Source: Candidatus Rokuibacteriota bacterium (GTDB taxonomy: Bacteria > Methylomirabilota > Methylomirabilia > Rokubacteriales > CSP1-6). From it: 64,000 nt of DNA. Both the position numbers and the translations under genes were made by a program. Below, piece by piece: positions 1-64,000 of the stretch. Within the stretch, counting starts at the first letter, position 1. Each line of letters opens with the position of its first letter. Location of the stretch: assembly GCA_016188005.1 (NCBI GenBank), contig JACPIQ010000083.1, forward strand, positions 1-64,000, in the 5' to 3' direction. The notes beneath the pieces are model-generated. The model ran no database searches. It worked only from the letters and a program-made list of their open reading frames with translations, and had not been told where the DNA came from.

Positions 1-2069
1 AGGCAGGAGAAGTCCTTGTTGCAGGAGGACTGGTCGATGGCGCGCTTGCGCCCCAGCTCCGTCTCGACAGGCAGCACCGACAGGCAATTGGACTTCTCGT
101 TGCAGTCGCCGCACCCCTCGCAGACGGCCTCGTTGATGAAGGCGCGCCGCGCCGGGTCGGGGTAGAGGCCCCGCTTGCGCCGGCGCCGCTTCTCCGCGGC
201 GCAGGTCTGGTCGTAGACGAGGGCCGAGACGCCCTTCTGCTCCCGCAGCTCGCGCTGCACCGCCTCCAGGTCGTCCCGGTGGCGGACGGCGACGCCCGGG
301 GCGAACCCCGGATCGCGGCCATACTTGGCGGGCTCGTCCGTCACGACCACGATCCGGCTCACCCGCTCCGCGGCCAGCTGCCGCGTGAGCTGCGGGACGG
401 TCAGCTCGCCCGGGAACGGCTGCCCGCCTGTCGCGGCCGTCACGTGGTTGTAGAGGATCTTGTACGTCATGGTGACGCCGGCCGCCACTGCGGCGCGGAT
501 CGCCAGCACGCCCGAGTGGTAGTAGGTGCCGTCGCCCAGGTTGGCGAAGACATGCGGGGTGTCGGTGAAGGGGGCCTGGCCGATCCACGCCACCCCCTCG
601 GCGCCCATATGGGTGAAGATCTTGGTGCCCGGGAAGATGTAGGTCGCCATGAAGTGGCAGCCCACGCCGGCCATGCCGTGGCTGCCCTCCGGCACCCGGG
701 TGGAGGTGTTGTGGGGGCAGCCGGAGCAGAAGTACGGGACTCGCCCGGCATCCCCCAGGTACCCCTGGAGCTGCTGGGTCAGGGCGGGCCGGGCGACGGC
801 CCGCTCCTTCTCCTCGAGGACGCCGAGGCGCTCCCGCAGCCGCTCGTCGCCGAAGAAGCGCCCAATGCGTCCGGCAATCACCCGCGCGATCACCTCGGGG
901 GTGAGCTCGCCGGGCGCGGGCAGGAGCCATTCCTCCCGGCCGGGCGCCTCCCCGGCCGTGTCGTCGAACTTGCCGATGACCCGGGGCCGCCGCGGCTCGG
1001 GCCAGTTGTAGAGCTGGGCCTTCACCTGGGACTCGAGGAACGGGCGCTTCTCCTCCACGACCAGGATCTCCTCCAGCCCCTCGCCGAACCGGCGCACCCC
1101 CTCCGGCTCGAGCGGCCAGGTCATCCCGACCTTGTGGAGGCGGACGCCGATCTCCGCGGCGCGCCGCGCGTCGATGCCGAGGTGGTCCAGCGCCTGGCGC
1201 ACATCAAGGTAGGACTTGCCAGCCGTGATGATGCCGAGCCGCGCCCTCGGGCTGTCGAACACCGTCTGGTCGAGCCGGTTTGCGCGGGCATAGGCCTGGG
1301 CCGCCCGGAGCCGGTACTCGTGGATCCGGCGCTCCATCTGGAGCGGCTGGTCCGGCAGCCTGATATTGAGCCCGTCCGGCGGGAGCACGAAGTCCTCCGG
1401 CAGGCGCACGGTGATCCGGTGCGGGTCCACGTGCACCGAGGCCGAGCTCTCGATGGTCTCGTCGATGGCCTTGAGCCCGATCCAGCACCCGGAGTAGCGG
1501 GACATGGCCCAGCCGTGGATGCCCAGGTCGAGGTAGTCCTGCACCCCCGCGGGGCTCAGCACCGGGATCATGGCCGCGGTCAGCATGGGCTCGCTCTGGG
1601 TCGCGACGGTGGAGGAGCGCGCCATGTGGTCGTCCCCGGCCACCAGCAGCACGCCGCCGTGGCGGGCGCTCCCGGCGGAGTTGCCGTGGTTGAAGACGTC
1701 CCCGCAGCGGCCGACGCCCGCCCACTTGCCGTACCAGAGCGCGAAGACACCGTCGTAGCGGGCGCCCTCGAACAGCGTGACCTGCTGGCTTCCCCACACC
1801 GACGTGAGCCCCAGCTCCTCGTTGAGCCCCGGCTGGAAGCGGATGTGGTGCTTGACGAGGAAGGGCTCCGCCCTCCATAGGTTCTGGTCCACGCCGTTCA
1901 GCGGCGAGCCCTGGAAGCCGGAGATGAAGCCGGCGGTGTTGAGCCCCGCAGCCACGTCCCGCTGCCGCTGCATGATGGGGAGCCGGACGAGGGCCTGGAT
2001 GCCGGTGAGGAAGACCCGGCCGGACTCGAGGGTGTACTTGTCGTCCAGGGTCACTGTGGCCAGCGCCAT
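1..2069 (-). CDS. Indolepyruvate:ferredoxin oxidoreductase, fused form (3' end outside window)
   Basis: About 689 codons of a large 2-oxoacid:ferredoxin oxidoreductase are present; the fused family is usually near 1150 residues, so the C-terminal gamma-type domain lies left of the window. Such enzymes convert aryl pyruvates to aryl-acetyl-CoA, passing electrons to ferredoxin. The N-terminus (MALATVTLDDKYTLESG) matches the family. A thiamine-diphosphate motif GDGTYYHSG lies near 520-537, with its conserved Asn about 27 residues later. Near 70-140 is the iron-sulfur motif VCEGCGDCNEKSNC. The start at 2069 is preceded by GGAGGG. An in-frame ATG six codons upstream would place that Shine-Dalgarno inside the gene, so it was not chosen. 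A promoter and operator lie about 320 bases upstream. Confidence 0.93.
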   Translation of the reverse strand, partial: MALATVTLDDKYTLESGRVFLTGIQALVRLPIMQRQRDVAAGLNTAGFISGFQGSPLNGVDQNLWRAEPFLVKHHIRFQPGLNEELGLTSVWGSQQVTLFEGARYDGVFALWYGKWAGVGRCGDVFNHGNSAGSARHGGVLLVAGDDHMARSSTVATQSEPMLTAAMIPVLSPAGVQDYLDLGIHGWAMSRYSGCWIGLKAIDETIESSASVHVDPHRITVRLPEDFVLPPDGLNIRLPDQPLQMERRIHEYRLRAAQAYARANRLDQTVFDSPRARLGIITAGKSYLDVRQALDHLGIDARRAAEIGVRLHKVGMTWPLEPEGVRRFGEGLEEILVVEEKRPFLESQVKAQLYNWPEPRRPRVIGKFDDTAGEAPGREEWLLPAPGELTPEVIARVIAGRIGRFFGDERLRERLGVLEEKERAVARPALTQQLQGYLGDAGRVPYFCSGCPHNTSTRVPEGSHGMAGVGCHFMATYIFPGTKIFTHMGAEGVAWIGQAPFTDTPHVFANLGDGTYYHSGVLAIRAAVAAGVTMTYKILYNHVTAATGGQPFPGELTVPQLTRQLAAERVSRIVVVTDEPAKYGRDPGFAPGVAVRHRDDLEAVQRELREQKGVSALVYDQTCAAEKRRRRKRGLYPDPARRAFINEAVCEGCGDCNEKSNCLSVLPVETELGRKRAIDQSSCNKDFSC

Positions 2070-2377
2070 GACGCTGCCCTCCTTCATCCGGGCCGCGGTG
2101 CCGCGCGCAGAGCTGGCGGCAGGGCGGCCGTGGGACTCAGCCGCGAGGCCTCAGATGGCCACCCGGACGATGTTGCTGGGCGGCGGTCCGCCGCGTGAGG
2201 TCGCCGCCGCAGGTCTGAGCGTGGAACTTGAAGCGCCAGGAGCGCCGGTTCCTGGCCCCGCGCGGCGCCCGCGGACCAACTCCCGATCACGCCGGGCGCT
2301 CGGGCGGCCCACTCGAGGGAGCGGCGCAGTCGGCTGTCCGATCGCTGGGCTCTGATCGCGGCACGCATGTACAAAAA

Positions 2378-2391
2378 CAATCGCTCGTTTG
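2378..2391. promoter_or_regulatory. TetR-like operator overlapping the predicted transcription start
   Basis: The inverted repeat CAAtCGctCGtTTG sits just downstream of the -10 box, where a bound repressor would block initiation. Its CG-N2-CG core with flanking CAA/TTG resembles operators of TetR-family regulators of fatty-acid and phenylacetate catabolism. The regulator is not encoded in the window. The operator identity is inferred from symmetry and position only. Confidence 0.4.
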
Positions 2392-2392
2392 G

Positions 2393-2422
2393 CTTATAGT
2401 CCTCCGAGCCCAGCCCTGTCAA
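2393..2422 (-). promoter_or_regulatory. Sigma-70-type promoter for the indolepyruvate oxidoreductase gene
   Basis: Reading the minus strand, TTGACA (2422-2417), an 18-base spacer and TATAAG (2398-2393) form a strong housekeeping-type promoter. It points at the gene starting at 2069 and predicts transcription from about 2386. That implies a leader of roughly 315 bases. The leader holds only weak open frames and no gene I could support. Confidence 0.6.
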
Positions 2423-2503
2423 GCCGGAAAAGCCCGGGCCTGCCGTGCCGACTCAGGACGCTCCTCCAGCCCGCCCGGCGGCCTCAGCGGAGCGACCGTC
2501 GGG

Positions 2504-3319
2504 TCACGCCTCCCGGGGCTCGATCACCAGGGTCTGCAGCGCCCGCCCGATGGGACCGCGGAGATCCCACAGGCGGGTCTCGGTGAGGCCGATGCCGGCC
2601 GGATCGTGCGCCGTGACCGCATCCAGGCACACCCACTCGCCCTCGAGCGGGCGGAAGCAGGCCACGGTCAGGTCGGCATTGATGAAGGTGAAGCGCCGCG
2701 GGTCCAGGGGCACGGCCACGCCGTTGCCGGAATCGGCGGCGATCATCACGCGCTGCAGCGGCGAGGGCGTCTCGCCGGACACCAGCGCCACGCGGCTGCG
2801 GATCCACGCGGCGATGCCGCCCTCCTGGGTGGCGCCGGCCACGCGCCGCGCCTCCACCGCCGTGGCGTACCCCGCGGGGGAGCCGAGCACCACCGGGAAG
2901 AGATGGGGCTCCCCCCGGTCGGGGGGATCGGGACAGGTCTTGGGAGCCGGAGACGGCGGGATGTCGCCGCTGGCCGTGCGGATGGCCAGTCCGGTGGCGC
3001 GAGCGATCGCCCGGTTCTCGGTGGTCAGCGTCGCGTCGATCCTCCGCACCTTCCGACCGGCCCGCAGCACGCTGGTCTGGATCTCGAACGCGGCGATGGG
3101 GATGGGCGCGAGCAGCTCCACGGTGAGCCGCGTGACGGCCAGCGCCGGCTCTCCGGCCACGGCCCGCTCGATGGCGCGCGCGAGCAGCGCCGATGGGGGG
3201 CCGGCATGCTGCAGATCGGGGCTCCACGGCCCCCGCGTGTGGGGCGTGGCGATGAACCGCTGTCCGTCTGACACGTAAAAGGCCTCGTCGAGGCCACTCA
3301 GCGCTCCTCGATGCTCCAC
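2504..3319 (-). CDS. Thioesterase-like acyl-CoA hydrolase (double hotdog)
   Basis: A 271-residue protein resembling the thioesterase-like superfamily (TesB/DUF4442-like), which hydrolyses acyl-CoA thioesters in the cytoplasm. The N-terminal half has a hotdog-type run (GPWSPDLQHAGPPSALLARAI, with the His-Ala-Gly-Pro-Pro turn typical of the family). The C-terminal half repeats the fold, ending near WVCLDAVTAHDPAGIGLTE. It lies behind the indolepyruvate oxidoreductase on the same strand but has about 160 bases of its own upstream region. Pairing with a CoA-forming 2-oxoacid oxidoreductase is sensible, but the substrate cannot be read from sequence. Confidence 0.75.
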   Translation of the reverse strand: MEHRGALSGLDEAFYVSDGQRFIATPHTRGPWSPDLQHAGPPSALLARAIERAVAGEPALAVTRLTVELLAPIPIAAFEIQTSVLRAGRKVRRIDATLTTENRAIARATGLAIRTASGDIPPSPAPKTCPDPPDRGEPHLFPVVLGSPAGYATAVEARRVAGATQEGGIAAWIRSRVALVSGETPSPLQRVMIAADSGNGVAVPLDPRRFTFINADLTVACFRPLEGEWVCLDAVTAHDPAGIGLTETRLWDLRGPIGRALQTLVIEPREA

Positions 3320-3483
3320 CTGGCTCTCCTCTGCGTCCGGGCTGGATTCGCTTCCGCGCCACCGGCCGGGTGCTGATGCCCCCTAGCGCGGAACCCGTCA
3401 AGCCGGCAGTCGTTCCTCCGCGCGGGGCGTGCTGCAACGGGAATGCTACACCCGGGGCGCTCCGCGGGGGCGCGGGGCCGTCA

Positions 3484-4263
3484 TCATCTCCCCGCCGCGA
3501 TGGGGTTTCGCAGCACTCCGATCCCCGGGATCTCGACCTCCACCACTTCTCCCGCTCGGAGCGGCCGGGTGCTCCCGGGCGCGCCGGTGGTGATGAGGTC
3601 GCCCGGGTGAAGCGTGCAGTACTGGCTGATGTTGCTGACGATGGCATAGCAGTCGTGGATCATGTCCCGGGTGCTGCCCCGGTCCTCCTCCCGCCCGTCC
3701 ACTCGGGTGATGATGTCCAGGTCGTGGGGGTCGATCGTCGTCTCGATCCACGGCCCGACGGGTCCGAAGGTGTCGCTGCACTTCATCCGCCACATGAAGG
3801 CGTCCCGGTAGTCGGCGCCGCTGATGTCGTTGGAGACGCTGTAGCCGAAGATGTAGTGGGGCGCCTCCTCCCGGCTGACGCGGTACGCGGGTCTCCCGAT
3901 GACGACGCACAGCTCGCCCTCGTATTCGAGCACCTTCAGGTCCGGCGGCATCATCACCGTGTCCCCCGAGGCGATGAGGGAGCCGACACCCTTGTGCCAG
4001 GGGGTGAAGCGCCTGGCCCGCTCCTCGATCTCGCGCCCCATCTGCTCGATGCGGAACTCGACGTGGCGCGGGTAGTTCTCGCCGACGCCCCAGAAGTTCA
4101 CCGGGCGCGAGGGAGGCAGCAGCTTGACCCGGTCCAGAGGGTAGACGGCCCCGCTGAGCCGGTAGTCCCCGCTGAACAGGTCGCCCTGGATGGCCCGGAG
4201 CCGGTCCGCCTCGACCTGACCGTAGTAGTCGTAGCCGTCCACGCGGAAGCGGGCGAATTTCAT
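3484..4263 (-). CDS. Fumarylacetoacetate hydrolase (FAH) family protein
   Basis: A 259-residue member of the FAH family, whose members hydrolyse, decarboxylate or isomerise ring-cleavage products using a bound divalent metal. The metal-ligand pattern is visible: EGE at residues 115-117 within YEGELCVVIG, and Asp146 in SVSNDISGAD. The C-terminus has the usual LHPGDLITTGAPGS turn. Length is normal for the single-domain form. The start at 4263 begins MKFARFRVDG, typical of the family, and is preceded by GGAGGAGCG. Likely substrates are dienoate intermediates of aromatic degradation; the exact reaction is unassigned. Confidence 0.88.
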   Translation of the reverse strand: MKFARFRVDGYDYYGQVEADRLRAIQGDLFSGDYRLSGAVYPLDRVKLLPPSRPVNFWGVGENYPRHVEFRIEQMGREIEERARRFTPWHKGVGSLIASGDTVMMPPDLKVLEYEGELCVVIGRPAYRVSREEAPHYIFGYSVSNDISGADYRDAFMWRMKCSDTFGPVGPWIETTIDPHDLDIITRVDGREEDRGSTRDMIHDCYAIVSNISQYCTLHPGDLITTGAPGSTRPLRAGEVVEVEIPGIGVLRNPIAAGR

Positions 4264-4440
4264 GGCGGGCGCTCCTCCTGTCGGGATCGTCGGAGTGCCG
4301 GCGGGGGCGCCGGGCCACTCGGAGCCTGCCCGCCGTCGCGCGGAGCCCCGGCGATCAGGGAATCACCTATTATCACGCGCTCGGCTCCCCCGCGCCGCGG
4401 CGGCGGTCGAGCTGGCGGGCACGGTCTTCCGCGGGACGCC

Positions 4441-5505
4441 TCACCGGATACCGGCGGCGCGCAGGCGCGGGAAGACGACGTCACGGAACACCCGCACCTC
4501 CTGCTCGGGGCCGACGAAGGTCTGCACCGGCATGAGGTAGAGCTGACGCACGCCGAGCCGGGCCATCTCGACGATCCGATCGGCGCAGTGCTCGGGCCCG
4601 CCGATGAGTCCCATCGCATCGCAGAGCTCCGCGATCACCTCGTCCGGCACGAAGGCCGTGGCCGCGATGGCCTCGTCCCAGTCGTGGGCATGCGAGAGAT
4701 CGGGGTAGATCCGCCGCACCGCGTCCGGGATCTCGAGCGCCGGGAGGCGGAGTCCCGCGGGCTCGAGCCAGTGGCCGCCCCAGCGCAGCACGCCCCAGTG
4801 CACGGCGACGGGCCGCGCCTGCCGGCGCGCCTCCTCCAGGGTGGCCGCCGTGCCGGTCCGCACCGCCCAGATGACCTCGAGGTCCTCGAGCCGGCGTCCC
4901 GCGCGCCGCGCGCCGCGCTCGAGGTGCTCGAGGGCCCGCTCCACGATGCCGCGGTTGAACCCCACCAGCAGCAGCACGCCGTCGGCGATCTCGCCGGCGA
5001 CCTCGATGGCCTTCGGACCCGACGCCGCCATCAGCACGGGAATCGGCCGCCCCTGGGCATAGGCGAGCCGCCCCCGCGTGCTCCCGAAGTCAACCGGATC
5101 TCCAGCGAGCAGCGCCTTCACCGTCGCAAGGCAGGCACGCATCTCGGCGAGCGTGGCTGGCGGGCGCCCGATGGTGCTCGCCGACGAGTAGCCGGTGCCG
5201 ATGATGAATTTCACCCGGCCCGGCGCCAGCTCCTCGACCGTCTGGATCGCGCCGGCGAGCACCGAGGCGTGGCGCGTGACCGGGTTCGTCACGGCGGGGA
5301 ACAGGACCAGCCGGGAGGTGTGGGCGGCGGCCTGGCCGAGGATGACGAAGGCGTCGCGGCCCAGCATCTGGCTGTCGAGGATGCCGGCACCGTCGAATCC
5401 CGCCGCCTCGATGCTCTGGACGAGCCGCATGAGGTCTGCCATGGGCGCCGTGCCGGGCACCCGGAGATGAACCGCGACGGGCGCCCCACGTGAGGGCGTC
5501 AACAC
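4441..5505 (-). CDS. LLM-class flavin-dependent oxidoreductase
   Basis: A 354-residue luciferase-like TIM-barrel protein. Family members use FMN or F420 for oxidation, reduction or monooxygenation. Family signatures include LMRLVQSIEAAGFDGAGILDS near the N-terminus, a central VKFIIGTGYSS segment, IPVLMAASGPKAIEVAGEIADG, and a C-terminal segment around GGPEHCADRIVEMARLGV. This form resembles the methylene-H4MPT reductase-like branch more than the long-chain monooxygenases. It is the most divergent of five LLM proteins in the window. It lies on the same strand as its neighbours with about 80-180 bases between genes, so operon membership is uncertain. Confidence 0.88.
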   Translation of the reverse strand: MLTPSRGAPVAVHLRVPGTAPMADLMRLVQSIEAAGFDGAGILDSQMLGRDAFVILGQAAAHTSRLVLFPAVTNPVTRHASVLAGAIQTVEELAPGRVKFIIGTGYSSASTIGRPPATLAEMRACLATVKALLAGDPVDFGSTRGRLAYAQGRPIPVLMAASGPKAIEVAGEIADGVLLLVGFNRGIVERALEHLERGARRAGRRLEDLEVIWAVRTGTAATLEEARRQARPVAVHWGVLRWGGHWLEPAGLRLPALEIPDAVRRIYPDLSHAHDWDEAIAATAFVPDEVIAELCDAMGLIGGPEHCADRIVEMARLGVRQLYLMPVQTFVGPEQEVRVFRDVVFPRLRAAGIR

Positions 5506-5583
5506 GTACGGCTCGCCGTCGCGCGCTGTCGCACGGCGACTGCGCGCCGGACCGGCCCCGGGCGCCCTCCCGCGGGCAGCCGC

Positions 5584-6255
5584 TCAGCCAACGACGACGT
5601 GCTCCCGGGTGATGATGACAGGCGCCTCCCCGGGCGCCAGGAAGTTCGCCTCGTCGGCGCGCGTCGCCGCGTACGCGGCCGTCGCCGCGGAGGCGCGCAT
5701 GGCCTGCGTGTCGTCGAACCACGTGAGCGCGACGCCGTCGTAGCGCGGGGTCCGGCCGCTCGCGTAGGCGCCCGGCCGCACGTGGCTCTGCACGTACCGG
5801 CGGATCTGCGGGATCCCCGCCGCGATCGGCCCATGCACCTCCCGCCAGTGGCGCTGGAACGCCTCGACCGTGAGGTCCGGCCGACGGGTGAGGAACTCGA
5901 CCCACTTGGCGGCGCCCGCTGGCACCGGTGCCTCCTTGATGACGTGCTCGTCCGTGAGCAACGTCGTCATGGTCGCCTTGTCGATGAACCGCGGCTCGTC
6001 GGCGTCCACCCCCGCCTGGGCGGGGGTGCCGCGGAGCGCCCGCAGCGCGTCCATCGAGTCGAACCAGAGCTCGGCGATGCCGTCCCACGCCGGCTCGCCC
6101 TTGCGGTAGCCCGAGGGGAGCGTCGGGGACTGGACGTAGCGCCGGAGGCCCGGCAGCCGGCGCACGACGTCAGCGTGCGCCGTGCGCCAGTGGTCCTGGA
6201 AGGCGTCGACCGTCATCCCCGGCTTCCGCTTGACAATCGCGATCACCTTGACCAT
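5584..6255 (-). CDS. Tandem EthD-domain protein
   Basis: A 223-residue cytoplasmic protein made of two EthD-type dimeric alpha-beta barrel domains. The first begins VKVIAIVKRKPGM and the second KWVEFLTRRPDL. Each carries the family's F(Q)xHW motif (FQDHWRTAHADV and FQRHWREVHGPI). EthD proteins accompany oxidative catabolism of ethers and polyketide-like compounds; their exact function is usually unknown. The start at 6255 was chosen because GGAGG precedes it; an open frame extends 21 codons further but has no good start signal. It lies among catabolic genes on one strand. Confidence 0.82.
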   Translation of the reverse strand: MVKVIAIVKRKPGMTVDAFQDHWRTAHADVVRRLPGLRRYVQSPTLPSGYRKGEPAWDGIAELWFDSMDALRALRGTPAQAGVDADEPRFIDKATMTTLLTDEHVIKEAPVPAGAAKWVEFLTRRPDLTVEAFQRHWREVHGPIAAGIPQIRRYVQSHVRPGAYASGRTPRYDGVALTWFDDTQAMRASAATAAYAATRADEANFLAPGEAPVIITREHVVVG

Positions 6256-6340
6256 GTCTCTCCCTCCTCCTGGCGCCGTGCCCGCGCCGGCCCCCCCTGC
6301 CCCGGCCGCAGACTCCACGTCAGGGCGCCGTCGTGTGACG

Positions 6341-7348
6341 TCAGGCGGGCCGGATCCCGGTGACGCGGATCAGGACCGACGGAATGAACTCCTGCGCGGT
6401 GACGCCCGTGAAGCCGGCGGCCTCCAGGTAGCCCACGCACTCGGTGACGGAATGGGCGAGGCCGGTGCTACCGTAGACGGTCTCGGCCAGCCCCCACAGC
6501 GCCGGGTCCGCGGGGCCGGTACGCTCGCTGTTGAGCATCTCGCCGATCAGATGCATCTCGCCGCCCGGCTCGAGGGCCTCCCACGCCTTGCCGACCACGC
6601 GCTGGATGATCTCGCGGCTGTACTGCGGCAGATTGCTCGCCATGATGACGACATCAGCGCCCGCCGGCAGCGGGTCCGCGGTGAAATCTCCGCTGACGGT
6701 GGTGATGCGGCCGGCAAGCCCGTGGGAGGCGATGAACTCGCGCGCCACCTCCGTCACCGGCGGCAGGTCGAAGACCACCGCGTGGAGCTGCGCATGCGCC
6801 TGGCAGGCGGCGATGCAGTAGCACCCGGAGCCGCCCCCCAGGTCCAGGATGCGCCGCCGCCGCGCGAGGTCCACCTGTCGGACGAAGCGGCGGCCCGAGC
6901 CCAGGCCGATGCTGTAGGTCGCCTCGTGGTACTTCCGCGCCTCCTCCACCGTGAAGCCCTGGGCGTACTTGCCCAGGACCACGGGCGGGCCCGTGTCCCT
7001 GAGGCGCTCGGCCAGACGCCCCCAGTCCTCCCACTCGGGCTTGGTGAAGAGGATCCACGGCCCGGCATAGCCGGGCTCCCCCTCGACGAGGTAGCGCTCG
7101 ACGTCGGGCGCGTTGCGGAACCGCGCCCCGTCGCGCACCAGGAGGCCCAGCGCCACGCAGGCCGTCACCAGCCGCTCGGCATTGGTCGGGGTGAAACCCA
7201 GTTCCTCGGCGAGCCGCGCCAGCGTGTCGGCCCCGTGCGCCACGCGGGTGAAGAGGCCCAGCTCGACGCCGGCCATCAGCGTGGCCGCCTCGCGGTAGGA
7301 GCGGGAGAGCCGCTGGAGCCTCACGGTGTCGAGCCTCGGGTCGGCCAT
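6341..7348 (-). CDS. SAM-dependent O-methyltransferase (acetylserotonin OMT-like)
   Basis: A 335-residue methyltransferase. Residues 1-100 form a winged-helix dimerisation domain (LFTRVAHGADTLARLAEELGF). The C-terminal Rossmann domain has the SAM-binding motif ILDLGGGSGCY near residue 173, followed by the acidic VVFDLPPV strand and GDFTADPLPAGADV. This arrangement is typical of small-molecule O-methyltransferases. The start at 7348 lies two bases after the stop of the upstream SDR gene (7351), so the two are translationally coupled. A longer open frame continues upstream but overlaps the SDR coding region. Substrate unknown. Confidence 0.88.
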   Translation of the reverse strand: MADPRLDTVRLQRLSRSYREAATLMAGVELGLFTRVAHGADTLARLAEELGFTPTNAERLVTACVALGLLVRDGARFRNAPDVERYLVEGEPGYAGPWILFTKPEWEDWGRLAERLRDTGPPVVLGKYAQGFTVEEARKYHEATYSIGLGSGRRFVRQVDLARRRRILDLGGGSGCYCIAACQAHAQLHAVVFDLPPVTEVAREFIASHGLAGRITTVSGDFTADPLPAGADVVIMASNLPQYSREIIQRVVGKAWEALEPGGEMHLIGEMLNSERTGPADPALWGLAETVYGSTGLAHSVTECVGYLEAAGFTGVTAQEFIPSVLIRVTGIRPA

Positions 7349-7350
7349 GG

Positions 7351-8226
7351 TCACTCCTCGATCTTGAAGTAGTCGGGCTTCCCCAGCGGCCAGAAGTCGC
7401 CCCAGACCTGCCAGCCGCCGTCCACCGTGAGCACCTCGCCGGTGATGAACTTGCCCGAGGGCGCGGCGAGGTAGACGCAGGCCTGCGCCACGTCGTGGAC
7501 ATCGCCCAGCCGACGCATCGGGTTGTGGACGAAGGAAGGCCGCGCCGTGCGCGGGTACCGCTCGAGCCCCGGGCTGGCCAGCGTGCCCAGCGCCACGCAG
7601 TTGATGCGAATGCCGTGCGGCGCCCACTCGAGACAGAGGCTGCGGGAGAACGCCACCTGTCCGGCCCGGGCAGCCGCCGTGTGCGGGATGCCGACGCCCA
7701 CCTGCTGCGGGGGCACCACCATGCTGACGACCGACCCGGACTCCTTGCGCTCGATCCAGCGGCGCCCGGCCTCCTGCGTCATGTACCAGGTGCCCGTGAG
7801 GTTGGTGTCGATGACGGCATTCCACCCCTTCGGCGTGATCGATAGCGCCGGGGCCGCGAACTGGCCGCCCGCGTTGTTGATCAGCACGTCGAGCCGCCCG
7901 TGGCGCTCCCAGACGGCGTCCATCAGCCCCGCGACCTGCGCCGGATCCCGGATCGTCATCGCGCGAGTCATGCACGGGATGCCGAGCCGCCCCAGCCAGG
8001 CCTCGAGGCCGGCGAGCTTGGCGGCATCCCGCCCGCACGCCACGATCGAGGCGCCCAGCCGGCCGAAGAGGCAGCAGAGGGCGCGGCCGATCCCGCCCGC
8101 CCCACCGCTGACCAGCACCACCTGGCCCGCGAAGAGCCCGTCGCGGAAGACGGTGGGGATTCTCTCCAGCTCCTCGTCGGTGAGGCCGCCATACGGATCG
8201 CGCTCGCTCACCTCGCCCTCGCTCAC
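7351..8226 (-). CDS. SDR-family reductase of the dienoyl/enoyl-CoA reductase type
   Basis: A 291-residue short-chain dehydrogenase/reductase. The nucleotide-binding motif GGAGGIG (41-47) and NNAG (117-120) are intact. The usual catalytic Tyr-x3-Lys is absent: the aligned segment reads HTAAARAG, with His at 182 and Ala where Lys normally sits. That substitution is characteristic of the 2,4-dienoyl-CoA and trans-2-enoyl-CoA reductase and citronellol-catabolism branches, which carry a His-[ST]-x-A-A motif here. The C-terminus keeps the family VDGGW. It is coupled to the methyltransferase gene with a two-base gap. Likely an acyl-CoA double-bond reductase or related enzyme. Confidence 0.87.
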   Translation of the reverse strand: MSEGEVSERDPYGGLTDEELERIPTVFRDGLFAGQVVLVSGGAGGIGRALCCLFGRLGASIVACGRDAAKLAGLEAWLGRLGIPCMTRAMTIRDPAQVAGLMDAVWERHGRLDVLINNAGGQFAAPALSITPKGWNAVIDTNLTGTWYMTQEAGRRWIERKESGSVVSMVVPPQQVGVGIPHTAAARAGQVAFSRSLCLEWAPHGIRINCVALGTLASPGLERYPRTARPSFVHNPMRRLGDVHDVAQACVYLAAPSGKFITGEVLTVDGGWQVWGDFWPLGKPDYFKIEE

Positions 8227-8233
8227 CTGCCCG

Positions 8234-9232
8234 TCAGCGGGGCAGCCGCGCCAGCACGGCCCGGGCCTCGTCCACCATCGCCTCCATCACCTCTTGCGCC
8301 GGCCGCACCCCGTGAATCAAGCCCGCCGACTGGCCGCACGCCGCGCTGCCGTTCTCGATGTCGCCCTGCTCGCGGGCCTGGATGGAGGCCGGGAATCCCA
8401 CGCGCGAGAGCTGCACCGGGAAGGGCTGGATCTCACCCGCGCGCTTCTCCCACTCGCGGGTGAAGTTGTTGCGGATGAGCCGGCAGGGCTTGCCGCTGGA
8501 GGCACGCGTCACCACGGTCCCCTCCTCGTCGATGGCGACGATCTTCTGCTTGTAGTTGTCGTGGGCATGGGCCTCGGCGGTGGCGATGAAGCGCGTCCCC
8601 AGCCATACGCCGACGGCGCCCAGCGCCAGCGCCGCCACCAGCCCGCGCCCGTCCGCGATGCCCCCCGCGGCGACCACGGGCACCGGCCGCACCGCGTCCA
8701 CGATGGCCGGGATCAGCACGAGCCCGGCGATCCGCCCCGTGTGCCCGCCCGCCTCATGCCCCTGGGCGATCACCACGTCCACGCCGCTGGCAGCGTGATC
8801 CCGGGCCTGCTTGACGTTGCCGCAGAGGGCCATCACCCTCATCCCGAGCCGGTGGGCCTCGGCCGTGACGGGCCCCGGGTTTCCGAGCCCGGCGATGAGG
8901 ACTGGCACCCGCTCCTCGAGGGCCACGTCGATGGAGCCGCGCACGGCATCCGTGAAGCGGTCCACTTCCTCCCCGGCGGCGCGGATGGTGGCGAAGAGCA
9001 CGTCGACGCCGAAGGGCTTGTCGGTGGCATCCCGCACCCGGCGGATCTCCTCGCGCAGTCCCTCGGGGGTGTTGTGCGCGGCCGCCAGCACGCCCAGGCC
9101 CCCTGCCTCGGACACGGCCGCCGCGAGCCCAGAGCGCGCCACGAAGCCCATGCCCGCCTGGCAGATCGGGTAGCGGATGCCGAGGAGGTCGCAGAGCGGG
9201 GTATGGAGCGCGCTCCGGGTCCCGGTCGTCAT
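8234..9232 (-). CDS. Nitronate monooxygenase family flavoprotein
   Basis: A 332-residue FMN-dependent TIM-barrel protein of the nitronate monooxygenase / 2-nitropropane dioxygenase family. Matching segments are PICQAGMGFVARSGLAAAVSE at the N-terminus, the conserved central QGHEAGGHTGR loop that contains the catalytic His, and the phosphate-binding AAGGIADGRG. Members oxidise nitronates such as propionate-3-nitronate, and some act as enoyl reductases. It lies seven bases upstream of the SDR start, so it probably heads a three-gene unit NMO-SDR-methyltransferase. The radical SAM gene diverges from it across 200 bases. Confidence 0.9.
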   Translation of the reverse strand: MTTGTRSALHTPLCDLLGIRYPICQAGMGFVARSGLAAAVSEAGGLGVLAAAHNTPEGLREEIRRVRDATDKPFGVDVLFATIRAAGEEVDRFTDAVRGSIDVALEERVPVLIAGLGNPGPVTAEAHRLGMRVMALCGNVKQARDHAASGVDVVIAQGHEAGGHTGRIAGLVLIPAIVDAVRPVPVVAAGGIADGRGLVAALALGAVGVWLGTRFIATAEAHAHDNYKQKIVAIDEEGTVVTRASSGKPCRLIRNNFTREWEKRAGEIQPFPVQLSRVGFPASIQAREQGDIENGSAACGQSAGLIHGVRPAQEVMEAMVDEARAVLARLPR

Positions 9233-9431
9233 GGCGTGTGCCTCCCGGCCGCGGGGCTCAGCGGCCCCGGGGCTTCCGGAAGATGGCGAGGGCGGAGACG
9301 ACGTGGCTGGAGATCAGGGTGATGGGGCGCATGGCCTCCCAACCCTACCATCAGGCCCGGTCCCCGTGCCAGACTCCGCGCGGATCGGGCGGGTCGGCGG
9401 GGCTCGACGGCAGGTGTACGATGAGGGCTCC

Positions 9432-10883
9432 ATGAAGGCGCCCGGGGACATCCTGCTGATCGCCTGCTACGAGCTGGGGCATCAGCCGTTGAGCGTCGCC
9501 TGGCCGGCGGCCGTGCTCGCGGAACGCGGCTACGCGCCGGCCGTGCTGGATGTGTCGGTGGAGCCCTTCGATCCCGAGAAGGCCGCCCGGGCCCGGCTCG
9601 TGGCCATCTCGGTCCCGATGCACACGGCGCTCCGGGTGGGTGTGACCGCCGCCGGGCGCGTGCGCGCCGTGAACCCCGGCTGCCACATCTGCTTCTTCGG
9701 GCTCTACGCGCACCTCAACGCCGGACATCTCCTCGCCCACGGCGTGGACAGCGTCATCGGCGGCGAGCCCGAGCCGCCTCTGGCCGATCTGGCCGACGCC
9801 CTCGCCAGAGGCCAGGAGCCCCGCGTGCCCGGCGTGGCCACGGCCCGGGCGCCCGCGCCGCCCCACCTCGCACGCCACCCCCTGCCGCGGCCGAGCCGCG
9901 CGTCGCTGCCGGGGCTCAAGAAGTACGCGCGGCTCGAGCGCGCCGGGCGACGGGAGGTGGCCGGCTACGTCGAGGCGAGCCGCGGCTGCCTCCACCTCTG
10001 CCGCCACTGTCCCATCCCGCCTGTCTACGGTGGCCGCTTCTTCGCGGTCCCCCGGGACACGGTCCAGGCGGACATCCGCCAGCAGGTCGCCGCCGGCGCC
10101 ACCCACATCACCTTCGGCGATCCGGACTTCCTCAACGGGCCCGGCCAGGCCCTCGCGGTAGCCCGGGGGCTGCACGCCGAGTTCCCCGGGATCACCTTCG
10201 ACTTCACCGCCAAGGTCGAGCACCTGCTGAGGCACCGCCGGCTCCTCCCCGAGCTCGCCAGGCTGGGCGCCATCTTCGTCGTCTCTGCCGTCGAGTCGCT
10301 CAGCGATACGGTGCTCGGCCACCTGGCCAAGGGGCATACGCGCGCCGACGTGGGGGAGGCGCTCGCAGCGGTGCGCGAGGCCGGCATCGCCTTCCATCCC
10401 ACCTGGGTCGCCTTCACGCCGTGGACGGCGCTCGAGGACTACCGGGACATGCTGGACTTCGTCGAGCGCGAGGCACTCGTGGATCACGTGGACCCGGTGC
10501 AGTACTCGCTGCGGCTCCTGGTGCCGCCTGGCTCGCTGCTCCTCGAGAGCCCGGCGCTACAGCCCTTCCTGGAGGGGCTCGTCCAAGAGGAGTTCTCCTA
10601 CCGGTGGGCGCACCCGGATCCCCGCATGGAGGCGCTCCACACGGCCGTGGCCGCCGTGGCGGCCCAGGCCGCCGAGCAGGGTGAGGATCCCGCCATCACC
10701 TTCGATCGGGTGCGCGCGCACTGGGCCGCGGCGGCCGGCCTCACTCCGGGCCCCGCCGTGGCCCCCGGCCTCCCCCGCGACCGGGCCCGCCCGCCGCGCA
10801 TGACCGAGCCGTGGTTCTGCTGAGCCGAGCCCACCCGGGGCCAGTTGGCCCTGACTGGATATTCGGGTACAGTGGTGGTCTAG
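9432..10883 (+). CDS. CUAEP-tail radical SAM selenoprotein with B12-binding domain
   Basis: A 483-residue protein when the UGA at 10821-10823 is read as selenocysteine 464. Residues 1-125 look like a cobalamin-binding-type Rossmann domain. The radical SAM cluster is C186-x3-C190-x2-C193 (GCLHLCRHC). Conventional translation ends ...EPWFC-stop. Reading on gives C-Sec-A-E-P and 15 more residues to TAG at 10881. The CUAEP/CCAEP tail is the hallmark of a named radical SAM family, so the UGA is very probably decoded. A hairpin fitting the bacterial SECIS pattern follows. The start at 9432 is preceded by GAGGG; the frame is open further upstream but begins inside the divergent gene. The reaction is unknown. 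The NifU-like gene follows directly. Confidence 0.85.
10821..10852 (+). promoter_or_regulatory. UGA Sec codon and bacterial SECIS-like hairpin
   Basis: The UGA at 10821-10823 is followed 13 bases later by the stem GGGGCC (10837-10842), the loop AGTT (10843-10846) and GGCCCT (10847-10852). The apical loop starts 20 bases after the UGA and has a G at its second position. Both features fall in the published range for bacterial SECIS elements (short loop with a G in its first two bases, 16-37 bases from the UGA). No selenocysteine machinery is encoded in this window. Confidence 0.7.
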
Positions 10884-10906
10884 TAGGAGGTCACAAGGAG
10901 GCCCTC

Positions 10907-11185
10907 ATGAGCGACGATCTCAAGGCCAGGGTGCAGGAGCTGATCGAGTCGACCATCAACCCGGCCGTGGCTGGTCACGGCGGTTTTGTCGAGTTGATCG
11001 ACGTCCAGGAGAACAAGGTCTATCTCCAGCTGGGCGGGGGCTGTCAGGGCTGTGGTGCGGCGGACATCACCCTGAAGGCGGGGATCGAGCGACTGATCAA
11101 GGAGGAGCTTCCGGAGGTCGAGGAAGTCCTCGATACCACCGACCACTCCTCCGGAAGCAACCCCTACTACACGCCCGGCAAGTAG
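10907..11185 (+). CDS. NifU C-terminal-domain iron-sulfur carrier
   Basis: A 92-residue NifU-like protein. The family binds a 4Fe-4S cluster between two subunits and hands it to apoproteins. The CxxC motif is GGGCQGCG (Cys46, Cys49), preceded by HGGFVELIDV as in the family. The start was placed at 10907, where AAGGAG stands six bases upstream; the longer open frame from 10811 would overlap the selenoprotein tail. Position directly behind an iron-sulfur radical SAM enzyme suggests it could supply that cluster, which is inference. Confidence 0.93.
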   Translation: MSDDLKARVQELIESTINPAVAGHGGFVELIDVQENKVYLQLGGGCQGCGAADITLKAGIERLIKEELPEVEEVLDTTDHSSGSNPYYTPGK

Positions 11186-11191
11186 CCCCTA

Positions 11192-11235
11192 CCGCTCGCC
11201 CTTCCTCGCTTCCCCCTCCCCCGACGGGCGAGCGG
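11192..11235. terminator. Inverted repeat behind the NifU-like gene
   Basis: CCGCTCGCCC (11192-11201) and GGGCGAGCGG (11226-11235) form a perfect ten-base stem with a 24-base loop, seven bases after the NifU stop. There is no T-run, so it is a terminator-like or mRNA-stabilising hairpin and not a classic intrinsic terminator. Confidence 0.4.
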
Positions 11236-11336
11236 GAGCGGCGAGGAGGAGGCGCGTCAGGCTGTCAGCCCCGGCCGGAGCCGGAGGTCCTGCCCGGCCC
11301 GGTCGTCCGTCACCAGGTCGGCGGGAGCGGCGCCTG

Positions 11337-11605
11337 TCAGACCTCCAGCCACTCCCGGCGCACGGCCGCGTTGCCCTTGAGGTCCTCGGGCGTGCCCTCG
11401 AACACGATCCGGCCATGCCCCATCACGTAGAGCCTCCTGCTGATCCGCAGCGCGATGGTGAGCTTCTGCTCGACGAGCAGGATGGAGATGCCGCGGCGTG
11501 CGATCTGCTCGAGAAGTCCTGCGACCAGCTCCACCAGCTTCGGCGCCAGCCCCTCGGTGGGCTCGTCCACCATGATGAGGTCCGGATCGCCCATGAGCGT
11601 GCAGT
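11337..11605 (-). pseudogene. livF-like ABC ATPase, C-terminal remnant
   Basis: About 90 codons match only the C-terminal part of a branched-chain amino acid ABC transporter ATPase: TLMGDPDLIMVDEPTEGLAP (Walker B with the following D-loop region), the switch region LLVEQKLTIALRI and the end MGHGRIVFEGTPEDL. The Walker A motif and ABC signature are missing; the family is normally about 235 residues. Similarity stops at about 11600, where plus-strand coding begins. No other transporter component is nearby. It cannot bind ATP as it stands. Confidence 0.75.
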
Positions 11606-11739
11606 TCGGCACGGCCTTCGGCACCTGCCCGATCCGCGGGGGGAGCGTGAGCTACGGCGTGCGCGGCAAGCGCTGCACCAAGCCCGCCGAGACCCAGGTC
11701 CCGCCGATCATCGCCTGGAAGCAGGCCCTCACGCCGTAG
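11600..11739 (+). pseudogene. Unidentified 3' gene fragment abutting the livF remnant
   Basis: About 46 codons ending VPPIIAWKQALTP before TAG at 11737 show the near-perfect G/C third-position bias of real genes on this strand. No start, Shine-Dalgarno or upstream domain exists, because the sequence before 11600 belongs to the oppositely oriented livF remnant. I read it as the tail of a gene cut at the same breakpoint. I do not recognise the family; two cysteines (GTCPIRGG and GKRCTKP) are the only notable residues. Confidence 0.45.
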
Positions 11740-11804
11740 CGGAGGCGAATCGCCTGCCGCCAGCGGCGGGGGCTGTCCCCGCGCTGGCGCCCGGGGCCCG
11801 GGCG

Positions 11805-13256
11805 TCAGGGGGCCTTGGTGCCGGCCTTCCCGCTGGCCGCCGCCGGGAGGGCCCGGCGCGCCTGCCCCGTCTGCACCGCCGCGCGCGCCACGGCGCCGGC
11901 CACCGCCTCGCCCACCCGCTTGTCGAACACCGACGGGATGATGTACTCCTCGCTCAGATCGCTCGCCGAGACGATCGAGGCGATGGCCCGCGCGGCGGCG
12001 ATCTTCATCTCGTCGTTGACCTGGCGGGCCCGCACGTCGAGGAGACCGCGGAAGAAGCCCGGGAAGCACAGCACGTTGTTGATCTGGTTCGGGTAGTCCG
12101 AGCGGCCCGTGGCCATGACGCGGACGATGCCGTGCACCGTCTCGGGCATGACCTCCGGCGTGGGGTTCGCCATGGCGAAGACGACGGGGTGCTTCGCCAT
12201 CCGCTGGATGTCCTTGGCCGTCGCCACGCCCGGGCCGGACAGCCCGATGAACACGTCCGCCCCCTTGAGGGCCTCGGCGAGCGTCCCGCGCACGCCCTTC
12301 TCGTTGGTGTTCTCGGCGAACCAGGCCTTGACGGGGTTCATGTTCTCGGTGCGGCCGCGGTACAGCGTGCCCTTGGTGTCGCAGCCGATGACGTGGTTGC
12401 ACCCCATGGCCATGAGCAGCTTGGCCGTGGCGATGCCCCCGGCGCCGGCCCCGGAGAAGACGATCTTGACGTCGCTCATCTTCTTCTTGACCACCTGCAG
12501 CGCGTTGAGCAGCGCCGCCAGCACCACGACGGCCGTGCCGTGCTGGTCGTCGTGGAAGACGGGCACGTCCAGCTCCTTGCGCAGCCGCTCCTCGATCTCG
12601 AAGCAGCGGGGGGCGGAGATGTCCTCGAGGTTGATGCCCCCGAAGATCGGCGACACGGCGCGCACGATCCCCACGATCTCGTCCACGTCCTTGGTGGCCA
12701 GGCAGAGCGGGAAGGCGTCCACGCCGGCGAACTCCTTGAAGAGGAGCGCCTTGCCCTCCATGACGGGGATGGCGGCCTTGGGCCCGATGTCGCCCAGCCC
12801 CAGCACCGCCGTGCCGTCGGTGACCACGGCAACACAGTTCTGCTTGATGGTGAGCGTGTAGACCTTCTGCGGGTCGTCGTGGATCGCCATGCAGACCCGC
12901 GCCACGCCGGGCGTGTAGGCCATGGAGAGGTCGTCGCGCCCCTTCACCGCCACCTTGCCTCGGACCTCGATCTTGCCGCCCAGGTGCATGAGGAAGGTCC
13001 GGTCGGAGACATGGACCACCTTCACTCCGGCCACGTGGCGGAGGGCGTCCACCACCTGCTGCCCGTGCTTGCTGTCGCGGGCATTGAAGGTGATGTCGCG
13101 GACGACCACCTTGGGCCCCATCTGGACGATGTCGATGGCCCCGATGTCGGCCCCCGCACCCCCGATGGCGGAGGTGACCTTGCCGAGCATCCCTGTCCGG
13201 TTCCGGATCTCGAGACGGACCGTCATACTGTAGCTGGCGCTGGGAGCGGTGTGCAT
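11805..13256 (-). CDS. NAD(P)-dependent malic enzyme with N-terminal ACT domain
   Basis: A 483-residue enzyme that oxidatively decarboxylates malate to pyruvate. Residues 10-80 form an ACT-type domain (VRLEIRNRTGMLGKVTSAIG), probably an amino-acid or effector-binding regulator. The malic core follows: YTPGVARVC (N-terminal active-site Tyr), the conserved Lys region of GDIGPKAAIPVMEGKALLFK, the metal-binding VFHDDQHGTA, and the Rossmann motif GAGAGGIATA. The phosphotransacetylase domain of long MaeB proteins is absent. GGAGG lies upstream of the 13256 start. A hairpin (GGTGCT...AGCACC, 13341-13365) lies in the leader; its role is unknown. Confidence 0.95.
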   Translation of the reverse strand: MHTAPSASYSMTVRLEIRNRTGMLGKVTSAIGGAGADIGAIDIVQMGPKVVVRDITFNARDSKHGQQVVDALRHVAGVKVVHVSDRTFLMHLGGKIEVRGKVAVKGRDDLSMAYTPGVARVCMAIHDDPQKVYTLTIKQNCVAVVTDGTAVLGLGDIGPKAAIPVMEGKALLFKEFAGVDAFPLCLATKDVDEIVGIVRAVSPIFGGINLEDISAPRCFEIEERLRKELDVPVFHDDQHGTAVVVLAALLNALQVVKKKMSDVKIVFSGAGAGGIATAKLLMAMGCNHVIGCDTKGTLYRGRTENMNPVKAWFAENTNEKGVRGTLAEALKGADVFIGLSGPGVATAKDIQRMAKHPVVFAMANPTPEVMPETVHGIVRVMATGRSDYPNQINNVLCFPGFFRGLLDVRARQVNDEMKIAAARAIASIVSASDLSEEYIIPSVFDKRVGEAVAGAVARAAVQTGQARRALPAAASGKAGTKAP

Positions 13257-13421
13257 GGGCTCGATCCTCCTTGATGGCGTCTGCCGTAGGGCTCAGGTCG
13301 CGGCGATGGTCTCCGGTCGGGTCGCGCAGGGGCTGGAAGAGGTGCTTTCTGGCTCTCTCAGCACCATCCGCCATGCGGGCAGCTTGAGTCCATGAGTCGT
13401 TTGTCTCATTTTCCGCTGCGG

Positions 13422-13700
13422 CTACCGCGTCCGGCCCAGGACGAGCTGGCCCTCCGTCTCCCCCTTCTTCAGCGCGTGCTGGTTCTGGCCGGTGGCCTCG
13501 GAAACCTTCCGGGAGACATAGGCGTAGATCTCGTCGACGGTGATGATGCCGTCGCCGTCGAGGTCGGCCCTGCCGCGGAGGCCCTCGAGGAGATAGTACG
13601 TGAAGACGCCATGCCCCAGCTCCTCGCGCTCCTCGCTCACCTCGCTGGCCCGGCCCGCCGTGAGGACCACGCGCCCGCGGGCCCGGGACAGCCGGGTCAG
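13422..13700 (-). pseudogene. Caspase-like peptidase (C14), C-terminal remnant
   Basis: About 90 codons match only the end of bacterial caspase-domain proteins: RGRVVLTAGRASEVSEE, then GHGVFTYYLLEGLRG, then an EF-hand-like DLDGDGIITVDEIYAYV. The catalytic His and Cys would lie upstream and are absent. Similarity stops near 13700; the open frame runs to 13766 but its first 25 residues are unlike the family. Bacterial caspase homologues occur in regulatory and defence settings; this copy should be inactive. It lies upstream of the malic enzyme on the same strand. Confidence 0.7.
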
Positions 13701-13802
13701 GGAAAGCGTGCCGACAATGGCCCGTGCGGTGGGCGAAAGTAGGCCGAGTGTACTACCGATCCTCACCCGGGTGCGCTGCTCTCTCTGAGCGGTGCTGCGG
13801 GA

Positions 13803-14468
13803 TCAGCTGTGCGAGCGAGACTGCCCCACGGGATCCACCGCCAGGGCGGCTTCGCCGAGCGGGGGGCGCCCGCGGGCAGCCAGCCGCCGCGCCCTGTCCC
13901 AGAGCCTCACGCCGAGCAGGAGCGCCAGCACCCCCGCGTACCAGTAGGGATCCTGCACGCCCTTCTTGGCCAGCCAGAGGAAGTGGAGCACCCCGAGGAC
14001 GCCGATGGCGTAGACCAGCGCGTGAAGGCGCCGCCATGCCCGGCCGCCCAGCCGCCTGATCATGCCCGCCGTGGAGGTGGCCGCCAGTGGCACGAGGAGC
14101 GTGAGTGCCGTCATCCCCACCGTGACGTACGGGCGCTTCACGATGTCGGCCCCCATCGCGCCCCAGTCGAAGAAGTGATCGAGGACGATCCAGACCGAGA
14201 AGTGGAGCGCCGCGTAGAAGAAGGCGAACAGGCCGAGGAGCCGCCGCAACGACACGGGCCACGCCCAGCCGGAAAGGATCCTGAGCGGCGTCATGGCCAG
14301 GCAGGCCAGGAGGAGCCTGAGCGTCCAGTCCCCCAGCGTGTTGGTGACGAAGCTGATGGGATTGGCCGTGAGGCTGCCCGCCCAGGCGCGCCAGAGGAGA
14401 AAGGCGAGCGGCCCGAGCCCCACGGCCCAGACGCCCCATTTCAGCAGGACCCGGGCCCGCCACTGCAT
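13803..14468 (-). CDS. msrQ: MsrQ, heme-binding membrane subunit of the periplasmic Met sulfoxide reductase
   Basis: A 221-residue membrane protein with about six hydrophobic helices, matching MsrQ (YedZ). It binds heme and passes quinone-derived electrons to MsrP across the inner membrane. Conserved pieces include FFYAALHFSVW and RRLHALVYAIGVLGVLHFLW, which carry the candidate heme-ligand His residues. The start at 14468 lies four bases after the msrP stop, so the pair is translationally coupled. The frame is open upstream into msrP, but that reading is a shadow. Length matches the family (about 200-220). Confidence 0.93.
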   Translation of the reverse strand: MQWRARVLLKWGVWAVGLGPLAFLLWRAWAGSLTANPISFVTNTLGDWTLRLLLACLAMTPLRILSGWAWPVSLRRLLGLFAFFYAALHFSVWIVLDHFFDWGAMGADIVKRPYVTVGMTALTLLVPLAATSTAGMIRRLGGRAWRRLHALVYAIGVLGVLHFLWLAKKGVQDPYWYAGVLALLLGVRLWDRARRLAARGRPPLGEAALAVDPVGQSRSHS

Positions 14469-14472
14469 CCCG

Positions 14473-15423
14473 TCAGTAATACTTCTTGAGGTCCATGCCC
14501 GCGTAGAGCCCGGCCACCTGGTCGGCATAGCCGTTGAACGGCAGGGTCTTCCTCCGGCGGAACTCGCCGATCCGCCGCTCCGTGGCCTGGCTCCAGCGCG
14601 GGTGGTCCACGGCCGGGTTCACGTTGGAGTAAAAGCCGTACTCGCGGGGCGCGGCCTTCTCCCACGCCGTCTTCGGCTGCTCCGCCACGAGGCGGATCCG
14701 TACGAGGCTCTTGGCGCTCTTGAAGCCGTACTTCCACGGGACCACGACGCGGACGGGCGCCCCGTTCTGGTTCGGCAGCACCTGGCCGTACATGCCCACC
14801 GTGAGGAGGGTGAGCGGGTTCAGGGCCTCGTCCAGACGGAGGCCCTCGACATAGGGCCAGTCGAGGCCTCCGAAGCTCAGCAGCCCCTTGCGCTGACCGG
14901 GGAACTGCTCCGGGTCATGCAGCGTGGTGAACTCCACGAAGCGCGCCGGGCTCGTGGGCTCGACGCGCTTCAGCAGCGTCGAGAGCGGATAGCCGATCCA
15001 TGGGATCACCATCGACCAGCCCTCCACGCAGCGCAGCGCGTACACGCGTTCCTCCAGCGGGGCCAGCCCGAGGATCTCCTCGATGTCGAGCCGCCGGGGC
15101 CGGGCCACGAGCCCGTCCACCTGCACCGCCCACGGCCGAGTCCGGAGGGAGGCGGCCAGGCGCGCCGGGTCGTCCTTCTCGACACCGAACTCGTAGAAGT
15201 TGTTGTAGGTGGTCGCGCTCTCGAAGGCCGTGGGGGATTCGGACCGGCTCAGGGCCGCATTGCGCGGGGCCTTGAGCGCCTGTCCCGCGGGGGGGGCCGC
15301 CGTGGCGCCGGCAGGCGCCAGCACGAGCGCCGCGGCCCCGACCATGAACGCGCGCCTCTGGAGATAGAGCTGGGGGGGCGTGATCTCGGAGGCCTTGAAT
15401 CTGCCGGCGCGCCTGATCAGCAT
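14473..15423 (-). CDS. msrP: MsrP, molybdenum-cofactor catalytic subunit of Met sulfoxide reductase
   Basis: A 316-residue periplasmic molybdoenzyme of the MsrP (YedY) family that repairs methionine sulfoxide in envelope proteins. A twin-arginine export signal is present near residues 23-45 ([18 protein letters not shown]). The molybdenum-coordinating Cys is Cys132 in [10 protein letters not shown]. Other family segments are [20 protein letters not shown] and FYSNVNP near the C-terminus. GGAGGG precedes the start. Coupled to msrQ. A 160-base divergent region separates it from the M48 lipoprotein gene. Confidence 0.95.
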
Positions 15424-15584
15424 GGCATACCCTCCTGTGGGGCCTCAGTGTACCAGTCCCTCCAAGCCCATGCCGCCACCGCACCCTCCCGTTCTGCGCC
15501 GCGTCACGCCGTTCGGGGCCATGCTTTTCTTGAGGCATCGTGGCGGACCTATGCCTATGCTGATGGCCACTCGCGCGAGGCCCC

Positions 15585-16265
15585 ATGACCATCCGGACTC
15601 TCGTCGCCGCATCACCCCTCGCCGTGCTCCTCGCCGGCTGCTCAGTCGTGCCGCCCGGCGCCTACTACCCACTGCCGAGCGATCCCGCGACGAGCCGCGT
15701 CGCCGGGGTGCTGCATCGGGCGGCGGTGGCGGCCGGCGACGACCCGGCCCGCTATTCCTTCGCCTTCGTGAAGACGAAGGTGTCCGCGGCCTTCAGCGAC
15801 GAAGAGGCCACCTTCTACTTCACCGAGGGGCTCGCCGCGCAGCCCTTGCCCGTCGTGGAGGCGGTGGTGGCGCATGAGGTGGCGCACGAGGTGCTGGGCC
15901 ACATCGGCACACGGCGGGCGCTGGCGCTGTCCATCAGCGCGGGCTTCACCGTGCTCGGCGTCGTCGCGCCCGGCGTGAACCTGGTGGACTTCCTGGTCAA
16001 CCCGATCGCCGTGAGGGCCTTCTCCAGGCGCCAGGAGCTCGAGGCCGATCGCAAGGCGGTGGAGATCCTGCGCGCGATGGGCCATGCTGCGCCCCGCCGC
16101 GTCCTCGCGCTGGCGCTGTCCTCCCTCGCCGCCGCGAGCCCCAAGCCCAGGGAAGATCTGGGCGGGCTACTGGCCAGCCACCCCTCGCTCCACGAGCGGC
16201 TGGCCGCTCTCGAGCCGCTGGAGGCGCCCCTGACTCCCGTCGCCATCGCCGGCCCCGCGCAGTAG
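15585..16265 (+). CDS. M48-family metallopeptidase lipoprotein
   Basis: A 226-residue zinc peptidase anchored as a lipoprotein. The signal sequence ends in the lipobox LLAGC (Cys19). The HExxH motif is HEVAH (97-101) and the third zinc ligand is the Glu of QELEADRKA, as in M48 (Oma1/LoiP-like) proteases. These cleave misfolded or membrane proteins in the envelope. Length is near the minimal M48 core. The last 99 bases overlap the convergent RDD gene at 16167-16265. Both reading frames look real. Confidence 0.9.
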   Translation: MTIRTLVAASPLAVLLAGCSVVPPGAYYPLPSDPATSRVAGVLHRAAVAAGDDPARYSFAFVKTKVSAAFSDEEATFYFTEGLAAQPLPVVEAVVAHEVAHEVLGHIGTRRALALSISAGFTVLGVVAPGVNLVDFLVNPIAVRAFSRRQELEADRKAVEILRAMGHAAPRRVLALALSSLAAASPKPREDLGGLLASHPSLHERLAALEPLEAPLTPVAIAGPAQ

Positions 16266-16706
16266 CACGACCCGCGTCCCGGCGATCCTGTCGGCGAGCC
16301 CCCGCCTGTCCGGCCCCAGCAGCAGCACCGCCGACGGGAGCCAGAGCGCCAGCGCGTCGAGCAGGCCGCCGAGCACGCGGAGCAGCGCGCGGGGGTACCC
16401 GGCCCGGGCGCCGTGGCCCCGCACCACCGCGATCCCCAGCGCCATCTGCCCCGGCGTCTGGCCGCAGCCACCCACGAAGGCGACGTGGTAGGCCATGTGG
16501 AGCGCCAGGCCGAGGGGGAGCAGCGCCCCCAGCAGGAGCAGGGCCTCCACCGCGTCCCGCCTCAGCCCGCGGAGCGCCCAGAGCCCCAGCAGCAGCCACA
16601 TGGCGCAGAGGGCGACGGCGCCAAGTCCGATCAGGGCGTCGAGGAGAGCCGCGGCCCAGCGCCGCCCGAGCCCGGCCCGCGTGAGCGACCCTGCCTGATC
16701 AGTCAC
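16167..16706 (-). CDS. RDD-family membrane protein
   Basis: A 179-residue protein with an N-terminal RDD domain: the Arg/Asp pattern GRRWAAALLDALIG in the first helix, then two more hydrophobic stretches (about 55-75 and 105-127) and the usual GQTPGQMALGIAVV loop. Function in the family is poorly defined; some members affect ion homeostasis. It starts with GTG at 16706, overlapping the end of the transglycosylase gene by eight bases, so the two are coupled. The C-terminal 33 codons overlap the M48 gene on the other strand and carry no domain signal. Confidence 0.82.
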   Translation of the reverse strand: MTDQAGSLTRAGLGRRWAAALLDALIGLGAVALCAMWLLLGLWALRGLRRDAVEALLLLGALLPLGLALHMAYHVAFVGGCGQTPGQMALGIAVVRGHGARAGYPRALLRVLGGLLDALALWLPSAVLLLGPDRRGLADRIAGTRVVLLRGAGDGDGSQGRLQRLESGQPLVERGVAGQ

Positions 16707-18804
16707 CGGCTGGCGGGCCGTAGAGACGCCGGTACTCCTCCCAGGACACGGTCACCCGCTTGACGAAGGCCCGGGTCTCGTTGAACGGGATGTGCTCTAC
16801 CCAGACATCGATATCGTCCCCGTGGCGCGTGGCCCACCATTCCCGCACTCGCGTGGGGCCGGCGTTGTAGGCGGCGATGGCGAGGCGCGGCTCCCTGAAC
16901 TCGCGGACGAGCCCGGCCAGGAAGGCTGTGCCCAGCTCGAGGTTCGGGCCGGGCTCCTCCAGCACCTCGCCGCCCTGGAAGGCGAGCCCGCGCTGCCGTG
17001 CCATCGGGCGCGCCGTCTCGGGCATGAGCTGCATGAGGCCGCGGGCCCCCACGCGCGAGCGCGCCCGCGGGTTGAAGGAGGACTCCTCCCGCACCACCGC
17101 GGCAACAAAGAGCGGGTCGAGGGCGGCGCGGGAAGCGGCACCGGTCAGCTCCGTGCGCCATCCCAGCGGATAGAACATCTCCCAGAACGCCCGCGGCAGC
17201 CAGGGGTGCCCGGCCCGCGCCAGCCCCAGGAAGTCGCGCCTCAGGATACGAAGGGCGAGGTGATAGCGCGCGTCCTCGACGTAGGCGGCAGAGATGGCGA
17301 AGAGCCGCACCGGCTCTCCGGCGGCTCGCCGGGCCAGCTCCTCCATCTCGCCGTCGGCCCAGGCCGAGAGGCCCACGGCCCGCAGGGCCTCGACCTTGGC
17401 GTAGCGGGGCTCCCCGCGGAGCGGATCAAGCGGATCGGCCGGAAACGACAGGGCGCGAGGCGCCCCCTCCGTCGGTGCGGTCACCGGCCTGCGCGTCATC
17501 CGCCGTGAGGCCAGCAGCCCGTAGTAGCTCCGCGGCGCGCTCGCCGCCAGCGCCGCCCATTGCCGGGAAGCTTCGTCCATGTCCCCGCGCTCCTCGCGGG
17601 CCCGCCCCATCCAGTAGCCGCCGGCCTCCCGGTAGTTCGAGCCCCCGCGCACGGCGGCCAGACGCCCCCAGCGGAGCGCCGCCTCTTCGAGGCTCCCGCG
17701 GAGCCAGGCGAGCCAGCCGAGCCGCCAGAGGGCGCGCCCCGCCTCGTCCGCCTCCGGATACTCGGCAGCAAGCCGGCGGTACACCGCCTCGGCCTCGGCC
17801 GGCAGCGACGCGGCCTCCAGCAGCTGCGCCTTCAGGAGCAGGGCCTCCGGGGCCTCGGGGCTCTGGGGATGATTGCGAACCAGGAGATCGAGGGCGGCAA
17901 TGGCCGCAGGCCGGGAGCGCTGCAGGAGCCGCGCCCGCTCGAGCAACCATGGGGGCCGCCTCGCCGCGTCGGCCAGTGACAGCGCGCGGTCCACCGCTCC
18001 CAGGGCCTCCTCCGCGCGCCCCGTACGCCGGGCCGCCTCGGCGACGACGCGGAGGGCGCGCAGCACCGTGTCGCCCGCCGCCCCGTCCCGCAGGAGCGCC
18101 TCCGCCTCGGCGCGGGCCGTCCCTGCCAGTCCCGCCGCGAGGAGGCGCTCGGCGCGGTCGAGCCGCTCCCGCGTGGTCACGGGCAACACCACCGCTCCGC
18201 GGTCGGCCAGGAGCCGCTCCTGCTTCTGCGCGGGATCGGCCTGGGGTGAGCCCGGAGCGCCGATCCAGATCGCCCGGAGGAGGCGGAGCCCCTCGGCCGG
18301 CCGGCCCGTGGCCAGGAGCGCCTGGGCCAGGGCGTACCGTGCCCCCGCGCTCTCCGGATGTTCGGGATAGCGGTCGAGGAAGCGGCGATAGTGCAGGGCG
18401 GCCCCCGCGTCGTCTCCCGCCCGGGCGGCCTCCCGCGCCGCCAGCAGGAGGGCGTCGTCCAGGAGCGGCCCGTTGCCGGCCTTCTCCGCCGCGCGGAGCG
18501 CCACCTCTCTGGCGCCGGCGGGGTCCCCGAGCCGGGACAGCGCCTCGGCCTGGAGCAGCAGCGCATACTCGGGGATGGGGGTGGGTGCTGCGGCGATGTC
18601 GGCGAAGTCGCGGGCGGCCGCCTTCGCATCCCCGTTGCGGTGCTGCGCCAGCGCGGAGGCCAGCCGCCCCCGCCACTCGGGGCTGAGCCTCACCGGTGTG
18701 GCCGTCGCAGGCGCTCTGGGGAGGGCATGGCCTGCACCGAGGGCGGCGCTGTGACCCAGGCCGACCAGCACCGCGACGGCGACCACCGGGAGCCCCCCCC
18801 ACAT
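16699..18804 (-). CDS. Soluble lytic murein transglycosylase with TPR-like superhelix
   Basis: A 701-residue periplasmic enzyme of the Slt70 type, cleaving peptidoglycan between MurNAc and GlcNAc with anhydro-ring formation. An N-terminal signal peptide (about 1-24) precedes a long alpha-helical repeat region with TPR-like units (about 50-440). The C-terminal SLT domain has the catalytic Glu in VREESSFNPRA, then GARGLMQLMPETA, and the AYNAGP motif near the end. Length and order match Slt. It overlaps the downstream RDD gene. A strong inverted repeat lies just upstream. Confidence 0.94.
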   Translation of the reverse strand: MWGGLPVVAVAVLVGLGHSAALGAGHALPRAPATATPVRLSPEWRGRLASALAQHRNGDAKAAARDFADIAAAPTPIPEYALLLQAEALSRLGDPAGAREVALRAAEKAGNGPLLDDALLLAAREAARAGDDAGAALHYRRFLDRYPEHPESAGARYALAQALLATGRPAEGLRLLRAIWIGAPGSPQADPAQKQERLLADRGAVVLPVTTRERLDRAERLLAAGLAGTARAEAEALLRDGAAGDTVLRALRVVAEAARRTGRAEEALGAVDRALSLADAARRPPWLLERARLLQRSRPAAIAALDLLVRNHPQSPEAPEALLLKAQLLEAASLPAEAEAVYRRLAAEYPEADEAGRALWRLGWLAWLRGSLEEAALRWGRLAAVRGGSNYREAGGYWMGRAREERGDMDEASRQWAALAASAPRSYYGLLASRRMTRRPVTAPTEGAPRALSFPADPLDPLRGEPRYAKVEALRAVGLSAWADGEMEELARRAAGEPVRLFAISAAYVEDARYHLALRILRRDFLGLARAGHPWLPRAFWEMFYPLGWRTELTGAASRAALDPLFVAAVVREESSFNPRARSRVGARGLMQLMPETARPMARQRGLAFQGGEVLEEPGPNLELGTAFLAGLVREFREPRLAIAAYNAGPTRVREWWATRHGDDIDVWVEHIPFNETRAFVKRVTVSWEEYRRLYGPPAGD

Positions 18805-18842
18805 GACGCCAGTGTACCCCCTCGCGGGCCCTCGCTTCCGCC

Positions 18843-18883
18843 CCCTGCGCGAGGCGCCTGCGCGGGGGGAAGCGCGCGCAGGG
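18843..18883. terminator. Inverted repeat between pgsA-like and slt-like genes
   Basis: CCCTGCGCG (18843-18851) and CGCGCAGGG (18875-18883) form a nine-base perfect stem with a 23-base loop. It lies between two minus-strand genes (stop at 18937, next start 18804). No T-run follows. It could terminate transcription of the upstream gene or stabilise mRNA. Confidence 0.35.
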
Positions 18884-18936
18884 CCTCATCGAGGAACGGC
18901 CACGGCCTCCGCGGCGTCGTCCCGGTCCCGCACCTC

Positions 18937-19536
18937 CTACTGCGGGAGGGCGTGGAGGGAAGCGGCCCGGGCGGCGCGGCGCGTGTAGAGGATCCGCTGC
19001 AGCGCCGTGACGTGGGTGAGCGCGGCGAGGAGCGCCATCGCGGGGACCAGGAGGTTGAAGAGGGCGCCCGCGATGAGCAGGATGAGGCGCTCCGGCCGCT
19101 CCATGATGCCGATCTCGCAAGCGATGCCGATGGACTGGGCGCGCGCCTTGGTGTAGCTCACCATCACGGTCCCCACGAGACCCGCCATGGTGAAGGCGCT
19201 TCCGGGCCCGTCCCCCGCGCGCTGGCAGAGAACCAGGATGCCCAGCAGCACCACGAGGTCGGAGTAACGGTCCACGACGGAGTCGAGAAAGGCCCCGAAG
19301 AAGGACTCCTGGCCCGCCATCCGGGCCAGCGAGCCGTCGAAGAAGTCGAAGAGCCCGGACAGCGCCAGGAGCACCGCGGCGAGCCGGAGCTGTCCCTCGG
19401 CGAAGGCCCAGGCCGCGAGACAGGACACGCCGAGCCCGACGATGGTGAGGTGATTGGGTCTCAGGCGCGCCCGCAGGAGCAGGCGCGCCACGGGATCGCC
19501 GATACCCTGGAAGCGGCTCTTGTAGTGGCTCAGCAT
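18937..19536 (-). CDS. CDP-alcohol phosphatidyltransferase (PgsA-like)
   Basis: A 199-residue integral membrane enzyme that joins a CDP-activated lipid to an alcohol. The family motif DGx2ARx8Gx3Dx3D is complete: FDGSLARMAGQESFFGAFLD followed by SVVDRYSD. Four to six hydrophobic helices cover the rest. Substrate (glycerol phosphate, inositol phosphate or other) cannot be decided from this. It starts 12 bases after the glnD stop, so it is probably co-transcribed with glnD. Confidence 0.92.
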   Translation of the reverse strand: MLSHYKSRFQGIGDPVARLLLRARLRPNHLTIVGLGVSCLAAWAFAEGQLRLAAVLLALSGLFDFFDGSLARMAGQESFFGAFLDSVVDRYSDLVVLLGILVLCQRAGDGPGSAFTMAGLVGTVMVSYTKARAQSIGIACEIGIMERPERLILLIAGALFNLLVPAMALLAALTHVTALQRILYTRRAARAASLHALPQ

Positions 19537-19548
19537 CTCGCCGCCGCG

Positions 19549-22269
19549 CTACAGGGGCTTGAGCAGCGCATCCTCGAGGGCCTCCCGGAGCCGGTCCATG
19601 GCGGCCGGCTCCTCGAGGCGGCGCCCCTGCCGGTCGGCGACGTAGAAGGTGTCGTAGGCCTGGTCGATCTCCGTGGCGATGCGTGCGCTGCCGATATCGA
19701 GCCCGAGCGTGGCGAAGGTGCGGGTGATGAGGTAGAGGAGCCCCACCCGGTCGGGGCACTTGACCTCCACCACGGTGTGCGTGTCCGAGAGGTGGTTGTC
19801 CACCGAGATCTTGGGCGGTCCGGGCACGGGTTCCTCGGCCCGGCGCGCGGCGCGGCGCGCCGCCAGGAGATCCTCCACGGCCTGCTCGCCCCGTAGCACG
19901 CGGTGCAGGGAATCCAGGGTGCGGCGCCACCGGGCATCGTCCGTCACCGTGCCGCCGAACGGGTCGTTGACCTGGAAGGTGTCCAGCGCGATCCCGTCGG
20001 CCCGGGTGTGGATCTGCGCGGAGAGGATGTTGACCCCCTCGGAGGCCAGCGTGCCTGCGATGAGCGAGAAGAGCCCGGGTACGTCCCGCGTGGCGAGGAC
20101 CAGCTCGGAGGAGCCGAGATCCGGATGGTGGAACAGCTCCATCGCCGCCCCGTCCTCCTCGAGCCGCTCCACGAGCCGCAGATGCGCGGCGATGCGCTGC
20201 GGCGGCGTGGTGATGACGTAGCGCTCCGACATCATGGCCAGGTGGGCCAGCACCGCGCGCCGCGTGCCCTCGCGCCCCAGCTCGTCCCAGACCCGGCCGG
20301 CCACGCGGTCCCGGTTCACGCGCTCGGAGCGGCCGCCGGTGAGCCGGGCCATGGTGCGCGCGCACAGCTCCCACAGGATCCGCGCCTGCCAGCCCGTCAT
20401 GATGCCCGGGCCCACCGCCCGCATGTCGGCGACCGTGAGGAGGTAGAGCATGCGGAGGCGCTCGGGCGTCTCCGCCGCCTCCGCCAGCGAGGCGATGGTC
20501 TTCGGGTCGTCGATGTCGCGCCGCTGGGCGACGTGCGACATGGTCAGGTGGTGCGCCACGAGGAAAGTCACCGCCTGGGCGTCCTCGGGCGGCAGCCCGA
20601 TGCGCGCCGTCAGCTCCTCGACGAGGGGGATCCCCTTGGCCACGTGCCCGTGGCCCTTCCCCTTGCCGATGTCGTGCAGCAGCATGCCGAGCATCAGGAG
20701 ATCCGGGCGCGCGACGTCGTTGAGCACCTCCGCCGCGCCCTCGGCCTCGGCGGAGTGCCCCGGTGCGAGGGCCTCCAGGTTCTCCACGGCCAGCAGCGAA
20801 TGCTGATCGGCGGTGAACCGGTGATAGACGTCGTACTGCACGAGGCAGGTCAGCGCGGCCCACTCGGGCAGGTAGCGTCCCAGGAGCCCCAGCTCGTGCA
20901 TCCCCCGCAGGGTCTGCGCGACCCGCCCCCAGTCCCGGCAGATGGCGAGGAAGAGGTCCCGCACCTCGGGGGAGGCCTTCCACCGCTCGTCCACGAGGTC
21001 CAGCGAGTCCTCCACGGCGCGCTCGAGGTCGATCCCCAGCTCGGCGCCGAGCCGGTGCGAGTGCCAGAACACCTTCATGAGCCGGAGTGGATCCTCGCGG
21101 AACGCGCGGCCGTCGGGCTCCACCAGGCGGAGCTGCCCGTCGAGCACGAAGAGCCCGTCGGCCAGCGCCTCCTGCCGCAGCCGGCGTCCCACGGGGCGGG
21201 GGCGCGAGAGTGTCTCGCGGCAGCGGGCGATGAGCCGCCGGGAGACGCGGTGGATCACCCGCGCGTGCAGGTAGTAGTCGCGCATGAACTTCTCCACGCC
21301 CAGCGACACCTCGTCGCTCGCATAGCCGAAGTTCTTGGCAATCTGCGGCTGCACGTCGCGCGACAGCACGTCGTTCTTGTGGCCGGAGAGGAAGTGCAGC
21401 TCGTTGCGCACGCGCCAGAGGAAGGTGAGCGCCGCGTCGGCCGTACGCTGCTCGCGGTCGGTGATGAGCCGCTTCTCCGCCAGCTCCCGCAGCGTGCGCG
21501 TGCCGAACTTCGTGGAGGCCAGCCACATGGCCGTGTGGATGTCGCGCAGCCCCCCGGCGGACTCCTTCACGTTGGGCTCACCCATGTACGGCGAGCCGCC
21601 GAACTTCCGGTAGCGCTGGTCGCGCTCGGCGAGTGTCGTCTCCAGGAACTGGCCGAAGTCCTTCCGGTAGACGTTCTCGGCGAGCACCTTGCGGAAGCGG
21701 CCGAAGAGCCGCCGGTCGCCGACGAGGTAGCGGGCCTGCTGCATGGAGGTGCGGCTCGTGAAGTCGGTGCGGGCCATGGCCACGCAGTCGGGGAGGCTCC
21801 GCAGCGAGTGGCCCACCTGCAGCCCGAGGTCCCAGAGCGTGTAGAGCAGGCCCTGCGTGGCGCGCTGGACCATGGGCCCCAGGTCGCCGTCGTAGATCAC
21901 CATGAGGTCGAGGTCCGAGAGCGGGTGCAGCTCGCCGCGGCCATAGCCGCCCAGCGCCACGAGCACCATGGGCGCCGGCGGCGCGCCCTCCTGCTTGGCG
22001 TCCTGCACGGCCAGGCCGTAGAGCGTGGCGAGGAAGCCGTCCATGAACGCGGCGTAGGCCTGGACGGACTGCTGGCCGGAAGCGCCGCCGAGATGCGCTG
22101 CCCGGAGGAAGTCGACGTTGGAGGCGAGGTGCTGCCTGAGGAGCTCCAGGCGCAGCCGCCGACGGCGCTCGGTCCGCTCGGCCGGCGCGCCCTCGAGGCC
22201 CTTCTCGGCCTGGGCCTCCACCCGCCGCACCTGGCGAAAGAGCTCCCCCGTCATGGCGAAACGGTACAT
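19549..22269 (-). CDS. glnD: GlnD, bifunctional PII uridylyltransferase / uridylyl-removing enzyme
   Basis: A 906-residue sensor of nitrogen status that uridylylates PII when glutamine is low and de-uridylylates it when glutamine is high. Nucleotidyltransferase motif GGYGRGELHPLSDLDL is at 107-122. The HD hydrolase motif LLHDIGKGKGHGH is near the middle. Two C-terminal ACT domains follow, beginning near LVLATRDVPGLFSLI and VVEVKCPDRVGLLYLI. All expected domains are present. The start at 22269 has no strong Shine-Dalgarno, and Met6 is an alternative. It diverges from hisC across 60 bases. Confidence 0.97.
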   Translation of the reverse strand: MYRFAMTGELFRQVRRVEAQAEKGLEGAPAERTERRRRLRLELLRQHLASNVDFLRAAHLGGASGQQSVQAYAAFMDGFLATLYGLAVQDAKQEGAPPAPMVLVALGGYGRGELHPLSDLDLMVIYDGDLGPMVQRATQGLLYTLWDLGLQVGHSLRSLPDCVAMARTDFTSRTSMQQARYLVGDRRLFGRFRKVLAENVYRKDFGQFLETTLAERDQRYRKFGGSPYMGEPNVKESAGGLRDIHTAMWLASTKFGTRTLRELAEKRLITDREQRTADAALTFLWRVRNELHFLSGHKNDVLSRDVQPQIAKNFGYASDEVSLGVEKFMRDYYLHARVIHRVSRRLIARCRETLSRPRPVGRRLRQEALADGLFVLDGQLRLVEPDGRAFREDPLRLMKVFWHSHRLGAELGIDLERAVEDSLDLVDERWKASPEVRDLFLAICRDWGRVAQTLRGMHELGLLGRYLPEWAALTCLVQYDVYHRFTADQHSLLAVENLEALAPGHSAEAEGAAEVLNDVARPDLLMLGMLLHDIGKGKGHGHVAKGIPLVEELTARIGLPPEDAQAVTFLVAHHLTMSHVAQRRDIDDPKTIASLAEAAETPERLRMLYLLTVADMRAVGPGIMTGWQARILWELCARTMARLTGGRSERVNRDRVAGRVWDELGREGTRRAVLAHLAMMSERYVITTPPQRIAAHLRLVERLEEDGAAMELFHHPDLGSSELVLATRDVPGLFSLIAGTLASEGVNILSAQIHTRADGIALDTFQVNDPFGGTVTDDARWRRTLDSLHRVLRGEQAVEDLLAARRAARRAEEPVPGPPKISVDNHLSDTHTVVEVKCPDRVGLLYLITRTFATLGLDIGSARIATEIDQAYDTFYVADRQGRRLEEPAAMDRLREALEDALLKPL

Positions 22270-22329
22270 GCGGGGCTGAAGGCTGTCAAATCTGGCGCAG
22301 ACTTGCCCCTCCGGCTACAATGGCTCTCC

Positions 22330-23424
22330 ATGCGACGCATCTGGCGCGCGGCGCTCGATCAGGTGACGCCCTACGAGGCGGGCCCCTCGCTCGAGGAGAT
22401 CGAGCGGACCCTGGCCATGGAAGGCGTCGTGCGCCTCTCTGCCAACGAGAGCCCGCTGGGCCCCTCGCCGACCGTGATCGAGGCGCTGCGCCGGGAAGCC
22501 CGGCGCGCCCACCTCTATCCGGACGGCGGCGCCACGGCGCTGCGGGTGGCGCTCGCGCGCGCGCTGGGCGTCGAGCCCGAGTGGCTGATCATCGGCAACG
22601 GGGCCGACGAGGTGGTGACGTTCATCGGGCGCGCGGCGCTGGATCCCGGCGACGAGGTGCTGATCCCCGACCCGTCCTTCGAGCCCTACGCCACCGAGGC
22701 CGCGCTCGGCGGCGCCACCGTCGTGCGGAGCCCGCTGGCCGGCTACCACACCGACCTCGACGACATGCGCCGCCGGATCACCCCGCGCACGAAGCTCGTC
22801 TTCGTCTGCACGCCGCACAACCCGGCCTCCACCATCGTCCGCGGGAGCATGCTCCTGCGCTTCATCGAGGGGCTCGGCGACGACCCGCCCGTCGTCGTGG
22901 TGGACGAGGCCTACCGGGATTTCTGCGACGACCCGGACACGCCCGACGGCGTGGTGCTCCTGCGCCGCTTCCCGAGGGTGATCGTCATGCGGACCTTCTC
23001 GAAGATCGCGGGGCTGGCCGGACTGCGCGTGGGGTACGCCATCGCGCGGCCGGAGGTCATCGACCGCCTGAACCGGGTGCGGGCCCCCTACAATGTCAAC
23101 CGGTTCGCCCAGGTGGCGGCGCTGGCGGCCCTCGAGGACTCCACCCATCTCAAGCGGACGCGCGGACTCGTCCTCGCCGAGCGCCCGCGGCTCCTGGCCG
23201 CGCTGGAGGCGCGGGGCGCCGGGGTGGCGCCGTCGCAGGCCAACTTCCTGCTGGTTCGCGCCGGCGAGCAGGCAGGGCCCCTCCGGCAAGCGCTCATGAA
23301 GGCGGGCCTCCTGGTGAGAGACGGCGAGGGGCTGGGCTTCCCGGGCCACCTGCGCATCGCGATCGGGACGCCAGAGCAGAACGACCGGGTGCTCGGGGTC
23401 TGGGACCGCGTCCTCTCCCGGTAG
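22330..23424 (+). CDS. hisC: Histidinol-phosphate aminotransferase
   Basis: A 364-residue fold-I PLP aminotransferase catalysing the glutamate-dependent step of histidine synthesis. Matching segments are RLSANESPLGPSP, the HLYPDGGATALR turn, IIGNGADEV, VDEAYRDF with the conserved Asp, and TFSKIAGLAGLRVGYA carrying the PLP Lys. Members of this clade can also act on phenylalanine or tyrosine. The start at 22330 follows TACAAT (22316-22321), a plausible -10 box nine bases ahead, so the transcript may have almost no leader. The frame is open far upstream, opposite glnD, but that part is a shadow. Confidence 0.93.
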   Translation: MRRIWRAALDQVTPYEAGPSLEEIERTLAMEGVVRLSANESPLGPSPTVIEALRREARRAHLYPDGGATALRVALARALGVEPEWLIIGNGADEVVTFIGRAALDPGDEVLIPDPSFEPYATEAALGGATVVRSPLAGYHTDLDDMRRRITPRTKLVFVCTPHNPASTIVRGSMLLRFIEGLGDDPPVVVVDEAYRDFCDDPDTPDGVVLLRRFPRVIVMRTFSKIAGLAGLRVGYAIARPEVIDRLNRVRAPYNVNRFAQVAALAALEDSTHLKRTRGLVLAERPRLLAALEARGAGVAPSQANFLLVRAGEQAGPLRQALMKAGLLVRDGEGLGFPGHLRIAIGTPEQNDRVLGVWDRVLSR

Positions 23425-23602
23425 CAGGGCGCCGACAAAGGCCCATCTGCGGAGGTACGGCGCCCTCGGCCGCACGCTCAACGCGGCTCGCTCACGCTCG
23501 CCCGGATCTCCGGATCCGCTCACCTCGCCTCCGGCTCGGCTCGCCAAGCTGAGTACGCCTCGCGCGCAGCCGTCGGGCGCCGCCTCGCATCTGGACCTTT
23601 CT

Positions 23603-23634
23603 CGGCGCCCTGCGGGTGCTGGAGGGGGGCGCCG
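23603..23634. terminator. Inverted repeat between convergent genes
   Basis: CGGCGCC (23603-23609) and GGCGCCG (23628-23634) can pair as a seven-base stem between hisC and the convergent coiled-coil gene. The arm core is itself palindromic and the region is GC-rich, so chance is possible. The rest of 23425-23644 shows no supportable gene. Confidence 0.25.
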
Positions 23635-23644
23635 GGGCGGGAAC

Positions 23645-23998
23645 CTAGCGGCGCCTGGGGGGGAGGCCGTCGCGGGCCGCCGGCCGGACGGGGGCAGCCT
23701 TGGCCTTGGGCGCCCGTGTCACGGCCAGCCGCGAGAGCACCTCCTCCCGCTCGGTCCGGAGCGCCTTGACCTGCTGCTCGAGCAGCGTCACCTGCTGCTC
23801 GGCGTGGGTCGACTTCGACCGCAGCATCTCGGCCTCGGCGTACACGTCCTTCAGTTCGACCCTGAGCCGCTGCGCCTCGGTGCGGCTCTCCGCCCACTTG
23901 CCCCAGAGCACCGCCACGAGCACCACCAGGACGAGCGCGGCCCCGATCAGGAACCACGGGCGCTGCGGGCGTACGAGATCCAGGTCGTGACTGTCCAT
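23645..23998 (-). CDS. Small membrane-anchored coiled-coil protein, function unknown
   Basis: A 117-residue protein with one hydrophobic helix near residues 17-33 (WFLIGAALVLVVLVAVLWG), then a charged, heptad-like region of about 65 residues (SRTEAQRLRVELKDVYAEAE and onward) and a basic tail ending PPRRR. It would sit in the membrane with the coiled coil on one side, like FtsB-type or SlyX-like proteins, but I recognise no family. GGAG stands nine bases before 23998; Met codons at 24007 and 24037 are alternatives. It diverges from the unknown gene at 24166. Confidence 0.6.
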   Translation of the reverse strand: MDSHDLDLVRPQRPWFLIGAALVLVVLVAVLWGKWAESRTEAQRLRVELKDVYAEAEMLRSKSTHAEQQVTLLEQQVKALRTEREEVLSRLAVTRAPKAKAAPVRPAARDGLPPRRR

Positions 23999-24165
23999 CT
24001 CGGTCATCTCCGTCGAGTCCCCGCCTCGAAGTATCATGGCGCCAAGTCTAGCACCCGCCAGCGACGGGGGGCGAGGATTTGGTACCATGCGGAGGTGGAA
24101 CCGGGACGGCTCCCCCGCTCCTGCCAGCGCGCGAGGCGCCGGGCCTCCGGCCATTGCCCGACCTG

Positions 24166-25305
24166 ATGACGCGATCCCTTCCGGCGGACGACAGCGCCGC
24201 GTGCCTGGCCTCGCTCGACGCCGCTCTGGCGACGGGCGCCCTCCCGGATCTCGCCGGCGTCTCCGAAGCCTCGCTGGACAGCGCGCTCCGCGCCCTCGTG
24301 AGAGAGCACGGCGCCGCCGCGGCGCCCCTGATCGCCCGGCTGGCCCACGAGCCGCCGGGCAAGGCCCTGCGCAAGGTGGCCCGGCGGGCGCTGTACCGGC
24401 TCGAGCAATCCGGGATCGCCGCCCCGGGCGTCGTGGCCGCCCCGGCCCGGGCGCCCATCGTGAGGCGACAGCCGGAGCGCGCCGTCGCCGCCTGGCTCTC
24501 CGGCATCGACGGGTCCGGGTCGCGCGCGGTCTGGATTCTCTTCGAAGGCGGGCTCGGCGGGGCGCTGACGCTCTGCTCGCTTCTCCTCAACGACGAGGCG
24601 GGCATCGTGGACGTGGCCGGCGGTCCCATCACCCGCAAGCGCCTCGAGGCCGAGCTCGCCTCGCTCCGCGAGAGCCAGAAGCTCCCGTGGGTCGAGAGCG
24701 ATCCCGGCCGCGCCTGCGCCCTCGTTGACGAGGCGCTCGCCGCTCACGCCGGCGCGAGCACGGACCCCCCGACGGGCTTCTCGCGCTGGCGCGCGCTGTT
24801 CGACTCTCGCCCCGCTGCCGACGCGCCGCCTGAGGCGGCGCCCGCGCCGGAGGCAGATCCGACCCTCGTGGGGCGGTCGGCCGAGCTCATGCAGCTCCCG
24901 GAGCTGGCGGGGTGGTTCGTGGACCCCGCGGCGATCCAGGAGGACGCCGTCGCGCTCCTCGAGATGAAGGACAGCCGGCTCGTGGTGACGGACCAGGTCA
25001 AGGCGGAGCGCGAGGCGGCCATCGTGGACGGGGCCATCGCAAAGGCCTTCCGCGGGGCCGCGAGGGGGAGATGGGCGAGGCGGCTGCGAGAGATGGCGTG
25101 GATCTTCCGGGCCACCGGGCGCGAGGAGCCCGCCGCGCTCGCCCTCGCGACGGCGGCGGCGCTGAGCGACGAGTCTCGCCCAGTCGGGTCCATCCCGATC
25201 GTGCGAGCCATGGTCGGCCGGGGGCTCGAGCTGGGCGGTGAGGTCGCCCTCGGCCGCGTCAAGGCGGCCGAGGTGAGCCGCGCGCCCTCCCCGCGAGAGC
25301 ACTAG
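24166..25305 (+). CDS. Hypothetical protein, coupled to P1 peptidase gene
   Basis: A protein of about 379 residues that I do not recognise. It is Ala/Leu/Arg-rich with several helical stretches: a compact N-terminal part (LARLAHEPPGKALRKVARRALY), a middle part with alternating hydrophobics (AVWILFEGGLGGALTLCSLLLN), and a charged C-terminal half. No signal peptide or clear membrane span is seen. The frame is open back to TTG at 24079; ATG at 24166 is preferred, though neither has a strong Shine-Dalgarno. Third-position bias supports coding throughout. Its stop lies one base before the next gene's GTG. Confidence 0.65.
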   Translation: MTRSLPADDSAACLASLDAALATGALPDLAGVSEASLDSALRALVREHGAAAAPLIARLAHEPPGKALRKVARRALYRLEQSGIAAPGVVAAPARAPIVRRQPERAVAAWLSGIDGSGSRAVWILFEGGLGGALTLCSLLLNDEAGIVDVAGGPITRKRLEAELASLRESQKLPWVESDPGRACALVDEALAAHAGASTDPPTGFSRWRALFDSRPAADAPPEAAPAPEADPTLVGRSAELMQLPELAGWFVDPAAIQEDAVALLEMKDSRLVVTDQVKAEREAAIVDGAIAKAFRGAARGRWARRLREMAWIFRATGREEPAALALATAAALSDESRPVGSIPIVRAMVGRGLELGGEVALGRVKAAEVSRAPSPREH

Positions 25306-25306
25306 C

Positions 25307-26245
25307 GTGATCCCCGGCCTCCGCGTCGGCCACGCGACGGACCTGGTGGGCCTCACGGGCTGCACGGCGATCCTCCCGGACCGGCCCGCCGTGGGCGCCG
25401 TGGAGATCTCCGGCCGCGCCGCGGGAGTCTACGGGATCGAGTTCCTCGACCCCCGCCACGTCGCGCCCACCACGCATGGCGTCGTCCTCTCCGGGGGCAG
25501 TGCCTTCGGGCTCGAGTCCATCTGGGGCGCCATGGAGTACCTCGAGGAGCACGGGGTCGGCTTCCCCGTGGGCGTCACCGTGGTGCCGCTGGTGGCCGGC
25601 GCCATCGTCTTCGACCTCGGCGTGGGCGATCACCGCGCCCGGCCCGACCGGGCCATGGGCTATCAGGCCGCTGCGGCCGCGCGGCCCGGTCCCGTCGCCG
25701 AGGGCAATGTGGGCGCCGGCACCGGCGCCACCGTGGGCAAGCTCCACGGCCACGCGCGCGCCATGCGCGGCGGACTCGGCTCGGCCGTCACGCGGCGCGC
25801 CGGGGTGACGGTCGGCGCAGTCATGGTGGTGAACGCCGTGGGGGACGTGCGCGATCCCGAGACCGGCCAGCTGGTCGCGGGGGCGCGCGATGCCGCGGAC
25901 GGCCGGCGGCTCATCGACACCGCCGCGGCCTTGCGCGCAGGCGCGCCGGCGCCCACGTTCCACACCACGAACACCACCATCGGCGTCGTGGCGGCGACGG
26001 CCGCCCTCACCAAGGAGGAGGCCCGGGACGTGGCACGCATGGCCACCGCGGGCTTCGGGCGGGCCCTCTCCCCCCCGCATCTCGACACCGACGGGGATGC
26101 GCTGTTCTGCCTGTCGGTGGGGGAGGCGCCAGCCGACCTGGAGGCGGTGGGCCAGGCGGCGGCCGAGGTCGTGGCCCAGGCCATCGTGCGCGCCGTCCGC
26201 GCGGCGGGCTCCCTGCCGGGACTGCCCGCCGCGCGGGACCTCTGA
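25307..26245 (+). CDS. P1-family peptidase (DmpA/BapA-like aminopeptidase)
   Basis: A 312-residue Ntn-type hydrolase of the DmpA / L-aminopeptidase-D-esterase family. These self-cleave into two chains and release N-terminal residues or beta-peptides. The N-terminus GLRVGHATD and VVLSGGSAFGLES match the alpha chain. TFHTTNTTIGVVA contains the expected autocleavage site and new N-terminal nucleophile. Translation starts at GTG 25307, one base after the preceding stop, so the two genes are coupled. No signal peptide, so probably cytoplasmic. Confidence 0.92.
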   Translation: MIPGLRVGHATDLVGLTGCTAILPDRPAVGAVEISGRAAGVYGIEFLDPRHVAPTTHGVVLSGGSAFGLESIWGAMEYLEEHGVGFPVGVTVVPLVAGAIVFDLGVGDHRARPDRAMGYQAAAAARPGPVAEGNVGAGTGATVGKLHGHARAMRGGLGSAVTRRAGVTVGAVMVVNAVGDVRDPETGQLVAGARDAADGRRLIDTAAALRAGAPAPTFHTTNTTIGVVAATAALTKEEARDVARMATAGFGRALSPPHLDTDGDALFCLSVGEAPADLEAVGQAAAEVVAQAIVRAVRAAGSLPGLPAARDL

Positions 26246-26357
26246 GCCGGCGGCGCCGGCGCGCCCGACACCTCCGCTCGATGGCGGGAGCCAGGGACGC
26301 GGCCACCACCGTCGGCCGGGCAGGCGCGGGCCCGGGGGGCGGCCACGGCGGTGACGC

Positions 26358-27377
26358 TCATGCGGGCGGGACTGTCTCTGCCGCCGGGTGGAAGACCGGG
26401 AGGACGTGCCCGGCCATGAGCTCCATCGAGCGCAGCACCTGCCGGTGCGGCAGCCCGCCGAAGTTGGCGATGGCGAGGAAGTGGGTGAAACCCGCCGCCT
26501 CATAGCGGCGCGCCACGCGGACGACCTCGTCGGGGTCGCCGAATGCCACCACGTCCTGCGCCACGAGGGTGTCGAACGGGCGCTGCACCGCGTACAGGCG
26601 TGTCCGCACGTAGCGCTCCATGGGCTCCCGCGCCTCGGCCCGCGCCCCGGCCGTGCTCTCCGCGCAGTGGCAGTGGAAGCCGAACGGCACCGTCGCCTCC
26701 TCCGGGCGGCCGCCGGCCCGCACGTAGGCCTCCTTGTAGGCGGCGACGCCCGCCCGCATCTCCTCGAGCGTCTCCGCGCTCGCGTACGGGATGAGCATCA
26801 CCGGCAGCCCCCTGGCGCCGATGCGCACCGCGGTGTCGGCCCGGAGGGTGGCGATCCACAGGGGGGGCCGCGGTGTCTGGAGCGGCAGTACGTTGAGCCG
26901 CACGTCCTCGACGCGGTGGAACTTCCCGGCATAGGAGAAGCGCTCGCCCGTCCAGGCGCGGAGCAACACCTCCAGGGCCTCGTCGAAACGCTCCCGCCTC
27001 TCCTCGAGGGGGAGCCCGAAGCCCGCGTACTCGTGCCGGAGGTATCCCGCCCCGACGCCGAGGTTGAGCCGCCCGCCGGAGAGCACGTCGACCATGGCAT
27101 AGTCCTCGGCGGTGCGGAGCGGGTTGTCAAAGGGCAGGACGACCACGGCCGACCCGAGGCGGATCCGCCGCGTGCGCTCGGCGGCGGCGGCCAGCCACAC
27201 CGGCGGGCGCGGGATGGCCCCATACTCGTGGAAGTGGTGCTCCGCAATCCAGAAGGAGTCGAAGCCGAGGGCGTCGGCCGCCTCCGCCTGGTCGAGCAAC
27301 TCGCCGTAGAGCTCGCTCGCGCGGCGCCTCAGCTCCTCCGGATAGTGATCCGCGACGGAGAAGATGCCGACCCGCAT
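26358..27377 (-). CDS. LLM-class flavin-dependent oxidoreductase
   Basis: A 339-residue luciferase-like protein with the full pattern: DSFWIAEHHFHEYGAIP, TRRIRLGSAVVVLPFDNPLR, DVLSGGRLNLGVGAGY, and the C-terminal FGDPDEVVRVARRYEAAGFTHF. The EHH-F-EYG signature is typical of bacterial-luciferase-type monooxygenases. Its ATG shares a base with the stop of the homogentisate dioxygenase-like gene (TGATG at 27377-27379), so the two are translationally coupled and probably act in one pathway. The frame stays open upstream through that gene, but only as a shadow. Confidence 0.9.
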   Translation of the reverse strand: MRVGIFSVADHYPEELRRRASELYGELLDQAEAADALGFDSFWIAEHHFHEYGAIPRPPVWLAAAAERTRRIRLGSAVVVLPFDNPLRTAEDYAMVDVLSGGRLNLGVGAGYLRHEYAGFGLPLEERRERFDEALEVLLRAWTGERFSYAGKFHRVEDVRLNVLPLQTPRPPLWIATLRADTAVRIGARGLPVMLIPYASAETLEEMRAGVAAYKEAYVRAGGRPEEATVPFGFHCHCAESTAGARAEAREPMERYVRTRLYAVQRPFDTLVAQDVVAFGDPDEVVRVARRYEAAGFTHFLAIANFGGLPHRQVLRSMELMAGHVLPVFHPAAETVPPA

Positions 27378-28684
27378 CACTGGCCGTCCTCGTACTCGGG
27401 GACGATGGGCCGCACGCTGTCCCGCTCCCCGGCCAGGCGGTCGGCCACAAGCCTCACCTCCCGGAGCCGCGTCTCGCTGAAGCGGAAGCGCGGCTCCCTG
27501 GCGTAGGCCGCCCAGCTCCGCATGTAGTCCGCGTCGCTCAGGCCCAGCGCCACGTCCGAGATCCGCGCCGGGGTGGCGAAGTCCGCCATGATCCCGACCT
27601 CCTCGAAGGAGTCGGGACGCCGCCCGTCCAGGAAGGCCTCGAGCGCCGGCGGATGAGGCCCGTGAGGCAACCCCACCGGGTGCACCGACACCATGCCCTC
27701 GCGGAAGACGCCACCCCGGCTGAAGAAGTCGCCGAAGTGGTAGGCGATGGTCTCGAGGTAGTCCAGGTTCTTGTGGAAGAAGGGGATCCACATCCCCTCC
27801 TTCTCCACGGAGCGGACGGTGAAGACGCAGAGATAGCAGCCGGGCAGGATGAACACCGTGTGGCCCGAGGGCGGCACGTGGGAGCGGTCGGCGCAGAGCG
27901 GCCGCACGTCCTCCACGGCGAGCTTGTAGGGCAGGTAGCTGCCGCGCCAGCCCACCGCGTCGAAGGGATGCGTCGGGTGGACGCGGCGCGTGTAGGCGGC
28001 GTCCACCTTGGAGACGACCTCGAAGCGCCCCGCCTCGTTGCGCGTCTCGAGCGACAGCGGAAAGCGGTAGTCGCTGCGGCTGTGGGTGATGAACTGCCCG
28101 GTGGTGGGGGCCTCGGCCTTGTCGGGGTCGCCGGCGAAGCTCTCGTACATCCAGTAGTACTGGGGCCCCGCCCCGAGCTCGAAGCGGTGGGTGATCCCCT
28201 TGGGCACGACGAGGAAATCGCCCTTCGTGTAGGCCACGGGGCCGAACGTCGTCTCGAGGGTGCCGGCGCCCTGGTGGACGAAGTAGACCAGCGTGGCCGA
28301 GTGGTGCTCGAAGAAGTAGTCCATGGATGCCCGGGGCGCCGTGACGTTCATCGCCACCGTGGCGTTGGCCACGAGGCGGGCCATCCCGCGATAGACGTCG
28401 CGCGGCGCGGCGGGCGCCATCACCTCGAGCGCGTGGTGGACCCCGCCGAGGGGGCGCAGGGGGGAGTCCCAGTCGGGCGCGAAGGCGCCGGCCGGAAGCT
28501 GCCGCGTCTCGCCGGGCAGCCAGTTGCTGGGCGGGTAGAGGTGATAGGTGTGGCTGACCTTGCCCGCGAAGCCGCCACGGCCGTGCTCCTGCTCGTAGAC
28601 ATGCCGGAGCAGCGAGCCCGCATGCGGCGCGCGGGGCACGATCCCGACCTCGGGAATGCCGCTGAAGTACTCGAACGTCCCCAT
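27377..28684 (-). CDS. Homogentisate 1,2-dioxygenase-like cupin
   Basis: A 435-residue protein related to homogentisate dioxygenase, which opens homogentisate to maleylacetoacetate with non-heme iron. Candidate iron ligands lie in PFFHKNLDYLE and the following HPVGLPHGPHP, the equivalents of His335/Glu341/His371 of the human enzyme. The His-to-Glu spacing is one residue longer than in classical enzymes, so this is a divergent subgroup and its substrate may differ. GGGAGG stands before the start at 28684; the frame opens 26 codons earlier without signal. Coupled to the LLM oxidoreductase behind it. Confidence 0.85.
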   Translation of the reverse strand: MGTFEYFSGIPEVGIVPRAPHAGSLLRHVYEQEHGRGGFAGKVSHTYHLYPPSNWLPGETRQLPAGAFAPDWDSPLRPLGGVHHALEVMAPAAPRDVYRGMARLVANATVAMNVTAPRASMDYFFEHHSATLVYFVHQGAGTLETTFGPVAYTKGDFLVVPKGITHRFELGAGPQYYWMYESFAGDPDKAEAPTTGQFITHSRSDYRFPLSLETRNEAGRFEVVSKVDAAYTRRVHPTHPFDAVGWRGSYLPYKLAVEDVRPLCADRSHVPPSGHTVFILPGCYLCVFTVRSVEKEGMWIPFFHKNLDYLETIAYHFGDFFSRGGVFREGMVSVHPVGLPHGPHPPALEAFLDGRRPDSFEEVGIMADFATPARISDVALGLSDADYMRSWAAYAREPRFRFSETRLREVRLVADRLAGERDSVRPIVPEYEDGQ

Positions 28685-28755
28685 GGGATTCCTCCCGGCC
28701 CCCCTCGCGAGAGCTGGAATGGGCCGACGCACAGAGCAACGCTGGTGCGAGATAC

Positions 28756-30444
28756 CTAGCAAGACCGGACCGAGCTGTCAACGGCCGGGGGGCCACCGGG
28801 GGGCCGGGGGGCGCTGTCCGCCACCTCGAGCAGCGTCGCCCCCACGTCGGCCATCACCGTGACGGTGGCCAGATCGTCGTGCGGCGTCGGCGTCGCGTTG
28901 ATGATCGCCACGGGAATGCCGGCCTCGGACGCCCACCGGAGCAGATCGGACACGGGCGCCACGGCCAGTGAGGTCCCGAGCACCAGCCACAGGTCGGAGG
29001 CCAGCAGGGCCCGGAGCGCGGCATCCAGGCGCTCGGGGGCCACTGGCTCCCCGAACAGCACGCCGCCGCCCTTGAGGAGCCCCTGACAGCGCTCGCAGTA
29101 GAGGGTGCCGGGGCCAGCGGCGATCCGCTCGCTGAGCAGGCCGCGGGGCACCGCGTGCCCGCAGTCGAGGCACCGCGCCCCGTGGATGTTGCCGTGGATC
29201 TCGATCACCCGATCTGGAGGGACGCCGGCCGCCTGGTGCAGACCATCCACGTTCTGCGTGACGACGGCCGAGAGGCGGCCCTGGCGGTGGAGCGCTGCGA
29301 CGGCGTGGTGGGCCGCCGCAGGGCCGGCGCGCTGGACCAGACGGAAGAAGCGCTCCTCCTGGCGCCAGTACTCCGCGCGCGCCTCTGCCGAGGCGAGGAA
29401 GTCCGCGAGGGTGACCCGGCGCTGTGACTGGCCGAGCCCGAAGGCGCCGCGCACGTCAGGCAGGCCCGTTTCCGTGCTCACGCCGGCGCCGGTCAGCACG
29501 CCGATCCGCCTGGCCCGGCGGACCAAGTCGAGCAGCGTCCGGCGGGACAGCCAGGCGGCGCGACTCCGCTCCGCACTCGTGATGCTCTCGAGCGGCAGGG
29601 GTGCCGGGCAGCCGGGGAGCCATCGGCGGAGCGCGTGAACCCGGAGCACGGCCAGGACCGCGAGCGTGACGAGATTGAACGGAGCCACCAGGGGTGGCAG
29701 CCACGCGGGAGCGACGGACAGAGCGCCCCACCAGAGGCCGCCCGCCGCTGCCGCCCCGAGCCCGGCCACGAGCAGGGAGATCCCGGTGAACGGCAGATAC
29801 ACGGCGCCCAGCGCCATCGCCGTCGGGACGGTGTTGGCGATCAGGCCGGGCTCGATCGCCACGCCCAGGAGCAGGCTCATCGCCACGCCGCAGAGCGCGC
29901 CCAGCAGGCCGGCAAGCGCGAGGAGCCGCGAGTGGGCGACCAGGCCCAGGAAGAGAGCGGTCCAGCCGAGGAGCTCCCAGCCCACCGCCAGGTGTGGCGC
30001 TCCGGTCGCACGGCCGAGAAGGGGAGCGGTGAGCCAGACGAGGACCAGGGCAGGGAGCGCCAGCGTCGGGATCTGTCTCGGCATGAAGAGCCGGTAGGCC
30101 AGGCGCGTGAGCGGGGCCGACGCGGCAGCGGCGGCGACGAGGCCGGCCCACGTGGCAGGCCCGGGCTCGAAGAGCACGCCCCAGTAGAGGCCGACCAGGA
30201 CACCGGCATATGCGTACAGCCCGCTGCGCCACGGCCGTCGCGGGTAGCCGCGCGCCAGGGCCACCAGGGTGGCCGCCGCGCCCCCCACCGCGCCCATGCC
30301 CGTCGCGCGCGGGGCGAGCAAGGCGAAGCCCACGAGGAAGGCGAGGCCGCTCAGGGCCGAGGCACAGAAGAACACCTGCCCGTGGGCTGCGGCCCATGCG
30401 CCAGCCGCTGCGGGGGCGCCCCGTGCGACGCCGAGGAGCGTCAC
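28756..30444 (-). CDS. Urea-transporter-like membrane domain fused to a SIR2 deacylase
   Basis: A 562-residue two-domain protein. Residues 20-270 are about ten hydrophobic helices resembling UT-family urea channels: HGQVFFCASALSGLAFL, RSGLYAYAGVLVGLYWG, and a second repeat ending LPPLVAPFNLVT. The UT signature LPxxTxPF has diverged in both halves (IPTLALPA near 125-132; LPPLVAPF at 249-256). Residues 300-545 form a sirtuin: GAGVSTETG (319-327), TQNVDGLH (396-403), catalytic His417 in EIHGN, zinc Cys425/428/450/453, and LGTSLAVAP. It starts with GTG overlapping the decarboxylase stop (GTGA). Last gene of the sigma-54 operon. The fusion is visible; its function is not known. Confidence 0.85.
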   Translation of the reverse strand: MTLLGVARGAPAAAGAWAAAHGQVFFCASALSGLAFLVGFALLAPRATGMGAVGGAAATLVALARGYPRRPWRSGLYAYAGVLVGLYWGVLFEPGPATWAGLVAAAAASAPLTRLAYRLFMPRQIPTLALPALVLVWLTAPLLGRATGAPHLAVGWELLGWTALFLGLVAHSRLLALAGLLGALCGVAMSLLLGVAIEPGLIANTVPTAMALGAVYLPFTGISLLVAGLGAAAAGGLWWGALSVAPAWLPPLVAPFNLVTLAVLAVLRVHALRRWLPGCPAPLPLESITSAERSRAAWLSRRTLLDLVRRARRIGVLTGAGVSTETGLPDVRGAFGLGQSQRRVTLADFLASAEARAEYWRQEERFFRLVQRAGPAAAHHAVAALHRQGRLSAVVTQNVDGLHQAAGVPPDRVIEIHGNIHGARCLDCGHAVPRGLLSERIAAGPGTLYCERCQGLLKGGGVLFGEPVAPERLDAALRALLASDLWLVLGTSLAVAPVSDLLRWASEAGIPVAIINATPTPHDDLATVTVMADVGATLLEVADSAPRPPGGPPAVDSSVRSC

Positions 30445-31859
30445 GGCCTCCGACGAGGCCTGGTCGACAGCGGCCCGAGCCTCGGCGGGAGCCGGTCCCG
30501 GCCCACGAAGTGCTCCAGGGACTCGGCCTCGCGGAGGAGATCGGCGCGTCCAGCCGACACCAGCACCACGGCCGGCCGCGGCTGGATGAACTGCAGCGAC
30601 TGGGAATCCGTGTAGGCGCCGCAATTCTTGACCACCAGCAGCACGCCGCGCCGCAGCGGAGGCAGGCGAAGCCCCGAGCCCAGGCAGTCCACCTGCATGC
30701 AGAGGGGGCCGAACAGCGTCACGTCCTCCACGGACAAGGGCGTGGTCTCGGTGGGGGCGATGTCGAGCAGGGAGTAGTAGGCCGTGGGCAGCAGGTGGAC
30801 GCCGGCGTCGAGCACCGCAGCCTTGGCACCGCCCGGCAGGCGCTTGACCGCCGCGACCGTCGTGAGCAGGAACACAGGGTGCTCCACGACGGCCCGGCCG
30901 GGCTCGAGCACGAGCTTCGGCGGGCTGGCAAGGCGCCGGAGCGCTGACGCGAGCGGCTTCGCGATGGCCCCCGCAAAGGCCGGGAACACGTCGTCTGGCG
31001 ATGTGCCCGGACGGCCGCGCGCATAACGGTGCCGGTTGGGGAAGCCGCCGCCCAGGTCCAGCATCTCCCAGCGGACGCCGTGGCGCTGCTCGAGCTTGGC
31101 CATCAGCGGGATGACCAGGGCCAGCAGGTCTCTGAACACTTCAGGCCTCGGCAGATCGGTGCCAAGGTGGATGTGGAGCCCGGCCAGCCTGAGGGACGCG
31201 GACTCCGCCACACGACGCGCCGCCTCCTCCGCCAGCCCCGCCTCCAGGCTGAAGCCGAACTTCTCCCAGGGCGTCTCCGTGACCGCGACGGCCAGCCGGA
31301 GGCCGATGGCGGGCGTGCGGCCCATCTCGCCAGCGACGCGCTCGAGGGCCGTGAGCTCGTCGAAGTTGTCGACGTTGATCCACGCGCCCGCCTTGACGGC
31401 GCGGCGAAGGTCCTCGTCGGTCTTGTAAGGACCGTTGAAGATCGTGCGCTCGCCGGGCACGCCGAGCTGCTCGGCCATGTCGTGCTCGAGCCCCGAGACC
31501 ACCTCGGCCCACGCCCCTTCCTCGTGCAGGATCGCGCGGATGCCCGTGAGGTAGTTCGTCTTGTACGAGTACGCCACCTCGGTGTGGGGGTACACCTGGC
31601 GGAACGCGGCGCGGAAGGCCCGGAACTCCTCGCGCAGCCGTGCTTCCGCAACGACGAAGAGCGGGGAGCCGAACTGGCGCGCCAGCGCGCGCACGTCACA
31701 GCCGTCGAGGCTGTCCACCACGCTCGTCGGCACGAGCGGGGCCCGGGTGTTGAGCGCGGCTCCGGAGTACTTGCTGATCGCGCCGAAGGTGTGGCGCGTG
31801 AGCCCCATGGGCTCATAGGGCCGCTTCCGGCTCGGCCGTGAGGATCCCCTAGCCGACAT
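30441..31859 (-). CDS. Fold-type III PLP decarboxylase (DAP/ornithine decarboxylase-like)
   Basis: A 472-residue alanine racemase-fold decarboxylase. The PLP Lys is Lys100 in AYSYKTN. Further motifs are GLHIHLGTDL, the glycine-rich LDLGGGFPN, LEPGRAVVEH, and the C-terminal NCGAYTDSQS with the Cys and Tyr used by DAP decarboxylases. Relatives act on free amino acids or on carrier-bound ones (BtrK-like), so the substrate is open. The ATG at 31859 was chosen because GGAGGG precedes it; it overlaps the upstream stop by 11 bases. Met at 31808 is an alternative. Third enzyme of the sigma-54 operon. Confidence 0.9.
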   Translation of the reverse strand: MSARGSSRPSRKRPYEPMGLTRHTFGAISKYSGAALNTRAPLVPTSVVDSLDGCDVRALARQFGSPLFVVAEARLREEFRAFRAAFRQVYPHTEVAYSYKTNYLTGIRAILHEEGAWAEVVSGLEHDMAEQLGVPGERTIFNGPYKTDEDLRRAVKAGAWINVDNFDELTALERVAGEMGRTPAIGLRLAVAVTETPWEKFGFSLEAGLAEEAARRVAESASLRLAGLHIHLGTDLPRPEVFRDLLALVIPLMAKLEQRHGVRWEMLDLGGGFPNRHRYARGRPGTSPDDVFPAFAGAIAKPLASALRRLASPPKLVLEPGRAVVEHPVFLLTTVAAVKRLPGGAKAAVLDAGVHLLPTAYYSLLDIAPTETTPLSVEDVTLFGPLCMQVDCLGSGLRLPPLRRGVLLVVKNCGAYTDSQSLQFIQPRPAVVLVSAGRADLLREAESLEHFVGRDRLPPRLGPLSTRPRRRP

Positions 31860-33984
31860 GGCCGCCGACCCTCCCTTCCACCGCCAGGGTCGCCATCCGG
31901 TCGATCGGAGAGGTCGCGTCCCAGGCCATCCGCACGTAGAAGCTCTTCGGGCGGGCCTCGAGGGAGACGACACGCTCGCCGCGAGCCAGCCGCACGGCGG
32001 CCCAGGGCAGGTTGGCGCCGGCGCCAGCCGAGAGGTAGACCCAGCCGGGGAAGCGCGGGTTCACCTCGATGAGGAACGCGCCGCGCCGCGGATGGCGGAT
32101 CACCTCGAGCTCGAAGGGGCCGACCCAGGCGAGCGCCTCGGCAAACCGGTCGGCCAGGCCCTTGAGCCGGCGGTCACTCACGACAGAGCCGCCCCACGTG
32201 TTGCCGTTCAGCGTGCGGATCTCCTTTCGCACCACCACCGCGCCCACCACGCGATGGCGTCGGTCCGCCACGGCGGCGATGCCGAACTCCTCGCCGTCGA
32301 CGTATTCCTGGGCGATCAGGGGAAAATTCCACGTGGCGGCCAGCCGCCGCGCCATGACCCGCGCCTCTGCCGGCGATCTCACGACCCGGGCGTCGGCCAG
32401 CGGGCCCTTGAGGACGAAGGTCGCCCCCAGCTCCTTGGCGGCGTCCGGCAGATCGTCGAAGCCCGCGATGGACATCGCGCGCGGCAGCCGGAACTTGCGC
32501 GCGGCGAGCGCCGGCAGCCGCGGCTTGGAGGCCGCGGCCAGCGCGTCGGCCGTCGGGACGAGCGCCGCCACGCCCGCGGAGGCCAGGCGAGGCACGAGCC
32601 AGGACACGAGTGGGATCTCGATGTCCAGCGTGGGCAGCAGGCAGTCCACACCCGCGGCGCGGCATTGCTCGACGAGCGCATCCGGATATCCGCCCTCCTC
32701 CCGCGACGGGAAGGGCAGCAGGCGCACCTCGTCCCAGAGCCCGTCCACGTAGGCGCCAGTCGCCAGCACCTCATGGGTCAGGCCCACCAGTCCTGGCGGC
32801 GGGGATGCCAGCCGCAGCGAGCGGGCCACCGTCAGGCCGGGAGAGGGGTTGTCCGAGGCGTTGAGGCCCGTGATGGCGACACGCCCCGACCGCGCGAGGG
32901 CGCCCTTCGCGGCCCCGGGCGCCGCAGGCGCCCCGGCCGGCCGCAGCAACCCGACCCGCACCTGCCGCCCGTCGAGGCAGGCGAGCGGGTTACCCGCGAA
33001 GACGTGCTCGGCGACCACCCGCGCGAACAGCCACCCCGGCCTGGCTCCGAGCGATTCGCCGTCGTCACCCAGGGCCAGACGCACCAGCAGGGCGGGGAGG
33101 TTGGCATCCGCGTCCGCAGCCAGCGCGATCCAGGACGGGAACCGCGGATTGATCTCGAAACAGTAGGCGCGACCGTCGGGCGAGCGGATGAACTCGGCCT
33201 CCAGGCCGCCGTCCCAGCGGAGGGCGCGCACGAGGCGGCGCGTCTCCGCCACGAGCCCCGGCTCCTCCACCGTGACACCCGCCCAGGCGGTGCCCTTGTT
33301 CGTGACCGACAGCTTCTTCATGACGGCGACACCGAGCAGCTCACCGCGCCGGGCAACCACGGCCACGTCGTACTCCTCGCCGTGGACGAGAGGCTGCGCC
33401 AGCAACGGGTACCCCCACTGCGCGGCCAGCTCCGTGCCCGCCACGCGGAACTCCTCGACCGAGTGCGCCACCGCCGAGTCGACCAGGGCGCCCTTGAGCA
33501 CCTGAGGGTAGCGGAGGCGGGCGGCGGCGCGCCAGACGGCATCGGCCGAGCCCAGCACTTCCGTCTCCGGCGTCGCCACCCCCGCTCGCCGGGCCAGCGC
33601 CGCCAGGCGCGCCTTCGCGCAGGCGTGGAGGGCACCTGTCGAGGGCAGGCAACTGCGGACGCCCAGGCGCCGCAGCGTCCCCCGCAGCCTCGCGTAGTGA
33701 TCGAGCTCGCCGTCGAGCGTCGGGATCACGACGTCCAGCGGGTGGCGGCGGACGATGGCGGCCAGCCGTGCAGCCAGCGGCCCACGCCCGGCCCACGGCG
33801 AGGGGACGAGGGCGTGGGCATCGACGAGGTCGGGGGCGAAGGCGCCCGTCACGAGCCGGTCCGGGATCAACGCCAGGATGCGCCACGACGGATCGGCCCG
33901 GCGGAGCGCGCGGATCACCGCCAGCCCCGGGTGAGGGTTGTCCGTGGCATGCAGTCCGGTGACGCCGATCCAGGTCTCACCCAT
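31849..33984 (-). CDS. Tandem (duplicated) ATP-grasp protein
   Basis: A 711-residue protein consisting of two homologous halves. Each half starts with a pre-ATP-grasp Rossmann segment (GVTGLHATDNPHPGLAV at 7-23; AITGLNASDNPSPGLTV at 370-386) and ends with the magnesium/ATP loop (EINPRFPSW 277-285; EVNPRFPGW 640-648). Both active sites look intact. The layout recalls carbamoyl-phosphate synthase, but there is no glutaminase or allosteric domain. Such enzymes join an acyl phosphate to an amine or other nucleophile. The start at 33984 overlaps the PqqD-like gene by eight bases. Product unknown. Confidence 0.9.
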   Translation of the reverse strand: MGETWIGVTGLHATDNPHPGLAVIRALRRADPSWRILALIPDRLVTGAFAPDLVDAHALVPSPWAGRGPLAARLAAIVRRHPLDVVIPTLDGELDHYARLRGTLRRLGVRSCLPSTGALHACAKARLAALARRAGVATPETEVLGSADAVWRAAARLRYPQVLKGALVDSAVAHSVEEFRVAGTELAAQWGYPLLAQPLVHGEEYDVAVVARRGELLGVAVMKKLSVTNKGTAWAGVTVEEPGLVAETRRLVRALRWDGGLEAEFIRSPDGRAYCFEINPRFPSWIALAADADANLPALLVRLALGDDGESLGARPGWLFARVVAEHVFAGNPLACLDGRQVRVGLLRPAGAPAAPGAAKGALARSGRVAITGLNASDNPSPGLTVARSLRLASPPPGLVGLTHEVLATGAYVDGLWDEVRLLPFPSREEGGYPDALVEQCRAAGVDCLLPTLDIEIPLVSWLVPRLASAGVAALVPTADALAAASKPRLPALAARKFRLPRAMSIAGFDDLPDAAKELGATFVLKGPLADARVVRSPAEARVMARRLAATWNFPLIAQEYVDGEEFGIAAVADRRHRVVGAVVVRKEIRTLNGNTWGGSVVSDRRLKGLADRFAEALAWVGPFELEVIRHPRRGAFLIEVNPRFPGWVYLSAGAGANLPWAAVRLARGERVVSLEARPKSFYVRMAWDATSPIDRMATLAVEGRVGGHVG

Positions 33985-34261
33985 CGACGCTGGCCAGCCC
34001 TTCCTCGACGAGCTGGGCGACGAAGCGAGCCAGGTCCGCACGGACCGTCTCCAGATCCACCTCGAAGGCCTCCAGGACAGCGGCGATGACGTCCTGGGTC
34101 GCCGCGCCCTCGCTCAGCCGGAAGGACGCCAGCGCCGCCGAGCCGTTCAGGGAGTACACCCTGCCGGTGCGCTGATCGAAGAGAAAGCCGCGCTCGGGCC
34201 CGACCTTGAGCGTCACCGACTCCGCGAAGCGGACGGATGGCGGCAGGCCCCCGCCGGCCAT
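33977..34261 (-). CDS. PqqD-like protein (possible peptide-recognition element)
   Basis: A 94-residue protein with the PqqD winged-helix pattern: a beta-strand start, GFLFDQRTGRVYSLNGSAAL, then a helical half with VDLETVRADLARFVAQLVEEGL. PqqD and related RRE domains hold a precursor peptide for modifying enzymes, though some members stand alone without a known partner. The start shares a base with the upstream TPR stop (TGATG), and its end overlaps the ATP-grasp gene. No radical SAM partner and no precursor peptide gene was found beside it. Confidence 0.85.
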   Translation of the reverse strand: MAGGGLPPSVRFAESVTLKVGPERGFLFDQRTGRVYSLNGSAALASFRLSEGAATQDVIAAVLEAFEVDLETVRADLARFVAQLVEEGLASVDG

Positions 34262-35619
34262 CACTTCGCCGCCTTTCCCAGCGCCTGCAGGCCCTGCAAC
34301 GCGTCGGGGTAGTCCCGCTCCGCCTGGAGGCTCCGGCGGAAGAAGGGTTCCGCCTCCGCTCGTTTCCCGAGCTTGAGCGAGGTCCAGCCGAGACCGCTCC
34401 ACGGATCCGGCCAGTCGGGATGACGCTGCGTGACCTCCCTGAATTGCTGGAGCGCCCCCGCGAGATCCCCCGAGTAGTAGAGGCTCCAGGCCAGCGTGGA
34501 GGCCGCGTTGCTCAGGATCGGGTGGAGCCTCGAGGTCCCGGGGATCTCGACCTGCTCGCGCACGGGTGGCAGCGTCACGCCGGAGGCCAGCGAGCGCCGC
34601 AGCGGAGCCACGGCATCGCGGTGGCGCTTCAGCGCGTAGCGCGCGTATCCCAGACCTCGCAGCCCGTCGGCGTCGCTCGCATGCCTGGCCAGGAGCCTCT
34701 CGAACTCGGCCTCCGCCTCGGCGAAAGCGCGCTGGTGATAGAGGCTCCACCCGAGCTCTCGCCAGAGGTCGAGCCACGCAGGGCGCGCGGCGAGCAGCGT
34801 CTTCAGATCGGGAGTCGTCACGTAGCGGGCGGACTTCGTCATCGCGGCGCGGAAGTGGGCTTTCGCCTCCTCCGGCCGTCCCTGGCGCTCGGCGACCCAG
34901 GCCAGCCCGGCCAGCGGATCCGCCCAAGTCGGTTCTCTGCGGGCGACGTCGACGAAGACAGGGCGGGCCTTCGCGTAGTCGCCCTTGTAGTAGTACGTCC
35001 ACCCCAGAGCGGAGCGGGCCAAGGTATCCCGCTCGTTCCGGCGCAGCACGGCCTGGAAGCGCTCGATGGCCTTGTCCCACTGGCCACGGTGATAGGCGAC
35101 GAAGCCGAGCCCCCGGCGCGCGTCAGGCTCGTCGGGGACGCGATCGAGCGCCTCCTTGAAGCTCGCCTCGGCACGCAGCAGATCGCGCTTGCCCAGATAG
35201 CTCCAGCCGAGGCCGGTATGGGAGTTCGGGTATCCCGGGGACCGCCTGAGCGACTCCGAGAAGGCCGCGATGGCGCGGTCGTGCTCGCCGGACTTGTACG
35301 CGATCCAGCCGAGGCCCTCATGCGCGTAGAAGGCGTTCGGGTCGGCGGGATTCATGCGCAGGGAGCGTTCGAACTCGGCCCGCGCCTGCGCGAGATTGCC
35401 TTTCCTGTACCGCGCCCACCCGAGCAGGGTCCGGACGCGGGCGGAGTCGCCCCCCTCCCGGATCGTCTGGTCCAGGCGCGCGATGGCGCCATCGTAGTCC
35501 TGGCGCTCGAATGCGATGACCGCCAGGTCGAACTGGGCCTGGGCGATGACGGTGCCACACCCCAGCGTGATCGCCAGCGCCAGCACGATGATCCCGGGTG
35601 CGGGCGTTCTCCGTCTCAC
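34261..35619 (-). CDS. Secreted or membrane-anchored TPR-repeat protein
   Basis: A 452-residue protein with a signal-like N-terminus (VRRRTPAPGIIVLALAITLG, residues 1-20) followed by about ten TPR units, for example ARTLLGWARYRKGNLAQARAE-type repeats with the GxGW variant recurring (GLGWIAY, GLGWSYL, ALGWTYY). It would act as a periplasmic scaffold. GTG at 35619 is chosen because the basic residues then start the signal peptide and GAGG lies eight bases upstream; the frame opens to a GTG at 35700. First gene of the sigma-54 operon. Confidence 0.82.
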   Translation of the reverse strand: MRRRTPAPGIIVLALAITLGCGTVIAQAQFDLAVIAFERQDYDGAIARLDQTIREGGDSARVRTLLGWARYRKGNLAQARAEFERSLRMNPADPNAFYAHEGLGWIAYKSGEHDRAIAAFSESLRRSPGYPNSHTGLGWSYLGKRDLLRAEASFKEALDRVPDEPDARRGLGFVAYHRGQWDKAIERFQAVLRRNERDTLARSALGWTYYYKGDYAKARPVFVDVARREPTWADPLAGLAWVAERQGRPEEAKAHFRAAMTKSARYVTTPDLKTLLAARPAWLDLWRELGWSLYHQRAFAEAEAEFERLLARHASDADGLRGLGYARYALKRHRDAVAPLRRSLASGVTLPPVREQVEIPGTSRLHPILSNAASTLAWSLYYSGDLAGALQQFREVTQRHPDWPDPWSGLGWTSLKLGKRAEAEPFFRRSLQAERDYPDALQGLQALGKAAK

Positions 35620-35744
35620 GTCCTTGACCTCAGCGGTGCTCGGGGCTTTCCCCGCCGCGTGACGGGGCTCTGTGGCGCTCCCAACTTCCCCGACGTGCAC
35701 ACTGCACTGTCCGGTGGCGTCCCGAGGCGTCTGGCGCCCATGCT

Positions 35745-35761
35745 AGCAAGGGATGTGCCAA
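35745..35761 (-). promoter_or_regulatory. Sigma-54 (-24/-12) promoter of the TPR/PqqD/ATP-grasp operon
   Basis: On the minus strand the sequence TTGGCACATCCCTTGCT matches the sigma-54 consensus TTGGCACN5TTGCW at every defined base. GG and GC have the required ten-base spacing. Predicted transcription starts near 35734, about 115 bases before the first gene. Sigma-54 promoters need an AAA+ activator, so the operon should be tightly regulated; no activator gene lies in the window. Confidence 0.75.
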
Positions 35762-35847
35762 TCCGCCAGGCGATGCCTGAGCACCCATGGGCGCATCGGT
35801 CCGCATGTTGCAACCGCTCACGCCGGATGGGTAGGGCAGAGCCAAGA

Positions 35848-35905
35848 GTTCTTCGCGGGAACGAGTTGGGCCTGCCCGGGGCCTCCGGACCGTGCTGATT
35901 TGCAC
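35848..35905. promoter_or_regulatory. Two inverted repeats between the operon and the kinase gene
   Basis: GTTC-N7-GAAC (35848-35862) and GTGC-N6-GCAC (35892-35905) lie 110-170 bases upstream of the predicted sigma-54 transcription start, where enhancer sites for activators usually sit. They also lie upstream of the divergent kinase gene. Neither matches a known consensus exactly. A weak TAGAAT (35973-35978) could be the kinase -10 box. Confidence 0.3.
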
Positions 35906-35992
35906 AGCCCCTGGGGTTTTGCCCACACCGGGGCCGGGCGATGGCAGCCGGGCCGGCCGGGCCGCCTTGACGTAGAATCGCCTGGGAGCCAC

Positions 35993-37432
35993 ATGAGGCG
36001 ACGGTCCCTTTCCCTCAGCCGCACCTTCGCCCTCATGAGCCTCGTCATCATCGGGCTGATCACGGCGCTCCAGGTGGTGGTCCAGTGGACTCTCCTCCGT
36101 GACGACCTCCTCGAGTGGGAGCGGACGGTGAGCGCCGACGCCATCCGCACGGAGGCCTACTCGCTCCTGCGCGCCGACGATTTCCGCGATTGGCGGAACC
36201 CCGTCACCCAGGAGCGTTTCGACCGCGTCTTCCGCCGGGCGCTGGGCCGTCTGGAAATCCGACGCATCAAGCTGTACGACCCCGACATGCGCGTCATCTG
36301 GTCGGACGAGGCTCGCCTGGTGGGCATCCGCTTCCCCGGCAACGCCGGGCTCGCCGAGGCGCTACGCGGGTCGGCGGTCGCCCGCCTCGAGCGCGCGCGG
36401 CAGGCGGAGAATCTCTATGAGTGGCACTTCACGGAGAGCGTCGAGCTCTACGTCCCTCTCTCCTTCTCCCCAGGTGCCACGCCGGGCACCGCCAGCATCG
36501 TCGGCGTCGTCGAGGTCTACAAGAACCCCGCACCGGCGCTCGCGAACCTGTGGCGCGACCGCTGGACCATCGTCATCACGTCACTGGCGGGAGCCGTGCT
36601 CCTGTACGCCGTTCTGTTCGGGATGGTGCATCGCGCCTCGCGGCAGCTCGAGGTGCAGCGCCGGAACCTCGAGCGTCAGGCCATCGCGCTCAGCGGCGCC
36701 AACCTGGAGCTACGCGAGGCGCAGAAACAGCTCCGGGCGGCCGAGCGGCTTGCAGCCATCGGCGAGGTGAGCGCAGCGGTCGCCCACGGAATCCGCAACC
36801 CGCTCGCCAACATCCGCGCTGCGGCGCAGGTCGCGCTCGACCGCGTGATCGACCGCGCGGTCACGGAGAAGTATCTCGCCAGCATCATGGCCGAGGTGGA
36901 CCGGCTGGGGCGCTGGCTCCGAGCCCTGCTCGACTCGGTCCGCCCGTTCGAGCTGAGGGCGGCGAGCATGGATCTCGGCGCCGTGCTGGAGGAAGTGCTC
37001 TCCCTCCTGGGCGAACGCATCGCCAGCCGGCAGGTCACGGTGGAGCGCCACCTGGCTCCTGATCTTCCCCGGTTGGTGGCTGACGAGGTCCAGCTCCAGC
37101 AGGCCTTCCTCGGGGTGCTGGAGAACGCGGTGGACGCGCTGTCCGCCGGCGGTGTGCTGCGGGTGCAGGCGGAACGCCTGGTCCGCGATGGCCAGTCGTG
37201 GGTCCGGGTGACGATCCAGGACACGGGCGAAGGTATTCCGCAGGAGCGGCTCGGGCACATCTTCGAGCCCTTCTACACGACCAAGAACCACGGCACGGGG
37301 CTCGGCCTGGCCATTACACGGCGGGTCGTGGAAGGCCACGGGGGTTCGGTAGAGGTCGAGAGCAAGCGCGGGGTCGGGACCACGGTCCTGATCACTCTGC
37401 CGGTCGAGAGCGGGCCGCCGCCGGGGTCATGA
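35993..37432 (+). CDS. Membrane sensor histidine kinase (NtrB/AtoS-like)
   Basis: A 479-residue kinase. A transmembrane helix at about 10-32 and another at about 192-213 enclose a periplasmic sensor region. A coiled segment leads to the H-box AAVAHGIRNPL with phospho-acceptor His265. The ATP-binding domain has the N-box (FLGVLENAVDAL), DTGEGIP, FEPFYTTKNHGTGLGLAI. This HisKA/HATPase type is usual for partners of sigma-54 activators. No response regulator is adjacent. It diverges from the sigma-54 operon and its last bases overlap the MmgE/PrpD pseudogene (shared TCATGA at 37427-37432). Confidence 0.92.
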   Translation: MRRRSLSLSRTFALMSLVIIGLITALQVVVQWTLLRDDLLEWERTVSADAIRTEAYSLLRADDFRDWRNPVTQERFDRVFRRALGRLEIRRIKLYDPDMRVIWSDEARLVGIRFPGNAGLAEALRGSAVARLERARQAENLYEWHFTESVELYVPLSFSPGATPGTASIVGVVEVYKNPAPALANLWRDRWTIVITSLAGAVLLYAVLFGMVHRASRQLEVQRRNLERQAIALSGANLELREAQKQLRAAERLAAIGEVSAAVAHGIRNPLANIRAAAQVALDRVIDRAVTEKYLASIMAEVDRLGRWLRALLDSVRPFELRAASMDLGAVLEEVLSLLGERIASRQVTVERHLAPDLPRLVADEVQLQQAFLGVLENAVDALSAGGVLRVQAERLVRDGQSWVRVTIQDTGEGIPQERLGHIFEPFYTTKNHGTGLGLAITRRVVEGHGGSVEVESKRGVGTTVLITLPVESGPPPGS

Positions 37433-38471
37433 TCCCATCGGTGTCGGCTCGCCGAGGCGCCACCCGCGTGCCACAGGCGGCGCGGCTCCGTCCCCGTCGA
37501 ACAGGGGCGGCAGGAGGTCCGCCGCGCCGTGGCGCTCGAGGTCCCTGATCCGCTGGATGAACGCATGCGCCTTCGCGCCGCCGGCCACCGGCTCGATCAG
37601 GAGCCGCGCTTTCCGTTCGATCTCGTCCGTCCCGAGCGGCCGGGCCGGATCACCCTTCGGGACCCCGACACGCCGGCGATACGCGCGACCGTCCACCGTC
37701 TGCACCTCGACCTCGGCCGGCATCTCGCCGGTGTCCTCGAAGGCCGCCGTCATCGCGGGGTCCTCGACGAGCTCGACCTGCCGCGCAGTCGCCAGGATGC
37801 GCGGGTCGCGGATGTCCTTCTCGTCCATGCCCGCGGCCGGCGACCGGTCGTGCAGCTCGAGCGCGATCACGTACGGCAACGCGAACTGCGCGTCGATGAT
37901 CGTCTGGGGCGCCGGGAGGTTGAAGGCGCCCGCGACCTCCGCGAACGTCCGCACGCGCACGCGCGCGACGTCGGCGGCGGACACGCCGTGGGCGGCGCGG
38001 AGGTGCGCGATCGCTTCCACCGCCGTGTGCGTCTAGCGGCAGCACGCGAAGGGCTTCAGCGCGACCTCCTCGAGGTGATAACGCTCGCCGAGTCCCTCGA
38101 CCAGCACCCGCTCGTCGAACCGGCCCGATCCGCCCATCACCCAGAACCCGCGTGGCCCGTCGAGGAACGTCCGGTTGCCGAGGACGCCGCACCGCGTGAG
38201 CTGCGGGGCGAGGACCGCCCCCATGCTGGCCCAGCCGAAGTTGTTCTTGATCTGGCTGCGCGGCCGCTCCGCGAGCGGCAGACCGGACTTCCGCGAACAG
38301 CTGCATGATCTGCCGCCCGAGCTTGAGCTGCGTCCCGCCGATCGCGCAGCCGAGCGCGTCGAGCATCAGCGCCTTCGCCCGGGTCACCACCGAGGGCGGC
38401 AGGTCCTCGTACCGGACCCGCGCGACGAATCGAGCGATCTCTCGGGTGGGACCGCCCTCGCTCGGTGTCAT
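37427..38471 (-). pseudogene. Degraded MmgE/PrpD-family gene
   Basis: The N-terminal 60 residues (REIARFVARVRYEDLPPSVV to LKLGRQIMQLFAEV) and C-terminal half of an MmgE/PrpD protein are present, with three lesions. About 130 residues of the middle are missing. The frame shifts near 38290, after which KNNFGWASMGAVLAPQL continues. A TAG at 38034-38036 interrupts the conserved CCRWTH motif (CCR-stop-THTAVEAI). Intact relatives are about 450 residues. An intact paralogue lies at 47618-49006. The C-terminal 197 codons are open but unlikely to make an active enzyme. Confidence 0.85.
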
Positions 38472-38584
38472 CGCGCCCCCTCTCCCGCCTGGCTCGGCGA
38501 AATCCACCTCTGGCCCCCGCTAGTATAGTCGGTTACGGTAGGCGAGGCTGAGACGACAACGTACGCGCGCGGAGGAGGCCCCGA

Positions 38585-39298
38585 ATGGAGGCTGGAACTG
38601 CGAAGAATGTCGAGACACTCATCGAGACGTTGAAGGGAAACCGCTTCAGCCCGGTGGAGTTCGTGGGAGATCGTGGCGCGGCGGCCGACCTGGTGCTCGG
38701 CATGATCCCCCTGGAGGCGACCGTCGGAGCTCCCGGCTCCACCACCGTCAGGCAGCTCGGCATCGTGGCGCGCCTCAGAGAGCGGGGGACGGCGGTCGTC
38801 GACCCTCTCGTGCCGAGCGACCTGCCGGTGGAGGAGGTCCACCGGCAGAGCCTGCGCGCCGATGTCTTGCTGGCCAGCAGCAACGCCCTGACCCTGGACG
38901 GCAAGCTGGTAAACATCGATGGCGTGGGGAACCGGGTGGGGGGCATGATCTTCGGGCCGAGGAAGGTCATCCTGGTCATCGGGACGAACAAGATCGTCCG
39001 GGATGTGAACGAGGCGCTTGACCGGATCAAGAACGTCATCGCCCCCTATCACGCCAGGACGAAGGGCAGGAGGACGCCGTGCGCGACGAAGGGGTACTGT
39101 ACTGACTGCAGGTCACCAGAGCGGATGTGCAATGTCACCACCATTATCGAGAAGAAACCCAGGCTCACCGATGTCGCCATCGTCCTCGTGGGCGAGGACC
39201 TGGGCCTGGCATGGCAACCGGACTGGCCCGAGGCACGCCGGGAGAGAATCGCCGCGGCCTATCGCGAGACCAGGATCGGGTATAGAAGCGGCCTCTAG
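38585..39298 (+). CDS. LUD-domain protein (LutC-like)
   Basis: A 237-residue LUD (DUF162) protein related to LutC of lactate utilisation. The core shows VGAPGSTTVRQLGIV, then ASSNALTLDGKLVNIDGVGN, then VILVIGTNKIVRDV. Near the C-terminus a cysteine cluster (PCATKGYCTDCRSPERMC) is typical of the stand-alone LUD subgroup and could bind metal. Function of that subgroup is not established. GGAGGAGG precedes the ATG. A TATAGT at 38524-38529 may be its -10 box. No lutA or lutB is nearby. Confidence 0.88.
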   Translation: MEAGTAKNVETLIETLKGNRFSPVEFVGDRGAAADLVLGMIPLEATVGAPGSTTVRQLGIVARLRERGTAVVDPLVPSDLPVEEVHRQSLRADVLLASSNALTLDGKLVNIDGVGNRVGGMIFGPRKVILVIGTNKIVRDVNEALDRIKNVIAPYHARTKGRRTPCATKGYCTDCRSPERMCNVTTIIEKKPRLTDVAIVLVGEDLGLAWQPDWPEARRERIAAAYRETRIGYRSGL

Positions 39299-39464
39299 CA
39301 CAGAGACAGCTGGGGTCACCGGCCCCACCCGCGCGACGCTCCAGGTCGGAAGGGCCGCCCCGCGCACACTCATGTCCGACACGCCCCTGGCGCTGGCAGT
39401 CGGCACCCGCCTCTCGGTGGGGTGAGACGCCTCATCGTGCCGGGGCCCGGAGGAGGGCACGCAG

Positions 39465-40337
39465 ATGTCGGCGCACGACAAGAACGCCCGGCTCGACCGT
39501 CTCCTGGCCGGCGAGGGACCCGTGGTGGCTCCCGGGGTTGCCGATGCGCTCGGTGCCCGCCTCGTCGAGGTCAGTGGCTTCGACGCGGTCTATATGTCGG
39601 GCTTCGCCGTCGCCGGCAGCCTGGCCAAGCCCGATGTCGGCGTGCTGAGCATGAAAGAGGTGCTCGATCGCGCCGCGCAGATCGCCGACAGCGTCGCGAT
39701 CCCCCTCCTCGTCGACGTCGACGACGGGTACGGGAACGCCGTGAACGTCGTCCGTACCGTGCGCGAATTCGAGCGAGCCGGCGTCTCGGGCCTCCAGCTG
39801 GAGGACCAGCGGACGCCGAAGCGGTGCGGCGTGCTGGCCGGCAAGACACTGATCACGCGTCGGGAGATGGTCGGCAAGATCAAGGCCTGCACCGACACGC
39901 GCAGGGATCACAACCTCAAGGTCATTGCCAGGACGGATGCGATCGGGCTCGAGGGCCTCGACCGCGCGATCGAGCGCAGCATCGCCTATCGTGACGCGGG
40001 AGCCGACCTGCTGATGTTCTCAGGTCCGAACGGGGAAGAGGACGTCTCGAAGATCCTGGAAGCGGTCCGGCACCCCCTCGCGTACATCAACGCCGACCCG
40101 GCCCCGAACCGGCCGGCGATCGCGGTGCCACGCCTCGGACTGCTCGGCGTGAAGCTCGTGGTGTTTCCCCTGACGATCCTCTTCAGCGCCGCGAGAGCCG
40201 CGCTGAACGTCCTGGCCGAGATCAAGAAGGTCGGTTCCACGGATCACCTGCCGGGCGCCTTCGTGTCGTGGGAGCAGTACCACGACATCGTCGGGCTCCC
40301 GGAGGTGCGACGGATCGAGGCGACCTACGGAGGGTAG
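39465..40337 (+). CDS. Isocitrate lyase / PEP mutase superfamily enzyme
   Basis: A 290-residue TIM-barrel enzyme that makes or breaks C-C or P-C bonds next to a carboxylate. Magnesium-binding residues are in LLVDVDDGYGN, followed by GLQLEDQ and KRCGVLAGK, where Cys is the usual acid/base residue; the His normally after CG is Val here. VIARTDA and the later YINADP strand fit the family. Candidates are methylisocitrate lyase, oxaloacetate decarboxylase or carboxyphosphonoenolpyruvate mutase-like lyases. GGAGGAGGG stands before the start. Confidence 0.88.
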   Translation: MSAHDKNARLDRLLAGEGPVVAPGVADALGARLVEVSGFDAVYMSGFAVAGSLAKPDVGVLSMKEVLDRAAQIADSVAIPLLVDVDDGYGNAVNVVRTVREFERAGVSGLQLEDQRTPKRCGVLAGKTLITRREMVGKIKACTDTRRDHNLKVIARTDAIGLEGLDRAIERSIAYRDAGADLLMFSGPNGEEDVSKILEAVRHPLAYINADPAPNRPAIAVPRLGLLGVKLVVFPLTILFSAARAALNVLAEIKKVGSTDHLPGAFVSWEQYHDIVGLPEVRRIEATYGG

Positions 40338-40355
40338 GGGGGGAAGGCGTCCCGC

Positions 40356-40728
40356 CTAGCGCTCCCAGCTCGCGATGGATTCGAACTGCGCACGCCAGAA
40401 GGCTTCGACCTTCAGCTCTCCCTTTCTGGCAAACCAATCCCTCTGCGCCGCCGCGAATTCGGGACTGGCCTCGTACTTCTGGAAGTCCTCGGCAGAGTCG
40501 AACTCGAAAATGGTGATGAAGCTGGGATAACCTTCCTTGGCCCCGATGATCGTCAGCTCATTCACTCCCGGAGTGCCCTTGGAGGTACCGGCGACTCGAT
40601 AGCGAGTCGCTTTCCGTATCCCCTTGAACTTCATCGCCTCCGGGATGTGTGTTCCGGTGCACCACTCGTCATACGCATCCGCCTTCTCCGGGGGGGAGCT
40701 TGACTCCAACCAGGTTGATGAACGCCAT
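40356..40728 (-). pseudogene. EthD-like dimeric alpha-beta barrel gene with a one-base frameshift
   Basis: The gene starts at 40728 (GGAGGG upstream; MAFINLVGVKLPP) and shifts frame at a run of seven C on the coding strand (40690-40696). Removing one C joins it to the downstream frame EKADAYDEWCTGTHIPEAMK and onward to the stop at 40356, giving about 123 residues. The downstream part has ITIFEFDSAEDFQKYEASPEF, typical of EthD/NIPSNAP-like small barrels. A homopolymer sequencing error is as likely as a real mutation. It ends a run of LLM genes on this strand. Confidence 0.7.
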
Positions 40729-40741
40729 ACCGTGTTCCCTC

Positions 40742-41755
40742 CTAGCGGCTGATCTCCGACTTGAGCGCGGGAATGACGGCCTCTCCGATGAGGCGGATCG
40801 TCCGCAGCACCTTCGCGGGTTCGATTCCCGGCCACTGCACCCGGAAGAGGAAGTGATTGACGCCGAGGGCCGCGTGGAGCGATGTGATCGCCCGGATGCA
40901 GTCCGCCGGATTGCCGATGATGAACCGGTCGGTGAGCAATTGCTCCATGTTGTAGTAGTCGTCGACCTGCTCGCCGCTCCGGCGCTTCCACTGCGCATAC
41001 GCGGAGTACTTATTGCGGAGGTACGGCTCGGCCTCGCCGCGCGCCGCCGTCCGGTCGGGCGCCACGTACGTCTCGGCGATCATCGCGATCTCGGGGTCGC
41101 CCGACTTCCCCGCGGCGACGCGCGCGTCCCGGTAGAGCTTCACCTGCCGCTGGACCTGCTGGAGCTCGTCGGTCGGCGTGATGATCCACGCGTCTCCGAG
41201 CCGCGCCGCGCGCTCCACCGCCACGTCCTTCTTCGCGCCGATCCAGATCGGCGGGTGAGGCTTCTGCACGGGGCGCGTCTTCGTCGTCACGTTCTCGACC
41301 TGGAAGTGCTCTCCCTGGAACGTCACCGAGTCCTCGGTCCAGAGCTTCTTCATCAGCGCGAGCGACTCCTCGAACCGCTGGACGCGCGCGCTCCGCTTGA
41401 GTCCGAACGCCGCGAATTCGTTGTCGCGGTACCCGAGGCCCACGCCGAGCACGAGCCGGCCGCCACAGATCGCGTCGAGGGTCGCGACGTGCTCCGCCAT
41501 GTCGACCGGATGGTAGAGCGGGAGAATCAGCACCCCCGTACCGAAGATCATCCGGGGCCCCTCCGCCGCCAGCCGGGCGAGCAGGGCCAGCGGGTGGAAG
41601 TACGCGTACGGGTTGGCGAGCGCGTGGTGCGCGAAGAACACGGAGTCGAGCCCATAGGCGTACGCCGTCGCCACCTGCTCGGCGTGCTGGCGCACCTTCT
41701 CGGCGAAATCCTCGGTGGGGGAATGCTGCGCAGAGATGAGGAGGCCGTATTTCAC
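40742..41755 (-). CDS. LLM-class flavin-dependent oxidoreductase (paralogue 2)
   Basis: A 337-residue luciferase-like oxidoreductase: KYGLLISAQHSP, GLDSVFFAHHALANPYAY, FGTGVLILPLYHPVDMAE, GGRLVLGVGLGYRDNEF and FIIGNPADCIRAI. It is clearly a tandem duplicate of the next gene upstream: both share the SxQH start, the KLWTEDxVxFxGxHFxxxNVxTKTRPVQKP stretch and the EPYLRNKYxAYAxWK segment. Translation starts at GTG overlapping the paralogue's stop (GTGA, 41752-41755), so the copies are coupled. Substrate unknown. Confidence 0.9.
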   Translation of the reverse strand: MKYGLLISAQHSPTEDFAEKVRQHAEQVATAYAYGLDSVFFAHHALANPYAYFHPLALLARLAAEGPRMIFGTGVLILPLYHPVDMAEHVATLDAICGGRLVLGVGLGYRDNEFAAFGLKRSARVQRFEESLALMKKLWTEDSVTFQGEHFQVENVTTKTRPVQKPHPPIWIGAKKDVAVERAARLGDAWIITPTDELQQVQRQVKLYRDARVAAGKSGDPEIAMIAETYVAPDRTAARGEAEPYLRNKYSAYAQWKRRSGEQVDDYYNMEQLLTDRFIIGNPADCIRAITSLHAALGVNHFLFRVQWPGIEPAKVLRTIRLIGEAVIPALKSEISR

Positions 41756-42783
41756 GACGGCATCGTCCTTCCTTGATCCGGGGATGCGGCCCTCAGGGCC
41801 GGCATGACCTCGCGGCCGATCAGATGGATCGTCCTGAGGACCTTGTCTCGCTCCATCCCGGGCCACTCGACCCGGAACAGGACATGATCGACGCCCAGCC
41901 GCGTGTGCAGTGACTTCAGCATCACGACACAGCGCTCCGGGTCCCCGATGATGAAGCGTTCGGTGAAGAGCCGCTCCATGCCGGTCGATTCGTCGCCCCG
42001 CGTCCCCGTGCTCTTCCACCGGGCGTAAGCGCCGTACTTGTTGCGCAGGTACGGCTCGACGTCGCTCCGCGCGCTCGCCGCGTCAGGAGCCACGTACGTC
42101 TCGACCATCATCGGGATTCCCGAGTCCGCGTCCTTTCCGGCCTCCAGACGGGTCTCGCGGTAGAGCGTCAGCTGTCGCTCCATGAGCGCGAGCTCGTCGG
42201 TCGGCGTCAGCAGCCAGGCGTCGCCCACTCGGGCCGCGCGTTTCACGGCCGCGTCGGTATGAGCGCCGAGCCAGATCGGCGGACCTGGCTTCTGGACCGG
42301 CCTCGTCTTCGTGCTGACGTTGTCGATGTGGAAGTGCCGCCCGTGGAAGCTCACCGTGTCTTCGGTCCAGAGCTTCTTCAGCAGCACGAGCGCCTCTTCG
42401 AGCCGCGACGCCCGCGTGCGCCTGTCGACTCCAAACGCCCTGAACTCCTCGTCGCGATAGCCCAAGCCGACCCCGAGGATGAACTTGCCATCGCAGATCG
42501 CGTCGAGCGTCGCGATGTACTCCGCGAGCCCGACCGGATGGTAGAGCGGCAGCAACAGCACGGCGGTGCCGAACACCATTCCCGGCCCCTCAGCAGCCAG
42601 CCGGGCGAGCATCGGCAAGGGCTGCAGGTAGCTGTACGGTTCGGCCAGGAAGTGCTGGCCGAGGAAGACGGAGTCGAAGCCGAGCGCGTGCGCCAGCCGG
42701 ACCTGCTCCACATGCTCGGCGACCTTGGCGACGGGAGAGTCCACCGCGAAATGCTGCGGCGACACGAACAGGCCGAATCTCAT
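41752..42783 (-). CDS. LLM-class flavin-dependent oxidoreductase (paralogue 1)
   Basis: A 343-residue luciferase-like oxidoreductase, tandem paralogue of the gene behind it. It begins MRFGLFVSPQHF; this Met was chosen by alignment with the paralogue, since a GTG 13 codons earlier overlaps the acyl-CoA dehydrogenase gene. FDSVFLGQHFLAEPYSY, LLLPLYHPVGLAEYIATLDAI and the LGVGLGYRDEEF loop are the family signatures. It follows the acyl-CoA dehydrogenase by 31 bases and is probably part of the same transcript. Confidence 0.9.
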   Translation of the reverse strand: MRFGLFVSPQHFAVDSPVAKVAEHVEQVRLAHALGFDSVFLGQHFLAEPYSYLQPLPMLARLAAEGPGMVFGTAVLLLPLYHPVGLAEYIATLDAICDGKFILGVGLGYRDEEFRAFGVDRRTRASRLEEALVLLKKLWTEDTVSFHGRHFHIDNVSTKTRPVQKPGPPIWLGAHTDAAVKRAARVGDAWLLTPTDELALMERQLTLYRETRLEAGKDADSGIPMMVETYVAPDAASARSDVEPYLRNKYGAYARWKSTGTRGDESTGMERLFTERFIIGDPERCVVMLKSLHTRLGVDHVLFRVEWPGMERDKVLRTIHLIGREVMPALRAASPDQGRTMPS

Positions 42784-42814
42784 CTCGGCGCCTCGGGCCG
42801 ACGCGCCCGTGCCT

Positions 42815-43966
42815 TCAATCACTCGGTCGCTGCGGAAAGCGCTGGTGGAAGATCTCCTCCGCGATCCGGTTCTTCAGGATCTCGACCGTGCCGCCCGCGA
42901 TCATCCAGCCGCGGGTCCGGCGCATCAGGTACTCGAGCGGATACTCCGCCGAGTAGCCGTAGCCGCCGAGGACCTGCAGGCACTCGTTGGCGACCTCGAA
43001 CCCCGCGGTGTTCGCGTAGGCCTTGGCGAGTGCCGTGTCGAGCGCGCTCGGCGCGCCGCGGTCGGCGTGGGTGGCGGCCCGGTAGAGCAGGAGCCGCGCC
43101 GCCTCGAGCTTCATCTTCATCTCGGCGAACTTCCACTGGATCCCCTGGAACTCGGCGAGCGGCCGGCCAAACTGCCGGCGCTCCGCCGCGTAGCCGACGG
43201 CGTAGTCGAACGCCGCCTGGCCGAGCGCGAGCGAGCGGGTCGCGTTGCCAAGCCGTTCAATGTTGAACGTCATGATCAGCCGGCCGAAGCCGCCCGCGGG
43301 CACGACGATCAGCTCGACGGGCACCGCGCACTCCTCGAAGTAGAGCGGCGTCCACCGCTCCCCCGACATGAAGTGCGCGGGCTCGCCCCTGCGGAAGCCC
43401 GGCGTGTCGCGCGGCACGAGCACGGCGCCGATGCCGCGGACGCCGGGGCCGAAGCGCACGTAGACGAGGAACAGGGTCGCGTGAGGACCGTTGGTCGTGA
43501 AGACCTTCTGCCCGTTGATGACGACCCGATCACCCTCGATTCGGGCGCTCGTGCGGAGATCGGTCGCCGCCGAGCCCGCCTCCGGCTCCGTGAGCCCGAC
43601 GGCCATCAGCGCCTCCCCCGCCAGCAACGCGGGCAGGAAGGTCGCCTTCTGCGCCGCCGTCCCCCATCCCGCGAGGATGCGGATCGCGCCGAAGTTGCCC
43701 GCGTGGACGACGTCGCCGCTTCGCGGACAGACCTGCGCCACCTGCTCGAGCGCGAGCACGGCGTCGAGGAGCTTGCCGCCCTGGCCGCCATCCGCCTCGG
43801 GGATCGTCAGGCCGAGGAGTCCGGCCCTGGCGAGCGTCCGTGCACGATCCCACGGGAAAGCGTCGCGCCGGGTCCAGTCCAGCGCGTCGGTGCGGAATTC
43901 ACGCTCCGCCAGCTCACGCGCCGTCCGCTGGATCAGCTGCTGCTCGGGCGTGAGATCGAAATTCAC
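42815..43966 (-). CDS. Acyl-CoA dehydrogenase (second in cluster)
   Basis: A 383-residue FAD-dependent acyl-CoA dehydrogenase-fold protein. The N-terminus NFDLTPEQQLIQRTARE, AVGLTEPEAGSAATDLRT, KVFTTNGPHATLFLV and ERRQFGRPLAEFQGIQWK are classic. At the C-terminus the flavin-contact strand reads MIAGGTVEILKNRI; the catalytic Glu of medium-chain enzymes (EGT) is Gly here, as in the isovaleryl/long-chain-like branches that take it from another helix. Starts with GTG overlapping the upstream stop (GTGA, 43963-43966). Substrate unassigned. Confidence 0.93.
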   Translation of the reverse strand: MNFDLTPEQQLIQRTARELAEREFRTDALDWTRRDAFPWDRARTLARAGLLGLTIPEADGGQGGKLLDAVLALEQVAQVCPRSGDVVHAGNFGAIRILAGWGTAAQKATFLPALLAGEALMAVGLTEPEAGSAATDLRTSARIEGDRVVINGQKVFTTNGPHATLFLVYVRFGPGVRGIGAVLVPRDTPGFRRGEPAHFMSGERWTPLYFEECAVPVELIVVPAGGFGRLIMTFNIERLGNATRSLALGQAAFDYAVGYAAERRQFGRPLAEFQGIQWKFAEMKMKLEAARLLLYRAATHADRGAPSALDTALAKAYANTAGFEVANECLQVLGGYGYSAEYPLEYLMRRTRGWMIAGGTVEILKNRIAEEIFHQRFPQRPSD

Positions 43967-44955
43967 GCGGCACCGACGGCGGCCCGGACTGCCGGAGCCA
44001 CGTCCTTCGCGAAGAGCTCCATCGAACGCTGAACCGCCTCGAGTGGGATGCCCGGCGCGTGCATCCGGCAGATGAAGTGGCGGAAGCCGAGCTGCCGGTG
44101 GAAGGCGAGGATCCTCGCCGCGCACTCCGCGGGATCGCCGACGATGAACCGGTTCTCGGCGAAGCTCTCGAAGGTCACGTCCTCGGGTTTCATTCCACGG
44201 AACCGCGGGTGCCACTGGATATAGGTGTGCCGGTAGAGCCCGAGGAAGGCCTCGCCCGCGACCTTCAGCGCTTCCGCGCGCGTCTGGCCCACGAACACCT
44301 CGCGGGAGACCACGATCTCCCGGTCGCCGGCCGGGACCCCCGCCTCGCGCACCGCCTCCCAGTACGCCGCCGTGCCTCGCGCCAGCTCGTCGAGGTCTCC
44401 GGCGGGGCTGGCGACCCAGGCGTCGGCGATGACGGCCGCGCGGCGGATCGCCTTGTCGACGGCGGCACCGATCCATATCCGCGGGCGCGGGCGCTGGACC
44501 GGGCGGGGATGGATCGTGACGCGTGGAACCGTGTGGAAGTGGCCTTTCACGGTCACCTCCTCGGTCGTCCAGAGCGCCTTGATGATCTCGGCGCCCTCCA
44601 CGAGCCGGTCGACCCGCTCCCGCATCGGCACACCGAACAGCTGGAACTCCTCGTCCCGGTAGCCGAGGCCCAGACCGAGCACGAAGCGCCCGTTCGACAT
44701 CACGTCGAGGAAGGCGCCGGCCTCAGCCACCTCGACCGGATGGTGGAGCGGCAGGACCACCACGTACGAACCAATCTTGATCCGCGTCGTCCGGGTGGCG
44801 TAGCCCGCCAGCGCGAGGAGCGGCGACGGGCAGACGAGGGGATCCCCGTGGTGCTCCACCGCCCAGACGGAGTCAAAGCCGAGCGTCTCGGCGAGGGTCG
44901 CTTCCCGGATCGCGTCGCCATAGTCCCACTTGCAGGGGATCAGTCCGAACTCCAT
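43963..44955 (-). CDS. LLM-class flavin-dependent oxidoreductase
   Basis: A 330-residue luciferase-like oxidoreductase, less similar to the tandem pair than they are to each other. Segments: LGFDSVWAVEHHGDPLVCPSP, TTRIKIGSYVVVLPLHHPVE, GRFVLGLGLGYRDEEFQLFG and FIVGDPAECAARILAFHRQL. GAGGAG precedes the ATG. It is coupled to the acyl-CoA dehydrogenase behind it and lies 148 bases after the mutase gene, so it may begin a sub-operon. The VEHHGD loop places it with monooxygenase-like members. Confidence 0.9.
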   Translation of the reverse strand: MEFGLIPCKWDYGDAIREATLAETLGFDSVWAVEHHGDPLVCPSPLLALAGYATRTTRIKIGSYVVVLPLHHPVEVAEAGAFLDVMSNGRFVLGLGLGYRDEEFQLFGVPMRERVDRLVEGAEIIKALWTTEEVTVKGHFHTVPRVTIHPRPVQRPRPRIWIGAAVDKAIRRAAVIADAWVASPAGDLDELARGTAAYWEAVREAGVPAGDREIVVSREVFVGQTRAEALKVAGEAFLGLYRHTYIQWHPRFRGMKPEDVTFESFAENRFIVGDPAECAARILAFHRQLGFRHFICRMHAPGIPLEAVQRSMELFAKDVAPAVRAAVGAA

Positions 44956-45103
44956 CTCGACTCCTCATGGATTCTGGCTTCGATGAGAGAACGCTTCGCG
45001 CCCCACGCCTCTCCCCGCGCCCACGAACGCGCCGGTGGCGCACGCCGCCCACACGTCGCGGGAGGAACAGGCCAGGATGCCGGGCACACGGTGGGGCCGC
45101 GGC

Positions 45104-46789
45104 TCAGAAGAGGGCCGGCTCGTTGTACGCGCCGAAGACGTCCTTGAGCGCCCCGCAGATCTCGCCGACCGTGGCGTAGGCGTCGACTGCGTCCACGATC
45201 GCCGGCATGACGCTCGCGTCGCCCGACGCCGCCGCGCGCACCTCGTCCAGCGCCTGCCGCACCCGGGCGTTGTCGCGGCTCCGGCGGAGCTCCGCGAGGG
45301 CACGCACCTGGTAGGCCTCGTCCTCGGGGTTGAACTCGTACGGCTTCATCGCCTGGGGTTCCTTCTTCTCGGCGACGAACTTGTTCACGCCGACCCGGAC
45401 AAGGTCTCCCGACTCGAACTCGCGCTGGATCGTGTAGGCGTCCTCCATGATCGCGCGCTGGACGTGGCCGCGCTCGATCGCCTTCACCATCCCGCCGAGC
45501 GCGTCGATCGTGTCCAGCTCCTTGCGGATCCGCTCCTCCATCTCGGAGGTGAGCCACTCCACGTAGTACGAGCCGCCGAGCGGGTCGACGACACTGCGGA
45601 GGTTCGCCTCCCAGGCGACGATCTCCTGGGTGCGGATGGAGGCGAGCACGGCATCCCGGCTCGGGATGCCGAGCACCTCGTCCATCGTGCGCAGGCCGAT
45701 CATCTGCACACCGGACAGCGCCCCGACGAGGCACGCGATCGCGTTCCGCGTCTGGTTGTCGACGGGATGGGGCCGGCACATCGTCGAGCCGCCGTTCGTG
45801 CTGAAGACCCGCATCATCATCGCGTCGGGGTTCTTCACGCCGTAGCGCTCGTGCACCAGGCGCGCGAAGAGTCGCCGCTGGGCACGGAGCTTCGCGATCT
45901 CCCCGAAGAAGTCGGTGTGGTCCTGGCAGACGGCGAACGAGAAGCGCGAGGCGAAGCGCTCGACGTCGCCGCCGCGGCGCGCGACCGCGTCCATGTAGGC
46001 GAGCGCGTTGCCGAGGGCAAAGGCCGCTTCGTGGACGAGGCTCGCGCCGGCTTCCGACAGGTGCACTTGCCCCAGGTTCACCGGCCAGTACTCCGGCAGA
46101 TGGTCGATGCAGTACATGAAGCTGTCGACGGCGAGCCGCATGCCGTGCTCGACGGGATAGATGAAGTTCCCCCGGCAGATGTACTCCTTCAGGATGTCGT
46201 TCTGCAGGCTCCCCTTGAGCACGCGCGGATCGATCCCCTGCTTCTTCGCCACGCTCACGTGCATGGCGAGCGTCATCACCGACTGCGCGTTGGACACCGA
46301 GTTGACGAAGATCGAGTTGACGTCGATGCCGTCGAAGACCGTCTCCCAGTCGCGGAGCGAGTTCATCGTCAGGCCGACCTTGCCGACCTCGCCGCGCGCG
46401 CGCGGGTCGTCGGAGTCGTAGCCGAGCTGGGTCGGCAGGTCGAACGCCAGCGACAGCGCGTTCTGCCCCTGGTGGATCATCGCCTTGAACAGCCGGTTCG
46501 TCTCCGCGGCCGTCGAGATGCCGGCGTACTGGCGGATGCGCCACGGCGCCGCCCGGTACATCGACGGCGTGATGCCGCGCGTGTACGGGAACTCGCCCGG
46601 GAACCCGAGATCCTGCAGGTACTCGAACCGCTTCTCCGCGAGGTCGACCGGCGTGTAGACGCGCTTGAGCGGAATCCCCGAGTCGTTCACGAACTCGGGC
46701 TTCTCCTCTGCGGCGAACGCCTCCTGGTTCGCCGTCTCCCACGCCTCGCGCGCCGCCTGGAGCTTCTTCAGATAATCGTCGGCGTCCAT
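45104..46789 (-). CDS. Acyl-CoA mutase large subunit (methylmalonyl-CoA mutase family)
   Basis: A 561-residue TIM-barrel subunit of a B12-dependent carbon-skeleton mutase; the B12-binding domain is a separate protein at 55264-55716. Family core is strong: APWRIRQYAGISTAAETN, LAFDLPTQLGYDSD, KGSLQNDILKEYICRG, DPLGGSYYVEWLT. By eye, the substrate Tyr89 of methylmalonyl-CoA mutase is Thr (RGITPSMY) and Tyr243 is Val (QVHLSEAGA), while Arg207 and His244 are kept. It may therefore act on an acyl-CoA other than methylmalonyl-CoA. GGAG precedes the ATG. It lies 11 bases behind the racemase-family gene. Confidence 0.93.
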   Translation of the reverse strand: MDADDYLKKLQAAREAWETANQEAFAAEEKPEFVNDSGIPLKRVYTPVDLAEKRFEYLQDLGFPGEFPYTRGITPSMYRAAPWRIRQYAGISTAAETNRLFKAMIHQGQNALSLAFDLPTQLGYDSDDPRARGEVGKVGLTMNSLRDWETVFDGIDVNSIFVNSVSNAQSVMTLAMHVSVAKKQGIDPRVLKGSLQNDILKEYICRGNFIYPVEHGMRLAVDSFMYCIDHLPEYWPVNLGQVHLSEAGASLVHEAAFALGNALAYMDAVARRGGDVERFASRFSFAVCQDHTDFFGEIAKLRAQRRLFARLVHERYGVKNPDAMMMRVFSTNGGSTMCRPHPVDNQTRNAIACLVGALSGVQMIGLRTMDEVLGIPSRDAVLASIRTQEIVAWEANLRSVVDPLGGSYYVEWLTSEMEERIRKELDTIDALGGMVKAIERGHVQRAIMEDAYTIQREFESGDLVRVGVNKFVAEKKEPQAMKPYEFNPEDEAYQVRALAELRRSRDNARVRQALDEVRAAASGDASVMPAIVDAVDAYATVGEICGALKDVFGAYNEPALF

Positions 46790-46800
46790 CGCGTCTCCTT

Positions 46801-47577
46801 TCAGTGGCCCTGCCCGTAGACGGTCCTGACGGACTCGAGCACGTGCGCGGGCGGCCGCGCGTAGCGCGTTCGGCGACTGGGCGCGAGTCCCGCCGCCCAC
46901 AGGTCCACCATCCCCTCCGCGAGCTTGACCGCCACCGCCGTCCCGTCGATCACCGGCGCGTCGTCGATCTGCGTGACCTTGTTCACGCGCAGCAGCAGGT
47001 TGAGGATGCCGCACGCCGGGATCAGCACCTCGGCGCCCTCGGCGATCGAGCGCCGCCCGGCCTCGATGAACCGATCGATGATCGGCGCCGGCTCCGCGAA
47101 CGCCTGCCCGAGATCCGGCAGCGACACGCGGCAGTACACGGGCCGGATCCCCCGCGGGGCGAGCCCGTACGCCGTCGCGTTCTCCCACACCCGCGCGCCC
47201 ACGCGCTCGTTCCGGGTGATGAGCCCGAACCGCTCCCCGAGCGTCGTCGCCACGAGCATCGAGCTCTCGCCGATCGACACGACCGGGATGTCGAGCACGC
47301 TCCTGAGCTCCGTGAGCCCTGGATCGTCCCAGCAGTTCACCACGAACCCCGCGAACCCGTGCCGCTGCGCCTCGATCCCGTTCTCGATGATCTGCCGCGT
47401 GTGAAGATACTCGACGTACACGTAGTCGAGCTCCGGCACCATCACCCTCGCCCCATGCACCTCGATCTCCGCACCCGGCCGCGCGATCCCGCTCACGTGC
47501 TCCGCGAGCGCCCGCCGGTACACCTCATACCTCGCGTCCGTCTCGAGCGCCGCCGCACTCTGCACCCAAAGCCGCAT
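46801..47577 (-). CDS. Asp/Glu/hydantoin racemase-family protein
   Basis: A 258-residue protein of the Asp/Glu racemase superfamily. The two catalytic Cys positions are in VVNCWDDPG and IPACGILN. IGESSMLVATTLGERFGLITR is the family's central segment. Members racemise amino acids or hydantoins, isomerise maleate, or decarboxylate arylmalonates. A racemase or decarboxylase for a branched dicarboxylic acid would fit between lyase and mutase genes, which is inference. GGAG before the ATG at 47577. It is followed within 11 bases by the mutase gene. Confidence 0.88.
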   Translation of the reverse strand: MRLWVQSAAALETDARYEVYRRALAEHVSGIARPGAEIEVHGARVMVPELDYVYVEYLHTRQIIENGIEAQRHGFAGFVVNCWDDPGLTELRSVLDIPVVSIGESSMLVATTLGERFGLITRNERVGARVWENATAYGLAPRGIRPVYCRVSLPDLGQAFAEPAPIIDRFIEAGRRSIAEGAEVLIPACGILNLLLRVNKVTQIDDAPVIDGTAVAVKLAEGMVDLWAAGLAPSRRTRYARPPAHVLESVRTVYGQGH

Positions 47578-47617
47578 CGCCAGTCTCCTTTCCGTCACCC
47601 TTCGCCACCGCCAGAGA

Positions 47618-49006
47618 TCAGCACGACCCCTCACCCGCCATGATGGAGACGAGCGACGACACCGCGTCCGCTCGGTCCTCGAGGTGCGCGAGTACACCGA
47701 GCGCGCGCTCGGTGACAGAGCCGCGCCCGCCGGCGGCCATGCAGCTCCGGAACTTGCGCTCGGCGCCGCCGCCCGCGAGGTCTTCGCGGCACGTCTCCGG
47801 CGTCGCCTCGACGCCGACGCGCACGCCGCTCGCGAGCGCGACCTCGACGCGCGCCGGCGCGATCATCCCGGCTGCGCGCGTGCCGAGCGCCTCGTCAACG
47901 TCCACCTGCATGCGCCCGATCAGCCCTCGCGTCACCGGATCGCGCAGTCCTTCGGCGGAGAACGCCGCGAGCCCGACCTCGCCGGTCGCGAGCGCGGCGG
48001 CCACCGCGTACGGCAGGCTGAACTGGGCGACTGGCACCGTCGCAGGCGCGAACCGCACCGCGCGCGGCTCGACGACGATCGCCGCCGTCTTCGGCGCCAC
48101 GGTGACGCGCACCGCGGCGATCGCCTCCACGGCGAGCGAATGCGCCGCGCGGAGCCGGAGCGCCGCCGCGATCGCGGGATGCGAGCACCGGCAGCACGGA
48201 TACGGCTTCATGTCGGTCTCCACCGCGTGGAAGACTTCGCCGAGCCCGTCGACGACCGCCGACGCGTCCGCGATCCCATCGGCGCGCGCGAGCCCCCTCC
48301 GCCCCTCGAGGAAGTTCCACGGCCCGGTGATCCCGGCCGCCGCGAGGCACACCGCGCGGAGCGCCGCCTCGGCGACGAACCCCTGCTGAAGCCGGATCGA
48401 GAGCGCGCCATCCTCGTAGCTCTGGAGCTCGCCGGCCGAGAGGCAGAACGCGAGGCCAAGCGCGTGCCGCGTGCGCGCGACGTCGAGCCCCAGCATGCGC
48501 GCCGCGGCAACCGTCGGGCCGAGCACGCGCGAGAGGGGCACGCGCGCCGCGTCCGGGTCCGTCGGGCCCCGCCCGAGCGCGAGCCGAATCATCACCTCGG
48601 CGCCCACGGCGACGGCCGCGACGAGATCCGCGCCGGAGCCCCCACCCGCCAGCTCGCCGGCCGCGACCGCCGCGGGCACGAGGTACGCGCTCGGGTGGAA
48701 CGGGATCGCGTCGAACACGTCGTCGAAGTCGAGCGCCCGCGAGGCCGACGCGTTGACGAGCACCGCGTGCGGCGAGGGGACGCGGTCGCGTGAGCCCCAG
48801 AGCGTCGCCTCGGGCTTCCCGCCCCAGGCGCGGACGAGCCCGCGCGCCTCGACGATCCCAGCCGCGTCGCGACCACCGATCGCGACCCCGATCGTGTCCA
48901 TCACCGCTTGCGCCGCCCACGCGCGCATGGGCGCCGGCAGGTCGGCGACGGTCGTCTTCGTCGCGAACGCGAGGAGCGCATCGGTCGCGGCGCCCGCCTC
49001 GGTCAC
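47618..49006 (-). CDS. MmgE/PrpD-family protein (intact copy)
   Basis: A 462-residue full-length member. The family includes 2-methylcitrate dehydratase, cis-aconitate decarboxylase and iminodisuccinate epimerase. Typical features: AVMDTIGVAIGGRDAAG, ASASRALDFDDVFDAIPFHPSA, and KPYPCCRCSHPAI, the same motif that carries a stop codon in the broken copy at 37427. Translation starts at GTG overlapping the ASL-type lyase stop (GTGA at 49003-49006). Its pairing with a C-N/C-O lyase and a racemase suggests handling of a substituted dicarboxylate. Confidence 0.92.
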   Translation of the reverse strand: MTEAGAATDALLAFATKTTVADLPAPMRAWAAQAVMDTIGVAIGGRDAAGIVEARGLVRAWGGKPEATLWGSRDRVPSPHAVLVNASASRALDFDDVFDAIPFHPSAYLVPAAVAAGELAGGGSGADLVAAVAVGAEVMIRLALGRGPTDPDAARVPLSRVLGPTVAAARMLGLDVARTRHALGLAFCLSAGELQSYEDGALSIRLQQGFVAEAALRAVCLAAAGITGPWNFLEGRRGLARADGIADASAVVDGLGEVFHAVETDMKPYPCCRCSHPAIAAALRLRAAHSLAVEAIAAVRVTVAPKTAAIVVEPRAVRFAPATVPVAQFSLPYAVAAALATGEVGLAAFSAEGLRDPVTRGLIGRMQVDVDEALGTRAAGMIAPARVEVALASGVRVGVEATPETCREDLAGGGAERKFRSCMAAGGRGSVTERALGVLAHLEDRADAVSSLVSIMAGEGSC

Positions 49007-50370
49007 GCCCCGTACCTCGCGCGCGCCCGGCGGGCGACGTCGAGCGCCTGCTCGGCGCCCGTGCCGATGTACGTCTCCGCGTCGCAGAGCGTCTCGAGGT
49101 CGCGCGTGGTGAGGAGCGCGCGCACTTCCGCGCGCGCGCCGAGCGCCTCCGCGAGCGGGATCGACTTCGCGTAGCAGTCCATGGCCGCCTCGTAGACGAG
49201 CCGGTGCGCCGCCGGCTTGCCCAGCTTCTCCGCGAGCGCGATCATCACGCGTTCGGCGACGATGAGGCCGTGGGTCGACCGCAGATTCGCGAGCATCCGC
49301 GCCTGATCGACGACGAGTCCCTTCAGGATGTGCCGCGTGTCGTGGAGCGCCCGGGCGGCAAGCATGAACATCGCCGGCAGCGCGACGAAGCTCGCCGCGA
49401 AGAGCGAGGTGTCGTTCTCGTGCTCGATCTCCTGCGCGTCGAGCACGGAGACCGAGAGCCCCCGCAGCACCTTCGCGATGCCCCAGATGTTCTCGCAGCG
49501 AAGCGGGTTCCGCTTCTGCGGCAGGCTGCTCGACCCCACCTGGTCGCCGCTCCGGAAGCCCTCGCTCAGCTCGCCGACCTCGGTCTTCTGGAGGAGGTAG
49601 ATCTCGTGCGCGATCTTGCCGAGCGACGATCCGACGCTCGCGAGCACGCCCGCGAGCTCCGCGTGGCGGTCGCGCTGGAGCATGTGCGTCACGATCTCCG
49701 GTACGCCGAGCCCGAGCGAGTCGAGCGCGAGCCGCTGGATCTCCTCGCCACGTGGACCGAACGCGGCCTGGGTGCCGACGGCACCGGTGAGGTTCCCGAC
49801 GAGCACGCGCCCGCGACACGCGTCGAGCCGGTCGAGGTGCCGGCCCATCTCCGCCAGCCAGATGGCGAGCTTGAAGCCGAAGGTGATGGGCAGCGCGTGC
49901 TGGCCGTGCGTCCGGCCCGCCATGAGCGTCCGCGCGTGGCGCTCGGTCAGCTCGATGAGGAGCCGGTGGATGCCCTGGAGGTCCGCCTGGACGACCTCCA
50001 CCGCCTCCTTCAGGAGGAGGGCGAGCCCCGTGTCGAGCACGTCCGGCGAGCTCGCGCCGTAGTGCACCCACTTCTCGGCGCCGTGCTCGATCACCGGCGA
50101 CCAGCCGCGGAGGACGCCGACGATCAGGTGCCCGGCGCGCTTGATCTCGGCGCGCACGCGCTCCAGGTCGACGAGCTCGGCCTTCGCCTTGCGCGTGATC
50201 TCCTCGGCCGCCTCCGCCGGCACCATCCCGACCTTCGCCTGCGCGCGCGCGAGCGCGGCTTCGACGTCGAGCCACTTCTGAAGCAGGTTCCGCTCCTCCC
50301 ACACCGCGCGCATCGCCGGCGTGTTGAACTCGGAGCCGAGCGTCACGTAGTCGAAGGCGCTCGAGGCCAT
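49003..50370 (-). CDS. Adenylosuccinate lyase / fumarase superfamily lyase
   Basis: A 455-residue beta-elimination enzyme. The superfamily signature is GSSSLPQKRNP (mobile catalytic Ser loop), with KWVHYGASSPDVLDTG and AGRTHGQHALPITFG as the other two conserved regions. Its context is catabolic, not purine synthesis, so it more likely resembles 3-carboxymuconate cycloisomerase or a fumarate-releasing C-N lyase (EDDS-lyase type). It starts two bases after the CoA ligase stop and overlaps the MmgE/PrpD start by four bases. Confidence 0.92.
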   Translation of the reverse strand: MASSAFDYVTLGSEFNTPAMRAVWEERNLLQKWLDVEAALARAQAKVGMVPAEAAEEITRKAKAELVDLERVRAEIKRAGHLIVGVLRGWSPVIEHGAEKWVHYGASSPDVLDTGLALLLKEAVEVVQADLQGIHRLLIELTERHARTLMAGRTHGQHALPITFGFKLAIWLAEMGRHLDRLDACRGRVLVGNLTGAVGTQAAFGPRGEEIQRLALDSLGLGVPEIVTHMLQRDRHAELAGVLASVGSSLGKIAHEIYLLQKTEVGELSEGFRSGDQVGSSSLPQKRNPLRCENIWGIAKVLRGLSVSVLDAQEIEHENDTSLFAASFVALPAMFMLAARALHDTRHILKGLVVDQARMLANLRSTHGLIVAERVMIALAEKLGKPAAHRLVYEAAMDCYAKSIPLAEALGARAEVRALLTTRDLETLCDAETYIGTGAEQALDVARRARARYGA

Positions 50371-50372
50371 GG

Positions 50373-52001
50373 TCAGACCTTCCCCTCGCGCTCGAGCTTC
50401 GTGCGGATGTCGTCCTCGAGCGCGCGCCGCAGCACCTTGCCGCCCTCGCCCGTCGTCGGCAGGTCGTCGAGGAGCTCGACGCGCTCGGGGAACTTGTACT
50501 TGGCGACGTCGCGCGCGGCGAGGAACTCGGCGAGGGACTCGACGGTGACCGTGGCGCCCGGCGCCGGCACGACGTACGCGCAGCAACGCTCGCCGAGCAC
50601 GCGGTCGGGCATCTTCACGATCGCCATCTGCCGGACGCCGGGATGGTCCTGGAGGAGTCCCTCGACCTCCGTCGGGCTGATGTTGATCCCGCCGCGGATG
50701 ACGATCTCCTTCTTGCGCCCGACGATCGTCAGATAGCCCGCCGCGTCGATCACGCCGAGGTCGCCGCTCCGGAACCACCCGTCGCCGTCAAACAGCTGCC
50801 GGTAGGCGTCCGGGTTGGCCCAGAAGCCGACCGAGAGGTTCGGCCCGCGGTAGACGAGCTCGCCTGGGGTGCCGACCGGCTGCGCATGCCCGGCATCGTC
50901 CACGATGCGCATCTCCATGCCGGGCATGAGGCGCCCCACGGTGCGGTAGCGCTTGTCCGGCGGGTCGTCCATCGAGGTGCAGGTCGGGATACCGCCCTCG
51001 ACAGCGCCGTAGGCGCTCATCGTGACGCAGCCCATCCGGCGCTCGACCTCCTCGGCGGCGCTCGGCGGAATCGCGGCGCCCCCGTTGACGAAGAGGCGGA
51101 ACGCGCGCAGGTCGTAGCGCTCGACGTCGGGCACCTGGAGCATCTTCACGATCTGTGTGGGCACGGCGATGGCCGCCGTCGCCCGCGTGTCGGCGAGCCA
51201 GCGGAGCGCGCCCTCGGGAGTGAAGTGCTCGAGGAGCGCCATCGTGCAGCCGGCGAGGATGGGCGCCGCGACGCCGATCCAGTAGCCGACGCCGCGCGCG
51301 ATCGGCGCGAGTCCTGCCACGACGTCGGTCCCCGTCAGGAACCCGCGCGAGCCGACGAACTGCTTCGTCGTCGTGAGGAAGCAGTTGGGCGTCCGCACGA
51401 CGAGCTTCGGCGCGGCCGTGCTGCCCGAGGTCGTCACGATGAGGTCCACGTCGTTCGGGCCGGGGCGGGCGGCGCGGAGCCGTTCCGCGGCGCGCGGGTC
51501 CACGGTGAGCCCGCCGAGCGGCGGCAGCGCGCGCCAGCCGTCGGGCACGCCGGCCGTCGGGCGCGCCGCCATGACTGTCCGGAGGCCGGGCAGCGCCTGG
51601 CGCATGGGCGCGTACTCCTCGACGTAGTCGCGCCCGCGGTACTGAGCGGGCGCGACGAAGCCCATCGCCGCCGTCGCGCCCAGCACGTACTCGACCTCCT
51701 TCCGCCGCCAGTCCGCCGGCATCGGGACCGCGACGGCGCCGATCTTCGCCAGCGCGAACCGCGTCGCGACGAACTCGCGCCAGTTCGGCAGCTGGATGCC
51801 GAAGCGGTCCCCCTTCGTCGCGCCGAGGTCCAGCAGGTGAAGCGCGAGCCCATCGACCGCCCGCCGCAGCTCCGCGTACGTGAGCGACCCGGACGCGTCG
51901 ATGAGCGCCGGGCGGTCCGGCGCGCGCTCGGCCGTCTCGTCGAGGTAATCGGTCCAGATGCGCGAACCCCAGAAGCCCGCCTCCGTGTAGCGGGCGATCA
52001 T
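50373..52001 (-). CDS. AMP-forming acyl-CoA ligase
   Basis: A 542-residue class I adenylate-forming enzyme that activates a carboxylic acid to its CoA thioester through an acyl-AMP. Phosphate loop TTSGSTAAPKLV; A5-type motif MSAYGAVEGG; WFRSGDLGVIDAAGYLTIVGRKKE hinge; C-terminal Lys in GEGGKVLRR. It is preceded closely by the TRAP transporter and followed closely by the lyase, so it probably activates the imported acid or its first product. The specific acid cannot be read out. Confidence 0.94.
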   Translation of the reverse strand: MIARYTEAGFWGSRIWTDYLDETAERAPDRPALIDASGSLTYAELRRAVDGLALHLLDLGATKGDRFGIQLPNWREFVATRFALAKIGAVAVPMPADWRRKEVEYVLGATAAMGFVAPAQYRGRDYVEEYAPMRQALPGLRTVMAARPTAGVPDGWRALPPLGGLTVDPRAAERLRAARPGPNDVDLIVTTSGSTAAPKLVVRTPNCFLTTTKQFVGSRGFLTGTDVVAGLAPIARGVGYWIGVAAPILAGCTMALLEHFTPEGALRWLADTRATAAIAVPTQIVKMLQVPDVERYDLRAFRLFVNGGAAIPPSAAEEVERRMGCVTMSAYGAVEGGIPTCTSMDDPPDKRYRTVGRLMPGMEMRIVDDAGHAQPVGTPGELVYRGPNLSVGFWANPDAYRQLFDGDGWFRSGDLGVIDAAGYLTIVGRKKEIVIRGGINISPTEVEGLLQDHPGVRQMAIVKMPDRVLGERCCAYVVPAPGATVTVESLAEFLAARDVAKYKFPERVELLDDLPTTGEGGKVLRRALEDDIRTKLEREGKV

Positions 52002-52020
52002 CTCGGACGTGACGACAGTC

Positions 52021-54045
52021 TCAATGGGAATGATCGGTGGCTCCCTTGACGTCGGTGACCAGCGATTCGTGCAATGCGCCGAACTCCCCCGCTGCCCGCG
52101 CGCGAGCCCGGCGCCTCCGCACCAGCTGGACCGCGATCACCACCGCCAACGTGCCGGCGCCGAACGGGACCGTCGTGGCGGTGGGTCTCGTGAGAAGCAG
52201 CGCCGCACCGACCAGGAGGCCGCGCTCGAGCCAGGTCGCCCTGGTGAGCAGCCAGCCCTGGAAGGCCGCGGCAAGCGCGCCCGTCCCGAGGATCGCCGTG
52301 GTCGACACGAAGGCGACCTGGAGCAGCTCGCCCCTGAGCAGCAGCTCCGGGGCGTACACGAACATGTACGGGATCAGGAAGGCCGCGATCCCGATGCGGC
52401 AGGCCTCCCATCCCGTCTTCTGCATGCTCGCGCCCGCGATGCCTGCGGCCGCGAACGCCGCCATCGCGACCGGAGGCGTGATCCCGGAGATCGAGCTGAA
52501 GTAGAAGGCGAACATGTGCGCGCCCATGAGGGGCGCGCCGAGCTGGACGAGCGCCGGAACGACCAGCGTGGCGAGGATGATGTAGTCGGCGGTGGTCGTC
52601 AGCCCGAGCCCGAGGATGAACGAGGCGATCATCGTGAGGAACAGCGCGAACCAGAGCTGTCCGCCGGCGGCGTTGATCAGGAGCGTCGACAGGCGATCGC
52701 CCACGCCCGAGGCCGTCATCGCGCCGATGAAGATGCCCGCGCCCGCGCATGCCGTCGACACCGGCACGGCCAGCTTCGCGCCGTCGATGAGCACCCCGAG
52801 CAGCCGCCGGGGCTCCATCCGCGAACTCGGCCGCACGAAGCTCACGACGAACGCGGCGATCACGCTCCAGAATCCCGCGCGGATCACCGACGAGCCGTTC
52901 GCGAGCAGGCCGACCAGCACGAGCAGGGGCACGACGAGGTACCCCTCGTGCCGGAGCACGTGGAGCACCCGCGGCACCGCGTTCCGGTCGAGGCCGCGGA
53001 GATCGTGCTTGCACGCCTCGAAGTGCACCATGAGCAGCAGTGACACGTAGTAGAGGGTGGCGGGGATCGCCGCCGCGAGCGCGACGGTCGCGTAACTCAC
53101 GCCGATGAGCTCGGCCATCACGAAGGCCGTGGCACCCATGACCGGCGGCATGATCTGGCCGCCCGAGGAGGCGACGGCCTCGATGGCGCCGGCGACGTAG
53201 GGCCGGTAGCCGATCTTCTTCATCAGCGGGATCGTGAAGGTCCCCACGCCGACGACGTTCGCGACGCTGCTGCCCGAGATCGTGCCGAAGAGGCCGCTCG
53301 CCATCACCGCGGCCTTCGCGGGGCCGCCGGTCTGCCGCCCGAACATCGCCATCGCGATGTCGATGAAGAATTTCCCGGTCCCGCACCGCATGAGGAACAC
53401 GGCGAGGATGATGTAGAGCGTGAGGTAGTCGGCCATGACCATGATGGGCAGTCCGAAGATGCCCATCGAGAGGACGACCTCGATCTTCAGCAGCCCGTCC
53501 CACGGGGTCGGCGGCCCGTAGAAGATGAACGGGAAATGGTCGGCGAACAACGCGTGGACGAGGAAGAACACCACGACCAGGACGAGCACGATGCCGTCCG
53601 TGCGCCGGACCGCTTCGAGCACCAGCGCCATCAGCACGAGCGCCATCACGACGTCGAACGCGCTGAGGGGTTCCCACTCCTTCGAGAGAAAGGCGTCGAC
53701 GTCGTGCAGCACCCACACCGTGACGGTGGCCACCGCCGCGAGCACGGCGCCGTCGACGGCACGCGCGGCCGCCACGGTGAACCGCCCCTTCGCGCGGAGT
53801 GGGAACACGAGGAACACGAGGAACAGCATCAGGGAGACGTGGACCATGCGGTGCGTCATCGCCTGAGGCTGCGCGAAGTACCCCATGAGGAGGTGATAGA
53901 CACTGAAGACCAGCGCGGTGAGCGCGACGAGGAACGCGATGCCACGAGCCGACCACGGCCGGGACCGATCGAGGAAGTCGTCGAGCGAGCTGCGCCGGCT
54001 GGCGCCGGCAGACGTCTCGAGGTCGAGCGGCGTGTCGGAATCCAT
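52021..54045 (-). CDS. TRAP transporter fused permease (DctQM type, TAXI family)
   Basis: A 674-residue membrane protein combining the small (DctQ-like, about residues 30-190) and large (DctM-like, rest) permease subunits, with roughly 16 or more hydrophobic helices. GLFGTISGSSVANVVGVGTFTIPLMKK-type and GGQIMPPVMGATAFVMAE segments are diagnostic of TAXI-associated fused permeases. It imports an organic acid using a sodium or proton gradient. It starts three bases after the TAXI binding-protein stop. Confidence 0.95.
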   Translation of the reverse strand: MDSDTPLDLETSAGASRRSSLDDFLDRSRPWSARGIAFLVALTALVFSVYHLLMGYFAQPQAMTHRMVHVSLMLFLVFLVFPLRAKGRFTVAAARAVDGAVLAAVATVTVWVLHDVDAFLSKEWEPLSAFDVVMALVLMALVLEAVRRTDGIVLVLVVVFFLVHALFADHFPFIFYGPPTPWDGLLKIEVVLSMGIFGLPIMVMADYLTLYIILAVFLMRCGTGKFFIDIAMAMFGRQTGGPAKAAVMASGLFGTISGSSVANVVGVGTFTIPLMKKIGYRPYVAGAIEAVASSGGQIMPPVMGATAFVMAELIGVSYATVALAAAIPATLYYVSLLLMVHFEACKHDLRGLDRNAVPRVLHVLRHEGYLVVPLLVLVGLLANGSSVIRAGFWSVIAAFVVSFVRPSSRMEPRRLLGVLIDGAKLAVPVSTACAGAGIFIGAMTASGVGDRLSTLLINAAGGQLWFALFLTMIASFILGLGLTTTADYIILATLVVPALVQLGAPLMGAHMFAFYFSSISGITPPVAMAAFAAAGIAGASMQKTGWEACRIGIAAFLIPYMFVYAPELLLRGELLQVAFVSTTAILGTGALAAAFQGWLLTRATWLERGLLVGAALLLTRPTATTVPFGAGTLAVVIAVQLVRRRRARARAAGEFGALHESLVTDVKGATDHSH

Positions 54046-54048
54046 CGC

Positions 54049-55038
54049 CTACGGTCCGACCCGGAGCCCTTTCGCTTGGTAGTAGCGGGCGGCGCCGGGA
54101 TGCACGGCAATCGTGTTGCCGCGGAGCGCCTGCTCGAACGTGATGGACTTCGCGAAGCCGCCGATCTTCTTGAACTCCTCGAGGTTGTCCCACAGCGCGG
54201 CGGTGATCCCCTCCGCCACGGCATCGGGCATGTTCGCCGGCACGATGAGGGCGGTGACGACGGAGAAGGTCCTGTAGTCCTCCTTCATCGCCTTGTAGGT
54301 GCCGGCCGGGATCACGTCGATCACGAGGCCCGGGATGCGGGTCGTGATCGCCTTCAGATACGCGTCGCCCAACGGGAGGAAGCGCAGGGTCATCCCCGTC
54401 TCCGCCTCGAGGATCCACGACGACGGTGCGCCGGTGTTCCGGTAGATCAGATCGATCTGGTTGTTCTTCATCATCTCGGCGGCCGGCCCGTCGCTGACGT
54501 AGTGGATGACGCCGCCGCGCTTCAAGAGATCCTCGACCGAGGAGCCGTAGATCTGGAGGCTCTGCTCGACGTGCCGGTACGTCTGGGAGCCCTTGCTGAT
54601 CCCCTGGACCCGCACGGGCTTGGTCGCGATGTCCTTGAACTCCTTGATCTGGCTCTCGGCGCGCACGAACGCGTGCGCGGGCACCGTGTGGATCGACGCG
54701 AGGAAGCGGACGTTCTTCGCTTCCTTGCCCTTCCACTGGCCGAGCCCATGGGCGACCTCGTGCACGACGTCGGCGGTGGTGATGCCGAGCTGCGCCCGGC
54801 TGTCGTTCACGTTGACGACGTTCGCCACCGTGGCGCCGGGGCTCGCGCTCGCCGTGACGCCCTTGACCGACCGGTTGATGAGCTCCGCCAGCTTGCTGCC
54901 CGTGATGCCCCAGCTGCCCTCGGGCGTGCCGCCCACGATGCGCACGAACTTGTAGTCCCCCTGCGCGGCGGCGCCGGACGCGAAGGCGCCGAGGACGAGC
55001 AGTGTCACGAGACCGACCCTGAGGATCCTGTCCATCAT
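54049..55038 (-). CDS. TAXI-family TRAP solute-binding protein
   Basis: A 329-residue periplasmic receptor. Signal peptide residues 1-25 (VGLVTLLVLGAFASGAAAQ). The mature start IVGGTPEGSWGITGSKLAELI is the TAXI signature. Later segments such as LGITTADVVHEVAHG and YVSDGPAAEMMKNNQIDL shape the ligand cleft. Known TAXI ligands include glutamate, 2-oxoglutarate and other carboxylates. It overlaps the small membrane-protein gene by four bases (ATGA). Confidence 0.94.
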   Translation of the reverse strand: MMDRILRVGLVTLLVLGAFASGAAAQGDYKFVRIVGGTPEGSWGITGSKLAELINRSVKGVTASASPGATVANVVNVNDSRAQLGITTADVVHEVAHGLGQWKGKEAKNVRFLASIHTVPAHAFVRAESQIKEFKDIATKPVRVQGISKGSQTYRHVEQSLQIYGSSVEDLLKRGGVIHYVSDGPAAEMMKNNQIDLIYRNTGAPSSWILEAETGMTLRFLPLGDAYLKAITTRIPGLVIDVIPAGTYKAMKEDYRTFSVVTALIVPANMPDAVAEGITAALWDNLEEFKKIGGFAKSITFEQALRGNTIAVHPGAARYYQAKGLRVGP

Positions 55039-55280
55039 TCTCTCCCTCTCCCGCGCGCGCCCTCGCCGTGTCCGGCGCCCGCGCGCCCTCGCGTTTCTCC
55101 GGGGGGCGGGGCACCCCGGGTGGACACCGCGAAGACGACCAGCACCGCGACGATGAGCGCGACCAGGAGCGCCGCGAACAGATGAAACCGCATGAGCTGG
55201 AGGTTCCGCATCCCCATGACGGTGAGGGCCACGAACAGCGCGACGAGCGCCGCCGCCTGGATCTTACCGGCGTGCCGCAC
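55035..55280 (-). CDS. Small two-helix membrane protein, function unknown
   Basis: An 81-residue protein with two hydrophobic helices (about 7-24 and 32-52: FHLFAALLVALIVAVLVVF) and a Gly/Arg-rich tail. It overlaps both neighbours: 17 bases with the B12-binding protein gene and four with the TAXI gene. Its place just before a transporter suggests an accessory membrane role. I recognise no family. The low-complexity tail and heavy overlap leave some doubt that it is translated. Confidence 0.5.
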   Translation of the reverse strand: MRHAGKIQAAALVALFVALTVMGMRNLQLMRFHLFAALLVALIVAVLVVFAVSTRGAPPPGETRGRAGAGHGEGARGRGRE

Positions 55281-55716
55281 CGGCTCGCCGCTCCGCCACC
55301 GCCTCGCGCAGGAACGTGACGACCGTGTCCGTGCGCGTATCGACGTCGAAGATCTCCCGCACGCCGAGCGCCTTGAGCGCCGCGACCTCGCGCTCGTCGG
55401 GGATGAAGCCGCCGGCGACGACGAGGATGTCGTCCGCGACGTGCTGCTCCCGGAGGAGCTCCATGATCCGCGACAGCGCCCCCATGTGACCGCCGGACAG
55501 GATGCTGACGCCGATCGCGTCGACGTCCTCCTGGACCGCGATCGCGACGATCTGCTCGCAGGTCTGGTGGAGCCCGGTGTAGAGCGCCTCGAACCCGGCG
55601 TCGCGCAGCGCGCGCGCGATGACCTTGACGCCCCGGTCGTGGCCGTCCAGGCCGGGCTTGGCGAGGAGCACGCGAATCGGTTTCGAGCCGCCGTCTGTGT
55701 GCGCCATCCTCATCAT
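55264..55716 (-). CDS. B12-binding small subunit of an acyl-CoA mutase
   Basis: A 150-residue cobalamin-binding protein. The base-off/His-on motif DxHxxG is DGHDRG (Asp24, His26, Gly29), followed by SILSGGHMGAL and the VVAGG turn. It should pair with the large subunit encoded 8.5 kb downstream at 45104-46789; both are on the same strand with small gaps between. The start codon overlaps the acyl-CoA dehydrogenase stop (ATGA). Split mutases usually have adjacent genes, so the distance is unusual. Confidence 0.93.
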   Translation of the reverse strand: MMRMAHTDGGSKPIRVLLAKPGLDGHDRGVKVIARALRDAGFEALYTGLHQTCEQIVAIAVQEDVDAIGVSILSGGHMGALSRIMELLREQHVADDILVVAGGFIPDEREVAALKALGVREIFDVDTRTDTVVTFLREAVAERRAGAARR

Positions 55717-56888
55717 TCCTCCAGCAAGCCGCGCGCGATGATCACGCGCTGGATCTCCGAAGTGCCCTCGACGATCCGCCAGAGCCGCACCTCGCGGTAC
55801 ATGCGCTCGATCGGCAGCTCGCTCATGTACCCCATGCCCCCGTGGATCTGGACGGCGCGATCCGCGACCCGCCCGACCATCTCCGCGCAGAAGAGCTTCA
55901 CCATCGAGGCGTCGCGTCTGACGTCACGCCCCTGCTCGAGCTCGCGCGCCACCGAGTAGAGGAGCGCGCGGCCGGCGGCCATCTCAGTCGCCGAATCGGC
56001 GAGCATCCACTGGATCCCCTGATTCCGCCCGATCGGCCTGCCGAACTGGACACGCTCCTTCGCGTAGGCGACGCTCATCTCGAGGAGCCGCCGGGCCGTC
56101 CCCACGCACTTGGCCGCGACGTTCAGCCGTCCCTGGGCCAGCGTGCTCATCGCCACCGCGAACCCGCCGCCCACCTTGCCGATCACGTTCGCGGCCGGGA
56201 TCCGACAGTCCTCGAACACGAGCTCGCCGGCGGGCACGACGTCCGTCCCCATCGTCCTGTGAGGCGGACCGATGACGAACCCCGGCGTCCCGCGCTCCAC
56301 GAGGAACGCGGTGATCCCCTTGCGCCGCGGCGTCGCCGTCCGATCGGTCACCGCCATCACGGTGAAGAGGCCGGCCACGGTGGCGCGCGAGATGAAGTGC
56401 TTGCGCCCGTTCAGGACGAAGCCGCCGTCGACCGCTGCCGCGCTGGTCTCGATCGCCTCGGCGTCCGAGCCCGCCGGGGGTTCCGAGTTGGCGAAGGCCG
56501 CGATCAGCTCGCCGCGCGCCATCGGGCGGAGGTATCTCGCTTTCTGCTCCTCGGTGCCGAAGTGCACGAGCGCGTGGCCGCCGATCCCGTTGTTGCCGGC
56601 GATGAGCGTCCCGAAGGCCGAGTGGGTCTGTCCCATTTCCTCCTGGAGCAGGCAGTAGGGGACGACGCCGAGCCCGGCGCCGCCGTACTCGACCGGGATC
56701 GTGAGGCCGAAGTAGCCGCCCTTCCGCAGCATTTCGATGACGCGCTCGGGAATCTCGCCCGTCCGCTCGATCGACCCGACCGCGGGCTCGAGCTCGCGCT
56801 GGACAAACTGCCGGACGCTGCTCACGAGGAGCTCGAATTCGTCCGGAATCTCCCACCTCATGAGACCCTCCGCACAGTCGTGCGGCAA
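55713..56888 (-). CDS. Acyl-CoA dehydrogenase (first gene of the cluster)
   Basis: A 391-residue FAD enzyme that introduces an alpha-beta double bond into an acyl-CoA. FVQRELEPAVGSIERTGEIP at the N-terminus, IPVEYGGAGLGVVPYCLLQEE, GRKHFISRATVAGLFTVMAV, and VQFGRPIGRNQGIQWMLAD are typical. The catalytic Glu of the short/medium-chain type is present in RIVEGTSEIQRVII, unlike the second dehydrogenase in this cluster. It heads the run of overlapping genes; the promoter should lie in the 457 bases upstream. Confidence 0.95.
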   Translation of the reverse strand: MPHDCAEGLMRWEIPDEFELLVSSVRQFVQRELEPAVGSIERTGEIPERVIEMLRKGGYFGLTIPVEYGGAGLGVVPYCLLQEEMGQTHSAFGTLIAGNNGIGGHALVHFGTEEQKARYLRPMARGELIAAFANSEPPAGSDAEAIETSAAAVDGGFVLNGRKHFISRATVAGLFTVMAVTDRTATPRRKGITAFLVERGTPGFVIGPPHRTMGTDVVPAGELVFEDCRIPAANVIGKVGGGFAVAMSTLAQGRLNVAAKCVGTARRLLEMSVAYAKERVQFGRPIGRNQGIQWMLADSATEMAAGRALLYSVARELEQGRDVRRDASMVKLFCAEMVGRVADRAVQIHGGMGYMSELPIERMYREVRLWRIVEGTSEIQRVIIARGLLEE

Positions 56889-57345
56889 GCTGGGTGCGTC
56901 ACGTCGAGATCGTGCTCTCGGACCGGTAGCGGTCGCCGGGACCTAGGAGGACACCGCGAACTCGACCTGCCTGCCGTCGGCCGGGACGTACGTGCGCGTC
57001 ATCTGATGAATCCGCGGGGAACCCACGGCCACGCGGAGCGCCTGGCAAGCCCGCTCAGCGAGCAGCGACGGATTCGCACGGACCGGACAAGGACGACAAG
57101 GCCGGCAGTGTGCGTCTTCACAGGCGCCTACATACACGGGCACGAGTCCAACACAGCCGGCATCGGACTGTCAAGGGCCTACGTGGTGACGTGCTGGGTC
57201 CGGTCTTCCTTCCAGGTGGTGCGGTAGAGGAACTCGAGCAGCACGAGCCTCACTCTCCGCCCACCGTCGTCATGTGTGTTACGCTTCGCACGCTTGCCGG
57301 GCGACCGGCCACACCACGACACGAGGTACAGAGGACGAACACGAC
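56889..57345. other. Divergent intergenic region
   Basis: This stretch separates the minus-strand catabolic cluster from the deacetylase-like gene. It must hold promoters for both. I could not pick out a convincing -35/-10 pair, sigma-54 site or strong palindrome. A 66-codon minus frame (56943-57143) lacks codon bias and family likeness and was not called. Confidence 0.5.
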
Positions 57346-58239
57346 ATGCTGCCGACGCACGGGCGCTACGAGTACTCGAACATCACGAGGCGGCCTGACT
57401 ATTCCTGGCCCGGCGGACACCGGCTGGCCGTCTACGTCGCGCTGAACATCGAGGCCTTCGGCTTCGGGATCGGCAAGGGCGCGGCCATCGCCCCTCCGGA
57501 CCAAGCGCAGAGCCACAGCGTCTACAGCTGGCGGGACTACGGCAACCGCGTGGGCATCTGGCGTCTGTTCGAGCTGCTCGACACGCTCGGGATCCCGGCC
57601 GAGGCCCAGATGAACACTGCGATCTACGAGATGGCGCCGGACATCCCCGAGCGGCTGCGGGCGCGGGGCGACGAGATCCTCGGTCACGGCGTGACCAACT
57701 CCGAGGAACAGGGGCATCTCGGCGAGGATCAGGAGCGCGCGTTGATCGAGGGGGTCACGGCCACGATCGCGCGGCACGAAGGGGCCCGGCCCATCGGCTG
57801 GATGAGCCCCTGGCTCTCGAACAGCGCGGCCACGATGGACCTGTTGCAGGAGGCCGGCTACCGCTACGTGATGGACTGGACGATGGACGATCAGCCCATC
57901 TGGATCCGCACGCGTAAGGGCCGGATCCTCGCCATGCCGTATCCGATCGAGGTGAACGACACGCGCGGGATCGTCTGGTACCGCTACACCGCGGACGAGT
58001 TCGCCGACATGATCGTCGACCAGTTCGACGAGATGCTGGGACAGTCGGCGCGCCAGCCGCTCGTCTGCCCGGTCTCGCTCCACCCGTTCGTCATCGGTCG
58101 CCCGTATCGCATCCGCCGGCTGCGCCGGGCCCTGCAGCACATCCTCGAGCACCGGGATCAGGTCTGGCTGACGCGCCCACGCGACATCTGTGCGCACATC
58201 GAGTCGCTGCCGGCCGGCACGGTCCCCGGCAGCCGCTGA
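57346..58239 (+). CDS. Polysaccharide deacetylase-fold (PuuE/allantoinase-like) protein
   Basis: A 297-residue NodB-fold hydrolase of the PuuE-like branch, which includes uric-acid-pathway allantoinases and other amide hydrolases as well as sugar deacetylases. WPGGHRLAVYVALNIEAFGFG, then WRLFELLDTLGIPAEAQMN, GDEILGHGVTNSEEQ, and PIGWMSPWLSNSAAT match. The His and Asp of the classical metal site are partly replaced (GHGVTN for the usual HGxxH/HS), so catalysis is not certain. ATG at 57346 was chosen for the conserved LPTHGRYEYSNI start. Confidence 0.85.
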   Translation: MLPTHGRYEYSNITRRPDYSWPGGHRLAVYVALNIEAFGFGIGKGAAIAPPDQAQSHSVYSWRDYGNRVGIWRLFELLDTLGIPAEAQMNTAIYEMAPDIPERLRARGDEILGHGVTNSEEQGHLGEDQERALIEGVTATIARHEGARPIGWMSPWLSNSAATMDLLQEAGYRYVMDWTMDDQPIWIRTRKGRILAMPYPIEVNDTRGIVWYRYTADEFADMIVDQFDEMLGQSARQPLVCPVSLHPFVIGRPYRIRRLRRALQHILEHRDQVWLTRPRDICAHIESLPAGTVPGSR

Positions 58240-59006
58240 CATCGCACCGCGAGCCGACGCACCGCGGGGAGACCACCGTTTCCGTCGTCGAGAAGCGCAA
58301 GTTCCGCTGGTACCTCGGTTGCGTCGCCGCCTGGTTCACCAGCTTCGGGATCCAGACGATCGTCTTCCCGTGGCTCGTCGCCGTCGTCCTCAAGGAGCCA
58401 GCCCAGCGCGTGGGCATCGCCCAGATGGCGATGATGGCGCCCGCCATCGTCTTCATGCTGCTGGGCGGCGCCGTCGCGGATCGCGCCGACTGCAGGCGCC
58501 TCCTGCTTCGCTACCACCTCCTGGCCGCGCTCGCGCCCCTCGGGCTGGCGGGCATCGTCGCCGTCGGCGCGCTCGGCTATTCCGCGCTCCTCGGCTACGG
58601 GATCGTCATGGGCACGCTGGGCGCCTTCGTGGTGCCCGCGCGCGACGCGCTCCTCACGCGCGTGGTGCGCCAGGGCAGGGAGCGCGCCATCGCAGTGCCC
58701 TCTGCCGGCCAGTTCATCTGCCAGCTGGTCGGCATCGTCGTGGTGGGGTGGGCGGGATGGAGCGGCGCGCAAGCGCTCCTCGTGGGCCAGACCGTCATTC
58801 TCGCCGCCGGCGCGGCCGCAGTCTCACGCCTCGCGCCCGCGCCGTCCGCCGCCCCGCACCGGCACGACGAGAGCCGGCTTGCGGCGATGCGGGACGGCCT
58901 CCGCGAGGTGGCGCGCTCCCGTATCGGCTCTTCGACACTTGCGGGGTTCTTGGCGCTCGGCGTAGAGTTGGGTCTATGGGATTGTTCCGCGTACGGGGGC
59001 GCCTGA
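58236..59006 (+). pseudogene. Truncated MFS transporter
   Basis: The first half of an MFS permease with about six membrane helices: YLGCVAAWFTSFGIQTIVFPW, MAMMAPAIVFMLLGGAVADR, GYGIVMGTLGAFVVPARDALL. Similarity and third-position bias end near 58920; the remaining codons to TGA at 59004 are unlike coding sequence here and run into the next gene. The C-terminal six helices are missing. No ATG, GTG or TTG precedes the first helix; a CTG overlapping the preceding stop is the only near candidate. Confidence 0.7.
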
Positions 59007-59329
59007 CTGGACCCACGGGCCGCAGCGAAGACGCCGAGCTCCTCGTCGACACTGGAGCCACGCTGCTCGTGGTCCCGCGCGAGCTGGCCGAGCGGCTGCA
59101 ACTGGCGGTCCGGCGCTCCCAGCCGGTAGTGATCGCCGGGGGCCAGCGGGCCGAGTGGCCTGTGGCCGAAGTGAGCCTGTCCCTCAATGGCGCGGACGTC
59201 ACCACGCCTTGCTTCATCGCGCCCGCTGGTCCCGCGCTCCTGGGCGCTGTCGCGTTCGAGAGCCTCTTCCTGGCGGTGGACCCTGTCGCGAAGCGCCTGA
59301 TTCCCGTCGAGGGGTTCGTCGGCTGTTGA
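58976..59329 (+). CDS. Small clan AA (retropepsin-like) aspartic protease
   Basis: A 117-residue protein of the single-domain bacterial retropepsin-like type, which works as a dimer. The catalytic motif is LLVDTGATLLVV, and the later LLGAVAFESL is the family's hydrophobic-GxxxFE turn. Natural targets of these proteins are unknown. ATG at 58976 follows TAGAGT, a plausible -10 box, by nine bases. It lies inside the decayed end of the MFS gene, in another frame. Confidence 0.82.
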   Translation: MGLFRVRGRLTGPTGRSEDAELLVDTGATLLVVPRELAERLQLAVRRSQPVVIAGGQRAEWPVAEVSLSLNGADVTTPCFIAPAGPALLGAVAFESLFLAVDPVAKRLIPVEGFVGC

Positions 59330-59365
59330 CGTCGTAAGCCGCGACCCCCAGCTGCGGAGGCACAG

Positions 59366-59833
59366 ATGCCCACGACAGCGGAGAGGCTGGACAGGATGGG
59401 TCGGACGTGCGATGAGCTGGCAGCCGCCATCGCGGGCCCATCGGAATCGGGCCTCGACAGGCGACCGACGGCGACGGCATGGTCTGCGAAGGACGTTGTG
59501 TGCCACCTGCGGGACGTGGAAGAGTTCTATCTCGGCAGGATCCAGCTCATCCTCGCCAACCAGGAGCCGACGCTCGTCCTCCTCGATCCCGACCGGTGGG
59601 CAGAAGACCGGCAGTACTCACGGAACGACGCGCTGGAGGCCCTGCGCGCCTTCCGCGCGCGGCGAGATGAGACGCTGAAGTTCCTGGGCGCGCTCACCGT
59701 GGAACAGTGGGAGCGAGGCGCGACGCACCCGATCCGGGGCCGGATCACGATCCGCAACATCGTCCATAGCATGGCCCGGCACGACGACGTGCATCTCGAC
59801 CAGCTCAGGCGGGCGCTCGCCGGCTCTCCGTGA
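59366..59833 (+). CDS. DinB-superfamily protein
   Basis: A 155-residue four-helix DinB / maleylpyruvate-isomerase-like protein. The metal-binding His pattern is visible: WSAKDVVCHLRDVEEFY and the C-terminal ARHDDVHLDQL. Members are thiol-dependent transferases or metal-dependent hydrolases, often of unknown substrate. It follows the aspartic protease by 36 bases and may be co-transcribed. GCGGAGG stands upstream of the ATG. Confidence 0.88.
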   Translation: MPTTAERLDRMGRTCDELAAAIAGPSESGLDRRPTATAWSAKDVVCHLRDVEEFYLGRIQLILANQEPTLVLLDPDRWAEDRQYSRNDALEALRAFRARRDETLKFLGALTVEQWERGATHPIRGRITIRNIVHSMARHDDVHLDQLRRALAGSP

Positions 59834-59875
59834 CCGGAGCGGCCGGCGGGATGTCCTCAGCGCGGGCGGGTCGAG

Positions 59876-60406
59876 CTACGCTCCCGCCCTCGGGAGGACC
59901 CACAGGCCGGGCATGTAGCTCTGCTCGAAGGTCCCGTCGAGATGCCGGGAGACCACCGGGACGAGCTGCGGGCCGGGCTCGGCGGGGGTGATCCGGAGCG
60001 TGACCTCGAAGCGCACGATGTTGCGCTCCAGCAGCGTGTACTTCCGCCTCCCGGCCGAGAAGACGAAGCCCACCCACTCGGCCCCGGCAGGCGTCCCCAG
60101 GGTCTTGTGAAGATCGCTCACCAAGCTCGGGTCCGGGCGCAGGACGACTTCCCCGTCACCCACCCGTGCATATGCGAGCCGCTCGATCCGCTGGCCCTTC
60201 TTGATCAGGAGCCCGATCTTGTACCCGCGTTCATCCCACGTGACGAGGTGCGACTGAAGGTCGGCCTCGGTCGCCGCGGCGGGGCCAGCCAGAGCCCAGC
60301 AGACCCCTCCCTGCACCTCGAGCCCTGTCTTATCGTACGTCGAGCTGCGCTCGGGGTGGAACAGGTACCCGAGGTACATCTTCCGACGCAGGTCAGCGAT
60401 GCTCAT
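59876..60406 (-). CDS. Hypothetical protein coupled to a cyclase/AAA regulator
   Basis: A 176-residue protein I do not recognise. It has mixed alpha/beta composition, no signal peptide and no membrane helix. Conserved-looking stretches are LRRKMYLGYLFHPER at the N-terminus, AEWVGFVFSAGRRKYTLLERN, and GTFEQSYMPGLWVLPR at the C-terminus. The ATG overlaps the stop of the large regulator upstream (ATGA, 60403-60406), so it is translated with it and may be its partner. Codon bias supports a real gene. Confidence 0.7.
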   Translation of the reverse strand: MSIADLRRKMYLGYLFHPERSSTYDKTGLEVQGGVCWALAGPAAATEADLQSHLVTWDERGYKIGLLIKKGQRIERLAYARVGDGEVVLRPDPSLVSDLHKTLGTPAGAEWVGFVFSAGRRKYTLLERNIVRFEVTLRITPAEPGPQLVPVVSRHLDGTFEQSYMPGLWVLPRAGA

Positions 60407-63400
60407 GTGATGGTCTCCCTGGCCAATTCACGCTCGCCGTGCCGGACCCAGGACGCCATGCCCAGAGCACCGAAGAGCTGGATGGCCGCCAGGACCTGGG
60501 CATGCGCCCTGTCTCGCTGGGCCGTCTTCACGTAGAGTCTCCCGAGCCCGAGATGGCAGTGGGCGGCCAGAGGCCGCATGCCGAGCTGCTCGGCTCTCTC
60601 GAGCGCCTGCCGAAAGAGATCCTCCGCTTCCCCGACGCCCGGGGGATGGCCACTCGCGGCAATCATACCCCGAAGACGCAACGCCCACGCGGCGAAGCCG
60701 CGCGCCCTGATGCCCTCCAGGAACTGGAGCGCTTGCGCTCCGAGCGCGGCCGCCTCGGCGACCTCGCCACCCATCAGCAGGGCCTCGCCGTGGGCGAGAA
60801 GCCTGACGCCGTGGCCGAGCGGGGATCCGGCCAGACCGATCGATTCCGCCTGTTCTGAGGCTTCCTCGAGAAGCTGCAACGCCTCCCCGAGGCGACCAGC
60901 CAGGACATACGCGGACGCCAGGGTCGACGCGATGTGGCGGAACCAGAGAACATTTGCGCCCCGGCTCAGCTCCACCGCGCGTTCCAGGACTCGGACGGCG
61001 CTCTCCGGCTCGCCCTTGCGCACGTGGACATAGCCAATTCCGAACCACGCGAGCGGCAAGCTCACCGTATGTCCGGCGCGCTCCGCGATCTCGCGGCCTT
61101 CCTCTGCGAGCGCCAGGCCTTCCTCGAACTCGCCGAGCTCGCTCAGCGCGCGTGCCGACGACACTCGCGCGTAGACGGAAGGCAGATTGGCCATGCCGAA
61201 GCGTTGATACACGGCGTCCCCTCGCAGCAGCCCGACGGTCCGCCGTCCGAGGTCGATCGCCTCCCGGAAGTCCGCGAGAGTGAAATGGGCCGAGGCGAGA
61301 AACGCTGTCGACGTGACCTGCCCGGCGAGGTCCCCTTGAGCCACTGCGATCGACAGGGCCCGCCGGCCGTACTCGAGCCCTTGCTCGGCGTCCCCGACGA
61401 CCTGGAAGTAGTTCGTCAGGAATGAATGGACGAGCCCGAGTCGCCGCTGGTCGCCAAGCTCCACGGCCAGGCCTTCCGCCTCGCGCAGGCAGCCGAGGAC
61501 CTCCGTGAATCGCCCGAGCGGAATCAGCGCATATCGTAGCTCGAGCCGGAGGTCAATGCCCGCCTCGACGGTCTGTCGTGTCTTGGGGAGACGCTGAAGC
61601 ACGTCAAGCGCCCGCGCGAACCACGCGGCCGCCGCTTCCGGTGCCGAGTGGCTGAAGGCGCGCGCCCCGGCCTGACGGAGATATCCGAAGGCCTTTCCCC
61701 ACAACTCTCCGTTCACCGCGTGATGTGCGAGGCGTTCGACGTGCTCGCCCAGCCGGTCGGCATCCTGGGTCTCGACGGCCTCGACGATCCGCGCGTGGAG
61801 TGCCCGGCGCTGCTCCTGCAGGAGACTGCCGTACGCCACCTCATGCGTCAGGGAGTGCTTGAAGGTGTACTCGAGTTCCGGGACGCGATTCAGGTCGTAG
61901 AGGAACTCCGCCGCCTGGAGGTGCGCGAGTCCGCGCTGGATCTCATCCTCGGGCGCCTCGACAATGGCCTGCAGCAGGCGGAACGGGACATCCTTGCCGA
62001 TCACGGCCGCGGACTGGAGCAGCCGCTTTCCCGCCGGAGGGAGGCGATCGATCCGGTCCGCCAGGACCGCTTGCACGGTCGCCGGGACTCGGATCTTCGC
62101 GATGGCCCCCTCGAGGCGCTGCCGGCCGGGCACCCCGGCGAGCGCTCCCGTCTCCACAAGCGTTCGGACGGTTTCTTCCAGGAAGAACGGGTTCGCGTCC
62201 GTCCGCTCGATCAACAGACGCTTGAGCGACGCGAGCCTGCTGCCTCCCCCGAGGAGGCTCGCCAGCAATTCTTCGGCGTTCTGCCGCGGCAGCGGGTCGA
62301 TCCGTAGCTGCGTGCAATAACTCTTGCCAGGCCAGCTGTTCTGATATTCGTGGCGGTAGTTGACGAGAAGGAGGAGCCGCGCAGCCGGGATGCTGTCCAC
62401 GAGCAGATCCAGGAACGCCTGCGTCTCCGCATCGATCCAATGCAGGTCCTCGAAGACCAGGATGATCGGATGCCGCTGGCTCTCGCGGACGAACAGGTGC
62501 CTCACAGCGTCGAGCGTCCGGCGTCGACGAGCGGGCGGATCCAGCATCTCCCACCGGGGGTCCTCGACCGGGACGTCCAGGAGCACCAGAAGCGCCGGGA
62601 TCGCGGGCTGCAGGGCCTCGTCAAGGGTGAGCACCTTTCCCGTGATCTTTTCGCGGACATCCCGCGGATCGTCCCGCTCGCCGATCCTGAAGTACCCCTT
62701 CAGGAGGTCGGTCAGCGGCAGATACGGGGTGGTCGTGCCATACGAAACACAGCGGCTCTCGAGGATCAGCCAGCCCTGCGTTCGGTGCGAATGGATGAAC
62801 TCGTAGAACAGGCGGGACTTCCCGACCCCGGGCTCTCCGACGACCGCCACGACCTGCCCGTGGCCCGCGGAGGTCCGCTGGAGGGCGCGGTGAACGCCTT
62901 CCATCTCCGTCTGGCGGCCGACGAACGGCGTGAGGCCCCGAGCCACGGCGGCCTGCAGCCGCGTGCGCGTCGGCGGCACGCCGACCAGCTCGAACACCTC
63001 CACCGGCCCCGGGAGCCCCTTCACGGGGATCGGCCCCAGGGCCTTGACCTCGACGAAGCCCTCGGCGAGGCGAAGCGTCTCGGAGGTGAGCCGGATGGTT
63101 GCCGGGAGGGCGAGCTGCTCCATCCGGGCGGCCAGGTGCGTCGTCTGTCCCACCGCGGAATAGTCCATGTGAAGATCGTTGCTGATGGCCCGCACCACGA
63201 CTTCACCGGAGTGGAGGCCGACTCGGATCTGCACCTCACACCCGTGCACGCGACGGACCTCCTCGGTGTACCGCTGGATCCGCGCCTGCATCGCCAGTGC
63301 GGCATAGCAGGCCCTGACGGCGTGATCTTCGTGGGCCAGGGGGGCACCGAAGAGCGCCATGATCCCATCGCCCATGATCTGGTTGACGGTGCCCTCGTAC

Positions 63401-63780
63401 TGGTGGACGGCAGCGATCATGTGCTCGAGAACCGGATCCACCAGTGCCCGCGCCTCCTCGGGATCACGATCGGCCAGCAGCTCCATCGAGCTTTTCAGGT
63501 CCGCGAAGAGCACCGTGACCTGTTTGCGTTCTCCTTCGAGCGCGCTCCGGGCGGCCAGGATCCTCTCCGCGAGGTGCCGGGGCGTGTAGCTGTCGGGGGA
63601 GGCGAACCGCGGCTGGGCTGTCTCCCCGGGACCTGCAGGCGTGCCGCAGCGGTGGCAGAACCGGGAGCCAGGGAGCAGATCGGCGCTGCAGGACGGACAC
63701 TTCGCGATGACACGCGCCCCGCACTCGACACAGAAGCGCGCGTGAGCGTCGTTCTCGTGCTGGCATCGGGGGCACTTCAT
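60403..63780 (-). CDS. Adenylate/guanylate cyclase-domain AAA ATPase with TPR repeats
   Basis: A 1125-residue cytoplasmic signalling protein. N-terminal double zinc ribbon (CPRCQHENDAHARFCVECG, then CPSC...CHRCG). Class III nucleotide-cyclase domain about 85-260 (VTVLFADLKSSMELLA; IMGDGIMALFGAP). AAA/STAND-type ATPase about 285-640 with Walker A GEPGVGKSR near 316 and Walker B ILVFEDLHWID. Helical TPR repeats fill about 690-1115. This layout is common in soil bacteria; whether the domain makes cAMP is uncertain. GGAGG-like sequence precedes the start. Coupled to the unknown 176-residue protein. Confidence 0.93.
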   Translation of the reverse strand: MKCPRCQHENDAHARFCVECGARVIAKCPSCSADLLPGSRFCHRCGTPAGPGETAQPRFASPDSYTPRHLAERILAARSALEGERKQVTVLFADLKSSMELLADRDPEEARALVDPVLEHMIAAVHQYEGTVNQIMGDGIMALFGAPLAHEDHAVRACYAALAMQARIQRYTEEVRRVHGCEVQIRVGLHSGEVVVRAISNDLHMDYSAVGQTTHLAARMEQLALPATIRLTSETLRLAEGFVEVKALGPIPVKGLPGPVEVFELVGVPPTRTRLQAAVARGLTPFVGRQTEMEGVHRALQRTSAGHGQVVAVVGEPGVGKSRLFYEFIHSHRTQGWLILESRCVSYGTTTPYLPLTDLLKGYFRIGERDDPRDVREKITGKVLTLDEALQPAIPALLVLLDVPVEDPRWEMLDPPARRRRTLDAVRHLFVRESQRHPIILVFEDLHWIDAETQAFLDLLVDSIPAARLLLLVNYRHEYQNSWPGKSYCTQLRIDPLPRQNAEELLASLLGGGSRLASLKRLLIERTDANPFFLEETVRTLVETGALAGVPGRQRLEGAIAKIRVPATVQAVLADRIDRLPPAGKRLLQSAAVIGKDVPFRLLQAIVEAPEDEIQRGLAHLQAAEFLYDLNRVPELEYTFKHSLTHEVAYGSLLQEQRRALHARIVEAVETQDADRLGEHVERLAHHAVNGELWGKAFGYLRQAGARAFSHSAPEAAAAWFARALDVLQRLPKTRQTVEAGIDLRLELRYALIPLGRFTEVLGCLREAEGLAVELGDQRRLGLVHSFLTNYFQVVGDAEQGLEYGRRALSIAVAQGDLAGQVTSTAFLASAHFTLADFREAIDLGRRTVGLLRGDAVYQRFGMANLPSVYARVSSARALSELGEFEEGLALAEEGREIAERAGHTVSLPLAWFGIGYVHVRKGEPESAVRVLERAVELSRGANVLWFRHIASTLASAYVLAGRLGEALQLLEEASEQAESIGLAGSPLGHGVRLLAHGEALLMGGEVAEAAALGAQALQFLEGIRARGFAAWALRLRGMIAASGHPPGVGEAEDLFRQALERAEQLGMRPLAAHCHLGLGRLYVKTAQRDRAHAQVLAAIQLFGALGMASWVRHGERELARETIT

Positions 63781-64000
63781 GAGCGGCCTCCAGCAAGGAT
63801 ATCCTGAAGACGAGCGACGAGAGTCTAGTTTCTCTCGAGGCAGATGTGGTGGAGCCTGATCCGCTTGATCTTCATGTCACGCCCTGGCCTCCTATCCGAG
63901 ACCCATCATGCGCGCGCTCAACCCCCGACCAACTAGCGCCAAGAGCCTAACTCATCGAGGGACGTTTCACCATCGTCTCGGAGCGCATCCTTGCCACAGA
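63781..64000. other. Right-edge region with a small remnant frame
   Basis: On the minus strand, AGGAGG precedes an ATG at 63875 and a 16-codon frame (MKIKRIRLHHICLERN) that stops at 63825. Its first dozen residues resemble the start of enolase-superfamily enzymes, so it may be the stub of a truncated gene. A minus frame entering from the right edge could end at TAG 63947-63949 (ending VKRPSMS); it is too short to assign. Nothing else was seen. Confidence 0.3.

Follow-up and report, generated by a model that had tools for sequence, protein, structure and literature searches.

BtrJ is the ATP-grasp ligase of the butirosin side-chain module. UT folds allow the passage of urea-like solutes, and known UT proteins have both termini in the cytosol; the urea-selective pore is marked by Gln/Glu at its ends and by two mid-pore Thr. 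The alanine-racemase-fold decarboxylase BtrK acts on a side-chain-tethered amino acid, and conjugated amino acids, rather than free polyamine precursors, are the substrates of FigC, SbnH, AcsE, MccE and BtrK, with H357 and R387 as the proposed citrate-binding residues of FigC (PMC7857480). Discrete lasso RREs recognise a [Y/W]xxPx[L/V/I/F/A] motif (PMC13381572; also PMC12710340).

Here, we compare these systems to a gene cassette from the window, the whole 64 kb stretch of DNA that was analysed. No characterised pathway with the same gene set turned up, as the first-pass annotation had supposed, and no published description of the cassette was found in the literature searched, mostly without subscription journals, so an account could exist. 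The cassette does not qualify as a member of any of the systems it was tested against: its recurring genes include no RiPP precursor, carrier protein or NIS synthetase, and it fails the XrtA cut-offs. We rate it as new as a system, assembled from known parts.

The operon and its promoter

All five ORFs lie on the minus strand, with successive overlaps of 1, 8, 11 and 4 bases (Table 1). These limits agree with the arrangement originally described, and Pfam matches bear out the original domain assignments for TPR, PqqD, ATP-grasp, decarboxylase, UT and SIR2. The promoter-like site TGGCACATCCCTTGCT, which precedes the start of the TPR gene by around 125 bases, is the sole exact sigma-54 match on both strands of the 64 kb, where shuffling expects 0.02, and the sigma-54 site first described is thereby upheld. 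The divergent sensor histidine kinase is possibly the controller of the operon. In the sister locus L015, whose TPR orthologue shares 60% identity, the homologous kinase is accompanied by an NtrC-type regulator, which the window lacks. NtrC-type regulators adjoin the Rokubacterial cassettes L014, L015, L017, L018 and L030, plus two others. A sigma-54 site comparable to that of the window is present at few other loci, and we rejected general sigma-54 control of the cassette as unsupported beyond these. Thus, the sigma-54 control first proposed stands for the site in the window and not as a general feature across loci; it is a local trait, not a systemic one.

The sigma-54 two-component genes, together with the TPR protein, the decarboxylase and the alginate-export-like barrels beside some cassettes, would fit an envelope accessory operon akin to XrtA/PEP-CTERM exopolysaccharide loci, in which an exported polymer is decorated with amines. 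However, the TPR protein, decarboxylase and kinase fall far under the XrtA model cut-offs (117 vs 312, 99 vs 478 and 96 vs 300 bits, respectively), as does the regulator of the second cassette copy (L014, 360 vs 503 bits), and no glycosyltransferase family is among the recurring clusters inspected. Membership of the XrtA/PEP-CTERM group was rejected, every curated cut-off being missed, and we regard the envelope role as highly improbable.

Table 1 Features of the operon and its surroundings in the window.
Feature	Position	Strand	Remarks
Sigma-54 (-24/-12) promoter-like site	35745..35760	-	TGGCACATCCCTTGCT; upstream of operon; sole exact window match
Exported TPR-repeat protein	34261..35619	-	GTG start, signal peptide, ~9 TPRs; Pfam TPR_2 4.8e-49
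PqqD-like protein, lasso-type RRE subfamily	33977..34261	-	PF05402 7.5e-13
Tandem ATP-grasp ligase	31849..33984	-	Pfam ATPgrasp_Ter 2.5e-23, ATP-grasp_3
Tandem ATP-grasp domain 1	~32932-33984	-	E(I/V)NPRF metal-binding motif kept
Tandem ATP-grasp domain 2	~31849-32931	-	E(I/V)NPRF metal-binding motif kept
Alanine-racemase-fold PLP decarboxylase, predicted conjugated-amino-acid type (FigC-like)	30441..31859	-	Pfam Orn_Arg_deC_N 6e-33
Decarboxylase N-terminal tail (~residues 1-30)	31770..31859	-	Candidate PqqD docking site; degenerate here (YEPMGLTRHTFGAISKYSG)
UT-SIR2 fusion gene	28756..30444	-	Pfam UT 6e-29 + SIR2 2.6e-34
UT-fold membrane channel domain	29574..30444	-	Pfam UT 6e-29; AlphaFold model
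SIR2 NAD-dependent deacylase domain (predicted), fused to UT	28756..29573	-	Pfam SIR2 2.6e-34; GAG.S, QNVD.LH, HG, four zinc cysteines
Divergent sensor histidine kinase	35993..37432	+	NCBIfam AtoS/ZraS-like

Conservation and two architectures of the cassette

Scanning the GTDB genomes with an alignment of the decarboxylase gave 287 related stretches; counts were taken from the best 80 of these 287, or for clustering from the best 80 and three relatives (83 loci), and the frequencies may therefore be skewed toward close relatives. A GTDB scan with the single ATP-grasp protein of the window as query gave no matches. The order TPR, PqqD, ATP-grasp, decarboxylase, UT, SIR2 is repeated by L014, a second copy within this genome, and by the copies of four relatives (L015, L016, L017 and L018), and the cassette order recurs in nearly all of the best 80 of the 287 loci, from at least 13 phyla. 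The groups are Planctomycetota, Omnitrophota, Chloroflexota, Armatimonadota, Bacteroidota, Desulfobacterota, Rokubacteria, Calditrichota, Neomarinimicrobiota, Nitrospirota, Nitrospinota, Oligoflexia and Pseudomonadota. Among the 83 loci (best 80 of 287 and three relatives), the ATP-grasp is clustered in 77, UT or UT-SIR2 in 71, PqqD in 59 and the TPR gene in 41, about half. The ATP-grasp lies immediately upstream of the decarboxylase in 67/78 loci, and UT, UT-SIR2 or SIR2 immediately downstream in 59/78, the remainder being mostly contig edges. A scatter of the homologues, which would count against the initial proposal of one unit, was not seen; their order is kept, and synteny is strong in the same genome, in relatives and in distant phyla. 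It is close to certain that the cassette is a single functional unit.

Within its own phylum the decarboxylase signature occurs in 6/95 genomes, and the cassette is therefore patchy. Matches from a plasmid search reach at most 34% identity and are mostly annotated as diaminopimelate decarboxylase. A lone ATP-grasp (L019) has an unrelated context and was set aside. Since at least 13 phyla keep this order, with groundwater planctomycetes and Pelagibacter among the carriers, the gene set must serve a useful role, yet the parts bear misleading generic names (diaminopimelate decarboxylase, urea transporter, NAD-dependent deacetylase).

Two architectures are found in the best 80 of 287 set: 44 loci are SIR2-type, as in the window, 23 are M23-type, and none has both hydrolases. 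In the SIR2-type, SIR2 is fused to UT or follows it, two ATP-grasps are the rule and a TPR protein is exported. In the M23-type, a metallopeptidase of M23 type (Pfam M23, 1e-11 to 1e-16) is joined to UT, there is one ATP-grasp, and PqqD is often preceded by a small exported protein, an Ig-like sandwich for which structural comparison gave no informative match. A single change parts the two types on the decarboxylase tree. Some SIR2-type cassettes carry further genes: a fused GNAT (L014, L017, L018 and L030), a NadE-like enzyme and GNAT in betaproteobacteria, an asparagine synthase (L016, L075 and L094) or an O-methyltransferase. The channel-deacylase fusion reported for the window is confirmed as UT-SIR2; at the UT C-terminus, SIR2 and the M23-type domain are alternative amide hydrolases.

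The AlphaFold model of the UT-SIR2 fusion (mean pLDDT 87, pTM 0.80) has a membrane half made of helices, and its SIR2 portion matches solved sirtuins by Foldseek (E ~1e-17). The sirtuin motifs GAG.S, QN.D, HG and four Cys are invariant in the SIR2 alignment and are present in 38 to 41 of the 46 SIR2 ORFs, by which the domain is a predicted sirtuin deacylase. The UT family profile matches dvUT (3k3f, 2.7e-61). In the window, the Gln of GQVFF in the first repeat is kept, Ala and Val occupy the dvUT mid-pore threonine positions and the Glu segment of the second repeat is missing. The fold in the earlier assignment of a urea channel is safe, but urea as the substrate is not. Several residues typical of urea-channel pores are replaced in the window UT. 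No additional transmembrane segment is present in the UT-M23 linker, which places both domains on the face of the UT C-terminus, and since the ends of known UTs are cytosolic, the SIR2 and M23 hydrolases should face the cytosol.

The nearest solved structure to the tandem ATP-grasp is 2pn1, and the ATP-grasps are closest to carbamoyl-phosphate-synthase-like proteins. This resemblance, and the passage of urea-like solutes through UT folds, raise a carbamoyl or ureido pathway, in which the tandem enzyme would carbamoylate a diamino acid, the decarboxylase would turn this into a ureido-amine and UT would carry that urea-like solute. The Ala and Val at the two dvUT mid-pore threonine positions in the window argue against such a route, as do the one ATP-grasp of the M23-type and the degenerate second one of many SIR2-type cassettes, and we consider it very unlikely. 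The metal motif is kept in both domains of the window protein and of most fused tandem ATP-grasps; where the ATP-grasps are separate genes, the second is without the E-x-N metal motif in most such cassettes. The label of double ligase thus suits the window but is not general.

The decarboxylase and its N-terminal tail

The best PDB match of the decarboxylase family profile is FigC (7kh2; 3e-86, 292.8 bits), above the diaminopimelate decarboxylases and BtrK, and the GP.CMQ.D motif (C-M-Q-x-D loop) is common to both. The catalytic Lys, His, GGG, E.GR and Cys are kept. The positions of FigC H357 and R387 are V/I and Q/N in the cassette family, which indicates a conjugate other than that of FigC, and the NCBIfam FslC model scores 197 bits against a cut-off of 500. 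The C-E-S/G-x-D loop and RP..Y specificity helix of LysA are absent from the cassette decarboxylase, with C-M-Q-V-D and L-P-T-A-Y instead. Diaminopimelate decarboxylase was rejected as its identity, both because loop and helix are missing and because the lysA model scores 226 bits, under its cut-off of 298. The first-pass call of an amino-acid decarboxylase therefore holds for the family, but the motifs are not of the free-amino-acid (DAP/Orn) type and, as far as they can be read, the enzyme resembles the conjugated-amino-acid subfamily and not lysine biosynthesis.

Since the closest solved decarboxylase, with the same CMQ loop, belongs to rhizoferrin synthesis, and since outer-membrane barrels adjoin some cassettes, a metallophore or siderophore-like small amide could be the product, formed by citrate-type condensation with the ATP-grasps in place of an NIS synthetase. 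The substitutions at H357 and R387 speak against this, as does the absence of NIS synthetases and TonB receptors from the recurring families; we find it rather improbable.

The cassette decarboxylases carry an N-terminal extension of ~30 to 45 residues, and none of the solved relatives listed by the PDB search aligns across most of it. A [YW]xxPx[ILV] motif is found in the tail of 79/83 decarboxylases vs 28/1836 other ORFs (1.5%), and the remaining cassette proteins almost never carry it. Of the four exceptions, L047 belongs to the planctomycete clade and borders the end of its contig; L073, L097 and L099 are solitary decarboxylases lacking PqqD, ATP-grasp and UT as well as the motif; L073 is nested within the Rokubacterial cassette clade in the decarboxylase tree. 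The window tail is degenerate, YEPMGL (YEPMGLTRHTFGAISK), its Pro one place off. The tails of L015 and of the second own-genome copy (L014) read WEEPTL and YERPLI, respectively.

The best NCBIfam match of the window PqqD is lasso_PqqD_Strm (1.4e-13, below the cut-off of 70 bits), and the same holds for the 9/9 others tested, so that all ten cassette PqqDs have this best match, each below 70 bits. Together, the motif and the co-occurrence of these genes suggest that PqqD may dock the decarboxylase. The PqqD first described as a possible peptide-recognition protein is like lasso RREs, but what it binds is probably the tail of the decarboxylase and not a precursor peptide. The proposed search for a precursor peptide or carrier gene near homologous loci was run: no small ORF with the tail motif recurs near the 83 loci, and no carrier gene is among the recurring neighbour families. 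PqqD itself was rejected as a carrier protein, having no conserved nucleophile or attachment residue and no conserved C-terminus.

A conventional RiPP pathway, its precursor encoded elsewhere in the genome, would also account for a PqqD of the lasso RRE group, here as a normal RRE, with the decarboxylase and ATP-grasp modifying the precursor and the decarboxylase tail merely mimicking the leader or competing with it. MccE, of the same enzyme family, decarboxylates a peptide-nucleotide, which speaks for this reading. Against it, no motif-bearing small ORF recurs, the genes abut and leave no room inside the cassette, and neither the lasso B2 protease nor the C cyclase is among the recurring families. 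The AsnB homologue in L016 scores as asparagine synthase. We judge the RiPP pathway unlikely.

Proposed mechanism and known systems

The cassette fits the original suggestion that a small molecule derived from an amino acid is made and transported. We tentatively propose, with somewhat less than even confidence, that it builds a small amine-containing molecule by means of a docked ligase and decarboxylase, with release at the channel. The RRE-like PqqD would bind the decarboxylase tail and so dock the decarboxylase to the ATP-grasp ligase. The ligase would form an amide from an amino acid, leaving its alpha-amino and carboxyl groups free, and the decarboxylase would act on this conjugate, like the BtrJ/BtrK or FigA/FigC pair. 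At the cytosolic face of the channel, the SIR2 or M23 hydrolase would cleave this amide, and the small molecule so released would exit via the UT pore, to be handled beyond the inner membrane by the exported TPR or Ig-like protein and, in some lineages, outer-membrane barrels. This proposal is weakened by the displaced Pro of the window tail YEPMGL, by the usually periplasmic location of M23-type domains, by the loss of the second ATP-grasp metal motif in many SIR2-type cassettes, and because SIR2 may target proteins instead of the product.

A bolder form, which we hold to be quite unlikely, makes the decarboxylase tail leader and carrier in one. PqqD would bind YxxP and present a Lys 15 residues further on, to which the ATP-grasp would join an amino acid via its side chain; the same decarboxylase would act in place, and the channel-borne SIR2, as an N-epsilon-acyl-lysine hydrolase, or M23 would free the product into the UT pore. 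It is favoured by a Lys at +15 from the motif in 54/79 tails vs 6% overall, and by the fit of SIR2 chemistry, but disfavoured by one planctomycete clade that keeps SIR2 with Arg at +15 and by a few other tails without any lysine.

If the docked arrangement is true, a RiPP recognition element would be assembling enzymes rather than picking a precursor peptide, and a solute channel would be linked to a fused amide hydrolase as its release gate. Both the tail docking and the release gate lend themselves to tests on small, soluble proteins.

Comparison with the known systems indicates what the cassette shares with each. It has a TPR protein, a PLP decarboxylase and sigma-54 two-component genes in common with XrtA/PEP-CTERM loci, but differs in its neighbours and lies below the curated cut-offs. 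Butirosin BtrI/BtrJ/BtrK likewise pairs an ATP-grasp with an alanine-racemase-fold decarboxylase and tethers an amino acid via its side chain, whereas the cassette has no acyl carrier protein, oxygenase or transferase and instead has an RRE-like PqqD and a UT-hydrolase. The Francisella FigA/FigC (FslA/FslC) rhizoferrin system provides the nearest solved decarboxylase, with its CMQ loop; the cassette, in contrast, lacks an NIS synthetase and does not keep the citrate-contacting residues. The PqqD subfamily and the [YW]xxPx[ILV] motif are those of the lasso B1 (RRE) and leader, but the motif is on an enzyme and not on a precursor, and the B2 protease and C cyclase are missing. Finally, the UT domain matches the fold of the urea channels (dvUT, UT-A/B) over its full length but differs in several replaced pore residues and in its fusion to SIR2 or an M23-type peptidase.

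ATP-grasp partners and UT fusions

The second ATP-grasp genes of L014, the second cassette in this genome, and of the compared loci L020, L029 and L036 lack the E-x-N metal-binding motif, and since this motif is absent their products are probably non-catalytic partners. Fusions of the urea-transporter-like (UT) domain to an M23-type peptidase were found in L041, L028 and L069. The M23 domain of these fusions is predicted to be cytosolic because no membrane segment separates it from the UT domain. The L028 fusion has a DUF3108-like end (weak match). A second gene of the related locus L016, the same as that in L094, combines a partial UT domain with TPR repeats and is located downstream of asparagine synthase.

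Coordinates of the genes discussed
Locus	Positions	Gene
L014	5116-6225	second ATP-grasp
L020	8947-9993	second ATP-grasp
L029	9033-9980	second ATP-grasp
L036	8852-9982	second ATP-grasp
L041	10503-12533	UT-M23
L028	11959-14169	UT-M23
L069	11325-13460	UT-M23
L016	2974-4782	partial UT-TPR
L094	8511-10319	partial UT-TPR
window	35993-37432	sensor kinase
L014	135-1478	NtrC-type regulator
window	27377-28684	downstream gene
L046	8182-8607	small exported protein
L073	9917-11278	decarboxylase

Genes flanking the operon

The divergent sensor kinase gene next to the operon has no adjoining response regulator gene. Its homologue in the related locus L015 is paired with an NtrC-type regulator, and in this genome such a regulator adjoins the second cassette. 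The gene downstream of the operon weakly matches homogentisate dioxygenase (1.4e-14, far under the cut-off), with no counterpart seen among the recurring cassette genes.

Exported Ig-like proteins and a solitary decarboxylase

The L046 protein and 14 homologues form a family of small exported proteins with no above-cut-off Pfam assignment and a confident Ig-like predicted structure (pLDDT 92). In many M23-type cassettes the gene lies shortly upstream of PqqD. The solitary Rokubacterial decarboxylase of L073, placed inside the cassette clade, has lost the N-terminal tail and contains the sequence GALCMQDD; the adjoining gene, judged by eye, resembles a menaquinone-pathway enzyme.
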